Source of the DNA: Gammaproteobacteria bacterium
GTDB taxonomy: Bacteria; Pseudomonadota; Gammaproteobacteria; Poriferisulfidales; Poriferisulfidaceae
NCBI GenBank assembly: GCA_026706895.1
Contig: JAPOXW010000004.1
Coordinates: 35,253-99,252 of the forward strand
Reading direction: 5' to 3'
DNA length: 64,000 nucleotides
The translations under genes were made by a program, and so were the position numbers. This document shows, in pieces, positions 1 to 64,000 of the stretch. Position 1 is the first letter of the stretch. Each line of letters opens with the position of its first letter. The notes below the pieces were generated by a model. It was not told the DNA's origin. It saw only the letters and a program-made list of their open reading frames with translations, and ran no database searches.

Positions 1-3000
1 GACATTTTTCGCCCAACCCCCACCGGCTCCGAGAACATCGCCGTACGAGAATCCACCACAGGCAGCCAAGCCTGAGGCATCGTCCAGAAGATGCGGATTC
101 TGCTGAAGATCGTTCATGTGCAGGTCCCTGCAGACGAAACCGGCTCGGGAAAACGCGGCCGCCATCTCGAATTGTCCGTTGACGCCCTGCTCCCTGAGAA
201 TCGCGACGGTAGGCGCTGTGCCGGCTTGGATATAAGGGGCAGCGGGGTTTTCCTCTATTTCATAGGACAATTTGGAGAAAAGCGGCGGAGTATCCCATTT
301 CTTCCTGTTTTCATGCTCGTTGCGCGCACATCCCTCATGATCCCGGCGACGGGCGATCTCGTAGCTGGTTCGGCCCCACAACTGCTCAAGCTCGGGTAAT
401 GGCCAAACCCCGATTTCCTCACCCTGGCATCGCAATCGAAGCATCGGCTCGGTATCGAGGGTTCCGGTCGACTCGCATGTGAGCCCGGCTTCCTTGAGCC
501 GGTCCATGATCTCCTGCACCTGTGTGCTCCGAACCTGCAATACTGCGCCAATCTCCTCGTTAAACAGGTAGTCCAACACCTCGTCCGCTTCGACTGGAAA
601 ATCTATTTCCAGACCCATGCGCCCAGCAAAGGCGCATTCACAAAGGCAAGCCAGCAGCCCTCCATCTGAGCGGTCGTGATAGGCCAGAATCGCATCTTCG
701 TCCAATAACGCCTGAATCTGATCGAAAAAAGCGGCCAAAAGCGACGGGTCGTCCACGTCTGGAGTCTCTGATCCGGTCTGGCCGTAGACCTGTGCCAATG
801 CCGAACCGCCGAGACGCCGTTTGGAACTCAAGGACACCAGCAACAAGCACGAATCGACCATGTCTTGTAATTGCGGCGTGACATGCTGGCGTACGTCCTC
901 TACCGGGGCAAACGCCGAAACAACCAGCGAGACCGGAGAAGTCACTTGCTTGCCTTCCCAGGTTGCCTGCATGGACAAGGAATCCTTGCCAACCGGGATC
1001 GCGATGCCAAGCTTGGGACACAAGTCCATGCCAACCGACTCGACCGCTTCATACAGTCCGTAAAGCGCCTCTGCTTCGGAACCCGCAGCCATCCAGTTCG
1101 CGGACAGGCGAATCCGGGCCCGGTCGAGCACTTTCACGCTGGCTAGATTGGTGAGGGCTTCTGCCACCGCCATGCGCGCGGAAGCCGCTGGGCGATGGAC
1201 GGCCAGGGCCGGTCTCTCCCCCATCGCCATGGCTTCCCCCTTGATCCCTTCGAAATCACAGGCCGTCACTGCCGCATCCGCAACCGGAACCTGCCAGGGC
1301 CCAACCATCTGATCCCGGACTGTCAAGCCCCCGACCGAGCGGTCCCCAATCGTAATAAGGAAAGACTTGGAGCCCACGCAAGGCAATGTCAGTACACGCT
1401 CTATTGCTTCCGGGGTTTCAACGTCCCTCAGGTCCAGCGGCACATCCGGCCAATCTACCGAAGGCACGGCTATCTCCATCTTGGAGGATTCCCCGAACAA
1501 GAGCGTCAAGGGTACGTCTGCCGCAGTTTCTCCGAAATGTGAATCCCTCAAGCGCAATTGACCGTCAGCAGCTGCCTGCCCAACTATCGAGAATGGGCAC
1601 CGTTCCCTACGGCACAGTTCGGAAAAGCTCTCAAGCGCTTCCGGCCGGATCGTGAGCACATAACGCTCCTGTGACTCATTGCACCAAATTTCCCGTGGTG
1701 ACATCCCGCTGTCTGCACATGGGATCTCGCGCAAATCCAACTCTGCGCCACCCGGTTCCCCGTCAATCAGTTCCGGAATGGCATTGGAGAGCCCGCCAGC
1801 ACCCACATCATGCAAAGCCAGAATCGGATTGTCTGTTCCCCATGCCGTGCATTGCTCAATGACTTCTTGGGCGCGACGCTGCATTTCAGGATTGCTGCGC
1901 TGTACCGAAGCGTAATCCAGTTCCTCGTCTCCCGCTCCCGTATGCTGCGATGATGCGGCCCCACCCCCCAAACCAATCAGCATGGCCGGTCCTCCCAAGA
2001 CCACGATCAAGGCTCCCTCGGGAATTGGCTGTTTCTGCACATGACCCTCGCGGATGCTGCCGACGCCGCCCGCGATCATGATTGGCTTGTGGTAGCCGAA
2101 TGTCTTACGCCCCGTCGGTGCAGGTGCCTCGCTTTCCAGGGTGCGAAAGTACCCAGTCAGGCATGGCCGGCCAAACTCGTTATTGAAAGAAGCTGCCCCG
2201 GTCGGGCCTTCGATCATGATGTCCAGCGGTCGAGCCATGCGAGGCGGATGCTCCCGGGACAAATCCTCCCAAGGCCGTGGCCATGTGTCGAAGTTGAGAT
2301 TCGATACCGTGAATCCGCATAGACCTGCCTTCGGGCGCCCTCCCCGGCCACAGGCGGTCTCATCGCGAATCTCTCCCCCGCTACCCGTCGCAGCACCCGG
2401 GAATGGAGAAATGCCCGTCGGGTGGTTATGGGTCTCCACTTTGATGACCATTCCGTAGTCGTCGACGACGGCCCCCCACGCGCGAGTCTCCGGATCAACC
2501 GCGAAACGGCGGCTACGACCGAGATCAAGCACCGCGGCATTGTCGCGGTAGGCCGACAGAGTCCCATCCGGTGACACGGCATGCGTATGCTGGATCATTT
2601 CGAATAAACTCTTCGGCATTGATTTTCCATCAATCGTCCAGCGGGCATTGAAAATCTTGTGCCGGCAGTGCTCAGAATTAACTTGGGCGAACATCATCAA
2701 TTCGGCATCCGTGGGGTCACGTCCAAGCCTGTGATAGGCCTGGATCAAGTATTCGATGTCGGTTTCGGAGAGCGCTAGGCCGTATACTTGGTTAGCCTCG
2801 CGCAAGGCCTGGATCGGACTAGAGGCTAGGGAAATCCTTTCAAGCGGTGCAGGTTCCGGGTGTGCGAAAAGTTCGCTGCACTGCTCTATATCAGACAAGA
2901 TCGACTCGGTCATCCGGTCGTGCAGGAGAGTAATCTGCTCTGGAGGAACAACTTCCGTCCCCTGCAAGCGATATTCGACTCCCCGTTCCACTCGCAGAAC

Positions 3001-3354
3001 GGCGGTCAGCCCGCAATTCCGAATAATTTCAGTAGCCTTGCTGGACCATGGCGAGATCGTGCCGAGTCGCGGGACAACAAGGATTGAGGGGCCTGAAGTC
3101 GGCTCGCCCGCATCCGGTGCATAGTTCAGGAGCTCGGCGAGGATTTTTTCCTCAGTTGAGCCGAGGACCCGCTCACAGTCCACAAAATGCAGGAAACGTG
3201 CGCTGGAAACCTGCCCGCGACCGTGCGCTTGCAGGCGGACATTGAGCCTGTGCCGGGAATGATCGGTCAGCGCCTTGCCGCCGGGGTAAGTGCAAACGGA
3301 CATGAAAATGACGGTCGGAGGATCGGTTCGTACGGACAAGCAAGCGAACTCCAT
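1..3354 (-). CDS. purL: Phosphoribosylformylglycinamidine synthase (partial; C-terminus beyond left window edge)
   Basis: Minus-strand frame open from ATG at 3354 to base 1 (1118 codons). Contains LIVVLGGPAMLIGLGGGAASS...LALHDVGAGGLS and, at the window edge, GFSYGDVLGAGGGWAKNV (start of the glutamine amidotransferase domain). Absent from the ORF track because the stop lies outside the window. An alternative in-frame start is at 3303. Confidence 0.93.
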   Translation of the reverse strand, partial: MEFACLSVRTDPPTVIFMSVCTYPGGKALTDHSRHRLNVRLQAHGRGQVSSARFLHFVDCERVLGSTEEKILAELLNYAPDAGEPTSGPSILVVPRLGTISPWSSKATEIIRNCGLTAVLRVERGVEYRLQGTEVVPPEQITLLHDRMTESILSDIEQCSELFAHPEPAPLERISLASSPIQALREANQVYGLALSETDIEYLIQAYHRLGRDPTDAELMMFAQVNSEHCRHKIFNARWTIDGKSMPKSLFEMIQHTHAVSPDGTLSAYRDNAAVLDLGRSRRFAVDPETRAWGAVVDDYGMVIKVETHNHPTGISPFPGAATGSGGEIRDETACGRGGRPKAGLCGFTVSNLNFDTWPRPWEDLSREHPPRMARPLDIMIEGPTGAASFNNEFGRPCLTGYFRTLESEAPAPTGRKTFGYHKPIMIAGGVGSIREGHVQKQPIPEGALIVVLGGPAMLIGLGGGAASSQHTGAGDEELDYASVQRSNPEMQRRAQEVIEQCTAWGTDNPILALHDVGAGGLSNAIPELIDGEPGGAELDLREIPCADSGMSPREIWCNESQERYVLTIRPEALESFSELCRRERCPFSIVGQAAADGQLRLRDSHFGETAADVPLTLLFGESSKMEIAVPSVDWPDVPLDLRDVETPEAIERVLTLPCVGSKSFLITIGDRSVGGLTVRDQMVGPWQVPVADAAVTACDFEGIKGEAMAMGERPALAVHRPAASARMAVAEALTNLASVKVLDRARIRLSANWMAAGSEAEALYGLYEAVESVGMDLCPKLGIAIPVGKDSLSMQATWEGKQVTSPVSLVVSAFAPVEDVRQHVTPQLQDMVDSCLLLVSLSSKRRLGGSALAQVYGQTGSETPDVDDPSLLAAFFDQIQALLDEDAILAYHDRSDGGLLACLCECAFAGRMGLEIDFPVEADEVLDYLFNEEIGAVLQVRSTQVQEIMDRLKEAGLTCESTGTLDTEPMLRLRCQGEEIGVWPLPELEQLWGRTSYEIARRRDHEGCARNEHENRKKWDTPPLFSKLSYEIEENPAAPYIQAGTAPTVAILREQGVNGQFEMAAAFSRAGFVCRDLHMNDLQQNPHLLDDASGLAACGGFSYGDVLGAGGGWAKNV

Positions 3355-3367
3355 GCCTATTATCTCG

Positions 3368-3373
3368 TATAAT
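3368..3373 (+). promoter_or_regulatory. Candidate -10 box (TATAAT) of ssrA
   Basis: Perfect TATAAT 15 nt upstream of the tmRNA 5' end, in the short purL/ssrA divergent gap; no good -35 recognised. Confidence 0.5.
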
Positions 3374-3388
3374 GGGTTCAGATGACTT

Positions 3389-3745
3389 GGGGGTGACCTG
3401 GCTTCGACGGCGGTTACTGAATCCAAGGCGCATGCCGAGGCGGCAACAACCTCGTAAAAAACGGTTGCGAAAAAATTAGTTGCCAACGACGACAACTACG
3501 CACTAGCCGCTTAATCTCGGCTAGTCATCCTTCCGGGAGATGCTTGTGAATCCCGATCTGGATGTCGACTACACAAGATCGCCGTTCGGTCTGTCTGGAG
3601 CCGGAAGGTTAAATCAAACATGCAGGCTGGCGGTCATCGGGCCCTGTCCGTCGGGTGTTGACCGTAAGACAAAGACGGTGCTAAGCATGTAGAGCCGAAG
3701 AGGAGGAACTGCCGGACGCGGGTTCGATTCCCGCCACCTCCACCA
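3389..3745 (+). ncRNA. ssrA: tmRNA (transfer-messenger RNA)
   Basis: 5' GGGGGTGACCTGGCTTCGACG and 3' GGACGCGGGTTCGATTCCCGCCACCTCCACCA; acceptor stem pairs GGGGGUG with CACCUCC; tag ORF at 3482-3514 encodes ANDDNYALAA*. Confidence 0.97.
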
Positions 3746-3868
3746 CAAATTGAACGGTGTTTAGCAGTTCCACGTCGGTCCCATCAGGCTCATCCTTGAT
3801 TTCGATTACATCATCCACTTACTCATCATCACCCATTTCAGATTCGCATCGTCGGGCTGGGTTCCCTG

Positions 3869-4057
3869 CTAGTGCTGTGTGCTGCGTCCTTGCTCCAGCT
3901 CTAGCCGTTGTCGTTCCGCTTCCATGCTGGTCTTGAGCATTCCCCTAAAGATCTGGCTGACGGCCTCATCCACTGTTATCCCCCGTTGATCTGCCATTTC
4001 TTTCAGCAACTCGTAATCGTCAGGATGCAGGGTTAGGGTGACGTGTCGATTTGCCAT
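3869..4057 (-). CDS. Small ribbon-helix-helix (CopG/Arc-like) protein
   Basis: 62 aa, MANRHVTLTLHPDDYELLKEMADQRGITVDEAVSQIFRGMLK, with the typical RHH beta strand and two helices. Confidence 0.6.
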   Translation of the reverse strand: MANRHVTLTLHPDDYELLKEMADQRGITVDEAVSQIFRGMLKTSMEAERQRLELEQGRSTQH

Positions 4058-4158
4058 GATTGATTCCTGGTGTCGGGTTTGGTGGGGAGATGGTTTGGAC
4101 TCGCCTATGATTTAAAGTCAGTCAGAAGCTTTCTCTCGTGTCCGATATCCGGATTGGT

Positions 4159-5115
4159 CTATAGAGGAAGCAACCGCAATTTATGGAAAAACAGTTCTTC
4201 CACAAATTTGTTCCAACCCTCTTCAGTGCTCAGCAAATCATATAAGTTGAAGTCCGTGATCCTCATCTGATTCAACTCCTTTCTCATCGAAGGAGTAATC
4301 ACGCCCAATATGGCCATGTTCTCTGTCCGTGCAGGTGTCTGATCAAAACTTTTCTTAATGGCGCCCAACCGTTCCAATGCGCCTGCGGGGTCAGTTCCCC
4401 CTTTGATTTCTATTGTAACTTCCGGAATCCAATCTCCCTCCTGTTCCTTCTGTTTCTCAAACAATATGTCGGGTTCGGATCCAAAACGCATGCGCAGGTT
4501 TTTTGCTTCGCCCAAAACGAAAAACAGATGCTCCTCATACATTGGAATATTCATCGCGTCAATCCAATCAAGCAATTTCCCTTGAATTGCGTTTTCTGCT
4601 CTTTTCCCGATTAAGTTACGTATTTTTCCATCCTGAGTAATGGCAATCGCCGACAGGAGGTTCCGATAACCGTCTTCGAGAGTCCATTGCTCCGTTGCCT
4701 CGATAATCGCTGAAAGCATTTCGTTGTATAGACACGCAACACGTTGACAAGCATCCAACTTTACCTTGTGTCCCAAATACCCAGAACTCTCCCAAGCATC
4801 GACATTGGTTCTTGCAATGCTCTTCACCAGTTTTAGAGACAAGGTCGCCATGCCGCGGTAGTACAGAGAAGTTTCAGGGTGTCGCCGTAGCAAGGTCGGA
4901 TGGGCAAACACCCTTTTTGCTTCTATTTGCAGGCTTCGGACATGTTCCCATGCAGATTTCGAGATTCCCAACGTCTCCAGCCCGTCGCCCAAGTAATCTA
5001 GATCCTCCTCAAATTTATTTACCAATCTACGAACGAAGAGGTCGTCTCGGCGTTTTATGGCTTTAGACAAAACCAAAGCGCGCTCTCGGGCACCGTCCCG
5101 TTGCGAATCAGCCAT
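4159..5115 (-). CDS. Type II restriction endonuclease, PD-(D/E)XK fold, possibly XcyI/Cfr9I-like
   Basis: 318 aa; EPDILFE...EVTIEIKGGTDPAGALERLGAIKKSF nuclease-like core; overlaps the stop of an adjacent DNA methyltransferase gene. Confidence 0.6.
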   Translation of the reverse strand: MADSQRDGARERALVLSKAIKRRDDLFVRRLVNKFEEDLDYLGDGLETLGISKSAWEHVRSLQIEAKRVFAHPTLLRRHPETSLYYRGMATLSLKLVKSIARTNVDAWESSGYLGHKVKLDACQRVACLYNEMLSAIIEATEQWTLEDGYRNLLSAIAITQDGKIRNLIGKRAENAIQGKLLDWIDAMNIPMYEEHLFFVLGEAKNLRMRFGSEPDILFEKQKEQEGDWIPEVTIEIKGGTDPAGALERLGAIKKSFDQTPARTENMAILGVITPSMRKELNQMRITDFNLYDLLSTEEGWNKFVEELFFHKLRLLPL

Positions 5116-6556
5116 CCACTTTTACCCAGTGATACACGCATTTTCGGATTTCTTTCCGGCCAAATTTCCCCATCTGCTGACTAGAGTTTCCCTTGCCCCG
5201 CGCCAGTATCCAGATCGCGTTGCAATGGAATCCAAATTGCTCGGCAAAGTCCGACAGAATCAGATCAACCGGAACTTCTTCTCCATGATATTGCACATTG
5301 TCGTTAATCATGAACACACTTCCACCAGGCATCACAACGCGCCCGAGCTCATACGTGACCAAGGCCATTTCCGTGAAATAATTTTCAATCAGGTTAATGA
5401 TGTTCCGATTGCTCAGTTCCTCAGCGTGCTCCCGGAGAGTCGACAACACCTCCTGCAATGCAGGATGTTCATCGACTGCTCGAAATACTTGGTGAATCTC
5501 TGCTGCGTCTTGGTACGTGGCAAGGAGTGATTCTCGTTTTGAACGATTTTCAACTGTTGCCGATAGCAGGGCTTGCCGCAATGCTTTGACTTGGCTATCG
5601 TCATAGTCTAGATAGACCAACTCCAATGCGTATGTTCGAGTGTAATCGTAGCGGTTGGCATAAGGGGGAGAGGTCACGACACAGTCATACTCATTATCCG
5701 GGAGTTTCTTCAGTTCCGTGAGGCTGGAACCTGTAATTAACGTAGGGTTCGGACCGGAATAGTGCTCTTTCAGGAAAGAAAAATCCTCTTCGATTTCCCT
5801 CAACCGGGCAGCTAGTACTGTCGAAAAATCCGGTATTTCCCCCTTGTCTAGTTTTGCTGATACATTTCGGCCAGAACGCGAATCCCAACGTAAGAATTGT
5901 CCATCCTTACGTGTGTAACTGGCTTCCTCCAAACTGCTCAGGCATGCTAGATTGAGAACCGTTGCAAGGACCGGATTGTCCAGTTTGGCGATAAATTCGC
6001 GGGCATTTGCAATTTCCCGGTCCGCTTGACTGGAAAAGGCCTTTTCAGTAATCGGGATGTGCTTGAGTATGTATTGCTTATTGCAATTTAGTTTCGATGT
6101 CGCATGAAGCATTTTCTGAGAAACTGCACGAAATTCCTCATGAGACAGCCCGTTTGCTGCATGAGCGACTGACTGGGCAATCAAATTACCCAACGGCAAA
6201 ATCTCGATTCCGGTTCCCCGGAGACCCATGCCCATTGCGGTCAAGGCTGTCGTTCCCGCTCCAGAAAATGGATCTAGTACCTGTTTTCCGTTTGCTGACT
6301 CAATAAGTTTCTGTACAAGGGCGGAAGAAAATCCTTCCTTGTATTTCATCCAACGGAATCCAGCGACGCTTTTATTGCCTTGGTACGAGACAAGTTTCCT
6401 AGTGAAATAAGAATTGACTGAAATGCGATCTTTATAGTGTTGAAGCAAGGCTGCGCGAGCGGATATTGGACCACTGTCTGGAGAAAATGTGGCGGAAAAA
6501 GTTGCAGCCATCATAAAAAGTGGCACTTGTGCCGAGGCCCAATCTACTAGAATCAA
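5108..6556 (-). CDS. DNA methyltransferase, SPPY type (probably N4-cytosine); true start may be internal
   Basis: AdoMet motif LDPFSGAGTTAL followed by catalytic motif VVTSPPYANRYDYTR; adjacent endonuclease gene. Confidence 0.8.
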   Translation of the reverse strand: MILVDWASAQVPLFMMAATFSATFSPDSGPISARAALLQHYKDRISVNSYFTRKLVSYQGNKSVAGFRWMKYKEGFSSALVQKLIESANGKQVLDPFSGAGTTALTAMGMGLRGTGIEILPLGNLIAQSVAHAANGLSHEEFRAVSQKMLHATSKLNCNKQYILKHIPITEKAFSSQADREIANAREFIAKLDNPVLATVLNLACLSSLEEASYTRKDGQFLRWDSRSGRNVSAKLDKGEIPDFSTVLAARLREIEEDFSFLKEHYSGPNPTLITGSSLTELKKLPDNEYDCVVTSPPYANRYDYTRTYALELVYLDYDDSQVKALRQALLSATVENRSKRESLLATYQDAAEIHQVFRAVDEHPALQEVLSTLREHAEELSNRNIINLIENYFTEMALVTYELGRVVMPGGSVFMINDNVQYHGEEVPVDLILSDFAEQFGFHCNAIWILARGKGNSSQQMGKFGRKEIRKCVYHWVKVDG

Positions 6557-6908
6557 TTGTACCGCACCTTGCCTGATTACCCGATTTAATCCCTAAAAGA
6601 GAGCATCTTTGCCGCCCGATTTCTGCATAGAGATTTGGAATTGCATCACAAGCTTTATCGGCCTGTGTCGCCATGTCAGGGCTTGGGTTCCTGCCGAAGA
6701 GAAAACATTTCAATTCTTTCAGGTCTAACAGGATTGCCATTTGCGTATGTGATTGGCTCCAGAATTGGCATCGGGAAAGTTCGTTATCGTGCGCTAATGC
6801 TGGGCTGGCGATGGCCAGTAGTAGGATGAATGGCAAGGTTGGTCTGGTCACGGAATCTCCGATTAGCTTTGTGGGGAGTTTGATTGTTGGAATGTATCCA
6901 AGACCCAT
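6432..6908 (-). CDS. Small putative exported protein, uncharacterised
   Basis: Signal-peptide-like TLPFILLLAIASPALAHDNE followed by a Cys-containing region; overlaps the annotated methyltransferase 5' end, so boundaries are uncertain. Confidence 0.35.
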   Translation of the reverse strand: MGLGYIPTIKLPTKLIGDSVTRPTLPFILLLAIASPALAHDNELSRCQFWSQSHTQMAILLDLKELKCFLFGRNPSPDMATQADKACDAIPNLYAEIGRQRCSLLGIKSGNQARCGTIDSSRLGLGTSATFYDGCNFFRHIFSRQWSNIRSRSLASTL

Positions 6909-7330
6909 GCCGCTAATTTTCTTCCATGCAGATCTTCATTTCTCAATGGCTCATAGCAGGGAAACTCGAGGCTATTTGATTGGCTATAAAACGACACCTG
7001 AAAATGATTTACAGGTTCTATTTCGCTTCGGTCGATAGATTTCAGCCATTCCTTCGTTAACTCGGCCACATCTTCCTCACTATCGCTGGTTATAAAATTG
7101 ACTAGCCTCAGCCTAGCTCCGGCGATCTCGACATGACAAATATGTTTGTAAAGGTTCATAAGCATTGTTCCTTTGTCGTTGAAAGAGCCGCCATCATACC
7201 TGAAGGGAATCCGGGAGAATGTACTAGAGTGGTTGATCTCGTTGCCTATTCCTCCGGCCCCTAAATCAGTAGACAACCCCGCTTTGGAGTGCTTTTGCGT
7301 CATCTCAATCCGATATACTGTGCTCCACAC
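6863..7330 (-). CDS. Hypothetical protein
   Basis: 155-aa ORF with soluble-protein-like composition in the same accessory block; no family recognised. Confidence 0.4.
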
Positions 7331-7359
7331 TGATCTCTCTGTATAACCTTGATCAACTC

Positions 7360-7683
7360 ATGACGTTCGTCGTTCTTGAAGACTGCATCAAATGTAAATA
7401 CACCGACTGCGTGGAAGTCTGCCCGGTTGAATGTTTCCACGAGGGTCCGAATTTTCTGGTAATCGACCCCGAAGAGTGCATCGATTGCGCCCTGTGTGTG
7501 CCGGAATGCCCGATCGACGCCATCGTGCCAGAAAAAGACATCCCCAAGGATCAGCTGGAGTTCCTCCAGATTAACGCAGACCTGGCGAGCGAATGGCCGG
7601 AAATCAGCCGCCAGAAGCCTCCTCCGCCCGATGCAGACGAGTGGCACGGCAAGCCTGGGAAAAGAGCACTGCTCGAGCTCTGA
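7360..7683 (+). CDS. fdxA: Seven-iron ferredoxin FdxA
   Basis: [18 protein letters not shown]...[16 protein letters not shown]. Confidence 0.95.
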
Positions 7684-10485
7684 ATGAGGCGGATCGCCTG
7701 CCCCCTGCATATACCGCTTGGGGGGTATTGCGCCAAAACCATCCTGGAACATCACGCGGCGGCCCTGCCGGATCTGACCCACCTTGCAATCCTGGTACCG
7801 AATGTCGCGTCGGGCCGGGCTCTGCGGTCGGCATTGCTTGCCCACGTCGAATCCGACCACCAAGGGCTGCTTCTGCCTCCTATCCTGACTTTCCCGGCAT
7901 GGGCACGGCAGCACAGCCGCTTCGAGGGTACGGAAAACCATTTGTCCGAATTGCTGGACTTGGTGGGCGTCCTGCAAAAAAGCGAGACTTTGCGGTCTCT
8001 AGAGCAAGCGGACTTTTGGTCGCTCGCCCGCGAGATGATGGAATTGTTCGACCAGCTGTGGCTCAACGAAATCTCATTGCCATCGGGTCAGGAAGAATTG
8101 ACTTCACGACTTCAGGATTCCTACCATATTGCCGATGAGCCTCCTGAACAATTAGGTGACGAGGCTCGTATCATCCACCTGCTGTGGACTGCCTGGAGCA
8201 AAGGTTCAGGGAGCTTCCTTAGTTCGGGAAAATACTACCGCGAGGCTTTGCGACACCTGACTCCCCCTTCGGAGACACAAGCCATCTACATCTGTGGTCA
8301 CGACCGGCTTGCGGCAGCTGAAATCGAAGCACTTGAGCGACTCGATCAGGAAATTCCAGTTTCCATCCTCACCCGACCCAATTCTCTCATTTCCTTGGAT
8401 GCAGAGCCACCTACCGAGAGCATTTCGCCCTCTCCCCATGCCACTACCCTCCAAAAGGTTTTTGCACAGGAAGAATCCACCATGGTGGAACGTATGCGAG
8501 CCTGCCAGGCAGATTGCCCTGAAGATCCTCTGAAGGGTCGGCTTGCCACTTTTGTTGCGGAACAGGCGGAGCCTCACGCCCGCGCGATCGACATCCAGAT
8601 CCGGCGCTGGCTAAAGGAAGGCCGCCGGAAGATCGGACTGGTTACAGAGGATCGCAAATTGGCACGCCGGGTTCGCGCCTTACTGGAACGCGCTGGCATC
8701 CAGATCCAAGACTATGCCGGTTGGGCTCTCTCCACCACAAGTGCGGCCAGTACGATCGAGCGGTGGCTTGAATGCTTGAATCAGGAATTTCACTACTTGG
8801 CGCTTCTGGACATTCTTAAATCTCCATTCGTGCCCCTGAAAGGAACTTCCAGCGAATCGGGTCGAATCGGAGACTTCGAACATCTTCTGTATCGCCGCAA
8901 TATTCCCAGTGGTTTGGAAAACTATCGGCAGGTCGCAGATGGAGAACCTGACTGGCTGGACATGCTGGAGCAGATCGAGCAAGCTGCCCGCCCCTTGCTG
9001 GCACTGCGAGAGTCGACCGGCGGTGAGTATATGCGAGCCCTGCTGGAAAGCCTGGATCTTCTAGGCTGCCGGCCCTGTCTGGCGGGCGACGAAGTCGGAA
9101 AGCAGGTTTTGTCGGAACTGGACCGCATGTGTTTCCAATTGTCGCAAAGCGAGACCCGGCTGCCGAAATCCCAGTGGGATGCCCTATTGCGCTGGATGCT
9201 GGAACAACAGAACTTCCGACACAGATCCTCTCAAGACCTGGTTTCCCTGATTAATCTCAATCATGCCCATCTCACTCGATTCGACTGCCTGATCGTTGCC
9301 GGCATGGATTCCCGCCACTATCCGGGCACGGATTCCTCTTTCCTCGTATTCAACGACTCGGTTCGCGGCGATTTGGGGCTACCCACCCGCACCGAACTCA
9401 AGAAACTGGATCTGCAACGATTCCTGTCCCTGATCCTGTCCTCCGAGCAGGTTCTCCTAACCTACCAGAAAACCGACCAGGATGAGCCACTCCTGCCGAG
9501 CATCTGGTGGACCCAGATCGACGTGTTCCATCGCCTAGCGTACAAGGCTTCGCTCAAAGAACCATCCTTGTCCGTGCTCAGCCTGCATCCGGATGCCTGG
9601 GTACGGCCTCCCGGACTTCGAATTCGTGAGACTGCCCCCGAAATCATGCCGCATCCTCCCGCCAGCCCGGGCCTGCTGCCAAGCAGCATTTCGGCCAGCG
9701 GGCACCAGGCCTTGGTTGATTGCCCGTACCGCTTCTATGTCCGAGACATGCTTCGCATCCGGGAAACCGACATGATCCGCGAGGAAATGGATAGCTTGGA
9801 GTTCGGCAACTATGTCCATCAATGTCTGAATGCCTTCCACTCCGGCCTCCCCGGTGCTCCGGGACCGTGGCAAGGCCAAATAGATGGCCGCGAGGCTGCC
9901 GCGTTCAGGCTATTGCAAGAAATCGGGGTGTACTTCATGGACCGGCTGACGCCGAGCCTCTCGAACATGGTGTTCCTGGAGCAATGGAAATCCATCGCTC
10001 GGCGCTACATGAAGTCTCAACAATATTATGAAAAACATCAAGTTATTCTTGAAACTGAAAAAGAAGTAGAGCATAGGGTTGATAAAGGATTGGTGCTTTG
10101 CGGGCGCATTGACCGGATGGACGAGGATCAGGACGGGAATCGTATCGTGATCGACTACAAGACTGGCTCCAAAAGAATCTCCGAGGATGAAGTACAAAGC
10201 GGCGAACAGGTTCAATTAACCAGCTACGCGCTGATGACGGAACCGATCGGACGAGCCGAATACTGGTGGCTAAGCCAAGATCCGCAGAAAAAAATACCTT
10301 TGACATCCGTGGAGGGCGAATTTCTGGAAGCGCTCGGCCGAAAAGTGCACAGCCGGCTACGTGAGATGTTTCAGGACTTGCGTGCAAGCCATGAAATGCC
10401 GGCTCATGGAGACGAAGCGACTTGCGCTTTTTGCTATGCGCAAGGAGTGTGTCGCAAGGACGTGGAAATCGGAAGTTCCGCGTAA
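7684..10485 (+). CDS. AddB-like PD-(D/E)XK nuclease / probable DNA repair protein
   Basis: 933 aa; inactivated-helicase-like body; C-terminal GRIDRMDEDQDGNRIVIDYKTGS nuclease motif; CPYRFYVRDML and CAFCYAQGVC cysteines typical of AddB-type Fe-S nucleases; starts right after the fdxA stop. Confidence 0.8.
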   Translation: MRRIACPLHIPLGGYCAKTILEHHAAALPDLTHLAILVPNVASGRALRSALLAHVESDHQGLLLPPILTFPAWARQHSRFEGTENHLSELLDLVGVLQKSETLRSLEQADFWSLAREMMELFDQLWLNEISLPSGQEELTSRLQDSYHIADEPPEQLGDEARIIHLLWTAWSKGSGSFLSSGKYYREALRHLTPPSETQAIYICGHDRLAAAEIEALERLDQEIPVSILTRPNSLISLDAEPPTESISPSPHATTLQKVFAQEESTMVERMRACQADCPEDPLKGRLATFVAEQAEPHARAIDIQIRRWLKEGRRKIGLVTEDRKLARRVRALLERAGIQIQDYAGWALSTTSAASTIERWLECLNQEFHYLALLDILKSPFVPLKGTSSESGRIGDFEHLLYRRNIPSGLENYRQVADGEPDWLDMLEQIEQAARPLLALRESTGGEYMRALLESLDLLGCRPCLAGDEVGKQVLSELDRMCFQLSQSETRLPKSQWDALLRWMLEQQNFRHRSSQDLVSLINLNHAHLTRFDCLIVAGMDSRHYPGTDSSFLVFNDSVRGDLGLPTRTELKKLDLQRFLSLILSSEQVLLTYQKTDQDEPLLPSIWWTQIDVFHRLAYKASLKEPSLSVLSLHPDAWVRPPGLRIRETAPEIMPHPPASPGLLPSSISASGHQALVDCPYRFYVRDMLRIRETDMIREEMDSLEFGNYVHQCLNAFHSGLPGAPGPWQGQIDGREAAAFRLLQEIGVYFMDRLTPSLSNMVFLEQWKSIARRYMKSQQYYEKHQVILETEKEVEHRVDKGLVLCGRIDRMDEDQDGNRIVIDYKTGSKRISEDEVQSGEQVQLTSYALMTEPIGRAEYWWLSQDPQKKIPLTSVEGEFLEALGRKVHSRLREMFQDLRASHEMPAHGDEATCAFCYAQGVCRKDVEIGSSA

Positions 10486-10499
10486 TCCAGCTTTTCTAG

Positions 10500-10528
10500 C
10501 CATCGCCTCGGCGATGGTTTTTCTTTTT
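10500..10528 (+). terminator. Rho-independent terminator
   Basis: CCATCGCC-TC-GGCGATGG followed by TTTTTCTTTTT. Confidence 0.85.
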
Positions 10529-11327
10529 AAGATGCTGCTTCCGGGTCCGCTACGGTTCCTGCCTCGAAAGAATTGGTTTTTACGCCCAACTCTTCAAGTG
10601 TCTTGCATAGCAGGAGGAGATCTTCCAGCGACTGAGCCTTCCCCTGCGGCCGACGGAGCAGATAGGCCGGGTGGTAGGTGGGAATGACGGGGATTCCTGA
10701 TTTTGACATCTCAAATACGGTGCCGCGCAACCGACCAATGGGCGTCTCCACCTCTAGGAGGTTGTGCGCTGCCACGGCACCCAACGCCAGTATGACTTTT
10801 GGCTGGATCAAATCAATTTGGCGATCCAGATAGGGTCGGCATGTCTCCGCCTGCTCCGGCGTCGGGTTTTCATTGTTCGGCGGACGGCATTTCAGGATAT
10901 TCGCAATGAACACCTGCTCCCGGCTTAGTCCGATTGTCTCCAGCATGCTGTCCAGTAGCTTTCCGGCTCGACCGACGAATGGTTCTCCTTGAGCATCCTC
11001 ATCTGCTCCGGGTGCCTCACCAATCAGCATAAGGTCTGCATTTTCATTTCCCACACCGAAGACCGTATTCTTCCGGGTCCGGTGCAATTCGCAGAGAACG
11101 CATCCCGAAACCTCCTTGCGTATCACACGCCATTTGCGAAGGTGTTGTGCATCGGCGTCGAGCGTCAGGGTCGTGGTGGACTTCTCCTCATCTATCTCTT
11201 CAGCAGCCTCAGGGGCCGCTAATTCACCGTCTCCCTGCGATTCCTTTGCTGCCCCATCTGCTGCACTCTGATCTCGATGGCTCCATCGACTCAGGCCTAA
11301 CTCTTCGAGGTGTGGATCACTAGGCAT
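10527..11327 (-). CDS. Uracil-DNA glycosylase, family 4
   Basis: CVLCELHRTRKNTVFGVGNENADLMLIGEAPGADEDAQGEPFVGRAGKLLDSML, VFIANILKCRPPNN, IPTYHPAYLLR. Confidence 0.92.
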   Translation of the reverse strand: MPSDPHLEELGLSRWSHRDQSAADGAAKESQGDGELAAPEAAEEIDEEKSTTTLTLDADAQHLRKWRVIRKEVSGCVLCELHRTRKNTVFGVGNENADLMLIGEAPGADEDAQGEPFVGRAGKLLDSMLETIGLSREQVFIANILKCRPPNNENPTPEQAETCRPYLDRQIDLIQPKVILALGAVAAHNLLEVETPIGRLRGTVFEMSKSGIPVIPTYHPAYLLRRPQGKAQSLEDLLLLCKTLEELGVKTNSFEAGTVADPEAAS

Positions 11328-11357
11328 GATTTTGCGGTCGGATATCAGGCTCTGGCT

Positions 11358-12896
11358 TTATATGTGATCCAGTTGCGGATGCATTCGGCCAGGTTCTCGG
11401 ATCAGTTTCCCAAGCGCATTCAGGTACGCATGCGCAGATGCAATCACGATGTCCGTGTGTGCGCCTTGTCCATTGACCACCACGCCATTTTTTCTCAGGC
11501 GCACGGTCACCTCGCCCTGGGCATCCGTCCCGGTCGTGATGTTGTTGACCGAATACAGCTGCAATTCGGACTCCGAATTGACGATTTCCTCAATCGCTCT
11601 GAACGACGCATCGACTGGCCCTCCCCCCGAGGCTTCCCCGTCGAATTGCTCATTGCCCCGCGCCAAGGTGACACGCGCCACAGGCGTTGTCCCGACTTTC
11701 GAAGTGACCTCGAGGTCAATCAGCTGATAAACCCCTTGATCCGATTGATCGGCTTCCACCAGCGCCAATCTCCGCAGGTCATCGTCATAGATTTCATGCT
11801 TGCGGTCCGCCAATTCCTTAAAATGGGCGAAAAAGGCATCCATTTCGTCATCCTCGATCATGATGCCGAGCTTCTGGATACGATCCATGATGGCACGCCG
11901 TCCGGAATGTTTCCCCAAGACGATTCGATTGTCGGACCAACCCACATCCTGAGCACGCATGATTTCATAGGTTTCCCGGTACTTGAGCACGCCGTCCTGA
12001 TGAATACCGGATTCATGCGCAAATGCATTGGCTCCCACGATTGCTTTATTCGGCTGTACTGGAAAACCCGTCACACTGGAAACAAGGCGTGAAGTCGGCA
12101 CGATCTGGGTCGTGTTGATTTCAGTATCGCAATCAAACACGTCTTGGCGCGTACGCACGGCCATGACGATCTCTTCAAGCGAGGCATTCCCTGCCCGCTC
12201 CCCCAAACCGTTGATCGTGCATTCGACTTGGCGGGCGCCACAGCGCACGGCTGACAGAGAGTTGGCGACAGCCAAACCCAAGTCGTTATGGCAGTGAACC
12301 GAAAACACAGCCTGATCCGAATTCGGAATACGCCCGATCAATTCTCCCACCAGTTCGCCGAACTGAAATGGCAGGCTGTATCCCACCGTGTCCGGAATGT
12401 TGATGGTTCCGGCTCCTGCCGCGATCACCGCCTCGACGATTCGGCATAGGAAATCCCGCTCCGAACGTCCGGCATCCTCTGGAGAGAATTCCACATCGTC
12501 GGTATATTTCCGAGCCCGTTTCACTGCCGCCACGGCATGGTCGATCACCTGTTCCGGTTGCATGTGGAGCTTTTGCTCCATATGGATCGGAGAGGTCGCA
12601 ATGAATGTATGGATGCGGGGGCGCGCGGCCGTCCTCAGTGCTTCGCCGGCCCGATCGATGTCTTTGTCCAAAGCACGCGCCAGGCCGCAGACTGTACTGC
12701 CAGTAACCGCCTTTCCGATCTGCTTTACGGATTCGAATTCGTCCGGACTGGCAATCGGAAATCCCGCTTCAATAACATCGACACGCATTTTTTCCAAGGC
12801 ACGGGCGATATTCAGCTTCTCGTCCCTTGTCATGGAAGCCCCGGGGCTCTGCTCACCGTCCCGGAGTGTGGTATCGAAAATGATCAACTTGTCCAT
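11358..12896 (-). CDS. leuA: 2-isopropylmalate synthase
   Basis: [23 protein letters not shown]..., [13 protein letters not shown], and the C-terminal regulatory domain. Confidence 0.96.
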
Positions 12897-13192
12897 TTCT
12901 GGATATTCCCTTGGCTTTGGCCCCACTATTGAAGGGGCATTGGGTCAACTGTTGGTTCTAGGCGTTTTACGCGCCAAATCAATTGTAGAGTCGTGTAATT
13001 CTGCCGCTATCGCGGCAGCAGGGAAGCAGACCGAAGCAAAGCAACACGGCGCGCGGCCGGGTCGGGGGAATGGGAATCGTACGAACTTTTCATCACGGTG
13101 TTAGTCGGTACGGCTTCTAGAATAACCCATTTTCGACTTTTCCGCCAACAAGAATCGGCAAATACCTGCTCGCAGAGTGCAGGAGATTCCAA

Positions 13193-13999
13193 TCAGGCGA
13201 ACGAGGGCCGCCGGCGGTGGTAGTGCTTGACGTCGCGGAAACTTTCGCCGCCTTCGTCGGTCCCAGCTCCCAAATACAACTCTTGTACATCTGCCCGTCC
13301 CATCAGTTCTTCGGAGGGACCACGCAGCATGACTCGTCCGTTTTCAACCACATAGGCTTCAGTCGCGTATTTGAGCGCGATCCGGGCATTCTGTTCGGCA
13401 ACCAGGAAACTCACCCCTTCGTTCTTGTTGAGGTTCTGCACGATTTCGAACACTTCTTCAACCAATTGCGGAGCAATACCCATGGACGGTTCGTCAAGCA
13501 GAATGAGTTTCGGACGCGACATCAGGGCCCGGCCGATGGCAACCATCTGCTGCTCGCCGCCGGAGGTGAAGCCGGCTTCACTTTTCCTGCGCACCTTAAT
13601 GCGGGGAAAGTATTCGTAGACCAATTCCAGATCCTTTTTCGCCTGTGCACGGTCTTCGTGGATGAATGCGCCTGTCATCAGGTTCTCTTCCACCGTCAGA
13701 TGCGAGAAGCAGTGCCGCCCCTCCAGCACCTGCGAGACACCGCTTTTCACCAGGTCATATGCGCTCATTCCCGCAGTATCTTCACCGAGAAGCTCAATCG
13801 AACCCTTGCTGATCTCTCCACGTTCAGCCGGCAATAAGTTGGAGCATGCCTTGAGGGTTGTCGTCTTGCCGGCCCCGTTGGCGCCCAGCAACGAAACGAT
13901 GGCGCCCTTCTTTACCTGCAGACTGATGCCGCGCAAAGCCAGAATCACGCGGGCATAAGTAACTTCGATATTGTTGATGGACAGCAAGACATCGGTCAT
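13193..13999 (-). CDS. Branched-chain-type ABC transporter ATP-binding protein (LivF-like)
   Basis: GANGAGKTTTLKA Walker A, TSGGEQQM signature, LLDEPSMGIAP. Confidence 0.92.
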   Translation of the reverse strand: MTDVLLSINNIEVTYARVILALRGISLQVKKGAIVSLLGANGAGKTTTLKACSNLLPAERGEISKGSIELLGEDTAGMSAYDLVKSGVSQVLEGRHCFSHLTVEENLMTGAFIHEDRAQAKKDLELVYEYFPRIKVRRKSEAGFTSGGEQQMVAIGRALMSRPKLILLDEPSMGIAPQLVEEVFEIVQNLNKNEGVSFLVAEQNARIALKYATEAYVVENGRVMLRGPSEELMGRADVQELYLGAGTDEGGESFRDVKHYHRRRPSFA

Positions 14000-14082
14000 G
14001 ATTCTAGCTCCAGTTGGGTGGGGCTGAGTCTGAGGCGAAGCGAAACACGCTTGGCGTCAGAGGCAACTTTTTCTACAAGTCG

Positions 14083-14096
14083 TCCCTCTAGAGGGA
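14083..14096. repeat. Perfect 14-nt palindrome TCCCTCTAGAGGGA
   Basis: Direct reading; intercistronic between the substrate-binding protein gene and livF-like gene. Confidence 0.7.
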
Positions 14097-14104
14097 AGAG
14101 GTCG

Positions 14105-14124
14105 GGCGGGGGTTGCCCCCCGCC
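14105..14124 (-). promoter_or_regulatory. Very stable intercistronic hairpin (8-bp GC stem, GCAA tetraloop on the transcript)
   Basis: Minus strand reads GGCGGGGG-GCAA-CCCCCGCC, immediately downstream of the substrate-binding protein gene. Confidence 0.7.
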
Positions 14125-14150
14125 GTTCCTCTGAATGCATACCGTTTCGA

Positions 14151-15497
14151 TCAGACGTCGAAATCGTCGCGCTGTGCGGGATCGTTGCAATCACGCGGGG
14201 TAATACCCTCGTTTGCGATTGCATTTTCCGCCTTGGCATCGATGATGGCCTGAGAAAGCTCAACGTCACCATCAATCCAGTCACTTGCGACTTCCCACTT
14301 CGTCTCGGCATAGACCCAACGCATGAACTTGGCCTGGTGGCCGCCTACATGGTCCATGCAGTTGGTCTTGATCTCCGGAACCAGACCGTTAGCGCCCAAC
14401 TCGGTCAGGCGTGCAGTGTCCAGGTTCAGGTTCTCAAAGCCCCAGCGCACCTGAGCGGAATTGACGTCAGCCCCGAAACGAGCCTGAGCGACACGAACCG
14501 CCTCCAGATGGATGACACCAGCCATCACGCCGAGGTTCCAGTAGTTGGAACCAATACGGGATTTGTCTTCCAGGTCACCCTGACCTTGGTCATACAGCTT
14601 TGCAACGATCTCATCGATCACCGTAGCCACACGACCCGTCGGGTGCGTAGTAATGGCCTGATAGCCATTGGCGGAAGAGCCAGCCGGCTTCACGTCACCA
14701 TCGTCATTGCTCCAAATGTTGCCGATCAGGTTGGAAATCGGGAAGCCCATGCGGACACCAGTCTGCATGGCAACCGGATTCATCACACCCCAGCCGCGCA
14801 GCACCACGTAGTCAGGCTTCGAGCGGCGGATTTTCAGCCACTGTGAAGTCTGCTCGTTGCCCGGATGGGGAACTTCGATCGCTTCAGATGAGCAATTATG
14901 CTTCTCGCAAAGCATGTGCGTGAATTCAACTGCCTCACGGCCATAAGTGGAGCCGTGGAACAGCAGGACGATCTTCTTGCCCGCCAGATTCTCCATGCCG
15001 CCTTCCAACTCGCCGATGTAGGCCGTGATGATGGAATGCTCGTCATAGGTGTTAATACCTGGCATGAAGTAGTACGGGAAGACGTCACCGCGCTGACCTT
15101 CGGTACGGCCGTGGTTGACTGCGATGATGGCAATCTTATCCTTACGGCCCTGCGCGACTAGAGAAGTGGAAATACCCACGGACAGAGGATCGAAGAACAG
15201 AGCTTGCTTGCCCTGGAATTCTTTCTGCCGGTGATAGCACTCCACACCCTTTTGGTCATTGTAGTTGGTCTCACACTCATTCCAGATGATTTTCATGCCA
15301 CCGACACCGCCTTCGGTCATGTTCATCAACGTGTAGTAGTCGATGATTCCACCGAAGTAGCCGGTGCCACCCGTTGCGTACGGTCCCACTCGATAGACCG
15401 GCATGGGGATGTAGACTTCCCCTTCGGCCATCACGGGAGCGGTCGCAGACATGGCGGTGGCCATAGCGAGACCTGTTATCCAAAGTTTGGTTTTCAT
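14151..15497 (-). CDS. ABC transporter periplasmic substrate-binding protein (branched-chain amino acid family)
   Basis: 448 aa, signal peptide MKTKLWITGLAMATAMSATAPVMAEGEVYIPMPVYRVGPYA; sits in the liv-type cluster. Confidence 0.88.
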   Translation of the reverse strand: MKTKLWITGLAMATAMSATAPVMAEGEVYIPMPVYRVGPYATGGTGYFGGIIDYYTLMNMTEGGVGGMKIIWNECETNYNDQKGVECYHRQKEFQGKQALFFDPLSVGISTSLVAQGRKDKIAIIAVNHGRTEGQRGDVFPYYFMPGINTYDEHSIITAYIGELEGGMENLAGKKIVLLFHGSTYGREAVEFTHMLCEKHNCSSEAIEVPHPGNEQTSQWLKIRRSKPDYVVLRGWGVMNPVAMQTGVRMGFPISNLIGNIWSNDDGDVKPAGSSANGYQAITTHPTGRVATVIDEIVAKLYDQGQGDLEDKSRIGSNYWNLGVMAGVIHLEAVRVAQARFGADVNSAQVRWGFENLNLDTARLTELGANGLVPEIKTNCMDHVGGHQAKFMRWVYAETKWEVASDWIDGDVELSQAIIDAKAENAIANEGITPRDCNDPAQRDDFDV

Positions 15498-15672
15498 AAT
15501 TTCTTTTGCCCTCCTATAAGAGGCTTTTTAGTTATGAGCTTGCAGTTAACTGCTTTTCAGCAAGCCCCTTTGTACACCCAAACTTCCCTTTTAGCAAGTG
15601 CTCTCAGAGAGATTCAGGAGTAGTTATGGAAAATCAATAGGTTAGATTTTGTCTCTACGGCCCCGGCGCAGG

Positions 15673-16764
15673 TCAGTGCGGAAATGGCCAAGTTCGCAAT
15701 TTCTGCTTCGCCGTCGCCCACAGTGCGGCCAATCCACCCGGTTCGCGGATCAGCAACGCGATGATCAGGATGCCATACGTAATCTTGGCGACGTTGTCCA
15801 CCACTGCGGTATCAAAGGCCCCTTTAAACAGGTAATCGCCTGCCCAGGAAAAGAGGATCGGAAATTCGTACACCAGGACGGTGCCGTAGAACGATCCCGC
15901 AATCGAGCCGAGCCCGCCGATAATCGCCATGAACAGGATCTCGAACGAGCGGTTCATCTCAAAAGTGCGGATTCCCAGCACCTGCAGATAGGCATAGCAG
16001 AATAGCGCCCCGCCCACGCCGCAGTAGAAACAACTGACGAAGAACGCCAGCATCTTGGTGCGTATCACCGGGATGCCGATCACGCTGGCCGCGATGTCCA
16101 TGTCGCGGACCGCCATGAAGTTCCGTCCGGTCGCACTTCGCATTAAGTTTTTGGCAAATAGCGCGAGCGCGGTGACTATGCCAAGTGACATCAGGTACTT
16201 GGCCTCGAAACTGGCCATGTCCACGTCGAAGGTCTCCCCGATACCGAACAAGTCGAAGTGGTGATCCGGCAGGGTGACCGTGGCAGTCGCATAGTTCAGG
16301 AAGTACGGATAGGAGCGGAAGAACCATAGCGCGAAATACTGCGCCGCCAATGTCGATACCAGCAGGTAGAAGCCTTTAATTCGGATACTGGGCAGACCGA
16401 AGATGATGCCAATCACGCCGGTCACCGAGCCCGCCAACACCATCGCCAGCGGCAGATTCATCCATTCCGGGCTGCGCAGCATGATGTTGAACGTGAAGAA
16501 TGCGCCAAAGCACATAAAACCAGCCGTGCCGAGCGACAGCTGCCCGGTCATGCCGGTGAGAAGGTTCAGGCCGAGTGCGGCAGTGCCGTAGGCCAGGATC
16601 GGGATCAAGTGGGCCGCCAACCAATAGTCGCTGGCGATAAAGGGCACGACAAAGATCATGAACAACATGAACACGGCCATCGCCCATTTGTCGAAAGGAA
16701 TCGGAAAGAGCTTCCGATCCTCAAGGTAGCTGGTAATGAATGTGCCGGTTTCGCGATAAATCAT
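15673..16764 (-). CDS. ABC transporter permease (LivM-like)
   Basis: LNLLTGMTGQLSLGTAGFMCFGAFFTF, multi-TM protein. Confidence 0.9.
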   Translation of the reverse strand: MIYRETGTFITSYLEDRKLFPIPFDKWAMAVFMLFMIFVVPFIASDYWLAAHLIPILAYGTAALGLNLLTGMTGQLSLGTAGFMCFGAFFTFNIMLRSPEWMNLPLAMVLAGSVTGVIGIIFGLPSIRIKGFYLLVSTLAAQYFALWFFRSYPYFLNYATATVTLPDHHFDLFGIGETFDVDMASFEAKYLMSLGIVTALALFAKNLMRSATGRNFMAVRDMDIAASVIGIPVIRTKMLAFFVSCFYCGVGGALFCYAYLQVLGIRTFEMNRSFEILFMAIIGGLGSIAGSFYGTVLVYEFPILFSWAGDYLFKGAFDTAVVDNVAKITYGILIIALLIREPGGLAALWATAKQKLRTWPFPH

Positions 16765-16766
16765 AG

Positions 16767-17708
16767 CTAGACTCTTTCAATAGTTTTCAGCCCAAACAGC
16801 CCAGATGGTCTAAACAGCAAGAAGACCAAAGCGATGAAATAGGAGAACCAGGTTTCGATGCCCTGCACGCCTATCAAGTCACCCAGATAGATCTCGCCCA
16901 ACTTTTCACCGACCCCAATAATCAGGCCACCCACGATGGCGCCGGGAATCGAGGTCAGGCCGCCAATCAGAATCACCGGCAGTGCTTTGAGCACCGCCTC
17001 CACTAGCGTGAACGAGACGCTGACTCGCTCAGCCCACAACAGGCCCGCAATCAGCGCGATGATGCCGGTCACGGCCCACACCAGTGCCCACACCCGGGAC
17101 AACGGGATACCCACCGCCATGGCGGCTAGGTGGTCGTCGGAGACAGCGCGCAACGACATCCCGGTCCGAGTCTTCTGGAAGAAAACTGCCAATATCAAAA
17201 TCATGGTGCCCGCCACGATCGTGGCAAAGACGTCAAACTTGGATATCAGAATATCCAGCCATTCAATGTAGTCAACGACGAAAATCGTCATATTGACCGG
17301 ATCCAGCAGTGCCAGATCCAGGAAGTCCGCCAACTGCAGACCGTGGATTGCAGAGTCCCACATGTATTGGGCCAAGCCTTCGATCAAGATCGCCAGACCG
17401 ACCGTTGCCATGAACAGCGACAGCAACGACTGGTTGGCCAGCGGGCGCATCATGAATCGCTCCACGAGAATTCCGAATACCACCATGGTGCCCATCGAGA
17501 CGGGCAGCGCCACCCAGAAATTCACTCCGCCCTCGGTCAGTTTGACGAAAGTCAATGCCGCGAACAGCAGCATGGTGCCCTGCGCGAAATTGAAAATTCC
17601 AGAAGACTTATAGATCAGCACGAAGCCGATTGCCACCAGCGAGTACATAACGCCGGACATCAGTCCACCGACGATCAGTTCGGTGAAAAAGACCCAGTCG
17701 AAACCCAT
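16767..17708 (-). CDS. ABC transporter permease (LivH-like)
   Basis: GGLMSGVMYSLVAIGFVLIYKSSGIFNFAQGTMLL. Confidence 0.9.
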   Translation of the reverse strand: MGFDWVFFTELIVGGLMSGVMYSLVAIGFVLIYKSSGIFNFAQGTMLLFAALTFVKLTEGGVNFWVALPVSMGTMVVFGILVERFMMRPLANQSLLSLFMATVGLAILIEGLAQYMWDSAIHGLQLADFLDLALLDPVNMTIFVVDYIEWLDILISKFDVFATIVAGTMILILAVFFQKTRTGMSLRAVSDDHLAAMAVGIPLSRVWALVWAVTGIIALIAGLLWAERVSVSFTLVEAVLKALPVILIGGLTSIPGAIVGGLIIGVGEKLGEIYLGDLIGVQGIETWFSYFIALVFLLFRPSGLFGLKTIERV

Positions 17709-17719
17709 GCTCGTCTCCC

Positions 17720-18496
17720 TCAGTGCGTCACGCCCAGATAGGCATCAATTACATCTTGATTGTTCTTGACTTCGTCCGGAGTGCCGTCCCCGATTTTCGC
17801 CCCATAGTCCAGCACCACCACGTGGTCGGAAATATCCATCACCACGCTCATGTCATGCTCGATCAGAACGATGGTGGTCCCGTACTCGCGATTGATCTCA
17901 AGCGCGAAGCAAGACATGTCTTTCTTCTCTTCCAGATTCATGCCGGTCATTGGTTCGTCCTGCAGCAGCATGGTCGGTTCAGCCACCAGTGCCCGGGCCA
18001 ACTCGACACGCTTCTGCAAGCCGTACGGCAACTTGCCGACCGGTGTCTTGCGGATGCCCTGCAGGTGCAAGAATTCGATGACTTCCTCGACCGCCCTACG
18101 GTTTTCCACCTCTTCGCGCCGGGCCCGGCCAATATTCAGACCCTGCTCAAGCCAGGTGGAGCGGATTTTCATGCAGCGGCCGGTCAGGATGTTCTCCAGT
18201 ACGGTCATACCTTGGAAAAGCCCGATATTCTGGAATGTCCGAGCCATGCCCAACTGGGCGATCTGCCGTGGGCGCATCCGGGTACAGTCCTGTCCCTTGA
18301 AGACGACCCGACCTTCCTGCGGAACATAGACCCCATTGATGACGTTCAGCATGGAACTCTTGCCTGCGCCGTTAGGGCCGATGACTGCACAGATCTCGCC
18401 TTCCGCCACATCGAAACTGATACCGTTCAGTGCGGTTACGCCGCCGAACACCAAGGTGATGTTGTCAATTTGAAGAATCGGGTTTCCAGCGGCCAT
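17720..18496 (-). CDS. ABC transporter ATP-binding protein (LivG-like)
   Basis: MAAGNPILQIDNITLVFGGVTALNGISF, GPNGAGKSSMLNVINGVY. Confidence 0.9.
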   Translation of the reverse strand: MAAGNPILQIDNITLVFGGVTALNGISFDVAEGEICAVIGPNGAGKSSMLNVINGVYVPQEGRVVFKGQDCTRMRPRQIAQLGMARTFQNIGLFQGMTVLENILTGRCMKIRSTWLEQGLNIGRARREEVENRRAVEEVIEFLHLQGIRKTPVGKLPYGLQKRVELARALVAEPTMLLQDEPMTGMNLEEKKDMSCFALEINREYGTTIVLIEHDMSVVMDISDHVVVLDYGAKIGDGTPDEVKNNQDVIDAYLGVTH

Positions 18497-18497
18497 C

Positions 18498-20357
18498 TCA
18501 AACGTTCCCCAAAGGCACGGTGTAGGATTCCTCGTCCACCGGGTCCGTGTAAGTGTACTCCAACGCATCGCTGTACAGCGCGTCAATCAATCCCCGGTGC
18601 TTCTCCTCGATTTCGTGGCAACGCAATTTCCGGGTCGGCGTCACTTCGCCGGCTGAGGCCATGAATTCGCGGTTCAGGATAGCGAAGCGGCGGAACTGCA
18701 TGCCCGAGGTTGCCGGATCTTCAGCAAGGCCCTCGTTGACCTTCTGGATGTATTCGCGGACCATCTCCTGCACCGAGGCGTGGGCCGAGAGGTCGGCATA
18801 ACCCGTGTAGCGCAGGCTGCGGCGGTCCGCCCAGGTCCGGGTGATCGTGCCGTCAACCGTCACGACCGCGACCGGGTAGTCCCGCCCGTCTCCGAGGACA
18901 ATCGCCTGCTTGATGTATTCGAACGAACGCAGACGGGTTTCCAGCATGTCCGACGCAAATGCACCGCCACCGTTCAATGACCCCATGCGGGCGATCTGTC
19001 CGTGTACGTGCAGACGCCCCTGGTCATCCAGATGACCGGCGTCGTGAGTCCGCACCCAGCCATCTTTGATGCTGTCAGCCGTTGCCTCCGGATTCTTGTA
19101 GATTCCCTTCATCTGTCCCGGTCCACGGAACCAGATTTCACCATTCTCAATGCGAACTTCCGTGTCGTCGAGCGGCAAGCCGACCGAATCCGAATTCCAA
19201 TCTTCGGGGGATTGCATGGTCACGCAAGCGCAGCCCTCGACCTGACCGTACGTCTCGCGCAAGTCGATACCAATCGCCCGGAAGAAATTGAACACGTCCG
19301 GCGCAATCGCGTCGCCACCGGTCAGCGCCAGGCGCAAGCGACTTAGGCCGTAGATATTACAAAACGGGCTGAACGTGGTAATGCGCGCAAACATGAAGAG
19401 CAGCCAGTCAGTGAAGGAGTCCTTCTGACCGGCGGCCCGGTGCGAGGCGACCGTCATGACGGCACGCAAGGCTGACTTATAGATTTTGGTGTCGAACGTC
19501 CGGGCACTCTCGATCCGGTTGGAAGCATGGGTGTAGATGTACTTGTAGACGTAGGGTGGGCCGAACAGGACGCTCGGACCGATTTCCTGCATGTTCTGCA
19601 GCACCGTATCGTCGCTCTCCGGACAGTTCAGGGTGCAACCGGTCGTCAGGGCCAGTGAAAAGGAGAAGAGGAAATCGCTGGAGACCGACAGCGGCAGATA
19701 TGCCAGCAGTTCATCCTTCTCTGTGATCGTCTCGCGTCTCGCGATGCTGCGGGCCGTCGCGATCAGGGCGCCATGCGACAATTCCACAGGACGCTCCGAG
19801 CGGCCGGTGCCGGAGGTAAACAGGATGGTCGCGGTTTCCTCCGGATTCCGTTGCCCTTCCATTTGTTCCAGAAATGCGGCCGAGGCTTCAATCCCTCCCG
19901 TGGCGTCCGGCAGTGCCATCAATTCGGGCTGGGTGTAATTCTCCATGCCTCGCCCGTTGATGTAGAAAATTCTCTTCACACAGGTCTGCCCGCATTCCAG
20001 CAAGGCATCCACATGCTGCTGTTCGAACGCGAGAACGACCTCGACATCGGCACCATTAACTTGTTGCGCGAGCTCATCGCCAAACGTGTTCGTGCCGATT
20101 GGCACCACAATCCCTCCCAGGCTCTGAACTGCGAGGTAATCCAAGTAGAAGTCGGTGGCGTTAGGGCCGAAGATTCCGACCGGGGTTCCCGCCTCGACTC
20201 CGTTTTGGCTCAGCGCTTGAGCCAAGATAGAAACTTGGTCGCGAGCCTGCGACCAGGAAGTAGGATTCCAGATGCCCATCCGCTTGGTCCGAAAAGCCGG
20301 GACGTCCGGATTTTTCTTTGCTCGTTCCAGCAGTAGCGAGAGGAATGTATCCATCAA
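18498..20357 (-). CDS. AMP-dependent acyl-CoA synthetase/ligase
   Basis: TATILFTSGTGRSERPVELSHGAL (AMP-binding motif), ETYGQVEGCACVTMQSPEDW; upstream member of the ABC transporter operon. Confidence 0.88.
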   Translation of the reverse strand: MMDTFLSLLLERAKKNPDVPAFRTKRMGIWNPTSWSQARDQVSILAQALSQNGVEAGTPVGIFGPNATDFYLDYLAVQSLGGIVVPIGTNTFGDELAQQVNGADVEVVLAFEQQHVDALLECGQTCVKRIFYINGRGMENYTQPELMALPDATGGIEASAAFLEQMEGQRNPEETATILFTSGTGRSERPVELSHGALIATARSIARRETITEKDELLAYLPLSVSSDFLFSFSLALTTGCTLNCPESDDTVLQNMQEIGPSVLFGPPYVYKYIYTHASNRIESARTFDTKIYKSALRAVMTVASHRAAGQKDSFTDWLLFMFARITTFSPFCNIYGLSRLRLALTGGDAIAPDVFNFFRAIGIDLRETYGQVEGCACVTMQSPEDWNSDSVGLPLDDTEVRIENGEIWFRGPGQMKGIYKNPEATADSIKDGWVRTHDAGHLDDQGRLHVHGQIARMGSLNGGGAFASDMLETRLRSFEYIKQAIVLGDGRDYPVAVVTVDGTITRTWADRRSLRYTGYADLSAHASVQEMVREYIQKVNEGLAEDPATSGMQFRRFAILNREFMASAGEVTPTRKLRCHEIEEKHRGLIDALYSDALEYTYTDPVDEESYTVPLGNV

Positions 20358-20516
20358 TTCCAGCCTTGTCGAAAGTTTGAGACGGATATTTTGCTCATCT
20401 GCTCCCCGCGAATATCTCCAAAATCTTGATGGCGCATTATAGCCAAAAGGTGCTGGCGCATTATACCCAATTCTTGGTACAGACTTCGCGCGCTGAACCG
20501 GATGGTTTGCGTATCT

Positions 20517-20978
20517 TCACCGACGTACTTGGAAAAATTTTCGCAGTAAGGTTCCGCTTTGCGTCGCACACACACCCGAAGTTACGGCGAAGCGATGGTT
20601 CAGGAAAGTCAGCTCACGTGCATCGTACGCGCCCCCGAGACAGCCCGCCTTCGGGTCCGCAGCACCGAAGACCAGACGCTCCACGCGCGCCGCGACTGCC
20701 GCACCCACGCACATCAGGCAAGGCTCCAGCGTGACGTACAGGGTGGCACCCGGCAAGCGGTAATTTCCGACCTTCAAGCTTGCCTCGCGCAATGCGACGA
20801 TCTCGGCATGCGCGCTGGGGTCGTTCCGTTCGATGCTGCAATTGCGACCGGTACCCACCACGGCACCCTCCAGTGTTACGACCGCACCGACCGGCACCTC
20901 TTCGGCGTTCGCCGCCTGCTCCGCCAGGTCCAAGGCCTGACGCATCATTGCCTCGTCGAACGCATCTGCTGTTGTCAC
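20517..20978 (-). CDS. tadA: tRNA-specific adenosine deaminase
   Basis: [15 protein letters not shown] and [11 protein letters not shown] zinc/deaminase motifs; GTG start overlapping the guaA stop is likely. Confidence 0.9.
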
Positions 20979-22534
20979 TCCCACTCCACGGTCGCAGGTG
21001 GCTTGCCGGAGATGTCGTAGCACACCCGGGCAATGCCGTCGATCTCGTTAATGATGCGCCGCGCGCAGCGGTCAAGGAATTCGTCCGGCAGACGTGCCCA
21101 TCGCGCAGTCATGAAATCCTGCGTCTCCACCGCACGCAGGGTTACCACGTAGTCGTAGCGCCGTCCATCGCCCATCACGCCCACCGACCGAACCGGCAGG
21201 AACACCACGAACGCCTGCGCAACCTGGTCGTACAGATCCCAGGCGCGCAGTTCCTCGATGAAGATCCGATCCGCCTCGCGCGCCAGCTCGAGGTATTCGG
21301 CACGCACTTCTCCCAGCACGCGGACTCCCAGCCCCGGCCCCGGGAACGGGTGGCGGCCGATCAATTCCTGCGGCAGGCCCAACGTCCGGCCAACCCGGCG
21401 GACTTCGTCCTTGAACAGTTCGCGCAGCGGCTCGACCAACTGGAGGTGCAGGGTTTCCGGCAAACCGCCGACATTGTGGTGCGACTTGATCAGATGCGCC
21501 TTGCCGGTCGCAGCTGCAGCCGATTCGATCACATCCGGATAGATGGTCCCCTGAGCCAGCCAGCGCACGTTCGGCAGCTGCTCCGCCTGCTCCTGGAATA
21601 CGTGGATGAATTCGCGTCCAATGATCTTCCGCTTGTCTTCCGGATCCGTCACCCCGGCCAAGGCGGAGAGAAACCGCTCCCGGGCATCGACCTGGATCAT
21701 CTGAACACCCAGATGCTCGGCAAAGGTCTCACGGACCTGCATTGCCTCCCCTGCGCGAAGCAGGCCGTTGTCCACGAAGATGCAGGTCAACTGCTCCCCG
21801 ATGGCCCGAGCCAGCAGGGCTGCCACGACCGACGAGTCGACGCCTCCAGACAGAGCAAGAACCACACCATCTTTCCCCACCTGCGCGCGCACCGTCGCGA
21901 TGCGGTCCTCAATAATCGCTTCGGGTTCCCACAACCCTTGGCAGCCGCAGTACTGCCGCACAAAACTTTCGATCAACCGCTGTCCTCCCGGGGTGTGGGT
22001 GACCTCCGGGTGGAACTGCAGCCCGAACCAAGGACGCGATTCATGTTCCAGTGCCGCGATTGGCACGCTCTCGGTGGATGCCGTTACCCGGAATCCCTCC
22101 GGCACCGTCTCCACGTGATCCCCGTGCGACATCCATACCTCGGCCTCCGAGTTCTCTCCCAGCGCTTCCATCAAGGAAGTCGCTCCATTGCGGCGCAATG
22201 TCGCCAGGCCGAATTCTCTGCGCTTCCCGGCATGCACCTCGGCGCCATGGCGGCGAGCCAGCGCCTGCATGCCGTAGCAAATGCCGAGCACCGGAACATC
22301 CAAATCGAGCACCGCGTCCGGCACCGGCGGGTGGGCGTCTTCAGTCGTGGTCTCGGGACCGCCCGACAGAATTACGCCGCGGGGATCGAAGCCTCGAATC
22401 TGTTCCCCAGGCGCGTCGCAGGCGTAGATTTCACAATAGCAGCCGGCCTCGCGCACCCGGCGCGCGATCAACTGTACGTATTGCGAGCCGAAATCCAGTA
22501 CCAGGATCCGTTCGGAATGGATGTCCGCAGTCAC
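20975..22534 (-). CDS. guaA: GMP synthase (glutamine-hydrolysing)
   Basis: [31 protein letters not shown]-terminal KPPATVEWE. Confidence 0.98.
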
Positions 22535-22537
22535 GGA

Positions 22538-24016
<1,479 letters not shown>

Positions 24017-24072
24017 CTATTGAGAATGTCCATACACTATGATAATGCATTGACCGTAAAAATGCCAAATTA

Positions 24073-24960
24073 ATGTCTCCTTATCCGTCCCTTTCCACCC
24101 TGCAAAACCGGCTTGGAATCTACGCCCGGCTGATCCGGCTGGACCGCCCGGTAGGGATCTGGCTTCTGCTGTGGCCGACCTTGTGGAGCCTGTGGTTGGT
24201 CTCGGGCGGCCTCCCGGCGACCCGACTGCTGCTGATCTTCATTGCCGGGGTGGTCCTGATGCGCTCAGCCGGGTGCGCCATCAACGACTACGCGGACCGG
24301 GACCTGGACCGGCAGGTTGCCCGGACCCGAAACCGCCCGCTGGCGCGCGGAGAGATCCCACCTCGCGAAGCGCTAGGAGTGACTGCCGTGCTGCTCGCCG
24401 GCGCGCTTGGGCTGGCCCTGATGCTGCCCCCGCTGACCCTGGCACTGGCCGTGCCGGCCGTCCTGCTGGCCGCCACTTATCCGTTTGCCAAACGTTGGCA
24501 TCACCTGCCGCAGCTCCACCTCGGACTCAGTTTCGCGTGGGCCGTGCCGATGGCCATCAGCGCATACACCGGAGGCTGGCCGGAAGCCTGGGGGTGGCTT
24601 GCGTTCCTCGCCACCGTACTGTGGGTGGTCGCCTACGATACGCTGTACGCCATGGCGGACCGGGAGGAAGACCTGGCGGCCGGCAACCGCTCCACGGCCA
24701 TCCTGTTCGGCTCTGCCGACATTTTCATGGTGGCATTGCTGCAGGGGCTGTTCCTGCTGACGATGTTACTGCTCGGAATCCAGCTTTCCCTGCCACCCGC
24801 CTACTACAGCGGGCTGGCGATAGCCCTCGCGCTGGCCGCCAATCAGATTTGGCGAGTGCGCGGCAGGGATCCGAAGGCCTGCTTCTGGGCTTTCAACGAT
24901 AACGTGTGGATCGGGGCGGCAATCTGGGCGGGCATCGCCTTGGCCCTGACTGGCACGTGA
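24073..24960 (+). CDS. ubiA: 4-hydroxybenzoate polyprenyltransferase
   Basis: RLDRPVGIWLLLWPTLWSLW, NDYADRDLDRQVARTRNRPLARGEI, YDTLYAMADREED. Confidence 0.95.
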   Translation: MSPYPSLSTLQNRLGIYARLIRLDRPVGIWLLLWPTLWSLWLVSGGLPATRLLLIFIAGVVLMRSAGCAINDYADRDLDRQVARTRNRPLARGEIPPREALGVTAVLLAGALGLALMLPPLTLALAVPAVLLAATYPFAKRWHHLPQLHLGLSFAWAVPMAISAYTGGWPEAWGWLAFLATVLWVVAYDTLYAMADREEDLAAGNRSTAILFGSADIFMVALLQGLFLLTMLLLGIQLSLPPAYYSGLAIALALAANQIWRVRGRDPKACFWAFNDNVWIGAAIWAGIALALTGT

Positions 24961-25093
24961 GGCCCGCTCACTCGATCAAGCGCCTTCTTGTTCACCTATA
25001 ATGTAGATTCTATACAGCATTGAATCGCAATCGGACGTTTTGGCAGAACTGGCAAAAAGAGCGCATTCATATTATTGGGAAGGCTAACCCGCA

Positions 25094-25435
25094 TTGCAGC
25101 ACGCACGGCAAAATGATTCGACACGCCTCTGCCACAGCATTCTGATGGGAAGGGATCAGACACTGGCGCTCCTGCGGCAGCATAAAGCCGCTCTGGCACA
25201 GCAGTTCGCCGTCTCGGATATTGCCATTTTCGGGTCGACCGCCCGCGACGAAGCCTCGGATACGAGCGATATCGACGTTCTGGTCCGGTTTGACGGACCG
25301 ACCACGACCGAAGGCTTCTTCGGCTTGCTGTTCTATCTGGAAGATCTCTTCGGCCGCCGCATTGACTTGGTCACGGACCAGGCACTGCGGAAAGAATTCC
25401 GCGCCCATATAGAGCAGGAAGCCATCCATGCCTGA
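25094..25435 (+). CDS. MNT-type minimal nucleotidyltransferase (MntA-like antitoxin)
   Basis: IAIFGSTARDEASDTSDIDVLVRFDG (GSxARx..SDxDxL motif); overlaps the HEPN gene; likely start at internal Met, about 25145. Confidence 0.88.
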   Translation: MQHARQNDSTRLCHSILMGRDQTLALLRQHKAALAQQFAVSDIAIFGSTARDEASDTSDIDVLVRFDGPTTTEGFFGLLFYLEDLFGRRIDLVTDQALRKEFRAHIEQEAIHA

Positions 25436-25781
25436 CCCCCGTAAGCCGGATCGCGGCTGGCAGCTATACGTCGACGACATGATCGAGTGCATGCGCAAGA
25501 TTCAGTCCTACACGAAACAGACGGACAAGGCCGCGTTCATTGCCAATTCCCTCGTCTACGATGCCACGCTCCGAAACCTTGAACTGATCGGCGAGGCCGC
25601 CACCCATATTCCGGAAGACATACGGGACGCGCATCCGGAAATACCCTGGCGGACCGTCATCGCGGCCCGGAACCGAATCATCCACGGCTACCTCGGCATC
25701 GACGACAGTCTGATCTGGCATATGGTCGAAAACAGCATCCCGAATCTATTACCAATACTGGAGGATTTGCAGAGTTCGTGA
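25428..25781 (+). CDS. HEPN-domain protein (HepT-like toxin, DUF86)
   Basis: [14 protein letters not shown] matches the Rx4HxY HEPN motif; cognate MNT gene upstream. Confidence 0.88.
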
Positions 25782-26773
25782 ACTTTGGAAACAGGATCAA
25801 GCGCATGTCTTCCACAGCCCGCCACGATTGGACCCTCTCCGAAGTCCGCGATCTTCTGAATCGCCCGTTCAGCGACCTGATCCATCAGGCGCAGACCATC
25901 CATCGTGCCTGCCATGATCCGAACCAGGTGCAGGTCAGTACCTTGTTGTCGATCAAGACCGGTGGCTGTCCGGAAGATTGCGCCTACTGCCCGCAGAGTG
26001 CTCACTACCAGACCGGGCTGGATCGAGAAAAACTTCTGGATCTGGAAGAGGTCCGGGAGGCCGCCCGCCGTGCGGTAGACAGCGGCGCGACCCGGTTCTG
26101 CCTAGGTGCAGCCTGGCGCTCACCGACCGACCGCGACCTGGACGGCGTGGTACAAATGATCGAAGTGGTGCGCGAACAGGGACTCGAGACCTGCGTGACG
26201 CTGGGAATGCTGAGCCATGAACAGGCAAAACGTCTCGCGGAGTGCGGCCTCGACTACTACAACCACAATCTGGATACCTCGCCGGAGTTCTACGGCGAAA
26301 TCATCACCACCCGAACCTACCAGGACCGCCTGGATACATTGCAGCATGTCCGCGACGCCGGCATCCGGGTGTGCTGCGGCGGCATCCTTGGGATGGGCGA
26401 GTCCCGGGAGGACCGGGCCGGGCTTTTGACCCAACTCGCCACTCAGGACCCCCACCCGGAGTCGGTCCCGATCAACCTCTTGGTACGAGTGTCCGGAACC
26501 CCCTTGGGAGAAGCGGAGGCACTGGACCCACTCGAGTTCGTGCGTACCATTGCGGCAGCGCGAATCAGCATGCCCCACTCCATGGTCCGCCTGTCCGCGG
26601 GACGCGAAGACATGAGCGACGAGTTGCAGGCATTGTGCTTCGTAGCCGGAGCCAATTCCATCTTCTACGGCGAAACCCTCCTGACGACACCCAATCCCGA
26701 CACTGCCCGCGACCAGGCACTGTTCTCCCGCCTGGGTCTGACGGCGCAACAAAACCCTTCCTCCGCTCCCTGA
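25778..26773 (+). CDS. bioB: Biotin synthase (GTG start overlapping the HEPN stop, or ATG at 25805)
   Basis: [24 protein letters not shown] (radical SAM CxxxCxxC). Confidence 0.97.
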
Positions 26774-26781
26774 GGCCTCCC

Positions 26782-27930
26782 ATGAAGGACTGGCGCCGCC
26801 CGCGCCCGGCGATTCTGCGGCGGCAGCGGATCCTCCGCGGGGCAACCAATACCGAAAACGCCTCTCTGGACGGCCGCCCCCAATCGATCTGGTGTGACAA
26901 CGATTACCTGGGACTGAGTCGCGATCCCCGGGTCTGCGAGGCAATGGCTTCTGCAGCCAAACGCTACGGCGCAGGCGCGGGCGCCTCACCGTTGATCACC
27001 GGCCACACCGAAATCCACCAGTTGCTGGAGGAACGCCTTGCCGCCTTTACCGGTCGCGACCGGGCGTTGGTCTTCAGCGCTGGCTACCTCACCAATCTCG
27101 GAACCGTGCAGGCGCTGGCCGAGCGCGGCGACACTCTGATCGAGGATCGCCTGAACCACGCCTCGCTACTGGACGCCGCCCGCCTGTCACGCGCCCGATG
27201 CTTGCGTTATCGCCATGCCGACGCCGCCGATGCGGCCCGGCTGCTGCAGGAACATCAAGCCCGGCTGATTCTGACCGATGGCGTGTTCAGCATGGATGGC
27301 GATACCGCGCCGGTAAGCGAACTGGCCGCCGCTGCCCGGGCACATGATGCCCTGCTGCTGTGCGACGACGCACACGGCATTGGCGTGCTTGGAGCCCATG
27401 GAGGCGGGCTGCTCGAAGAAGCCGGGCTTTCTCAAGTAGAAGTTCCACTGCTGGTGGGAACCTTGGGCAAGGCGCTGGGCGCCCAAGGCGGCTTCGTCGC
27501 CGGACCCGCCGATTTGATCGAGCATCTCCTCCAGTACGCCCGTAGTTACGGTTACAGCACCGCGCTGGCCCCACCGCTCGCGGCCGCCGCAGACCAAGCT
27601 TTGAAACTACTGATCGACGAACCGGAGTATCGGGCGCGCTTGCGCGACAACATCGAATACTTCCTCCAATGCGCGAAGCAACACGAATTGCCGCTGCAGC
27701 CTTCGCGCACCGCCATCCAACCTCTAATCCTAGATGACCCGGAGTCCGCGCTCGCAGCCAGCCGCTCCCTGTCGGAACAAAGTTTTGCCGTCTGTGCTAT
27801 CCGTCCGCCCACCGTACCCGAAGGCACCTCCCGGCTGCGCATTACCCTGTCGGCCCGCCACACACGCGAGCAAATCGAGCGTTTCAGCGAAGCGCTCGCC
27901 GCCTGTTGCCCTGCTAAACTGGAAGTATGA
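26782..27930 (+). CDS. bioF: 8-amino-7-oxononanoate synthase
   Basis: CDNDYLGLSRDPRV, DDAHGIGVLG, LVGTLGKALGAQGG; start at MKDWRRPRPAIL. Confidence 0.95.
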   Translation: MKDWRRPRPAILRRQRILRGATNTENASLDGRPQSIWCDNDYLGLSRDPRVCEAMASAAKRYGAGAGASPLITGHTEIHQLLEERLAAFTGRDRALVFSAGYLTNLGTVQALAERGDTLIEDRLNHASLLDAARLSRARCLRYRHADAADAARLLQEHQARLILTDGVFSMDGDTAPVSELAAAARAHDALLLCDDAHGIGVLGAHGGGLLEEAGLSQVEVPLLVGTLGKALGAQGGFVAGPADLIEHLLQYARSYGYSTALAPPLAAAADQALKLLIDEPEYRARLRDNIEYFLQCAKQHELPLQPSRTAIQPLILDDPESALAASRSLSEQSFAVCAIRPPTVPEGTSRLRITLSARHTREQIERFSEALAACCPAKLEV

Positions 27931-29171
27931 CTCTTAGATACAGGAAAGTGCTGCTCGGCATCACCGGCAGCATCGCCGCCTACAAGGCCTGCGAATTGGT
28001 GCGCCTGCTGGTTCGGGATGGCGCCGAGGTCCAGGTGGTCATGAGCCCGGCGGCGGAACAGTTCGTCGGCGCCATGACATTAGAGGCGCTCAGCCACAGG
28101 CCCGTGCGTACCGCGTTGTTCGACCGCGAGGCAGAAATGTCGATGAGCCATATTGAATTGGCCCGATGGGCTGATGCCGTGGTCATCGCGCCGGCCTCTG
28201 CCCATTGCCTGGCCAAACTTGCGACTGGTTTGGCCGACGATCTCCTGATGACCCTGTGTCTGGCCACGCGCGCCCCGATTCTGGTTGCCCCGGCCATGAA
28301 CGCGGCGATGTGGGAAAACCCCGCAACCCAAGAACATGTCCATGCCCTCATCGAGCGCGGGGTCCAAGTCATCAGCCCGGACGTCGGCGAACAGGCATGC
28401 GGCGAGACCGGGCCAGGCCGCCTGCCCGACCCGGAGTATTTGCGGGCCGCCATCGAAGAACTCGGCACGGACTCCGCGCTAAAGGGCGTGCATGCCGTCG
28501 TCACGGCAGGGCCAACCCGGGAGCCGATTGATCCGGCTCGCTTCATCAGCAACTTCAGCACCGGTCGAATGGGCTGCGCGATCGCCGACGCCTTGCTGGA
28601 ACGCGGTGCCCAAGTCACCCTGATTCACGGCCCGATCGACATTCCGCTTCCGCCGGATGCCGATTGCGTGGCGGTTACGACTGCCGCCGAAATGCTGGAC
28701 GCGGTAATGGCGCACGTGGGCGACTGTCAATTGCTGGTCGCGAATGCAGCGGTCGCGGACTGGCGCCCCCGAGAAACCACCGGCCAAAAAACCCGGAAAT
28801 CCCAGGAGCCGCGAACTTTGGAACTGGAGCCCACTCCCGACATCCTGGCCACTCTCGGTCAAAAGGAGCCGCGGCCGTTCCTTGTGGGATTTGCAGCGGA
28901 GACCGAAAACCTGGAAGAGAACGCCCGCACCAAGCTGCGCGCCAAGAATGCCGACCTCATGGTCGCCAACCGGATCGGTCCGGATGACGGATTTGGAGAA
29001 ACAGAAACGACACTTGAAGTGGTGGATGCCGATTCCGTCATGCAACTCGGGCCGGACTCCAAGAGCACTTTGGCACGGCAATTGGTCGATCATATTGCAG
29101 TGCGGCTGTCCCCCGTCTCTTCGGTGGTCGACTTCTCCCATGCTGCCCGTCGAACTACGCGTTCTCGATAA
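27927..29171 (+). CDS. coaBC: Bifunctional phosphopantothenoylcysteine decarboxylase/phosphopantothenate-cysteine ligase
   Basis: [60 protein letters not shown]. Confidence 0.97.
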
Positions 29172-29595
29172 ACGGCTCGGCGATTCCATCGAGCTTCCGA
29201 CCCGCGCGACCGAAGGCTCGGCCGGGCTGGACCTTCGCGCCTGCCTGCAGGAACCCCTAACGCTCGAACCCGGCCAGTCCGAATTGGTTCCAGCCGGATT
29301 CGCGATCCACATCGCGGATCCCGGCTATGCCGCGCTGATCCTGCCACGCTCCGGACTGGGCCACAAGCATGGCATCGTGCTCGGCAATCTGGTCGGACTG
29401 ATCGACTCCGACTACCAGGGAGAAATCATGATCTCGTGCTGGAATCGCGGGCGTGATGCTTTCACTATCGAAGTTGGCGAGCGTATCGCTCAGTTGGTTG
29501 TCGTGCCAGTGCAACAAGTCGAATTTAAAATCGTTGAGGAATTCCCGCAAAGTGCACGGGGTGCCGGCGGATTTGGACATACCGGCAAAGAATGA
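29140..29595 (+). CDS. dut: dUTP diphosphatase
   Basis: [70 protein letters not shown]. Confidence 0.96.
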
Positions 29596-30962
29596 CGCTT
29601 CCTGAACACATTTTTCGGGCCTACGACATCCGGGGCATTGCCGGCAGTGAACTTTCGGGGACTTTCGCCCGACAACTCGGCCGAGCTATATCGGTCGAAT
29701 ACCCGGAAGCCCGGGAAATAGCCATCGGCCGTGACGGGCGCCATTCAAGTGATGCCTTGGCCTCGGCCTTAATCGAAGGCTTGTCCGATGCCGGTATCAC
29801 CGTCCACGATGTCGGGCAAGTGCCGACCCCGGTCCTGTATTTCGCGACTCACGAATTCGGCCATGGATCTGGCGTCATGGTGACTGGAAGCCACAATCCT
29901 CCTGAATACAACGGATTCAAGCTGGTCATGCTAGGCCATACACTTGCAGGCGATGACATTCAGGCTCTGCGCGCGCGCATACTGCGAGACCTGCCCTGCC
30001 CGGGCGGGGGAAATCGGATTGAGAAGGACGTGTCGGAAGCCTACGTCAAGCGAATCGCCGGAGATATCCAGCTGGCTCGACCGATGCGCGTCGCGCTGGA
30101 TGCCGGCAACGGCGCCGCTGGCCCCATCGCCGTCCGGGTGCTGCGCGCCTGCGGGGCGGAGGTGACGGAACTGTATTGCGATATAGACGGCGATTTTCCA
30201 AACCATCACCCCAATCCAAGCGATGCGAAGAACCTGCAGGACCTGAAGGCCTGCGTGCTGCAAGATGGACTAGAGATAGGCATAGCGCTGGACGGCGATG
30301 GCGACCGCTGCGGCGTGGTCGACGACACGGGCGAAATCCTGTGGGCGGATCGGCAGTTGATGGTTCACGCCACCGACGTACTTAAGCGCAAACCGGGTGC
30401 CACCGTGGTGTTCGACGTCAAGTGTTCCAGCCTGCTACCGCGGGTGATCGAAGAGTCCGGTGGCGCGCCAGTGATGGCTCGAACCGGGCATTCGTTCATC
30501 AAGGCGAAGATGCGCGAAACCCAGGCCGCTCTCGCGGGCGAAATGAGTGGGCATCTGTTCTTCCAGGAACGCTGGTACGGATTCGACGATGGCATCTATG
30601 CCGCTGCCCGGCTGTTGCAAATCTTGGCCGAAAAGGAAGAGCCTGCCAGTGCGGTCTTTGCCGCCCTGCCCCAAGCCTGCGTCACGCCGGAAATCAACAT
30701 CCCGTTTGAAGTCGATGGCGACCAGCACCGGTTCATCGAGAAATTCTCAGCCTGCGCTGAATTTCCCGGTGCTCGCCTGACTCGGATCGACGGCGTTCGT
30801 GCGGATTTCGATGACGGGTTCGGGCTGGCTCGGGCCTCCAATACTACGCCGTACGTGGTGACCCGCTTCGAAGGAACGACCTCGGATGTCATCGAGCGAA
30901 TCCAGGCCGAGTTCCGGAGTCAAATGCTTGCCGTGGACTCGGGACTGGAGCTTCCGTTTTGA
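29592..30962 (+). CDS. algC: Phosphomannomutase/phosphoglucomutase
   Basis: [42 protein letters not shown]. Confidence 0.93.
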
Positions 30963-31447
30963 ATACGAATTCCCCCTTTTCTGTCCTGTTCGTTTGTACG
31001 GGAAACATGTGTCGCAGCATCATGGCGGAGGCTCTTCTCTCCCACCATGGTAGCGACCGCGTCCGCGCATGCAGTGCCGGCAGTCATCCTGCCGGAGTCG
31101 TCCATCCCCTAGCCCTGAAAGTGCTGGCTGAGCTCGGCATTGATGCAGGCGACGCACGAAGCAAGTCCTGGAACGAGTTCGCCGGCCAACCTTTTAATAC
31201 GATCTTGACCCTCTGCGATTCCGCAGCGGGCGAAACCTGTCCCTGGTTTCCTGATTCCGTCCTTCGGGCGCATTGGGGGACTCGAGACCCTTTCACCTTC
31301 ATTGGAAACGAAGAGGAGACCCTCGCCTGTTTCCGGGAAGTTCGAGACCATCTTGAGGCCCGTGTCAAGGCCATGCTGGCTCTGCCGCTAGAGACCCCTG
31401 AGCGACTAGATCTGCAGAAAGAATTGTCTGAAATCGGGCTTCGCTGA
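30959..31447 (+). CDS. arsC: Arsenate reductase / low-molecular-weight phosphatase family
   Basis: VLFVCTGNMCRSIMAEALL P-loop; TTG start overlapping the algC stop. Confidence 0.85.
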   Translation: MNTNSPFSVLFVCTGNMCRSIMAEALLSHHGSDRVRACSAGSHPAGVVHPLALKVLAELGIDAGDARSKSWNEFAGQPFNTILTLCDSAAGETCPWFPDSVLRAHWGTRDPFTFIGNEEETLACFREVRDHLEARVKAMLALPLETPERLDLQKELSEIGLR

Positions 31448-31513
31448 ACCGGCGTAGCCCTTCACGACTCCGGAGACCGGATCAAGCTTACCAATCCGGA
31501 CGCCACCGCGATA

Positions 31514-31906
31514 TCAGCCTGCGAGCCGCGTTGCCTCTTGATCTAGTTTAATCAACGATTCTGCAGGAATGCCTAAGCCTTTGTGTAAGCGCCAGATCAT
31601 CTTGAGACTCAACGCCCGCTTCCGATTCAACACCTCATAGACCCGATTTCGTCCACCGATATAAGGGATCAAGTCTTTCGGGGCCAATCCATTTTGTTCC
31701 ATGTGGTGCCGGATGGCGGAAACGGGGTCGGGCAGATCAAGGGAATAATGCCTGGTTTCCCAAGCTTCAACAAGTGTCACAAGAACGTCCAGACGATCCC
31801 CTTCCGGCGTGTTGCGCCTGGCCGCCATCAGGTCTTCAATTTCCTTGAGCGTACGAAGGTAATCTCGTTTGGTCTTGATCGGTTCGATTTCCATTTTTGG
31901 CCTCAA
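31514..31906 (-). CDS. higA: HigA-like antitoxin (HTH)
   Basis: DPVSAIRHHMEQNGLAPKDLIPYIGGRNRVYEVLNRKRALSLKMIWRLHKGLGIPAESLI; overlaps the upstream toxin gene. Confidence 0.88.
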   Translation of the reverse strand: MRPKMEIEPIKTKRDYLRTLKEIEDLMAARRNTPEGDRLDVLVTLVEAWETRHYSLDLPDPVSAIRHHMEQNGLAPKDLIPYIGGRNRVYEVLNRKRALSLKMIWRLHKGLGIPAESLIKLDQEATRLAG

Positions 31907-32223
31907 CTCGATTGTGCGTCAATAGCGTCGTACATTTTGTGGGTTCCGATGAAGCGGATGTACACAACCCGATATGGGTAGTTGATCCACACTACGATGC
32001 GATATTTGTTACCCGCAATATTGAATACCACCCTTCCATCCTTGAGGATACTGGCGCTACGGAAGTCTCGTTTGATCTCGGACGGATTCTTCCAATCCGC
32101 AGCCTTGACTTCCCGGCACCATGCCATGGCTGGCTCGCGTGCGTCAGCGTACGCCGGTGCGGCGTTCAGGAACGCCCTCAACGCTGCCAACGCAATGACC
32201 CTCATGCCCGACAATGTTAGCAT
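31903..32223 (-). CDS. higB: HigB-like mRNA interferase toxin (probable start MRVIALAALRAFL at about 32205)
   Basis: AMAWCREVKAADWKNPSEIKRDFRSASILKDGRVVFNIAGNKYRIVVWINYPYRVVYIRFIGTHKMYDAID. Confidence 0.88.
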   Translation of the reverse strand: MLTLSGMRVIALAALRAFLNAAPAYADAREPAMAWCREVKAADWKNPSEIKRDFRSASILKDGRVVFNIAGNKYRIVVWINYPYRVVYIRFIGTHKMYDAIDAQSS

Positions 32224-32241
32224 GATCCCATATTGGGATCA
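32223..32241. promoter_or_regulatory. Inverted repeat TGATCCCA-TAT-TGGGATCA, candidate higBA operator
   Basis: Perfect 8-bp arms immediately upstream of the likely higB start. Confidence 0.7.
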
Positions 32242-32306
32242 ACTGCCTGGTTGTCGTTGAATGCTGCCTTGATGGCCAAGGCGAAACACTCTTTTCTCAT
32301 CTTGAA

Positions 32307-33826
32307 ATGAGCCTGAAGGCGAGAGGTGAGCGTGGCGGAAGTGGGAGTGGTTGACAGAGGCTTGCATTCTACCTGACGGCAGGGCTGCCGCGGTCGGTCG
32401 CGGGGCGGGCGGCAGCCTGGAATTTCCCTGAAATTCCCCATTCGTCAAGTCCCTGTCCGGGGGCGCCGACGGTTCGCTTCAGGCAGCGGAGGCCAGGCTG
32501 GCGAAGATCGGCCCGAACAGTTTCTTCCGTTCACGCAACAGGCGCGCCGCCGAGTCGTTGTCGCTGAGCCGTCGGGCCTGAACCTCCAGCTGTTCCAGCG
32601 TCACGCCCGGGCGCAGGAACGAGGCCGCATTCGGCAATGAGCGCAGCTTCTCGTACGGCGTCATCAGGTCCTGCGCCCGGTACCGGCGGACGATCCGGCC
32701 CTTGCCGTCGATCGCCTCCCGCGGGAACCAGCACGGACGGTGGAAGTTGAGGTGCTCGGCCAGCACCCCGGCGGTGAAGCCGTTGAGGTCCTCGTGGAAG
32801 CCGACCGGGATGTGCCCGTAGCCGAACTGCTTGCGCACCACCGAGGCGTTCTTGCTCTCGACCAGGCCGTTGTCGTTGCTATGCCGCGCCCGCGAGCGGG
32901 TGAACTCGACCTCCAGTTCCCGCAACAACGCTTCGGTGGCACGGTTGACGAACTCCGAACCGTTGTCGGCATGCAGGCCGAGCACCTCGAACGGGAAGGT
33001 CTGCACCAGCACGAGACGCAGCACCGGCTGCACGAACTGGCGGGTCAGGGCCGGCACCGCCACCACCGACTCCCACTGGGTGACCGCGTCGACCACGTTG
33101 AGGTAGTACACGCCCTTGACCGTCTCGCAGCCCCCCAGGTCGCGCAGGTCGCCTTGGTGCACGGTGTCGATGCGCAGGAAGCCCGGCCGCCCGTCCGGCT
33201 GCGGCCGCCGCCGCTCGCCGATGGTGGGCGCCTGGACCGACTGGGTGGACTGGAATCGCCGGTTCTGGCGCCGGTAGGCCGGGGTCTTCCGCAAGCGATA
33301 CAGATGGCCGACCGAGATCGAGGCCAGTCGCTGGTAGCGCTCATCCCCGAACTCCTGGTGCTGACGCTGGCAGATGCGCCGGATCGCCGGCCCGGACAGG
33401 TTCTCGTGCAGACGGTCGGTCTCGGCCAGCAAGGCCACGTCCTCGGGCGTGTAGTGGCGCTGATACGGCTTGCCGGGCGTGCCGCGGCGGTCGCGCACCG
33501 CCCGGGTCTCGCGATATTGCTTGATCAGCCGGGTCAACTGCGCCCGCGACAGCCCGGTCGCCTTGCCCAGGTACGCCTTCAGCGCGCCCTTGTCGGCCTT
33601 GCCCAGATGCGGGTAGTCAAACTGCTTGCAGGTGGCTTCGATGAAGCGGTAGGCGTCGCAGCGGGACACCGGCTCCAGGTCGAACGCGTCGTTGCCGGCG
33701 GTGAAGTCGCGCAGGTCCTGCAGGGTCCGAACGCGGGGGGTGGTGAGCTTCATAATCATCCTCCGGATGATCCCACACCGCTTCAGGCTCACTTCTCGTG
33801 AGAAACCGACTTCCCTTCAGGCTCAT
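32307..33826 (-). mobile_element. Insertion sequence (about 1.5 kb) with DDE transposase
   Basis: 13-bp perfect terminal inverted repeats ATGAGCCTGAAGG (32307-32319) and CCTTCAGGCTCAT (33814-33826) flank a DDE integrase-core ORF. Confidence 0.8.
32479..33792 (-). CDS. IS transposase with integrase catalytic core
   Basis: LRIDTVHQGD ... LGLHADNGSEFVNRA ... ARHSNDNGLVESKNASVVRK (DDE triad context), N-terminal HTH region. Confidence 0.9.
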   Translation of the reverse strand: MSLKRCGIIRRMIMKLTTPRVRTLQDLRDFTAGNDAFDLEPVSRCDAYRFIEATCKQFDYPHLGKADKGALKAYLGKATGLSRAQLTRLIKQYRETRAVRDRRGTPGKPYQRHYTPEDVALLAETDRLHENLSGPAIRRICQRQHQEFGDERYQRLASISVGHLYRLRKTPAYRRQNRRFQSTQSVQAPTIGERRRPQPDGRPGFLRIDTVHQGDLRDLGGCETVKGVYYLNVVDAVTQWESVVAVPALTRQFVQPVLRLVLVQTFPFEVLGLHADNGSEFVNRATEALLRELEVEFTRSRARHSNDNGLVESKNASVVRKQFGYGHIPVGFHEDLNGFTAGVLAEHLNFHRPCWFPREAIDGKGRIVRRYRAQDLMTPYEKLRSLPNAASFLRPGVTLEQLEVQARRLSDNDSAARLLRERKKLFGPIFASLASAA

Positions 33827-33928
33827 CTCTCATGTGAAGAGACTGAAACTTGGAATCCAACTCGCTTACACTACAATGGCGGCTTCGCAAAGACTGGATC
33901 CCTGTCCTTCAAATTCAAGGAACTTCAT

Positions 33929-34408
33929 ATGACACTCGCTACTGCCGACATTTCCGATCAGTACTCGGACGAAGTCCAGATCGCCGAACCGGGATTTCGC
34001 GACTACGGAGGGCTTCCTGCGTTTGCTGGCCTGATCTCCACGGTGAGTTGTCAGAATGACAATTCGAAAGTCCGAGAAGCGCTTGAAGAGGAAGGAAATG
34101 GACGCGTCTTAGTCGTAGACGGCTCCGCCTCCATGCAATGCGCATTGCTTGGCGATATCCTTGCCGGCATGGCACACGAGCATCAATGGGCTGGTGTTAT
34201 CGTCAACGGCTGCATCCGCGACTCCGCAGTCATCGCCACTATCCAGATCGGCGTCAAGGCACTGGATACGAATCCTCTGAAAAGTATGAAGCGAGGCCTT
34301 GGGGATCGCGATGTTCCGGTTCGTTTTGCCGGAATCGACTTCACTCCTGGCCACTGGGTCTGTGCCGACCCGGACGGAATCCTGATCGCCCCCCGGGCGC
34401 TCGTTTAA
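33929..34408 (+). CDS. rraA: RraA-family protein (RNase E regulator / HMG aldolase-like)
   Basis: MTLATADISDQYSDEVQIAEPGFRDYGG, GRVLVVDGSASMQCALLGDILAGMA, GVIVNGCIRDSAVI. Confidence 0.93.
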   Translation: MTLATADISDQYSDEVQIAEPGFRDYGGLPAFAGLISTVSCQNDNSKVREALEEEGNGRVLVVDGSASMQCALLGDILAGMAHEHQWAGVIVNGCIRDSAVIATIQIGVKALDTNPLKSMKRGLGDRDVPVRFAGIDFTPGHWVCADPDGILIAPRALV

Positions 34409-34427
34409 GTTTCCGAAGGCCTGAACT

Positions 34428-35192
34428 TCAGGATGGGGGATCGTTGCGGCGACCTCCGCGGCGGCGCAATCGAGCCAAATACAGCACCGGCCCCGACAGC
34501 ACATAACCACCAAATAGCAGCAGCAACACGTTTGGCGGGTGGATCGAAAACAGCAGCAGCGCTCCCAAGATGGCCAGCCAGGTGACCAGGCCGACGCGGA
34601 ACTTGGGCCGGGTTTCCTTGAAACTGTAGTAGCTGAACCGGCTGACCAGCAGAATGGCAATCAGCAAGGTCGCCGCCAGCGCCACTTCCTTGAGTCCAGT
34701 GCCGGTGTAGCCATAACTGTCGGCAACCCACATGCCTGCCATCAGGGTTCCCGCCGCTGCTGGGCTCGGCAAGCCACGGAAAAAGGCCCGGTCCTGAGAA
34801 TGGGCGTGTGTGTTGAAGCGGGCCAATCGCAAGCCGACCGCCGCCATGTAAAAGAAGGCCCCTAGCCAACCAAGCTTTGCCCACTCACTGCCGACCGGTT
34901 GCATGAACTGCAGGCTCCATTCGTACATCACCAGAGCTGGCGCCACACCGAATGCGAGCATGTCGCTCAAACTGTCGTAGTGCAGGCCGAACTCGCTGGC
35001 CGTGTCCGTCAGGCGGGCAACCCGTCCATCCAGTGCGTCGAAGATCATTGCCACGAAGATGGCCAACGCAGCGGGCTCGAAACGCTGATCAAAGGCAAAA
35101 ATCACCGCCGAGAACCCGGCGAACATCGCCACCGTGGTCAATAGGCTCGGCAGCAGGTAAATGCTGCGGCGATAGCGGCGGGGACCCTTCAC
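34428..35192 (-). CDS. pssA: CDP-diacylglycerol-serine O-phosphatidyltransferase
   Basis: RSIYLLPSLLTTVAMFAGFSA, ALDGRVARLTDTASEFGLHYDSLSDMLAFGVAPALV. Confidence 0.94.
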   Translation of the reverse strand: MKGPRRYRRSIYLLPSLLTTVAMFAGFSAVIFAFDQRFEPAALAIFVAMIFDALDGRVARLTDTASEFGLHYDSLSDMLAFGVAPALVMYEWSLQFMQPVGSEWAKLGWLGAFFYMAAVGLRLARFNTHAHSQDRAFFRGLPSPAAAGTLMAGMWVADSYGYTGTGLKEVALAATLLIAILLVSRFSYYSFKETRPKFRVGLVTWLAILGALLLFSIHPPNVLLLLFGGYVLSGPVLYLARLRRRGGRRNDPPS

Positions 35193-35216
35193 GGGACGGA
35201 GTTTTTAAGAAATAAC

Positions 35217-35240
35217 GTCGCGGCGTGAAGCCGCCGCGAC
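35217..35240 (-). terminator. Rho-independent-like terminator, GTCGCGGCG-GCTTCA-CGCCGCGAC followed by GTTATTTCTT
   Basis: Perfect 9-bp stem and downstream T-rich stretch on the minus strand, between the micro-ORF and pssA. Confidence 0.7.
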
Positions 35241-35259
35241 ATGGATATTCGGCTTTGGC

Positions 35260-35340
35260 TTAGACGAAGTTGACGATGCACCACGCGAGCAACGCGTATA
35301 TCGCCCAAAACACAACCATCGACACGAGGTTGCCTATCAT
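35260..35340 (-). CDS. 26-aa predicted single-pass membrane microprotein MIGNLVSMVVFWAIYALLAWCIVNFV
   Basis: Strong Shine-Dalgarno-like GGAGGAGAAAG directly before ATG; almost entirely hydrophobic product; TAA stop followed by a terminator hairpin; too short for the ORF track. Confidence 0.65.
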   Translation of the reverse strand: MIGNLVSMVVFWAIYALLAWCIVNFV

Positions 35341-35420
35341 CTTTCTCCTCCAGAATTGCCAGAGTATTGGTCACCGGGCATATTGCCCAAGTGTTCCAAT
35401 TCTAACACGACACCCATCAC

Positions 35421-36437
35421 CTAGTTGCGGCTGCGGTCCACCAGGCGCTGCTCACGGATCCAAGGCATCATGTCCCGCAATTGCGCTCCGACCTTCTCGA
35501 TGGATTGACCCTGGCTGGCTTCGCGCAACTGACGGAGATGCTCTGCCCCGGATGCATTTTCCTTCACCCACTCCCGGGCAAATTCTCCACTCTGAACATC
35601 CGCCAGGATCTTCTTCATCGCCTCGCGGGCCTGATCTCCGACCACTCTCGACCCACGAGTCAGACCCCCGTATTCGGCCGTGTTGGAAACCGAGTAGTTC
35701 ATGTTGGAGATGCCGCCCTCGTAAATCAAATCGACGATCAGCTTGAGTTCATGCAGGCACTCGAAATACGCCATCTCCGGTTCGTAGCCTGCTTCTATCA
35801 GGGTTTCGAATCCTGCCTCGATCAACGCCGTTACGCCGCCGCACAATACAGCCTGTTCGCCGAATAGGTCGGTCTCGGTCTCGTCGCGGAACGTGGTCTC
35901 GATGATGCCAGCCCGTCCCCCGCCATTGGCGCTGGCATAGGACAGTGCCGTTTCCCGGGCCTTGCCGCTGGCATCCTGGAAGACCGCGATCAAGGTCGGG
36001 ACTCCCCCACCCTGCTTGTAGGTGGAACGCACCAGGTGCCCGGGGCCTTTCGGAGCGATCATGATCACGTCCAAGTCCTCGCGCGGGCGGATTTGTTCGA
36101 AATGAATGTTGAACCCGTGCGCGAACGCCAGCGTGGCGCCCTGGCGCAGATTGGGTTCGATCTGCTCCGCGTAAAGCGCGCTCTGGTGCTCATCCGGCGC
36201 CAACACCATCACGATGTCGGCCGCCGCCGTCGCTTCTCCGATTCCGGCGACCTCAATCCCGGCTTCGCGCACTTTCTCCTCGGAGGCGGAGCCGGCCCGA
36301 AGCCCGACCACGACCGAGACCCCGGACTCCTTGAGATTGTTGGCGTGGGCATGTCCTTGAGAACCATAGCCAATAATCGCCACCGTGCATCCCTGCACGA
36401 TAGATAGATTCGCGTCCTTGTCGTAAAAAACCTTCAT
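35421..36437 (-). CDS. ilvC: Ketol-acid reductoisomerase
   Basis: [35 protein letters not shown]..., FFEC-type region [22 protein letters not shown]. Confidence 0.97.
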
Positions 36438-36474
36438 TGTCAGCTTCCTTGCCGGCGCGATACCCCGGCGGTTG

Positions 36475-36981
36475 TTATTGGTTCTGCCGAATGGAGAGCA
36501 CCTGTTCGCCACGCGCGATGCCAAGCGGCCCGGAGCGGACCACTTCCACCACTTCGTGCTCCGCCATCGCAGCCAGATAAGCGTCGATCTCCTCGCTGGT
36601 ACCAACCACTTCGCTGGTGTAGCACAGGGCGCTCACGTCAGCAATGCGCCCGCGGTAGACCTTGTTGACTCGCTGCAGGTCGTCCACGGAGCCCTCGTCG
36701 CGCAATCGCAACTTGATCAGCGCCATCTCGCGTTCGACATGGTTCTGCCCGGTCATGTCCACCACCGTCACCACATCGACCAGTTTGTGCAGCTGCTTGG
36801 TGATCTGCTCCAGTATCCGGTCATCGCCAAAGGTTACGATCGTCATGCGGGACAGGGTTTCGTCCGGCGTCGGCGTCACTGCCAGCGATTCGATGTTGAT
36901 GCCGCGCGCCGAAAACAGGTTCGCGACCCGCGACAGCGAGCCCGCTTCGTTTTCCAGAAGAACGGCCAGGATCCGCCGCAT
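36475..36981 (-). CDS. ilvH: Acetolactate synthase small subunit
   Basis: [34 protein letters not shown]. Confidence 0.96.
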
Positions 36982-36982
36982 G

Positions 36983-38710
36983 TCAGGACAGGATCATTTC
37001 GTTATGCGCCGCGCCCGGGGCAATCATCGGAAACACGTTTTCGCGCGGGTCGGTCACGAAATCAGCGAAAACCAGCCGATCCTTGAGGCTCAGGATTTCC
37101 CGCAGGGCCGGCTCCACGTCCTTCGGCTTCTCGATCTTCATGCCGGCATGCCCGTAACTCTCCGCCAGTTTCACGAAATCCGGCAGCGCATCCATGTACG
37201 ACATGGCGTAGCGGGAATCGTAAAAGAAATCTTGCCATTGGCGAACCATCCCCATATACCGGTTGTTCAGGTTGATGATCTTGATCGGCAGCCCGTACTG
37301 CCGGCAGGTCGACAGCTCCTGAATGCACATCTGGATGCTCGCCTCCCCGGTCACGCAGCACACCTGCGCATCGGGATGGGCCAGTTGCACGCCCATTGCC
37401 GCCGGCAGCCCGAACCCCATGGTGCCAAGCCCGCCGGAATTGATCCAGCGCCGCGGCTGGGTGAACTTGTACAGTTGCGCCACCCACATCTGATGCTGCC
37501 CCACATCGGAGGTCACGAAAGCATCCCCGCCCGTCTGCTTGTACAGCTGGTCCAGCACGTACTGCGGTTTGATCTCGCCGTCCATGTCCTGCTCGTACGC
37601 AAAGGAGTCCTTTTTCGCCCATTCGCCGATCTGCCCCCACCACGCCGAGATGTCGGGCATCGTGTATTTGCCGTCGCGCAATTCGTCGGTCAGCGCGCGC
37701 AGTACCTTTCGGGCATCACCCACCACCGGCACGTGCGCTCGGAAATTCTTCGAGATGGACGACGGGTCGACATCTATGTGAATCACCTTGGCGTAAGGGC
37801 AAAAGCCGTCCAGCCGCCCGGTGATGCGGTCGTCAAAACGGGCTCCAACGGCGATCAGGACATCGCTGTGGTGCATCGCCATGTTCGCTTCGTAGGAGCC
37901 GTGCATGCCCAGCATCTGGATGAACTGCGGATCGGTTCCCGGATAGGCGCCAAGACCCATCAGCGTGTTGGTGATGGGGAACCCGGTCAGCCGCGTGAAT
38001 TCGGTCAATTCCTCGTGGGCATTGCTGGAAATCACCCCGCCGCCGCTGTAGATGATCGGCCGCTCGGCCTTCGCGATCAACCTGGCTGCCCGCTTGATCT
38101 GCCCGGCATGCCCTTCGATGGTCGGCTGGTAGGAGCGCATATCCGGATCCTGCGGATAGGAAAAAACCATGCTCTGCTCCGTCACGTCCTTCGGGATGTC
38201 CACCACGACCGGTCCCGGCCGCCCGGTCCCGGCGATATGGAATGCCCGTTTGATCGCGAGCGGAAGGTCTTCCACCTTCTTCACCAGGATGTTGTGCTTC
38301 ACGCAGGGCCGCGTGATGCCGACCGTATCCACTTCCTGAAACGCGTCGTTGCCGATCAGCGCGGTGCGCACCTGTCCGGTGAACACCACCAGCGGCACCG
38401 AATCCATGTAGGCGTCGGCGATGCCGGTCACGGCATTGGTCGCGCCCGGACCGGAGGTCACCAGCACGACCCCGACTTTTCCGGTCGATTTGGCAAAACC
38501 CTCGGCCGCATGGGCCGCGCCCTGCTCATGGCGCACCAGGATGTGGTCGACTTCCTCCTGCTTATGCAATTCGTCATAGATATGCAGCACGGCGCCACCG
38601 GGGTAGCCAAACACAGTGGTGGCCCCCTCTTCGACCAGGCAGCGGGTGAAGATTTCCGCGCCGGTCAGCTCTTGAGTCTCGGGATTCGAGCTCTGCTTCA
38701 GGTTGTCCAT
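36983..38710 (-). CDS. ilvI: Acetolactate synthase large subunit
   Basis: VFGYPGGAVLHIYD, LVRHEQGAAHAAEGFA, ThDP-binding VTGEASIQMCIQELSTCRQY. Confidence 0.96.
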   Translation of the reverse strand: MDNLKQSSNPETQELTGAEIFTRCLVEEGATTVFGYPGGAVLHIYDELHKQEEVDHILVRHEQGAAHAAEGFAKSTGKVGVVLVTSGPGATNAVTGIADAYMDSVPLVVFTGQVRTALIGNDAFQEVDTVGITRPCVKHNILVKKVEDLPLAIKRAFHIAGTGRPGPVVVDIPKDVTEQSMVFSYPQDPDMRSYQPTIEGHAGQIKRAARLIAKAERPIIYSGGGVISSNAHEELTEFTRLTGFPITNTLMGLGAYPGTDPQFIQMLGMHGSYEANMAMHHSDVLIAVGARFDDRITGRLDGFCPYAKVIHIDVDPSSISKNFRAHVPVVGDARKVLRALTDELRDGKYTMPDISAWWGQIGEWAKKDSFAYEQDMDGEIKPQYVLDQLYKQTGGDAFVTSDVGQHQMWVAQLYKFTQPRRWINSGGLGTMGFGLPAAMGVQLAHPDAQVCCVTGEASIQMCIQELSTCRQYGLPIKIINLNNRYMGMVRQWQDFFYDSRYAMSYMDALPDFVKLAESYGHAGMKIEKPKDVEPALREILSLKDRLVFADFVTDPRENVFPMIAPGAAHNEMILS

Positions 38711-38733
38711 GCGATAGGTAAAAGCCTCACGGA

Positions 38734-38748
38734 GAGCATGCCATGCTC
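38734..38748. repeat. Palindrome GAGCATG-C-CATGCTC in the ilvI 5' region
   Basis: Perfect 7-bp arms, between the candidate -10 and the ilvI ATG. Confidence 0.55.
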
Positions 38749-38757
38749 GCGCGCGCT

Positions 38758-38786
38758 ATTGTGCGCCAAAAACCGTTATTTTTCAA
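38758..38786 (-). promoter_or_regulatory. Candidate sigma70 promoter of ilvIHC (TTGAAA - 17 nt - CACAAT)
   Basis: Minus strand TTGAAA AATAACGGTTTTTGGCG CACAAT, upstream of ilvI. Confidence 0.55.
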
Positions 38787-38975
38787 ATTGAAATGCGAAC
38801 AAACGCGAATTTTACGACCGCGATTTGTGGCCGCAATGCCGGAACTCGGACGCCATGCAGGTTTCCGGCTTCGGCCGGGAGCGATCAGCGTGTCATGATC
38901 CCGGCACCCGGAGCTCAGGGGACACCCCCGGGAAAATGAGTCCGGACAACGGTGATTCGGCAGGGCGGCCCGCGG

Positions 38976-39605
38976 TCAGAGCAGATTCCAGCCGACCAGC
39001 GCGAGCGCCAGCGTCAGATAGGCGAGAGCGCTCCGGCGGCGGATCTTCTTGCGCGTCATGTTGCGCTTCATGGCGGGAACGACCTCTGCGCCACGAGAGA
39101 CCTGAAGGGTCGGCGGCAGGTCCAGAACGAACGAATTCGCGGAGAAAGCCAGCGCGCCCACGGCGAGCGCCGCGCCCGTGATGTCCAGGTCACCGGAAAA
39201 GTGTGCCACCAAGGCGGCGGCGGACACCACCGCATAACCGAGAATGCTGACCCAACTCGTGCCCAGGAACTGGCGGGCCGAAAGGCTGGCGATGTCGATA
39301 TTGGGAATCAGCCGGTAGGACGTCCTGTAGCCCTTGATCGCATGGCGGTAATCGTTGAATGGAAGCCTTGCGCCGAAGATCCGGGCGCCCACCCAATGCC
39401 CCCATTCGTGAACCGCGAAGGCCAGGACGAATCCGCCGGCAAAACCGACCACGACACCCGGGATCACGCCGATCAGACCGTCGTTGTTCAAGGACCACCC
39501 ATGAACCACCCAGACAAGAAAAGCCAGAACGGCAACCAGCAGGGCATCGGCCACCATCCACCCCACCAGCGTGGGGCGCGGGAACGTAAGGGTTTTACCT
39601 GCCAT
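38976..39605 (-). CDS. M50-like membrane metalloprotease family protein
   Basis: FVLAFAVHEWGHWVGARIFGARLPF (HExxH in a TM context), multi-TM. Confidence 0.7.
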   Translation of the reverse strand: MAGKTLTFPRPTLVGWMVADALLVAVLAFLVWVVHGWSLNNDGLIGVIPGVVVGFAGGFVLAFAVHEWGHWVGARIFGARLPFNDYRHAIKGYRTSYRLIPNIDIASLSARQFLGTSWVSILGYAVVSAAALVAHFSGDLDITGAALAVGALAFSANSFVLDLPPTLQVSRGAEVVPAMKRNMTRKKIRRRSALAYLTLALALVGWNLL

Positions 39606-39689
39606 CTTCGTGAACCGGCCGTCGGCCCTCCCGAGTCTGCCCGACTTGCGAGCGGCCCCCCATAGGGCCTTGATCCCCTGTGGAGGGTG

Positions 39690-39695
39690 ATTATA
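39690..39695 (-). promoter_or_regulatory. Candidate -10 box TATAAT for the small M50-like gene
   Basis: Perfect TATAAT (minus) in the gap upstream of 39605; weak -35. Confidence 0.35.
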
Positions 39696-39739
39696 GCACC
39701 GCGCAGCCGCTCGATTTTTCGCTGATCGGGGCTGTCCCG

Positions 39740-40444
39740 TCAGCCTTCAAGCTGTCCCAGGTTCGCGTGAAGGACGGTGCCGTTCACGGCCGGTTGCCGG
39801 GCGCAGAAGTAAAGAATCTCGGCAATTTCCTCCGGGTCGACCAATCGCCCCATGGCACTGCGCGACGCCAGGCCGCCCAGGACGCCTTCATCATTTCCGG
39901 CATGTTCGCGCAACATTTCCGTGTCCGTGAATCCGGGGCAAACGCAGGCCGTATGGATGCCGGAGCCCGCCAGGTCCTGGCAGGTGGCGCGCATCAACCC
40001 CGCGAGGGCGTGCTTGGACACGACATAGGAACAGGAGTTCGCCGCCGCCCTCTCCGCCAGCGTCGACCCCACGTAGAGGATGGCCGAGCCCTTGTCCATC
40101 AGCGGCACCAGCAGCCGGCTCAGCTGGGCCGGGGCGATGAGATTGACCTGCAACACCCGCTCCAGGGTCTCGGCGGTGACGTTCAGAGCCGTGTCCTTGT
40201 GCAGCAAACCCGCGTTGTGCACCACGACGAGGCGGCAACGGACCGGGATGTGCTCGCGGATCCGGTCCTCGACCTGCCGGCACCATCCGGGTTCGCTCAG
40301 GTCGGCCGGCACGTGCATCGCCTCCTCCACCGGGATGCGTGTGCGCGAAAGGTTGATGACCCGGTAGCCGTGCCGGATGAACAGCCTGGCCGTGGCCAGG
40401 CCGATCCCCCGGCTGCCGCCCGTGATGATCAGCGTCTTGTCCAC
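39740..40444 (-). CDS. Short-chain dehydrogenase/reductase
   Basis: GTG start, VDKTLIITGGSRGIGLATARLF, VVHNAGLL, YVVSKHALAGL (YxxxK). Confidence 0.9.
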   Translation of the reverse strand: MDKTLIITGGSRGIGLATARLFIRHGYRVINLSRTRIPVEEAMHVPADLSEPGWCRQVEDRIREHIPVRCRLVVVHNAGLLHKDTALNVTAETLERVLQVNLIAPAQLSRLLVPLMDKGSAILYVGSTLAERAAANSCSYVVSKHALAGLMRATCQDLAGSGIHTACVCPGFTDTEMLREHAGNDEGVLGGLASRSAMGRLVDPEEIAEILYFCARQPAVNGTVLHANLGQLEG

Positions 40445-40470
40445 TCCGGCTGCCCGGCCCGCCCGGGAAT

Positions 40471-40974
40471 TCAGCGCGCGTCCGCGCTCCAGCAGGCCAC
40501 CCCGTACTGACCCGGCGCGGAGGAGACCTTCAGCACCACGCTCTCCACCCGGTCCGGCCCGAAGAAGGCCCGGTCCTCGAGCAGCCGGGAAAGCAGGTAG
40601 CGCGAATACTCCTCCACGGTGGTATTGCGCACGGGCAGAAGTTTCGTGTCCGGTTTTGCAAAGCGCAGCGTCTCGCCGTTGAATTCGGCGAGGTAGTGTT
40701 CCTCGTGTTCGGTGATGCGCAAGAACGGGGACTGCGCGGGCAGCAACGTATACTCGTCCAGTTCCTTGCACAGGCTCTGCACCCTGGATTTCAACTCCCG
40801 GTAGTCGAAGCACATCCCGTTCTCGTCGACCGCCGCGGTGACCGAAACGCCCACGCTGAAGTTGTGCCCGTGCAGGCGCTCCCGCTCGGTGGCGGAGAAG
40901 ATCGTGAAATGCGCCGCGGAAAACTTCAGGTACTTCTTGTCGATTTCAATCGTGGCGTTTGAATGCACGGGCAT
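40471..40974 (-). CDS. 6-pyruvoyl-tetrahydropterin synthase/QueD-like protein lacking the canonical pre-HGH cysteine
   Basis: FSAAHFTIFSATERERLHGHNFSVGVSV (AAH and HGH zinc ligands), MCFDYRELKSRV, NTTVEEYSRYL. Confidence 0.85.
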   Translation of the reverse strand: MPVHSNATIEIDKKYLKFSAAHFTIFSATERERLHGHNFSVGVSVTAAVDENGMCFDYRELKSRVQSLCKELDEYTLLPAQSPFLRITEHEEHYLAEFNGETLRFAKPDTKLLPVRNTTVEEYSRYLLSRLLEDRAFFGPDRVESVVLKVSSAPGQYGVACWSADAR

Positions 40975-40997
40975 GCTCGGGCTTGCCGGCACCGGCG

Positions 40998-42074
40998 TCA
41001 GGCAAGAGCCCGCGCGATTTCGTAGCCGATGCACAGGACCAGGGGGCCGAACCCAAGGACGACACCGGCGTAGCGTACATTTCTTTCGACCCGCGGTGTC
41101 GGGCGCTTCCGCGTCACCAGTTCGCCGGTGGCCAGCATCACGCCAACACCATCCACCACCGGGCCGGGCAACAGGTTGATGATGCCCATCGCGATGGAGA
41201 AGAGTGCGAACAGCCTGGCGTAGTCGACCCAGTCGAGAGAGGTGCTGTCCTCGCCGATGAGCAGCAGTTCGAGGGGGCCCATGAAGTTCAGGATGCTCAT
41301 TTCCCGAAAGATCATCTTGAATCCGGCCGCCGCCGTGGTGATGCCCAGCACGAAGGTCTCTTCGATGGCGCCCCCCACCCGGCCGATCACCGATTCCTCC
41401 AGCGCGAGCGGCTCGGACGACCCGTGGGAGATCCCGATATCCTCGAAGACATTCATGAAGCGCCGGTCGGACTGCCAGTCGCCGATCGCCACCGCGAACT
41501 CGTGGCGTTCCCCGTCTCGCGACACGCTGAGTGCGACCTCGCCCGTGTCGCCGATGCGGTCGAACAACTGGATCCCGATGTCCTGCCAGGTCGTGACTTC
41601 GGCGCCGTCGACACCGACGATCCGGTCGCCATCGCGCAATCCCGCCGCGTACGCCTTGCCGGCCGTTTCCGCCCCGGGCACCTCGATGACCGGAACGGTT
41701 CCCTGCATTCCGCCCAGTTGCAGAACCAGGATGATGACGAAGGCGGTGAGGAAGTTGGCGCTGGATCCCGCCAGCGTGATGGCGAGCTTGGATGCGGGCG
41801 GCGCTTCACGGAACGACCGCGCGGCATTGTCTTCGGTGATCGGGCTCCCCCAGCCGTCCAGGAGTTGCGCGAATCCGCCGAGCGGCAGTGCCTTTACATT
41901 GAAGACGGTGCCTTGGCGGTCGGTTAGGCGCAGCAAGGTGGGGCCCACGCCGAAGTCGTAGAACTCGACCTCCACGCCGGCCAGCTTGGCGGCGATGCAA
42001 TGCCCCAGTTCATGGATCATCACCTGGAGCGACAGGGTGGCAACGATGGCGGCCACGAAAAACATCAGATCCAT
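40998..42074 (-). CDS. Site-2-protease-like M50 metalloprotease with PDZ domain
   Basis: VMIHELGHCIAAKLAGVEVEFYDFGVGPTLL, PDZ-like GLRDGDRIVGVDGAEVTTW, NLLPGPVVDG. Confidence 0.88.
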   Translation of the reverse strand: MDLMFFVAAIVATLSLQVMIHELGHCIAAKLAGVEVEFYDFGVGPTLLRLTDRQGTVFNVKALPLGGFAQLLDGWGSPITEDNAARSFREAPPASKLAITLAGSSANFLTAFVIILVLQLGGMQGTVPVIEVPGAETAGKAYAAGLRDGDRIVGVDGAEVTTWQDIGIQLFDRIGDTGEVALSVSRDGERHEFAVAIGDWQSDRRFMNVFEDIGISHGSSEPLALEESVIGRVGGAIEETFVLGITTAAAGFKMIFREMSILNFMGPLELLLIGEDSTSLDWVDYARLFALFSIAMGIINLLPGPVVDGVGVMLATGELVTRKRPTPRVERNVRYAGVVLGFGPLVLCIGYEIARALA

Positions 42075-42153
42075 GGTTTTTTCCTAGTCCGCGTGTGTCC
42101 GTGCGGGGATTATAAACGAGTGGCGCGTCACGATGCCGCGGAAACCAAGGGGG

Positions 42154-45100
42154 TCAGCCGGGCTGCGGGGCGCCGATTGCCGTGCTGTCGCGCCTGGAAT
42201 TCACGCGCAGGGAGACCGCCAGCAGGGCCGGCACGAGAAGCATCAGCACGGCCGTGGCGAGAAGAATGCCGAAGCCCAGCGAGGCCGCGAAGGGGACCAG
42301 GAACTGGCCGTGGACGGACCGCTCGAAGATGAGCGGGGTGAAACCGAGGAAGGTCGTGATCGAGGTCAGCATGATGGGCCGGAACCGCCCCTTCGCGCCT
42401 TCGACGATCGCTTCCCGCGCGGGGGCGCCCTCGTGCATCTTCTGGCCGATGAAATCGAGCATCACCAGCGAGTCGTTCACCACCACCCCGCTCAGGCCGA
42501 CGAATCCCATCACCGAGACGAAGCTGAACGTGACGCCCAGGACCAGGTGTCCCAGGATCGCGCCGATCAGCCCGAAGGGGATGACGGCCATGATGATCAG
42601 GGGCTTGGAATAGGATCGAAGCGAGATCGCCAGCAGCGCGAAGATCGCGAACATCGCGAGCACGAAGCTGCGGATCAGCGAGTCGAAGGCGTCGAACTGC
42701 TGCTGGGCCTCGCCGCCGAACGTGTAGGACAGGTCCGGGTCTTCGGCAGCCAGTTCCGCGAGGGTCGTGGCCGCCAGCGTGGCGTTCGCCTCGGCGCCGG
42801 AAATCACGGCCGGGTCGACGTCGCCGGTGATCGTGACGATGCGCTGGCCGTCCGTCCGGCGGATGGACGGCGACGAAGTCCCCAGCCTCAGCCTCGCCAC
42901 ATGGCCGAGCGGCACGTCCGCCCCGCCCGGCGTGCGGATGACGTATTGCTCGATGTCCGTGATGGCGTCGCGCTCGTCGCCGGGCGGGCGCACGTACACC
43001 CGCACCTCGTCCCGGCCCCGCTGCATGCGCAGGGCCTCCTCGCCGAAGAACGCCGCCCGGACCTGCCGCGCCAGGTCTTCCACCCGGATTCCCAGGGTGT
43101 GCGCCTCCGGCCGCAGTTCGAGCTGCATCTCCCGGACCCCGGTCGCGTGGTCCGAGCGGACGTCGAAGACGCCCTGCAGGCTCCTCAGGCTGGACACCAC
43201 CGATTCGGCGGCCGGCCCGAGGCGCCCGGCGTCGGGGTGCGACAGCACGGCTTCGACCGGGGCGCCCAGCGCGATCACCTCGCCGGCGAAGCTGATGCCC
43301 CGGACGTAGGGCAGGAAGCCCACCTCTTCGCGCCAGGCCGAAAGGATCTCGCCCGTGCCGACCCGCCGCTGCTCGGCCCCCAGCAGCTTGAACTCGACCA
43401 CCGCGATGTTGGATTCCGGGTTCAGGCTCGGCAGGGGAATCAGCCCGCCGCCCTCCCCCCGCGCGCGCTGGCCGACGGTCAGGGTCACCCCGGACAACAA
43501 CGGCGGCCCGCCGTCCGCCGGGTCGCCCGAGAGCCGCTCGATCACGCGGCGCCCGGCCGCCTCGATCTCCAGGGCCACCGCGTGGGTTCGCTCCGGCGGA
43601 GTCCCCTCCGGCATCTCGATGCTGACCGTGACGAAGTCGCCTTCCACCTGATCGGCGAAGGTCGTCCCGACGATGCCGGACGGGATCAGCGACACGCTGA
43701 GCACGAGCAGCCCGACGGTGCCGGCGACCACGATTCCGGGCTGCGCCGTCGCGAAGCGCAGCCACCGGTCCAGGGGCCCCGCCAGGAACCCCTGCAGCCA
43801 TTCGTCCACCCGGCTCTGGCTGCGCCTCAGGAACCGGCCGACCGCGGCGGTGGGCTGCCAGCCGGGCCCGGGCAGGTGGGACAGGTGATTGGGCAGGACC
43901 GCCAGCGATTCCACCAGCGAGATCAGCAGCATGGAGATCAGGACGACGGCCGTCGGCAGGATGATCTCGCCGATGCCGCCCGGCAGGAACAGCAGCGGCG
44001 AGAACGCGGCGACCGAGGTCAGCACCGCGAAGATCAGCGGCTTCCGGATGCGCCGGGCGCCGCGCACGGCCGCGACGAACCCGCTGCGCCCCTGCATGCG
44101 TTCGTGGTGGATGTGTTCGGAAACGACGATGGCGTCGTCCACCACGATGCCGATCGCCAGCACGAAGGCGAGCAGCGCGTCGGCGTGCAGCGGAAGGTCG
44201 AGCGCCAGCACGACCGCCAGCGTCCCGACCCCGGAGACCACGAGGCCGACCGCCACCCACAGGGCCAGCCGGATCTCCAGGAAGAGCGCCAGGAAGAGAA
44301 AGACCAGGGTCAGGCCCAGCGCGCCGTTCTTGAGCAGGATGGCGAGGCGCTCGTCGAACAGCTGCGATTCGTCGTTCCAGACCGTGATGCCCACGCCGTC
44401 CGGAAGCGAGGGGATCAGCTCGGTCTCGAGGAAGGTCCGCGCGGCCTCGGCCACTTCGGCCACCTGCTCGCGGTTCGCCCGGTAGACTTCGATGAACACG
44501 GCGGGCTTGTTCTGGTGCCGGACGAGGAGGTCCGTGTCCTCGAAACCGTCCCGCACTTCGGCGATATCGCCCAGCCGCAGCAGCGTGCCGTCGTCGCCGG
44601 CCCGGACCACCACCTCCTCGAAGTCCCGCTGCACGTATCGCTGCCCCAGGGTGCGCACGCGCACCTTGGACTCCAGGGTGTCGATGCTGCCGGCCGAAAG
44701 ATCAAGGGAATCGCGCCGTACGGCATCGGCGATGTCGCGCAGCGTCAGGCCCAGGGCGCGCAGGCGGTGGGACGGCACCTCGATGGAGATCTCGTAGTCG
44801 CGCATCCCTCCGGTGTCGACATCGGTCACGCCGGGCAGCGCGGCGAGCCGGTCCTCGACCTGGTAGGCCAGCTCCTTCAGCGACCGCTCGGGGATGTCGC
44901 CGTACAGGATGAGCCGCAGGACGCTGCGGCGGTTGGTCATCTCCCGGAACGTGGGGCGCTCGGCAGACTCCGGGAAAGACTGGATCTGGCCGACCGCGGC
45001 GGTAATCTCGTAGAGCGCCTGGCCGACATCGGTGCCGGACTCGAGTTCGACGCGCACGGAGGCGATGCCGGGGGCCGCGACCGACTTGACCTTCTTGACC

Positions 45101-45360
45101 TTCTCGAGCGCGCTGACGCGCTCCTCGATCTTGACCACGATCGACTCTTCCACCTCCTCCGGCGACGCGCCCGGATAGGCGACCGAGACCTCGATATGGT
45201 TGAACGGCAGTGTCGGCCATGCCTGCATGACGATCCCGCCGAGGGACAGCAGCCCGGCCGCGACGACCGCCCACATCAGCAGGTTGGCGGCGACCCCGTT
45301 GCGCACCATGTAGGCGATGGGCCCGGGCGGTTCCCCCTCGTATCTGCCGTTCGAATTCAT
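42154..45360 (-). CDS. RND efflux transporter permease (HAE1/AcrB-like)
   Basis: 1068 aa; VLAIGIVVDDAIVVSEHIHHERM, VMGFVGLSGVVVNDSLVMLDFI. Confidence 0.93.
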   Translation of the reverse strand: MNSNGRYEGEPPGPIAYMVRNGVAANLLMWAVVAAGLLSLGGIVMQAWPTLPFNHIEVSVAYPGASPEEVEESIVVKIEERVSALEKVKKVKSVAAPGIASVRVELESGTDVGQALYEITAAVGQIQSFPESAERPTFREMTNRRSVLRLILYGDIPERSLKELAYQVEDRLAALPGVTDVDTGGMRDYEISIEVPSHRLRALGLTLRDIADAVRRDSLDLSAGSIDTLESKVRVRTLGQRYVQRDFEEVVVRAGDDGTLLRLGDIAEVRDGFEDTDLLVRHQNKPAVFIEVYRANREQVAEVAEAARTFLETELIPSLPDGVGITVWNDESQLFDERLAILLKNGALGLTLVFLFLALFLEIRLALWVAVGLVVSGVGTLAVVLALDLPLHADALLAFVLAIGIVVDDAIVVSEHIHHERMQGRSGFVAAVRGARRIRKPLIFAVLTSVAAFSPLLFLPGGIGEIILPTAVVLISMLLISLVESLAVLPNHLSHLPGPGWQPTAAVGRFLRRSQSRVDEWLQGFLAGPLDRWLRFATAQPGIVVAGTVGLLVLSVSLIPSGIVGTTFADQVEGDFVTVSIEMPEGTPPERTHAVALEIEAAGRRVIERLSGDPADGGPPLLSGVTLTVGQRARGEGGGLIPLPSLNPESNIAVVEFKLLGAEQRRVGTGEILSAWREEVGFLPYVRGISFAGEVIALGAPVEAVLSHPDAGRLGPAAESVVSSLRSLQGVFDVRSDHATGVREMQLELRPEAHTLGIRVEDLARQVRAAFFGEEALRMQRGRDEVRVYVRPPGDERDAITDIEQYVIRTPGGADVPLGHVARLRLGTSSPSIRRTDGQRIVTITGDVDPAVISGAEANATLAATTLAELAAEDPDLSYTFGGEAQQQFDAFDSLIRSFVLAMFAIFALLAISLRSYSKPLIIMAVIPFGLIGAILGHLVLGVTFSFVSVMGFVGLSGVVVNDSLVMLDFIGQKMHEGAPAREAIVEGAKGRFRPIMLTSITTFLGFTPLIFERSVHGQFLVPFAASLGFGILLATAVLMLLVPALLAVSLRVNSRRDSTAIGAPQPG

Positions 45361-45673
45361 CGCTTCGAGAACACCCGGCTCCTCGCGGTCGAACCTCGGG
45401 CCGACAGCGTCTCGCGCGCGCCGGCGGGGAGGGGAAATCCGTAATGCCTGTTCACAGCTCGCGCACGTGCCGCCTCGATGGTGACCGAGTCATGCATGGG
45501 GACATTGTACCCAGTCTCCGGCGCAAGCCGGTCTCGTTTCCCGCCGGAGCCGGGAGGCACCGGAGAAACATCCGGTCAGGCCTGGGCCCCGCCTCCGCGG
45601 CCCGTCACGGATGGGCCCGGAAACCGGTTTTCCGACCGCCTGCAGGCCCTTTGCCACGGACTGCTGCTTCGGC

Positions 45674-46882
45674 TTATTGCGCCGCGTCGGCCCCGGCCTG
45701 CACCCTCATGCCCTCGGTGGCGAACTGAATGCCGCCGGTGACCACCCGCTGCCCGTTCTCGAGGGCTCCGGCGACATAGGCCTGATCGTTGGCGCGCTGC
45801 AGGACGCGCACCGGAACGATGTGCACGGAACCGGTGCCGCGGACCACCCAGACTTCGTCACCCGGCTGCAGCGCCGCACGCGGGACCCGATAATACGCTT
45901 CCGGCACAAGGCCCCTGATCGCCACCTCCACGAACTTGCCGACCAGAAGCGGAGGCGCATCGCCCGTCCTCCCAGCCGGGACATCCCTGGAGAAGGGGTT
46001 CGCCACGCGCACGATCACGTCGATGGTTCGCGTCTGCTTGTCCAGCGACGTTTCGGCCCGGTCCACGTAACCTTCCCAGGTGTAGCGGGCATCGCCATAC
46101 CGGGCGCTCACGCGCGCGGGCACCTGCGGTTCGGCGTCCCCGGCCCGAAGTTCCCATAACCCGGGAATCAGGGCCGCGCTGGCGTCGGACAGCGGCACGA
46201 CCACCTCGACGGCATCCGTGGCGAAGATGCGCCCGACGGCCTGTCCCGCGGTCACGAACTCCCCCAGGTCCACCGATTCGTCCCGCACGTAGCCGTCGAA
46301 AGGCGCCCGGACCCGCGTGCGGGACAGCGCCAGCTTGGCCTCGGCAACCCGGGCCTCCTCGCGGTCAAGCGCGGCCTCGGCCGCCTTCAGTTGGGGCTCC
46401 CGCAGGGTCAGGGGATTCGCCCGGCGGGCCACGGACGCCCCATTGGAGCGCCGGCCGGAGAATTGCTCGTATTCGGTGCGGGCGATTTCCGCCTTTTCCC
46501 GGGCCTCAAGCAGTTCCACCCGCCTGGCCTCAAGATCCGCTTCCGCCTCGCGGACCCGGTACAGGTAGTCCTCCTCCTCGATCCGGAAGATGGTCTGGCC
46601 CGCTTCGATCCGGCCGCCGCTCTGGAAGCCCGGGTTGATCCAAACCACCTTGCCGCTGACCTGCGGGATGATGTCGACTTCCGCGCTCGGCCGCACCGTC
46701 CCGGCCCCGTGCACCGGGATGGCGCCGTCGCCGGGCATCACGCGGGCGGTCTGCGCGAATGGAATCTGGGGCGGCGGCTCGCGACGCTCGGGCTCAGGCG
46801 CCAGCGACACCATGAAGGCCGCCAGTGCCACGGAGCCGGCGACGATGGCGCCGGCAGCCAAAAAACCCGCTCGTCGGCTCAT
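45674..46882 (-). CDS. RND periplasmic adaptor (HlyD/MFP family)
   Basis: VSGKVVWINPGFQSGGRIEAGQTIFRIEEEDY, RVRAPFDGYVRDESVDLGEFVTAGQ. Confidence 0.9.
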   Translation of the reverse strand: MSRRAGFLAAGAIVAGSVALAAFMVSLAPEPERREPPPQIPFAQTARVMPGDGAIPVHGAGTVRPSAEVDIIPQVSGKVVWINPGFQSGGRIEAGQTIFRIEEEDYLYRVREAEADLEARRVELLEAREKAEIARTEYEQFSGRRSNGASVARRANPLTLREPQLKAAEAALDREEARVAEAKLALSRTRVRAPFDGYVRDESVDLGEFVTAGQAVGRIFATDAVEVVVPLSDASAALIPGLWELRAGDAEPQVPARVSARYGDARYTWEGYVDRAETSLDKQTRTIDVIVRVANPFSRDVPAGRTGDAPPLLVGKFVEVAIRGLVPEAYYRVPRAALQPGDEVWVVRGTGSVHIVPVRVLQRANDQAYVAGALENGQRVVTGGIQFATEGMRVQAGADAAQ

Positions 46883-46996
46883 GCTAATTCGGAGACCCGA
46901 TCCGGACCAAACTGCCCGGTCCGCTATCGTAGCACTCCCCGCAGGGCCCGCGAGTCCCGGGGTCCGAGTTCGGCGGGGCGGTCTCCGGCACGGGGC

Positions 46997-48553
46997 CTAC
47001 TCGGCAGGCGCCGCGGCGGCCCGCAGGCCTGCCGCGCGGGCGGAGTCGCCCGGCCGGGGCCGGGGCGGTTCGGACGCCACCCATGTGCCGCCCAGGGCGC
47101 GGTGCAGCGCCAGGCGCGCATACGCCAAGTCGCGCTCTGCCGCCGCGAGCGCGGAATTTGCGCTGACCAGGGTCTGCGCGGCCGTCAGGTAGTCTTCGTA
47201 GTCCGCCACCCCGGACTGGTAGCGCCGCTCCTGGTACCCCGCCTCGGCCCGCGCCTCCTCGGCGAAAGATTTCCGCAGGGTGTAGAAGCGGTGGCGGGTC
47301 TCCCAGCCGGCCAGGGCGACTTCGACTTCGTTGACCGCCGTCACAACGGTGCGCCCATACGCGGCAACCGCCTCGTCCCATTGCTTTTCGGCGAGCGCCA
47401 CGTCGTGCTGCAGGCGGGACCCCTGGAAGACCGGCCCCAGCAGGTTCACGGTCAGGTTCCGGAACCACTGGTCGGGGTGGAACCAGTCCTCGAAGTCCGA
47501 ATTCTGCACCCCGACCGTGCCGCCCAGCGACAGGGATGGCTTCAAGGCCGCACGCCGCACGCCGATCCTGTAGCGGGCCGCCTCCATCCTCTCCCGGGCG
47601 GCCCCGACGTCCGGGCGTTGCGCCAAGAGGTCCGCAGGGATCCCCACCGGGACGGGGTCGAGCGCCGCCAACGGCGGCAGCGAGTCGGGCAGCAAGCCCG
47701 CGAGGTCTTCGCGGAACCCCCCCAGCAAGACCCAAAGGCGCGCTTCCGCGTCGGCCAGCCGCCCCTCGATTGCCGGCAGTTCGGCTTCCGCGTCCCACAG
47801 GCTTCGGCGCATCCGGTACAGGTCGCGGGCGCCGTCCAGCCCATGGTTGTACCGGAACGTGGTCAGTTTCTCCCGTTCCCGGAAGATCTCCACGATTTCT
47901 TCCGAGAGTTCCCATTGGCGCCGCAGATAGGCGATTTCCAGGTACGTGCGCACGGTCTCGGCCACGACCCCGATGCGGGCGGCGCGGTAGTCCCACTCCG
48001 AAGCCAGGAGATCAGACCCGGCAGCCCGGGCCGCATTGCGGTTGCGCTCCCAGAAATCGACTTCATAGGAGAAATCGATACTGAAGGTGTAGGTCGTCAG
48101 GCTGAGCCGCTCGGGCAACTGCAACCCGAAGTTCCGGTCCAACTCGTCCACCTGCGCGCCGATCCCTGCGTTAGTCGGCGCGCTGGCATCTTCGGCCTGG
48201 GCGGCCGGCTGGACCCGCGGCGCCCGGATGGAATCCGCAATCCGTTCCCTTGCCTTCGCCTGCTCGACCCGGGCCACCGCTTCCGCCAGATCGAAGTTCG
48301 AGGCGAGGACACCCTCGACAATCCGATTCAAAGCCGGATCGTTGAATGCGTTCCACCACTGTGACGGGGCGTATGAGCCGGACACGGTGCTGCCCGCAAA
48401 CGCTTCGGGCAATTCCACCGACGGCCCGGAAACGGGAGGAGCCAGGGACGTGGAACAAGCGGCAGCGAGAAAACTGCCGGTCATGCCCAGGAATGCCGCC
48501 GCCGATGCGGCGCGCCGGCGCGGCCTGTCCGGCCTCATGGCCACAGCCGGCAA
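46997..48553 (-). CDS. Outer-membrane efflux lipoprotein (NodT/TolC family)
   Basis: Lipobox-like SFLAAACSTSLAPP, PLPPL...IPADLLAQRPDVGAARERMEAA, SLSLGGTVG. Confidence 0.9.
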   Translation of the reverse strand: MPAVAMRPDRPRRRAASAAAFLGMTGSFLAAACSTSLAPPVSGPSVELPEAFAGSTVSGSYAPSQWWNAFNDPALNRIVEGVLASNFDLAEAVARVEQAKARERIADSIRAPRVQPAAQAEDASAPTNAGIGAQVDELDRNFGLQLPERLSLTTYTFSIDFSYEVDFWERNRNAARAAGSDLLASEWDYRAARIGVVAETVRTYLEIAYLRRQWELSEEIVEIFREREKLTTFRYNHGLDGARDLYRMRRSLWDAEAELPAIEGRLADAEARLWVLLGGFREDLAGLLPDSLPPLAALDPVPVGIPADLLAQRPDVGAARERMEAARYRIGVRRAALKPSLSLGGTVGVQNSDFEDWFHPDQWFRNLTVNLLGPVFQGSRLQHDVALAEKQWDEAVAAYGRTVVTAVNEVEVALAGWETRHRFYTLRKSFAEEARAEAGYQERRYQSGVADYEDYLTAAQTLVSANSALAAAERDLAYARLALHRALGGTWVASEPPRPRPGDSARAAGLRAAAAPAE

Positions 48554-48748
48554 ATCCGGCAGGGAGGTCGCAGGGAGGGTTCCGACCCGCCCTGATTGCC
48601 CAAGACGCGACGCGTGAACAGCGAACTGGCTATCATCGTGGTCCGTACCGCAGAGGCATGCCGCCTGTCCCCCGAGTCTGATGGCTTTTCATTATATGGG
48701 ACTCTTTCTCGTGTCGCGCCCATGGAGAGTCACAAAAACAAGTTTCAG

Positions 48749-48754
48749 TATAAT
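48749..48754 (+). promoter_or_regulatory. Candidate -10 box TATAAT upstream of the GPP34-P450 gene
   Basis: Perfect hexamer in the divergent intergenic region; no clear -35. Confidence 0.3.
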
Positions 48755-48929
48755 TCCATGGAAATCCCGCTGGCGGGGAGCGGTGTCGACTGCCGCTGTT
48801 GCGCACCCTTCCACCCGCCTGGCAAATCGGCAGGAACCAGCATCGCAGTGATTCATTCGGACCCGCAACCCCTACCGCCTCTCCCCGGTGCCAGACGGAC
48901 GGCAGCGGTTTCCATGAAGGAGTTTCGCC

Positions 48930-50960
48930 ATGAGATTCGCTGAAGAACTCCTCCTGATGCTGCTCGACGAGAAGACCGGCTATTTCATTCCCATCCCGGA
49001 GTGGAAGATGTCCTGCGTGCTGGCGGGAGGCGTCCTGATGGACCTCGCGCTGGAAAACCGCATCGACACGGATGTGGGGACGCTCACCCTGATCGATTCG
49101 ACCCCCACCGGCGACGAACTGCTGGACCCGACCCTGGAAGAAATCGCCAAGGAAACCGAGACACATGCTCCGCAGTTCTGGATCGAACGCATTGCGCGGA
49201 ATGCGGACGCCATCAACACGAAGGCGCTCGACCGCCTCTCCAAGGTCGGCATCCTGGATGCGGATGAAGGCGGGTTCTGGAACCTGTCGAGCAAGGTTGC
49301 CCGCTCGGGACGCTACCCCCTGGTGGACGGCAGGACCGGAGAGGAGATCAAGAGCCGGATCATGCGGACGCTGCTGGACGACGAGATTCCGGATCCGCGC
49401 GACATCGCCATCATCGGCCTGATGCACAGTTGCGGCGGCATCCGCGCGATGCTCGAGCCCGAAGAATACGAGCTTGCCGAAGAACGGATCGAACTCCTCA
49501 GCAAGATGGACCTGATCGGACAGAACATCGGGGCTGCGATTCAAAGTTCCTACCGCCCCCCCGAAAGCATGCGCACGGTGCGGCACCGGGCCATGCCGGT
49601 CATCGGGCTGAAGGACATGCTCCTGTCGAAAACATTCCGCGCGCGCGACCTCCCCAGATTCTTCGCGGAACAGGCCCAAAAGCACGGACCGGTATTTGAT
49701 CTCAAGGCCGGTGGCCGAGACATGATCGTCATCGCCAGCGCGGAGCTGAACCATTGGTTCAGCCAAAAGGGCCGGCTCCATGTCCGTTCGCAGGACTTTA
49801 TCGCGGACTTTCAGCATACGTGGGGAACCGGGCGGTCCATCGCCAGCATGGACGGCGCCGACCATTTCCGCATGCGCAAGATGGTGCGGGCGGGCAATTC
49901 CCGCGCGGTGGTCGAGGATCGATTGGACGAATTGCTGGCCATGGCCAGGGGGCACTTCGACTGGTGGGGGATCGGAAACGCCGTCCGTACCGAGATGGCG
50001 TGCCAGCGGATGATCGGCGAACAGGTCGCCAATCTCAGCGTGAGCATTGCTCCCGCCGACATCCTGGATGATCTCATCAAGTACGAGTACCGAGCGCTTC
50101 TGGCCACGGTGCACAAGCTCGTGCCCCGCTTCATGCTGCGCACGCCGGCGATGAAGCGGGCTCTCGGACGCGTGCTGGATCTTTACGCCCAGATTCACGC
50201 TTCGCACACGCCGGCCCAGCGGACCGGAAAGCGCCGGGACCTGGTCGACGACCTGATGGACCTGCACTACTCCGACCCGCAGTTCCTGCCGGAAACCGAT
50301 CTCGGCTTCGCGTTCATCGCGCCGATCATCGCCGGGCACTACCTGGGAAGCGAAATGTCCTTCGCCATCTACGAGATGCTCACCAACCCCGACGTGCACA
50401 AGCGGATCGTCGCGGAAGCGGATGCGCTCTTCGCCGATGGGGACCCGACCGGCGGCGACCTCGACGTGTCGGCGATCGACGTGACCCACCGGTTCATCAT
50501 GGAAACGCTGCGGCTGCACCCCGTGATTCCCATGCACCTGCGGACCGTGATGAACGGCTTCGAGGTCGAGGGATACAAGATCCCGCCCAACAGCACACTC
50601 ATGGTCGCGTTTACCGCCTCCCATTTCGATGAACGGTTCTTCAAGGATCCCCTGAAGTTTGACATCGACCGCTTCGCGCCGCCCCGAGGCGAACACAAGC
50701 AATATCCGAACGCTTACGCGCCCTTCGGCATCGGGACGCACACCTGCGGGGGCGCACGCTGGAGCGAGCTGCAACTGGCCATGAACCTGATGCTGATGGC
50801 CCATCACCTCGAGCTGGAATTACATCCGAGGAACTACAAGCTCGGGATCAACCCGCTGCCCAAGATGAGCCCCGACAGGAAATTCGGGTTCCGCGTGGTG
50901 CGGCATCGTTATCCGTTCGAAGCCACTGAAACCGCATATCACGGCAGAAAATTGAACTGA
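48930..50960 (+). CDS. GPP34 (GOLPH3-like) domain - cytochrome P450 fusion protein
   Basis: 676 aa. N-terminus FAEELLLMLLDEKTGYFIPIPEWKMSCVLAGGVLMDLALENRIDTDVGTLTLIDSTPTGDELLDPTLEEIAKE = GPP34-like. C-terminal part has P450 ExxR (ETLRLHP) and heme-Cys FGIGTHTCGGARW, Cys codon at 50745-50747, in the same uninterrupted frame. Confidence 0.9.
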   Translation: MRFAEELLLMLLDEKTGYFIPIPEWKMSCVLAGGVLMDLALENRIDTDVGTLTLIDSTPTGDELLDPTLEEIAKETETHAPQFWIERIARNADAINTKALDRLSKVGILDADEGGFWNLSSKVARSGRYPLVDGRTGEEIKSRIMRTLLDDEIPDPRDIAIIGLMHSCGGIRAMLEPEEYELAEERIELLSKMDLIGQNIGAAIQSSYRPPESMRTVRHRAMPVIGLKDMLLSKTFRARDLPRFFAEQAQKHGPVFDLKAGGRDMIVIASAELNHWFSQKGRLHVRSQDFIADFQHTWGTGRSIASMDGADHFRMRKMVRAGNSRAVVEDRLDELLAMARGHFDWWGIGNAVRTEMACQRMIGEQVANLSVSIAPADILDDLIKYEYRALLATVHKLVPRFMLRTPAMKRALGRVLDLYAQIHASHTPAQRTGKRRDLVDDLMDLHYSDPQFLPETDLGFAFIAPIIAGHYLGSEMSFAIYEMLTNPDVHKRIVAEADALFADGDPTGGDLDVSAIDVTHRFIMETLRLHPVIPMHLRTVMNGFEVEGYKIPPNSTLMVAFTASHFDERFFKDPLKFDIDRFAPPRGEHKQYPNAYAPFGIGTHTCGGARWSELQLAMNLMLMAHHLELELHPRNYKLGINPLPKMSPDRKFGFRVVRHRYPFEATETAYHGRKLN

Positions 50961-51021
50961 AGCCCGCGCCTTGGGGGCCCGCGCCGGGGAATCGGGAGGC
51001 CTGCCGCGGCCAGCCCCCTCC

Positions 51022-53631
51022 TCAGAACAGGAAACTGCCGACGAGGCTCCAGGTGCGGGGCTCGCCGAGCGAGCAGCGCTTCGCGCCGCGAAACCCCTCC
51101 GCGCCCGTCGTGTCCGCCAGCCCCAGCGAGCTCACCAGCGGCTGGGCGTACTTGGTCTGGCAGTATTCCTCGTCGAAGATGTTTCTGACGAACGCGGAGA
51201 CTTCCCAGTCGCCGTTCTGGCCGCGCACGCCGGCTCCGCCGTTGAAGAGGCTGTAGTTGCCCTGCATGGTGTCCGGGTCCTGATTCGTGTCCGCGCCCAC
51301 ATTCTGGTCGTCGACGAACTGGTACTCGCCCCGGACGAACCAGTCCATGGGGGCTTCGGACATGGAATCGGCCCACTCGGCGGAAAGCGCCACCTGCCAT
51401 TTGGGGGAGAAATGGTTGCGCTCGCCCTTCAGGTCCTGGGTCGGGATCGCCATTCTCCGGCATCCCTGGAGCATCTGCGCCAATCCCTGCGTGAGCGCAT
51501 TCTGCTGATTCGCCTGCAGCAGCGGACCCACGACCGACCGGCAGAATCCGACGTAGCTGTTGTGCTGCGACGCCGCGGCAATCCGGCCCGGAAGCGCGGT
51601 GGCGTCCGGGAAGGAGTCGAACTCCGAATCCAGGTAGCTGACGCCCAGCGCGGCATGGAATTCTTCCCGCGGCTGGAATTGCAGGTCCAATTCGGCCCCC
51701 TGCTGCGTGAGGTCGCCGGAATTGTGGACGATCAGGTTCAGCCCGTCGAACTGGCGTTCCTGGAAATCGCTGATCTTGGTGCGGTACAGCGTCGCATTGG
51801 CAACCAGTTGCCCGTCCCACAGGGTCCTCTTGATGCCCAACTCGTAGTTCTTGGTGGTTTCGGTGTCAAATTTCCGGGTTCTCCCGGCCTCTGCCACCTG
51901 GCTGTTGAAACCCTCGGGATTGAACCCGCCCGACTTGAAGCCGGTGGAGAAGTTGGCGAACAGCATGGTGCCGTCATCCAGAAGATAGCTGAGGTTGGCC
52001 AGCCAAGTGACTTTCTCCTCGTCGTGGGTCAGGCTTCTTCGGGGTTCATTCTGGCGCAGGTCCAGACCGAACGGATTGGTCGCCGAGGCCGGAGCAGCCA
52101 CCGGGTTGTGGACTACGCTTTCGAATTCCCCGTCCTTTTCGCTGCGGGTGTAACGCGCACCCGCGGCAAGGCGCCACCGCGGCGTCAGGTGATAGGTCAG
52201 ATGTCCGTACGCGGCATGGTTGCTGACCTCCTGGGTGAATTCCGTCGTGCCCATCTCCTCCCCGCCGCCAATGCAAGCGGTATAGGGGCTCAAGCCTGCC
52301 TGCGCCAACTGCTGTTGCTGCCGGGTCAGGGCTCCTTGCACGGCGGTCGCCAAGGGGCCTCCTCGAGTTTGATCCACAGCTGCCGCCTCTGCCACTAGAC
52401 GAGTGCCGAAAATAGCGGATGAAGCACCCGCCAAAGTTCTTACCATCCCGCAGAAGTCCTTCCCGAGGTGGAAGCGGTTGTCCAGAGAGTATTCCTCGTC
52501 GTAGTAGTACAGGCCGAGCACGTACTCGATGCGCCCCCCTTCCGGGGACAGGACCTGCAATTCCTGGGAGAACGTTTCGGCATCGTAGTACTGGTCGCTG
52601 GGCACCAGATCCGCCGGCATGCGAATCACCGACTGGTCCAGGCTGTCGTTCTGCCAGTCCCGGTAGGCCGTGATTGAACGGATCGTGTGGCCGCCCGCCG
52701 CCCAGGTGGCATCGCCGCTCAGGCCCCACTGCTCATCGTCGGCATCGTCGCGGTGCATCTGATGGAGCTCGTGGTCGCCGGCATCCCCGGCTTCCGGCAG
52801 TTGGCGGGTGGGAAGAAGGCCGGCAAGCCGGGGGAGGCTGCCCGCCGGTGCCGTATCGCCGATGAACTCGGTCACCGCGCCCTCGTTCCTGACCCGGGAG
52901 AAATCCGCCGTCAGGAGCACCTCAGTCTTGGCGTTCGGGGCGAAAAGCAGTTTCCCCCGCACGGTGATATCGTCCCAGCCCCCCACGACGCCCCGGCTGC
53001 CCTGCTCGGTGTAGGTGTTGTCGCCGTAACCGTCCCGTTCCGAGGCCTGGAAGGAAAGGCGGGCGGAAGCTTTCCCGGAGATCGCGCTGTTGACGTAGCC
53101 GGAAACGCGCTTCTCGTCGTAGTCGCCATAGCCGAAAGCAATCCGTCCTTCATGTTCGCCGGTCGGGTTCTTGGTGACGATGTTCAGCGCCCCCATCGAA
53201 GCATTGCGCCCGAACAAGGTCCCCTGCGGGCCGCGCAGCACTTCCGCCCGGTCCAGGTCGGTCATGCTGCCGACGACCGAGGAGGGCCGCGGATAGTACA
53301 CGCCATCGATGAAAACCGCCACGGTCGGCTCAATGGCGCTGTTGCCGACCGAGCCCACGCCGCGCAGAATGATGCGCTGGTTGGCGACCGTGCTGGACTG
53401 GGGCAGGCTCAGGTTGGGCGCATAGCGCGCCATGTCCCGGAGGGTGTGGACGTTTGATTTCGTGAAAAAATCGTCAGAGAAGGTCGTGACGGAAATCGGC
53501 ACGTCCTGCACGTTTTCCTCGCGCTTCTGTGCCGTTACCGTGATTTCTTCGATTCCCGCCGCCGCCGTGCCGCAAAAGGACATGGCGACAAAAAGCGAAA
53601 TGCCTGTGTTGAAATTTCCGGTTGACCCCAT
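51022..53631 (-). CDS. TonB-dependent receptor
   Basis: ITVTAQKREENVQDVPISVTTF plug, RGVGSVGNSAIEPTVAVFIDGVYYPR, DRAEVLRGPQGTLFGRNASMGALNIVTK; C-terminal WSLVGSFLF. Confidence 0.95.
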   Translation of the reverse strand: MGSTGNFNTGISLFVAMSFCGTAAAGIEEITVTAQKREENVQDVPISVTTFSDDFFTKSNVHTLRDMARYAPNLSLPQSSTVANQRIILRGVGSVGNSAIEPTVAVFIDGVYYPRPSSVVGSMTDLDRAEVLRGPQGTLFGRNASMGALNIVTKNPTGEHEGRIAFGYGDYDEKRVSGYVNSAISGKASARLSFQASERDGYGDNTYTEQGSRGVVGGWDDITVRGKLLFAPNAKTEVLLTADFSRVRNEGAVTEFIGDTAPAGSLPRLAGLLPTRQLPEAGDAGDHELHQMHRDDADDEQWGLSGDATWAAGGHTIRSITAYRDWQNDSLDQSVIRMPADLVPSDQYYDAETFSQELQVLSPEGGRIEYVLGLYYYDEEYSLDNRFHLGKDFCGMVRTLAGASSAIFGTRLVAEAAAVDQTRGGPLATAVQGALTRQQQQLAQAGLSPYTACIGGGEEMGTTEFTQEVSNHAAYGHLTYHLTPRWRLAAGARYTRSEKDGEFESVVHNPVAAPASATNPFGLDLRQNEPRRSLTHDEEKVTWLANLSYLLDDGTMLFANFSTGFKSGGFNPEGFNSQVAEAGRTRKFDTETTKNYELGIKRTLWDGQLVANATLYRTKISDFQERQFDGLNLIVHNSGDLTQQGAELDLQFQPREEFHAALGVSYLDSEFDSFPDATALPGRIAAASQHNSYVGFCRSVVGPLLQANQQNALTQGLAQMLQGCRRMAIPTQDLKGERNHFSPKWQVALSAEWADSMSEAPMDWFVRGEYQFVDDQNVGADTNQDPDTMQGNYSLFNGGAGVRGQNGDWEVSAFVRNIFDEEYCQTKYAQPLVSSLGLADTTGAEGFRGAKRCSLGEPRTWSLVGSFLF

Positions 53632-53712
53632 GGTTCCTACCCCCGTTCCTGAGGCGCAACACGGAAAAACCGGTCTCCAAAGGTGCCCGCCTGTCCGTTT
53701 CGAGTCAAGGAA

Positions 53713-53949
53713 TCAGGCCTTCTGCAGCCGAAAGCAGAATTTCCCGTCCTCTTCGGAAGATTCCAGCAACGGGTTGCCGGTCTGCTTCGAGAATGCCTCG
53801 AAATCCTTGACCGCGCCGGGGTCGGTTGCGACCACGCGCAACACCTGCCCACTGTCCATGGAGGCCAGGGATTTTTTTGCGCGCAGGATGGGAAGGGGGC
53901 AATTCAGCCCGGAAGCGTCCAGTTCTTGGTCGAAATCCGCCATGTGCAT
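53713..53949 (-). CDS. TusA-like sulfurtransferase
   Basis: DQELDASGLNCPLPILRAKKSLASMDSGQVLRVVATDPGAVKDF (CPxP motif). Confidence 0.9.
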   Translation of the reverse strand: MHMADFDQELDASGLNCPLPILRAKKSLASMDSGQVLRVVATDPGAVKDFEAFSKQTGNPLLESSEEDGKFCFRLQKA

Positions 53950-54179
53950 AAACTCCTGTTGGTGATCGCTGCACCCCATTATATGCTGGCGTACAATGAC
54001 TTAATGAATGATCGCCCTGAGCAAGACATCGACCTGCGGGGGTGCAGAACCAAGCCGGAAACTCCGGTTGGGTGTCCATTGTCGAACCTGTCGGCGATGA
54101 TGCGGCGGGCCCGCTCCCGGGCGTTCCCGACATGCGTGAAAACCGGCCTTCTTCCTCTTGCCTTGCGCCTTCACGCCGT

Positions 54180-55658
54180 ATGAAGAAGGCGCCTCCCGTT
54201 CGCACTTTCGGTCCAGGCTCGGCGCAGGCCGGACTTCTGGGGCTGCTGATGGTTTTCTCCGTCTCCGATGCCGCTGACGCGTACACCGACGTCATCGACG
54301 ACTCCGACCTGCCCAGCGTCGGCGAGCCGGCCGACCGGGTCATGACCCAGGCCGAGGAGGCCCGGATCAAGCGTTTTCTGAAGGCCCAGCTGTACGGTCA
54401 CCTGCCGGTCAGCGAGGACCCGGAGTCCAACGCCTACCTCCGGGCCTTGGGGGACCGCATCCTGAGCCGTACCGGCATCACGCAGGAATTCGACCTGCTG
54501 ATCGTGCGGAACCGGCAGGTCAATGCCTTTGCCATGCCTGGGGGATTGCTGGCGTTCTATACCGGCCTGATCACGAAAGCGCGAAACGAGAGCGAACTGG
54601 CGGGCGTCGTCGCACACGAAATGGCGCACGTCACGCAGCGCCACCTGGCCCGGATGCAGGACCACATGACCAGTTCGAACCTCAGTCTCCTCACCATGGC
54701 GGGAGTGATCCTGGCCGGAGTCACCCAGACGTCCGCGCTGCTGCCGGCGGCTGTGCTGGGCCAGGCCGTGGAGCAACAGCGCTTCCTCAACTACTCCCGC
54801 GCCAACGAACAGGAAGCGGACCGGTTCGCGAGCCGGTTCCTGGCGAAGTCCGGCATCGACCCGAACGGAGTCGCAAACTTCTTCGAGGTCCTGCTCAAGC
54901 GCTCCGACCAGCATTACGGAAAGGATTTCGAGTACCTCAGCACCCATCCGACCACCCCTTCCCGGATCGTGGAAGCCCGCGACCGGGCGCGACAGTACCA
55001 GGGCACCTACCTGCGGGACAGCGAAAGGTTCCGGTTTATCCGCCAGCGGATGATTTCCCTGCAAACCCCCGCGCATGAGCGGCTGGAGCTGTTTCAGAGC
55101 CGGCTGGACGCGGGCCACAGGCCGGACGCAGCCGAACAGTACGGGGCCGCGGTGGCCTGGCAGAAGCATGGCGATCACGCCCAGGCCCTGGATCTCCTGC
55201 GCAGCATCCAGGTCGGCGCACCGGAGTTGCGCCTCCTGCTGGACCTGGCCATTGCCGAATCGCGCAAACACCTGGATCAGCTGGGCCAGGCTCTCGAGAC
55301 GCTGGAACGCCTGCACCGGGACAACCCCGCCCATGCTGCCGTGGAGTTCTATCTGGCGCAGGCCTATCTCGCGGGCGGACAGCCCGGGCAGGCGCTGAAA
55401 CTGGTCCGCAAACGAATCCGCCGAGGCATCCGGACCCCCCAGACCTACCGCCTGCTTGCCGAGGCCGCCAACGCAACCGGTCAGCCGGTCATCTCGCATA
55501 TCGCGCTGGCTGACCACTACCTCAGCAAGGGCCAGCTCCGGCAGGCTGCCAACCAGTTGGACATCGCGGAAAAACACGCCAAGGCGAACTCGGCAAACCA
55601 GGCCAGAATCGATCACCGCCGCACCGAAATCCGGACCCTGGCACGGGAATTCTACTGA
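54180..55658 (+). CDS. bepA: Periplasmic M48 metalloprotease with TPR region (BepA/YfgC-like); start could also be 54132 or 54042
   Basis: LAGVVAHEMAHVTQRHLARM (HExxH), NEQEADRFASRFLAKSGIDP, C-terminal TPR-like repeats. Confidence 0.88.
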   Translation: MKKAPPVRTFGPGSAQAGLLGLLMVFSVSDAADAYTDVIDDSDLPSVGEPADRVMTQAEEARIKRFLKAQLYGHLPVSEDPESNAYLRALGDRILSRTGITQEFDLLIVRNRQVNAFAMPGGLLAFYTGLITKARNESELAGVVAHEMAHVTQRHLARMQDHMTSSNLSLLTMAGVILAGVTQTSALLPAAVLGQAVEQQRFLNYSRANEQEADRFASRFLAKSGIDPNGVANFFEVLLKRSDQHYGKDFEYLSTHPTTPSRIVEARDRARQYQGTYLRDSERFRFIRQRMISLQTPAHERLELFQSRLDAGHRPDAAEQYGAAVAWQKHGDHAQALDLLRSIQVGAPELRLLLDLAIAESRKHLDQLGQALETLERLHRDNPAHAAVEFYLAQAYLAGGQPGQALKLVRKRIRRGIRTPQTYRLLAEAANATGQPVISHIALADHYLSKGQLRQAANQLDIAEKHAKANSANQARIDHRRTEIRTLAREFY

Positions 55659-55678
55659 ACCTGCCGTACAATAGCCTC

Positions 55679-56137
55679 ATGAAGCGCATGACCCGACGGC
55701 AACAATCCCGCCGCCTGCTGTTGCAGGTTGCCGCCTCCCTGCCGGTCTGGGCCCTCGCCCGGGCAGCCTCCGCCAGCCTGCCGGAGTCTTTCTCCGCGAA
55801 AACCCTGGACGACGCGCTGGCCGGGCTCGCCGGCGGACACAGCATCCAGGAGCATCCGGACATCGAACTGGATGTGCCGGACATCGCCGAAGACAGTGGC
55901 AAGGTGCCGGTCCAGGTCTACGCCCCCCTGCCCGGCACCGAGAAGATCAGCATCCTGATCGAGGCCAATCCGGCACCGCTGATTTCGGTCACCCACATCC
56001 GGGGACAGACCGAACCCTACGTCTCGCTGCGCGTCAAGATGCGCGAGACCTCGCGCGTCATTGTGCTGGTCCATACGCCCGACGGCGTCTTCCAAGCGGC
56101 CCGGGAAGTCACGGTCACCGGCGGCGGCTGCGCCTAA
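55679..56137 (+). CDS. soxY: SoxY-like sulfur carrier protein
   Basis: Tat-like SRRLLLQVAASLPVWALA; KVPVQVYAPLPGTEKISILIEANPAPLISV; KMRETSRVIVLVHTPDGVFQAAREVTVTGGGCA with a near-terminal carrier cysteine. Confidence 0.8.
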   Translation: MKRMTRRQQSRRLLLQVAASLPVWALARAASASLPESFSAKTLDDALAGLAGGHSIQEHPDIELDVPDIAEDSGKVPVQVYAPLPGTEKISILIEANPAPLISVTHIRGQTEPYVSLRVKMRETSRVIVLVHTPDGVFQAAREVTVTGGGCA

Positions 56138-56175
56138 GCGCACGCACCGCAATTCAAATCCAGCTTGATGCCGCG

Positions 56176-56197
56176 AGGCCGGGCGTCCGTCCGGCCT
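56176..56197. terminator. Hairpin AGGCCGG-N8-CCGGCCT between convergent genes (no clear T-tract)
   Basis: Inverted repeat between the soxY end and the reductase end. Confidence 0.35.
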
Positions 56198-56205
56198 AAA
56201 TTCAG

Positions 56206-57324
56206 TCAGTCGACAATGCTCGCCAGCGTCGTGGGCGTCGGCGCGTAATCCGGTGAAATCGCCTTGGCCGGGCAGATCTCCACGCAGGCGTAGCAGCGGA
56301 TGCACTCCTTCTCGTTGATGTAGAGCGTGTTGTAGTACAACCCGGCCGTGGCGGCGGGTTCGACCTCTTCATAGTCCATGGTCCCCGGCGCGCCGCCGTC
56401 GCCGCGGCGCAGGCTCGCCGCCTCCACGATGCAGTGCTCGACCGGCTTGACCATCAGGCATTCGTCGCACAGTACGCACTTGGCGTTGTCGATGACCGGC
56501 ACGGGGGAACGCGCGTCTTCGAACTTGTCGTAGAAGATGTTGCGGTCGGCCAGCCCGGCCTTCTTCAGCACCGCGATCCCGGCATCGATCATCGGCGGCG
56601 GGCCGCAGAAATAAGCCTTCATCCGGTCGACGCTCACCTGCCTGGTCCCCAGGTAATGCTCCTTGAAATAGTCGGTCACCAGGCCGCGCCCCCCCGCCCA
56701 GTCGGAGCCTTCCGGCTCCTCGTTGAGCACCTGGTGGAACTTCAGCACGTAGTCCGGATGCCAGCGTTTCCGCAGCACCTCGATCTCTTCCATCATGTAC
56801 AGGTCCTGCTGCGTGCGGGCCCCGTAGAAGAAGTAGCAGTTCCGGGCGACCCTGAGGTTCGCGGCATGCTCGATGATGGCGAAGACCGCGCTCATGCCGG
56901 AGCCGCCCGCGATGCAGACCATGTCCTCGCCGGACGGATCCAGCTTGAACTGGCCGAGCGGGCCGGACAGGGTCACTTCCTCCCCGGTGCGGTCGCCTCC
57001 CGCCAGCCAGGCGGACAGCTCGCCCCCCGGCACCAGGCGGATGAAGAACGTGTGTTCTCCCGGGTTCTCCGATTCCGGCGCCCGGGCAAAGGAGTACGGG
57101 CGCGGCTTGCGGATGCCCGGGATGCGGATCGTCCAGAACTGGCCCGCCTCCCCGATCTGTTCCTGATGGTCGCATTGCACCACGATCTCGTAGGTGTCGT
57201 GCGTGAGGCTCCGCATGCTCTTGACCCGCCCTTTCTGGTATCCGACGCGCAGGGTCTGGATCTGGCGATTCGGCTGCGGCAGGGCCAGCGGGTCCTGGCA
57301 GCTCTCGAACATTCCCTGTTCCAT
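56206..57324 (-). CDS. FAD/NAD(P)-binding oxidoreductase with C-terminal 2x[4Fe-4S] ferredoxin domain
   Basis: 372 aa; RPYSFARAPES, CIAGGSGMSAVFAIIEHA, AYFCGPPPMIDA, CVLCDECLMVKPVEHC and CIRCYACVEICPAKAI. Confidence 0.88.
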   Translation of the reverse strand: MEQGMFESCQDPLALPQPNRQIQTLRVGYQKGRVKSMRSLTHDTYEIVVQCDHQEQIGEAGQFWTIRIPGIRKPRPYSFARAPESENPGEHTFFIRLVPGGELSAWLAGGDRTGEEVTLSGPLGQFKLDPSGEDMVCIAGGSGMSAVFAIIEHAANLRVARNCYFFYGARTQQDLYMMEEIEVLRKRWHPDYVLKFHQVLNEEPEGSDWAGGRGLVTDYFKEHYLGTRQVSVDRMKAYFCGPPPMIDAGIAVLKKAGLADRNIFYDKFEDARSPVPVIDNAKCVLCDECLMVKPVEHCIVEAASLRRGDGGAPGTMDYEEVEPAATAGLYYNTLYINEKECIRCYACVEICPAKAISPDYAPTPTTLASIVD

Positions 57325-59615
57325 CAGTTGAAGACCTCCGGATGCTCCTGCCTGGCATACTCGAGAATCTGCTCGTCGGTCGCGTCGGATTCCCGGTTCC
57401 GGTTGCGCCAGGCCGCGATGTAGCCCTCGGTCCCCCCGAGCTCGTCCAGGCGCGCCTTCTTGGTGGTCTCCGGATCCGCCTTCTCGATCTCGGCCAGGCA
57501 CGAGTAGAACGTCGGGCTCATGCCGAAATCGGTCAGCATCTCCGAGTTCAGGGCGTTGACGTTGATCCCGCCCGGCGTGTTGCTGCCCTTGAACTGCTTC
57601 TGCGTCGCGCACACGCCGTCGAGCAGGCCCTCGATGATGACCGCGTAGCAATAGGTCTCGCCCCGTTCGTTGTACAGGCGGACCAGGTCGCCGTCCTCGA
57701 TGCCCCGCTCCTCGGCGTCGCGGACGCTCATCTCCACCGTGGGCCGGGACATCATCGCCTGCAGCCTCGGCACCGACTGGAACGAGTCGCCGATGAAATA
57801 GTGGGCCGCCGAACTCAGCACCTGGATCGGGTACTCCTTGCGTTTCGGGTCCTCCTGCCCCTCGATTTCCGGATTGTAGGTCGGCAGCGGGTCCTGCCCT
57901 TCGTCGGCCAGCGTCTGGCTGAAGATCTCGATCTTCTTGCTTGCGGTCGGCCAGCCGATGTTCAGGAAGTCGCGCCGCTTCGATTTGTCGCTGGCGCGCG
58001 CCCAGCCGTTCTTCTCCATCTGCTCGTAGGTGATTCCCTCCATCAGCGGGTTGACCTCCTCGTCGAACAGGATGTCGCGGATCATCTCCTCGTCGGTCTG
58101 GGTGAACGCGTTGTCGTCTTCCTCCACGTAGCCCATCTTCTGCGCCATGCGGCGGAACAGCTCGGTGTTGGCGCAGCTTTCGCCCAGCGGCTCGATGACC
58201 GCCTTGTTCAGGTTGAAGTGCCAGTGCCCGTACGCGGCATGCAGGTCCATCCGCTCCAGTTGCGTGTCCGCCGGCAGCACCACGTCCGCATAGTTGCAGG
58301 TGTCCGTCCAGAACGTGTCGTGCACTGCCACGAACAGGTCGTCGCGCATCAGGCCGCGCCGCACGTTGCCCGAATTCGGCGCACAGTTCGCCGGGTCCGA
58401 GTTGTACACGAAGATCGACTTGATCGGCGGGTCCAGCGGCTCGTCGTCCGCGCCGATGTGGTCGGCGAGGGCGCGGCCGATCTGCACCATGTTGACCACC
58501 CGCTTCTCGGCCCGGTTGCCGAGGTCCGGGCGTTGCAGCTTGGCTAGGTTGAACTGCAGCCACATCTCCTCCAGCGTCCCGAACGCGGCGCCGCCGTTCG
58601 GCTCGCGCCAGGCGCCGGTGATGCAGGGCATCACCAGGATGGCCCGGCAGGTCTGCCCCGAGTTCTGGTGCCGGTTGAGGCCGTAATTGGCGCGGATGAA
58701 GGATTTCTTCGCCTTGCCGTACATCAGGCCGAACTTCTCGATGTCCGCCTCCGACACGCCGGTGATCTCCGACACCTTGTCGAGCGGGTATTCGGGGAGT
58801 TTCTCGTTGATGAACTGCTCCCAGCCGATCGTCTGCTCGCGCAGGAACGCTTCGTCGTGCAGGCCGTTGTCCACGATCACCTTCATCGCGCCCAGCGCCA
58901 GCGCGGCATCGGTCCCGGGACGCGGCTGGATGTGCCAGTCCGCCATCATGGTCGTGCGGGTGATCCGGGGGTCGATGACGATCAACTTGGCGCCGCGCTC
59001 CTGCGCCTCGCGGATGAACGGGATGGCATGCACTCCCGTGCTGACGAGGTTTGCGCCCCACAGGACGATCAGTTCCGCTTCCTGCACGGCGTCATGGACG
59101 GCCGGCCCGTTGGCCACGCCGTAGGTGTGAATGCCGGCCCACATCGCGGCGTAGATGCAGATCGACTGCTCCAGCCGGGCCGCTTCCATCTTGTTCCAGA
59201 AGCGCTGGTCCATCGCCCAGTAGCCCAGCATGCCCAGGGTGCCGGAATAGGAATACGGCTGCACCGCCTCGGAGCCGTACTCGGCGATCACCTCCTTGAA
59301 GTTGTCGGTGACCAGGTCCAGCGCCTCGTCCCAGCTGATGCGCTCGAACTTGGCGCCGGGGCCCCTGGGGCCGACCCGCTTGTGCGGATAAAGGACCCGG
59401 TTGTCGTTGTAGACCAGGTCCAGGTAATGATTGACCTTGTTGCACAGGTAGCCGCGCGTCACCGGATGCGTGGGGTCGCCCTGGACCCGGACCGCGCGCC
59501 CCGTGCTGTCGTTCCGGGTCACCAGCATGGAGCAGGTGTCCGGGCAGTCGTGCGGACAGCACACGTGGTGCAGGGAATGCCCCTCGGGCACCTTGATTTT
59601 GGATACTTGCGTCAT
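57324..59615 (-). CDS. Molybdopterin-dependent oxidoreductase (DMSO reductase superfamily)
   Basis: 763 aa; CCPHDCPDTCSMLV [4Fe-4S] motif, GYLCNK, LIVLWGANLVSTGVH, VFNSDP-like FVYNSDPANCAPN; stop and downstream start overlap (TGATG). Confidence 0.92.
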   Translation of the reverse strand: MTQVSKIKVPEGHSLHHVCCPHDCPDTCSMLVTRNDSTGRAVRVQGDPTHPVTRGYLCNKVNHYLDLVYNDNRVLYPHKRVGPRGPGAKFERISWDEALDLVTDNFKEVIAEYGSEAVQPYSYSGTLGMLGYWAMDQRFWNKMEAARLEQSICIYAAMWAGIHTYGVANGPAVHDAVQEAELIVLWGANLVSTGVHAIPFIREAQERGAKLIVIDPRITRTTMMADWHIQPRPGTDAALALGAMKVIVDNGLHDEAFLREQTIGWEQFINEKLPEYPLDKVSEITGVSEADIEKFGLMYGKAKKSFIRANYGLNRHQNSGQTCRAILVMPCITGAWREPNGGAAFGTLEEMWLQFNLAKLQRPDLGNRAEKRVVNMVQIGRALADHIGADDEPLDPPIKSIFVYNSDPANCAPNSGNVRRGLMRDDLFVAVHDTFWTDTCNYADVVLPADTQLERMDLHAAYGHWHFNLNKAVIEPLGESCANTELFRRMAQKMGYVEEDDNAFTQTDEEMIRDILFDEEVNPLMEGITYEQMEKNGWARASDKSKRRDFLNIGWPTASKKIEIFSQTLADEGQDPLPTYNPEIEGQEDPKRKEYPIQVLSSAAHYFIGDSFQSVPRLQAMMSRPTVEMSVRDAEERGIEDGDLVRLYNERGETYCYAVIIEGLLDGVCATQKQFKGSNTPGGINVNALNSEMLTDFGMSPTFYSCLAEIEKADPETTKKARLDELGGTEGYIAAWRNRNRESDATDEQILEYARQEHPEVFN

Positions 59616-59709
59616 AACCGATCCTCGAAAACCTTGCGGCAGGTTGCCTGCCCCGGATTCTTGAAATTATACACAACTCATGAGGCACTTTTGAATCATC
59701 TCACGGGGA

Positions 59710-59946
59710 TCACCTCATCCCTGGCATGCGCAGGCGGCGACCTCTCCGATCTGCCTCCGCAGGCTCCAGAAACGCGTTGCATCCTTCAAGATCACGGCGG
59801 GTTTCTTCCAGATCACCCCAAGCCAAGGTTGCAGTCCATCGCTGCAGGTAGTCGACTGCCCGAATCAGGGGGTCTGGGCGCCGACCCTGCGACAGCGCCT
59901 TGAGTGCCGTCACGTAATCATCCCGGTAGACCGTCGGGTCCCCGCG
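59710..59946 (-). pseudogene. Remnant of a Fic-family protein C-terminus
   Basis: DPTVYRDDYVTALKALSQGRRPDPLIRAVDYLQRWTATLAWGDLEETRRDLEGCNAFLEPAEADRRGRRLRMPG resembles Fic C-termini; in-frame TGA immediately upstream and no Fic core motif. Confidence 0.5.
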
Positions 59947-60135
59947 TCACCGGAAAGCACCTCCGGCCAAGGACTTGTTTAACCCAAGCCCAAGACGTTT
60001 CGTGCGGCATTCAAATCCGCATGGCCCCGATGTCCACAGCCTCACATTTCCTGAAGCCCGAGTCCCGCGGGCTACAATACCGGTTGCGGCTCCGGCCAAG
60101 TTCCCGGGCCGGTACATCCAGACCTGATTTCCCGC

Positions 60136-61305
60136 ATGCCGCCCCTGCCCGCCCCGGACGACTCCAGGCCCGTCCCGGGCCTGGCGGTTTCCATCGTGGT
60201 GCCGACGCTCCGCGAAGCGGAGAACCTCCCCGCCCTGGCCCGTCGCATCGAGGCCGCGTTGTCCGGTCGCGGGCTGGAATGGGAACTGGTCCTGGTCGAC
60301 GACGATTCGCGCGACGGCATCGAAGCCGTCGCCGGGGAACTGGCGCGATGTCTGCCGGTGCGCCTGGACGTGCGCCGCGATTCCCCCCGGGATCTGTCGC
60401 GGTCCGTGCTGCGGGGGATCGAGATCAGCCGGTTCGACCGGATCGTCGTGATGGACGCCGACCTATCGCACCCGCCGGCGCGCATCCCCGACCTGGTCCA
60501 GGCGCTGGATGGCGAGTGCGACATGGCCGTGGGCAGCCGCTACGCGCCGGGCGGGCGGATCGGGCGGGGCTGGGGCCTGCGGCGCTTCCTGAACTCGTAC
60601 GGGGCCACCCTGCTGGCGCGCCCGCTGGCGGACTGCGCCGACCCCCTGTCCGGATTCTTCGCGCTCGATCGCCGCAGCCTCCCGGATCTGGGAGAACTGC
60701 GACCGATCGGCTACAAGATCGGTCTCGAAATCATGGTGCGGGGACGGCTGCGGGTGGCGGAGGTCCCGATCGAGTTTGCCGACCGGTCCCGCGGTTCGAG
60801 CAAGATGGACCTGCGCCAGCAGGCCCGCTATCTCCGCCACCTCAAGCGCCTCTACCTGCACCGGTTCGGCGACCTGGCGCGCGTGCTCAGTTTCGGGATG
60901 GTGGGGGCCAGCGGCTTCGTCGTCGATCTCGTCTTCTACCTGGGCCTGCAGGCCCTGGGCATGGAGCACCACCTGGCGCGGTTCTGGTCTTTCTGGCCTG
61001 CGGTCAGCTGGAACTGGTGGCTCAACCGCCGCGTCACCTTCGATGAACGTCCCTGGCAGCCTCCGGCCCGGCAGTGGGCCCGGTTCGCGATCGCCAGCCT
61101 GGTCGGCCTGGGCGTCAACGTCGGCAGTTACCTGGTCCTGACCAGTTTCGTGGACATCTTCATCCGCCATCCGTTCTACGCGTTCCTTCTCGGGATCGTC
61201 CTGGGCGGGATAATCAACTTCCTGGTCTCGACCCTGTACGTCTATCGGCGGCATTCGGGTCCGAACAGGGAAGTGGCGGCCACGCCTCCGGTCGGAGGGC
61301 GTTGA
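60136..61305 (+). CDS. Glycosyltransferase family 2 (polyprenyl-phosphate sugar synthase-like) fused to GtrA-like membrane domain
   Basis: SIVVPTLREAENLPALARRIEAAL, LVLVDDDSRDGIEAV, MDADLSHPP; C-terminal GASGFVVDLVFYLGLQALG...NWWLNRRVTF. Confidence 0.9.
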   Translation: MPPLPAPDDSRPVPGLAVSIVVPTLREAENLPALARRIEAALSGRGLEWELVLVDDDSRDGIEAVAGELARCLPVRLDVRRDSPRDLSRSVLRGIEISRFDRIVVMDADLSHPPARIPDLVQALDGECDMAVGSRYAPGGRIGRGWGLRRFLNSYGATLLARPLADCADPLSGFFALDRRSLPDLGELRPIGYKIGLEIMVRGRLRVAEVPIEFADRSRGSSKMDLRQQARYLRHLKRLYLHRFGDLARVLSFGMVGASGFVVDLVFYLGLQALGMEHHLARFWSFWPAVSWNWWLNRRVTFDERPWQPPARQWARFAIASLVGLGVNVGSYLVLTSFVDIFIRHPFYAFLLGIVLGGIINFLVSTLYVYRRHSGPNREVAATPPVGGR

Positions 61306-61312
61306 GGGCCTG

Positions 61313-63856
61313 ATGGGCAAGGCAAGCCGGAGCAAGGCAGAAAGAAGGCGCCTGAGGGAGGCCCAGGCGGCCGAAGCGGCCGCACGGCAGGAGCAGGCTC
61401 CAGCTGATCACGTGCGGCGGGGCTGGACCTCGTTCTTCACGGCGGACGGCCCCCCGAGCGACTTCCCGCTGCACGCCGGGCTCGGCGTCCTGCTGCTGGC
61501 CGCACTGGTGGCGGTCAGCTACTATCCGGCCCTCACGGCGGGCTTCATCTGGGACGACGTCATCTTCACCAGCGCGCAGCCGGTCCAGGCGTGGTCCGGA
61601 ATCTGGGACATCTGGTCCGACCCGAAGTCCCTCGCGCTGGAGGGGCACTACTGGCCGGTGGTGTACACGAGCTTCTGGCTGGAGCACAAGCTGTGGGGGT
61701 TCGCGCCGGCCGGCTACCACGCGGTCAACCTGCTGCTGCAACTGGTCAACAGCCTGCTGGTGTGGCGGCTGATGTGGCGGCTCGCGGTGCCCGGCGCCTG
61801 GCTGATCGCCGCGGTGTTCGCGGTGCACCCCCTGCACGTCGAGTCGGTGGCCTGGGTGATCGAGCGCAAGGACCTGCTGTCGGGCGCGTTCTACCTGGGG
61901 GCCGTGCTGGTCTGGCTGCGCTTCGCGGAGGCGACGCGCCGGCGGGACTACTTCCTGGCGCTGGGGCTGTTCGCGGCGAGCCTGCTGAGCAAGACCGTCA
62001 CGGTGACCCTGCCGGCGGCGCTGCTGGTGCTCGCCTGGTGGAAGCGCGGGCGCGTGACCGGGGCCGACGCGTTGCGGCTGCTGCCGTTTTTCGCGGTGGG
62101 CTTCGCCTTCGCCTTCGGGGACACCGCGTACTACGCTTCCCGCGAGCCGCTGGACCTCGACTATTCCTTTGTCGAGCGCCTGCAGATCGCGACGCACGCC
62201 CTGTGGTTCTACGTCGGCAAGCTGCTGTGGCCGGTCGACCTCGCGGTGATCTACCCGTTCTGGGAGGTCGGCGCCGGGCGGTGGGCGGAATGGGGGTACG
62301 TGGCGGCCGCCGCCGCCCTGGTGGCGGGGCTGTGGCAGGCGCGCGGACGGATCGGGCGCGGCCCGCTGGCCGCGGCGCTGTTCTACGGGGTGACGCTGTC
62401 GCCGGTACTCGGCTTCGTGGACTTCGGCTACATGCAGTTCTCGTTCGTCGCCGACCGCTTCCAGTACCTGGCCGGCATCGGCGTCATGGCCGTGCTCGTC
62501 GGCGCGGGGACGCATGCGGCCGGACGGCTGGCGGGGGTGGCGCGGAAAAGCGTCCTGGGCGCCGCCCTGCTCGGCATCGCCGTACTGGCGTCGCTGTCCT
62601 GGCAGCAGTCCCACCTCTACCGCGACGAGATCACGTTCTTCAGCCACATCATCGCGCACAACCCGCAGGGGCGGGACGCCCACCACAACCTGGGCAAGGC
62701 GCTGCAGGATGCCGGGCGCATGGACGAGGCGCTCGAAGCCGCCCGCACCGCCGTGGAGCAGCGCCCCGACTTCGCCGGCGCCCACGCCAATCTCGGCCTG
62801 GCGCTCAAGCATTTCGGGCGGTTCGACGAAGCCGAGGAGGTCCTCCGGCGCGGCCTGCAGGCCGACCCCAGGAACAAGAACGTCCTGCAGAACCTGGGCG
62901 AGGTGATTCGGCAGCAGGGGCGGCACGAAGAGTCGCTGCAGTGGTACGATGCCGTCCTCCGCCGCGACCGGGAGTACACCCTGGCCTATGCGAGCAAGGG
63001 CGATGCCCTGTTCGCCCTGGAGCGCTACGGCGAGGCCGTCGCGAACCTGAAGAAGGCCCTGGCCCTGACCCCGGACATGCCGCAGGCCCCGCTGATGCAC
63101 ACCCTCATCGGCGAGGCGGCGCGGGAGGTGGAGCGCTTCGAGGAGGCAGAACGGCACTACCGGGATGCCCTGCGCATCGAGCCGGGGCTGTTCCGGGCGC
63201 ATACCGGCCTGGCCGGCCTGCTGATCGACCGCAACCGCTCCGAAGAGGCGGACCGGCATCTGCAAAACGTCCGCATGCGGCACCCGGACGATGCCGACGG
63301 GTTGCAGGGAGTCGCCGAACTGTTCCGGAAGCGCCAGCAGTACGGGAAGGCGCTCGAGTGGTACGACGCGGTGTTCGAGGCGGACCGCGACTACACGCAG
63401 GCCTACGCGGGGAAGGGCGATGCCCTGTTCCGGCTGGGACGCTACGAGGAGGCGATCCAGTCCCTGGGGCGGGCCATCGCCCTGGAACCCGGCATGTCGA
63501 CCGTGCCTACGCTGCGCGTGCTGATCGGCGAGGCGCACCAGAAGCTCGGCCGGCTGGAGGAGGCGCTGGCGCAGTACGAACTCGTCCTGGCCGACGATCC
63601 GCACAACCCCGGCGCGATCGACCGGCTCGCCATGGTGCGCCACGATCAGGGACGCTTTGCGGAATCGCTGGAACTCTATCGCAAGCACATCAGCCTCGAC
63701 CCCGGCAACGCGAACGCGCACAGCAACCTCGGCATCGTGCTGTACCGGATGGGCCGCACCGGCGAGGCGCGCGAAGCGCTGGAGCATGCGCTGACCCTCG
63801 ATCCTTCGATCGACATGGCGAGGACGGTGCTGGATCTGGTCCGAAAGGGCGAATAG
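61313..63856 (+). CDS. Polytopic membrane protein with C-terminal TPR array (TMTC-like putative glycosyltransferase)
   Basis: 847 aa; YYPALTAGFIWDD, FAVHPLHVESVAWVIERKDLLSGAFYLGAV, then multiple TPRs (HNLGKALQDAGRMDEALEAARTAVEQRPDFAGAHANLGLAL...). Confidence 0.82.
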   Translation: MGKASRSKAERRRLREAQAAEAAARQEQAPADHVRRGWTSFFTADGPPSDFPLHAGLGVLLLAALVAVSYYPALTAGFIWDDVIFTSAQPVQAWSGIWDIWSDPKSLALEGHYWPVVYTSFWLEHKLWGFAPAGYHAVNLLLQLVNSLLVWRLMWRLAVPGAWLIAAVFAVHPLHVESVAWVIERKDLLSGAFYLGAVLVWLRFAEATRRRDYFLALGLFAASLLSKTVTVTLPAALLVLAWWKRGRVTGADALRLLPFFAVGFAFAFGDTAYYASREPLDLDYSFVERLQIATHALWFYVGKLLWPVDLAVIYPFWEVGAGRWAEWGYVAAAAALVAGLWQARGRIGRGPLAAALFYGVTLSPVLGFVDFGYMQFSFVADRFQYLAGIGVMAVLVGAGTHAAGRLAGVARKSVLGAALLGIAVLASLSWQQSHLYRDEITFFSHIIAHNPQGRDAHHNLGKALQDAGRMDEALEAARTAVEQRPDFAGAHANLGLALKHFGRFDEAEEVLRRGLQADPRNKNVLQNLGEVIRQQGRHEESLQWYDAVLRRDREYTLAYASKGDALFALERYGEAVANLKKALALTPDMPQAPLMHTLIGEAAREVERFEEAERHYRDALRIEPGLFRAHTGLAGLLIDRNRSEEADRHLQNVRMRHPDDADGLQGVAELFRKRQQYGKALEWYDAVFEADRDYTQAYAGKGDALFRLGRYEEAIQSLGRAIALEPGMSTVPTLRVLIGEAHQKLGRLEEALAQYELVLADDPHNPGAIDRLAMVRHDQGRFAESLELYRKHISLDPGNANAHSNLGIVLYRMGRTGEAREALEHALTLDPSIDMARTVLDLVRKGE

Positions 63857-63945
63857 CGCCCGTTTCGAATCGGTGCGCCCCGTCGTCAGGCAGGCATCCT
63901 TCAGGTCGCCCGGAGACCCAGACAGAAGTTTTCGGCCTTGAAACC

Positions 63946-64000
63946 CTACCAGCGCCCCTGGAGCTGGATTTCGATGCGGTCTTCCGCGCGCCCCTCGGCG
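63946..64000 (-). CDS. C-terminus of a protein running off the right edge, possibly outer-membrane beta-barrel
   Basis: Minus frame ...AEGRAEDRIEIQLQGRW* ends with an aromatic residue; only 17 residues visible. Confidence 0.3.
   Translation of the reverse strand, partial: AEGRAEDRIEIQLQGRW

Follow-up and report, generated by a model that had tools for sequence, protein, structure and literature searches.

Two questions are raised by one gene in the 64,000-nucleotide stretch of DNA analysed here (the window): what a bacterial cytochrome P450 acts on when it begins with a GOLPH3-like (GPP34) domain, and what that domain contributes. The reading that explains the observations best, held with some confidence, is that the P450 oxidises a sterol or triterpenoid and that the GPP34 domain docks it, either to the membrane itself or to a partner at the membrane. 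The gene (48930–50960, plus strand) consists of 676 codons in a single open frame that runs unbroken between its ATG and its stop codon, with AAGGAG located 9 nt 5′ of the ATG.

The fusion gene and its two domains

The initial annotation had placed a GPP34 domain and a P450 in one uninterrupted frame, and this is borne out by the Pfam matches, the frame itself and the predicted fold. The GPP34 domain comprises residues 4–205 (48939–49544, plus strand) and matches PF05719 with 119.3 bits (cut-off 29.1 bits) over profile positions 2–199 of 201. The P450 domain extends from about residue 216 to 676 (49575–50957, plus strand) and matches PF00067 with 137.4 bits (cut-off 22.8 bits), the best stretch being residues 408–637; an NCBIfam scan of the protein gave P450 matches below cut-off only. 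Two outcomes set beforehand as speaking against this architecture were checked, and neither a missing GPP34 match nor a stop near 49550–49600 was found.

The AlphaFold2 model of the full-length protein has a pLDDT of 89.9 and a pTM of 0.86. A Foldseek search with this model returned P450s only, headed by P450 BM3, CYP51 and CYP120 (TMt about 0.8) and including the CYP51-type structures 4uhl and 7snm, and a separate model of the GPP34 half was therefore built and searched. The model of the N-terminal 215 aa (pLDDT 89.4) matched GOLPH3 (9qpq; E = 3.2e-8, TM 0.75), followed by 3kn1 and Vps74; the eight best PDB matches were all GOLPH3 or Vps74. Homology of this half to GOLPH3 3KN1 was also found with hmmsearch (E = 1.4e-17).

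Homologues with the same two-domain order were sought by a contig scan with the fusion alignment, and 79 further loci with intact full-length fusions were found, at 40–94% identity. Their frames encode 652–704 aa and nearly all cover residues 1–660; both Pfam domains are present in 65 of the 65 members scanned.

Both domains belong to known families; the GPP34–P450 architecture and its sterol setting are undescribed. The literature searched, with subscription papers outside its scope, contains no report of GPP34 together with a bacterial P450 or with sponge symbionts. To our knowledge, almost no function has been assigned to bacterial GOLPH3-like proteins. One such protein, SCO4440 of Streptomyces coelicolor, has been linked to wall-deficient cells in what its authors call the first report in prokaryotes (2025, PMC12402492); it is also a bacterial GPP34 protein but is described with the GPP34 domain only, with no fused enzyme. 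The fusions tie one bacterial GOLPH3-like group to a definite biochemical context and present GPP34 as a modular domain that can be joined to an enzyme or a transporter.

The GPP34 half: pocket residues, hairpin and charge

The domain shares its fold, family, hydrophobic hairpin and acidic face with GOLPH3/Vps74, which acts in the Golgi both as a PI4P effector and as a COPI adaptor. Unlike GOLPH3/Vps74, it is joined in cis to an enzyme, is strongly acidic, lacks the COPI-binding N-terminal tail and has a replaced PI4P pocket. The pocket residues of GOLPH3, W81, R90, R171 and R174 (PMC4414131, PMC12494035), align with P23, A32, D93 and N96 of the window protein. Among 81 aligned fusions, these positions are mostly P/A, A/V/I, D/E and I/S/V, respectively, and the R171 position is D or E in 79. 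The net charge of the domain is −17 in the window protein, with a median of −19 (range −26 to −9) in the fusions. Binding of PI4P or other anionic lipids, which the initial annotation had proposed for GPP34, is unsupported, given the strong acidity of the domain and the replacement of all four pocket residues. The second part of that proposal, a membrane anchor, remains plausible in view of the retained hairpin.

The tip of this β-hairpin, F116-W117-N118-L119 (49275–49286, plus strand), is a candidate for membrane insertion; it aligns with the GOLPH3 hairpin, F116 and W117 falling on F194–L195. The hydrophobic residues are as conserved as the domain core (F116 in 77, W117 in 76 and L119 in 77 of the 81 fusions). 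Judging by the predicted fold and the hairpin, GPP34 may well dock on the membrane, and this is the side to which the balance inclines.

A tentative case can also be made for a domain that serves chiefly in protein docking or oligomerisation, its acidic surface holding the basic P450 domain or a basic portion of a redox partner or transporter. The strongly negative GPP34 half is accompanied by a P450 part with a median net charge of +8, and the GPP34 domains of the fusions are more acidic than most of the other bacterial GPP34 domains compared (n = 8, that of locus L017 included; −3 to −12). The electronegative membrane-facing surface of GOLPH3 binds the short basic tails of Golgi enzymes (PMC12494035), which makes docking in cis or in trans a fair reading. 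Furthermore, other GPP34 domains are joined to an MFS transporter or to a membrane domain, neither of which would need a further anchor. Against a purely protein-binding role stands the hairpin, whose hydrophobic residues are conserved like the core, and protein docking does not exclude membrane docking as well.

GPP34 domains are found ahead of MFS transporters at L019, L030 and L009 (G036), the L030 protein matching Pfam GPP34 with 104 bits and MFS_1 with 98 bits; GPP34 is thus a recurrent N-terminal module. A second GPP34 fusion occurs in the window's genome (L135 9007–10236 and 10249–11775; G000:C23). There, the part behind GPP34 is a membrane domain of several helices in which two His pairs stand apart, possibly a b-type cytochrome, and a gene for a multihaem c-type cytochrome adjoins.

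The P450 half, its neighbours and its probable substrate

As the initial annotation stated, the P450 contains an ExxR motif and the loop FGIGTHTCGG. The K-helix motif E525-T-L-R528 (50502–50513, plus strand) has E525 and R528 invariant in 81 of 81 fusions, and the haem-ligand loop with Cys606 (50724–50753, plus strand) has G600, G602, T603, H604, C606 and G608 invariant in the same alignment. The canonical acid–alcohol pair of the I-helix, AGx(D/E)T, was not found in the 81 aligned fusions. It is replaced by A468-G-H-Y471-L-G473-S474 in the window protein (50331–50351, plus strand) and by the consensus A-[GSA]-x-Y-x-G-[SD] across the fusions, Y471 being kept in 80 and G473 in 78. The more distant GPP34–P450s of L017, L143 and L145 retain HT or DT, so the Tyr I-helix marks the clade of sterol-linked loci.

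With the acid–alcohol pair missing, ordinary monooxygenation is not assured, and the enzyme could be a peroxygenase, isomerase, desaturase or C–C lyase. The near-invariant Y471 and G473, the missing acid and the HT or DT of the distant relatives all point that way; this is nevertheless judged unlikely, as some P450s hydroxylate without the pair by means of the substrate's own hydroxyl. P450eryF is such an enzyme.

Membership of CYP51 was considered and rejected. The fusion P450 has the P450 fold and a sterol-cluster context in common with CYP51 but differs in the I-helix, is only 27% identical over 282 residues to the CYP51 of its own genome and falls into a separate clade in the tree. Features known only from sterol P450s were not found in the fusion P450. 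Methylococcus capsulatus CYP51 carries a fused ferredoxin, likewise a helper domain, in the place of which the present fusion has GPP34.

The evidence on the substrate comes from the neighbourhood, for which gene calls and all-against-all BLAST were made on the 79 loci and families were counted by tblastn. In the window, an RND system (42154–48553, minus strand) lies beside the fusion. It comprises an outer-membrane efflux protein (OEP/TolC-like) divergent from the fusion (46997–48553, minus strand; Pfam OEP, 138 bits), a HlyD/membrane-fusion protein (45674–46882, minus strand; HlyD_3) and an AcrB-type transporter (42154–45360, minus strand; ACR_tran, 528 bits). This system belongs to the recurring neighbour set: OEP was found near the fusion at 25, HlyD at 29 and AcrB-type transporters at 47 of the 79 loci. 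MMPL-type transporters (HpnN/HAE3-like) are present at 24 of 79, never together with AcrB, and an RND or MMPL transporter occurs at 71 of 79. A Rieske oxygenase of the KshA type (KshA_C domain) is found at 55 loci, a sterol methyltransferase (SMT; Sterol_MT_C domain, 62.4 bits, cut-off 21.7) at 35 and an amine-oxidase-like flavoprotein at 30; a LolA-like protein is another recurring neighbour. Where the flanks reach at least 9 kb in both directions (n = 45 loci), a Rieske gene is found at 40 loci and an SMT gene at 25. After collapsing at 80% identity, SMT or Rieske is present in 30 of 39 clusters and a transporter in 34 of 39. The association has outlasted rearrangement, as gene order and strand vary from one locus to the next.

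In L035 and L041, 16 bp separate the end of the Rieske gene from the fusion. Among the genomes of the window's genus, G003 and G004 have this gene intact, G001 and G002 carry a broken copy and the window's genome has none; a remnant was sought in the window and none was found. No sterol gene lies beside the fusion in the window, sterol neighbours being a feature of the family as a whole and not of this locus. A TonB-dependent receptor, possibly an uptake route, is encoded 3′ of the fusion (51022–53631, minus strand; Pfam TonB_dep_Rec) and also near the fusion in four congeners (L034, L035, L041 and L067).

Linkage to a complete set of sterol-synthesis genes is seen in L105 (Dehalococcoidia), where homologues of SdmA, ERG24, CYP51, SQE–OSC, SMT and SdmB are followed by the fusion and then by an MMPL gene. 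A gap of 144 bp lies between SdmB and the fusion, which shares its strand with most of the synthesis genes; these are 63–72% identical to those of the window's genus. In L097 and L104, CYP51–ERG24–SdmA–SdmB lie within 10 kb. The SMTs of the fusion loci are 37–50% identical to the SMT adjoining SQE–OSC in the genus (76% in L080, 67% in L105). The window's genome carries, on contig C10, SdmB-like, SdmA-like, ERG24, CYP51, SQE–OSC and DHCR24-like genes, a content that makes its organism a de novo sterol maker; SMT was not found in this genome and is present in four congeners. Clusters of SMT, CYP51, ERG24, OSC and SdmAB genes are known from sponge symbionts, and neither GPP34 nor a second P450 beside CYP51 appears in the main texts of the two studies (Kelly 2022, PMC9531527; Brown 2023, PMC10070321).

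In the window's genome, squalene epoxidase and oxidosqualene cyclase are themselves fused in a 1152-aa frame (L124 10702–14157; G000:C10:46201–49656) with the Pfam domains SE, SQHop_cyclase_N and SQHop_cyclase_C. Frames of about 1130–1410 aa round the OSC matches of other symbionts suggest that this fusion is widespread.

OSC was found in 19 of 50 fusion genomes (identity at least 57%) and in 4 of 274 genomes of the class (Fisher p = 7e-14). Both OSC and the fusion are common in sponge symbionts generally, so this co-occurrence is confounded and is not taken as main evidence. The 31 of 50 genomes in which no OSC was found would be incomplete assemblies or belong to users of host sterols.

A sterol or terpenoid substrate, as the initial annotation had supposed, is well supported by linkage to SMT, to KshA-type Rieske genes, to a complete sterol cluster and to a triterpene cyclase. 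As this linkage recurs in many lineages, the substrate is probably a sterol or a sterol-like cyclic triterpenoid.

The triterpene cyclase is found with a 38% identical paralogue in two Acidobacteriota (L143 and L144), the start of the paralogue overlapping the cyclase stop codon (ATGA). The cyclase is of the squalene-hopene type (375 and 357 bits), and a sulfotransferase gene follows the paralogue. This run (L143 6368–11515, L144 9617–14761) would, judging from its gene families, give these Acidobacteriota symbionts a pathway whose product is a triterpenoid both oxidised and sulfated.

Such an operonic arrangement, the scoring of the MMPL neighbour with HpnN hopanoid transporters and the fusion genomes without a detected OSC would all fit a hopanoid or other non-sterol triterpenoid as the substrate. 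That substrate is nonetheless improbable: SMT and KshA-type Rieske enzymes act on sterols or steroids in known cases, the L105 fusion directly follows a full sterol cluster, and the I-helix Tyr that characterises the window's clade is missing from the cyclase-linked paralogue.

The nearest GPP34-free P450 in the plasmid collection is WP_227398350 of the cyanobacterium Planktothrix agardhii (31% over 424 residues). It is encoded on the 62-kb plasmid p2 (L113), which carries SQE, OSC, CYP51, SdmB-like, Rieske and squalene synthase genes and several P450s and looks, by gene content, like a nearly full sterol-type cluster. Compared with proteins of the window's genome, its cyclase is 56% (OSC), its CYP51 47%, its SQE 43% and its SdmB-like SDR 49% identical; its Rieske protein is nearer to the KshA type. 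WP_227398350 thus shares the sterol-type setting but is without GPP34. A second GPP34-free relative (G253) adjoins SDR genes and a 3-ketosteroid-dehydrogenase-like gene. The tree groups the nearest GPP34-free P450s with the fusions.

The 3-ketosteroid-dehydrogenase-like neighbour of G253, the KshA-type Rieske genes and the many genomes without OSC could also be read as signs of host steroid catabolism, the enzyme serving breakdown and not synthesis or tailoring. There is little to recommend this, since no ring-cleavage or side-chain β-oxidation family is prominent among the recurring neighbours, SMT and full sets of synthesis genes recur at fusion loci and the neighbouring transporters are RND/MMPL, not Mce-like.

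In the preferred reading, the substrate of the P450 would be a sterol, or a cyclic triterpenoid resembling one, that lies in the cytoplasmic membrane of a sponge symbiont. N-terminal GPP34 would do what a transmembrane anchor does for the microsomal P450s of eukaryotes: its hairpin, with the hydrophobic F116–W117, would dip into the bilayer and its acidic face would lie against the basic P450 domain or a basic membrane partner; docked in this way, the active site would stay near its lipid-dissolved substrate. The product might then be handed to the adjacent RND/MMPL transporter, which would move it to the host or into the envelope. A precedent by analogy is BstA of Methylococcus, which belongs to the MMPL family and binds 4-methylsterols through its periplasmic domain (PMC10942540). 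As at the fusion loci, the BstA/BstB/BstC system has an MMPL/RND transporter encoded beside sterol genes (PMC10942540); sterol transport by the neighbours at the fusion loci is putative, and many of these loci have an AcrB tripartite system instead.

Distribution, origin and selection

Full fusions are present in four of the five other genomes of the window's genus, with identities of 94, 91, 86 and 44%. Of 275 genomes drawn at random from the class, the window's own was the only one with the fusion; it occurs in 13 of 247 Acidobacteriota genomes, often as two or three paralogues, and was not found in the plasmid collection. Fusion genomes are mostly metagenome-assembled genomes (MAGs), probably from sponge projects, and cover about ten phyla. 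The record titles name Gammaproteobacteria, Acidobacteriota, Chloroflexota, Alphaproteobacteria, Nitrospinota, Gemmatimonadota and Latescibacterota, as well as one Acidimicrobiia and one Aminicenantes bin. One carrier, 'Ca. Porisulfidus' TsSOB (MRSX01), is the listed genome of its genus and derives from the sponge Theonella swinhoei. Many other bins appear to come from known sponge projects, their names being linked to hosts by prefix: RHO, COS and CAR fit sponge hosts in PMC8163846.

The tree of 80 fusions mixes phyla, with 16 label changes against a minimum of nine; Gammaproteobacteria rows, for example, group with a Gemmatimonadota row. Horizontal transfer would be the simple reading of this topology, and some bins may be mis-assigned. 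The 25 sampled fusions form one clade relative to 16 other P450s (SH-aLRT 95), and a single fusion event may lie behind them. Between the window gene and three congeneric orthologues, omega is 0.05–0.09 for the GPP34 half and 0.05–0.11 for the P450 half. Both halves are under purifying selection, and the constraint on GPP34 is as strict as that on the enzyme. An assembly or annotation artefact, conceivable as the source genomes are MAGs, can be dismissed given 79 loci from many independent assemblies, omega of 0.05–0.11 and both domains in every member scanned.

The source of side-chain-modified sponge sterols is disputed, and 24-isopropylcholestane has been claimed as the oldest biomarker of animals. 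What is known of sterol machinery in sponge symbionts is extended by lipid transporters, a Rieske oxygenase and an oxidative enzyme not described before, and the recurrent linkage of the fusion to sterol genes may help to explain the origin of unusual sponge sterols. More speculatively, the fusions might represent a new class of membrane P450s that use a GOLPH3-type domain without a PI4P site as their anchor and tailor symbiont- or sponge-derived sterols from a locus mobile across phyla; the unusual sponge sterol chemistry, like the sterane record ascribed to sponges, would then be partly bacterial.

Two GPP34–P450 paralogues per neighbourhood were observed in L064 and L078; those of L078 (668 and 674 aa) lie on opposite strands with an amine-oxidase-like gene between them. 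In L034, a broken second GPP34–P450 and a broken Rieske gene (8398–8733 and 9296–9796; G002:C31) stand beside the intact fusion, the broken copy retaining the haem-side part only, with an in-frame stop. Locus decay is thus seen within the window's own genus.
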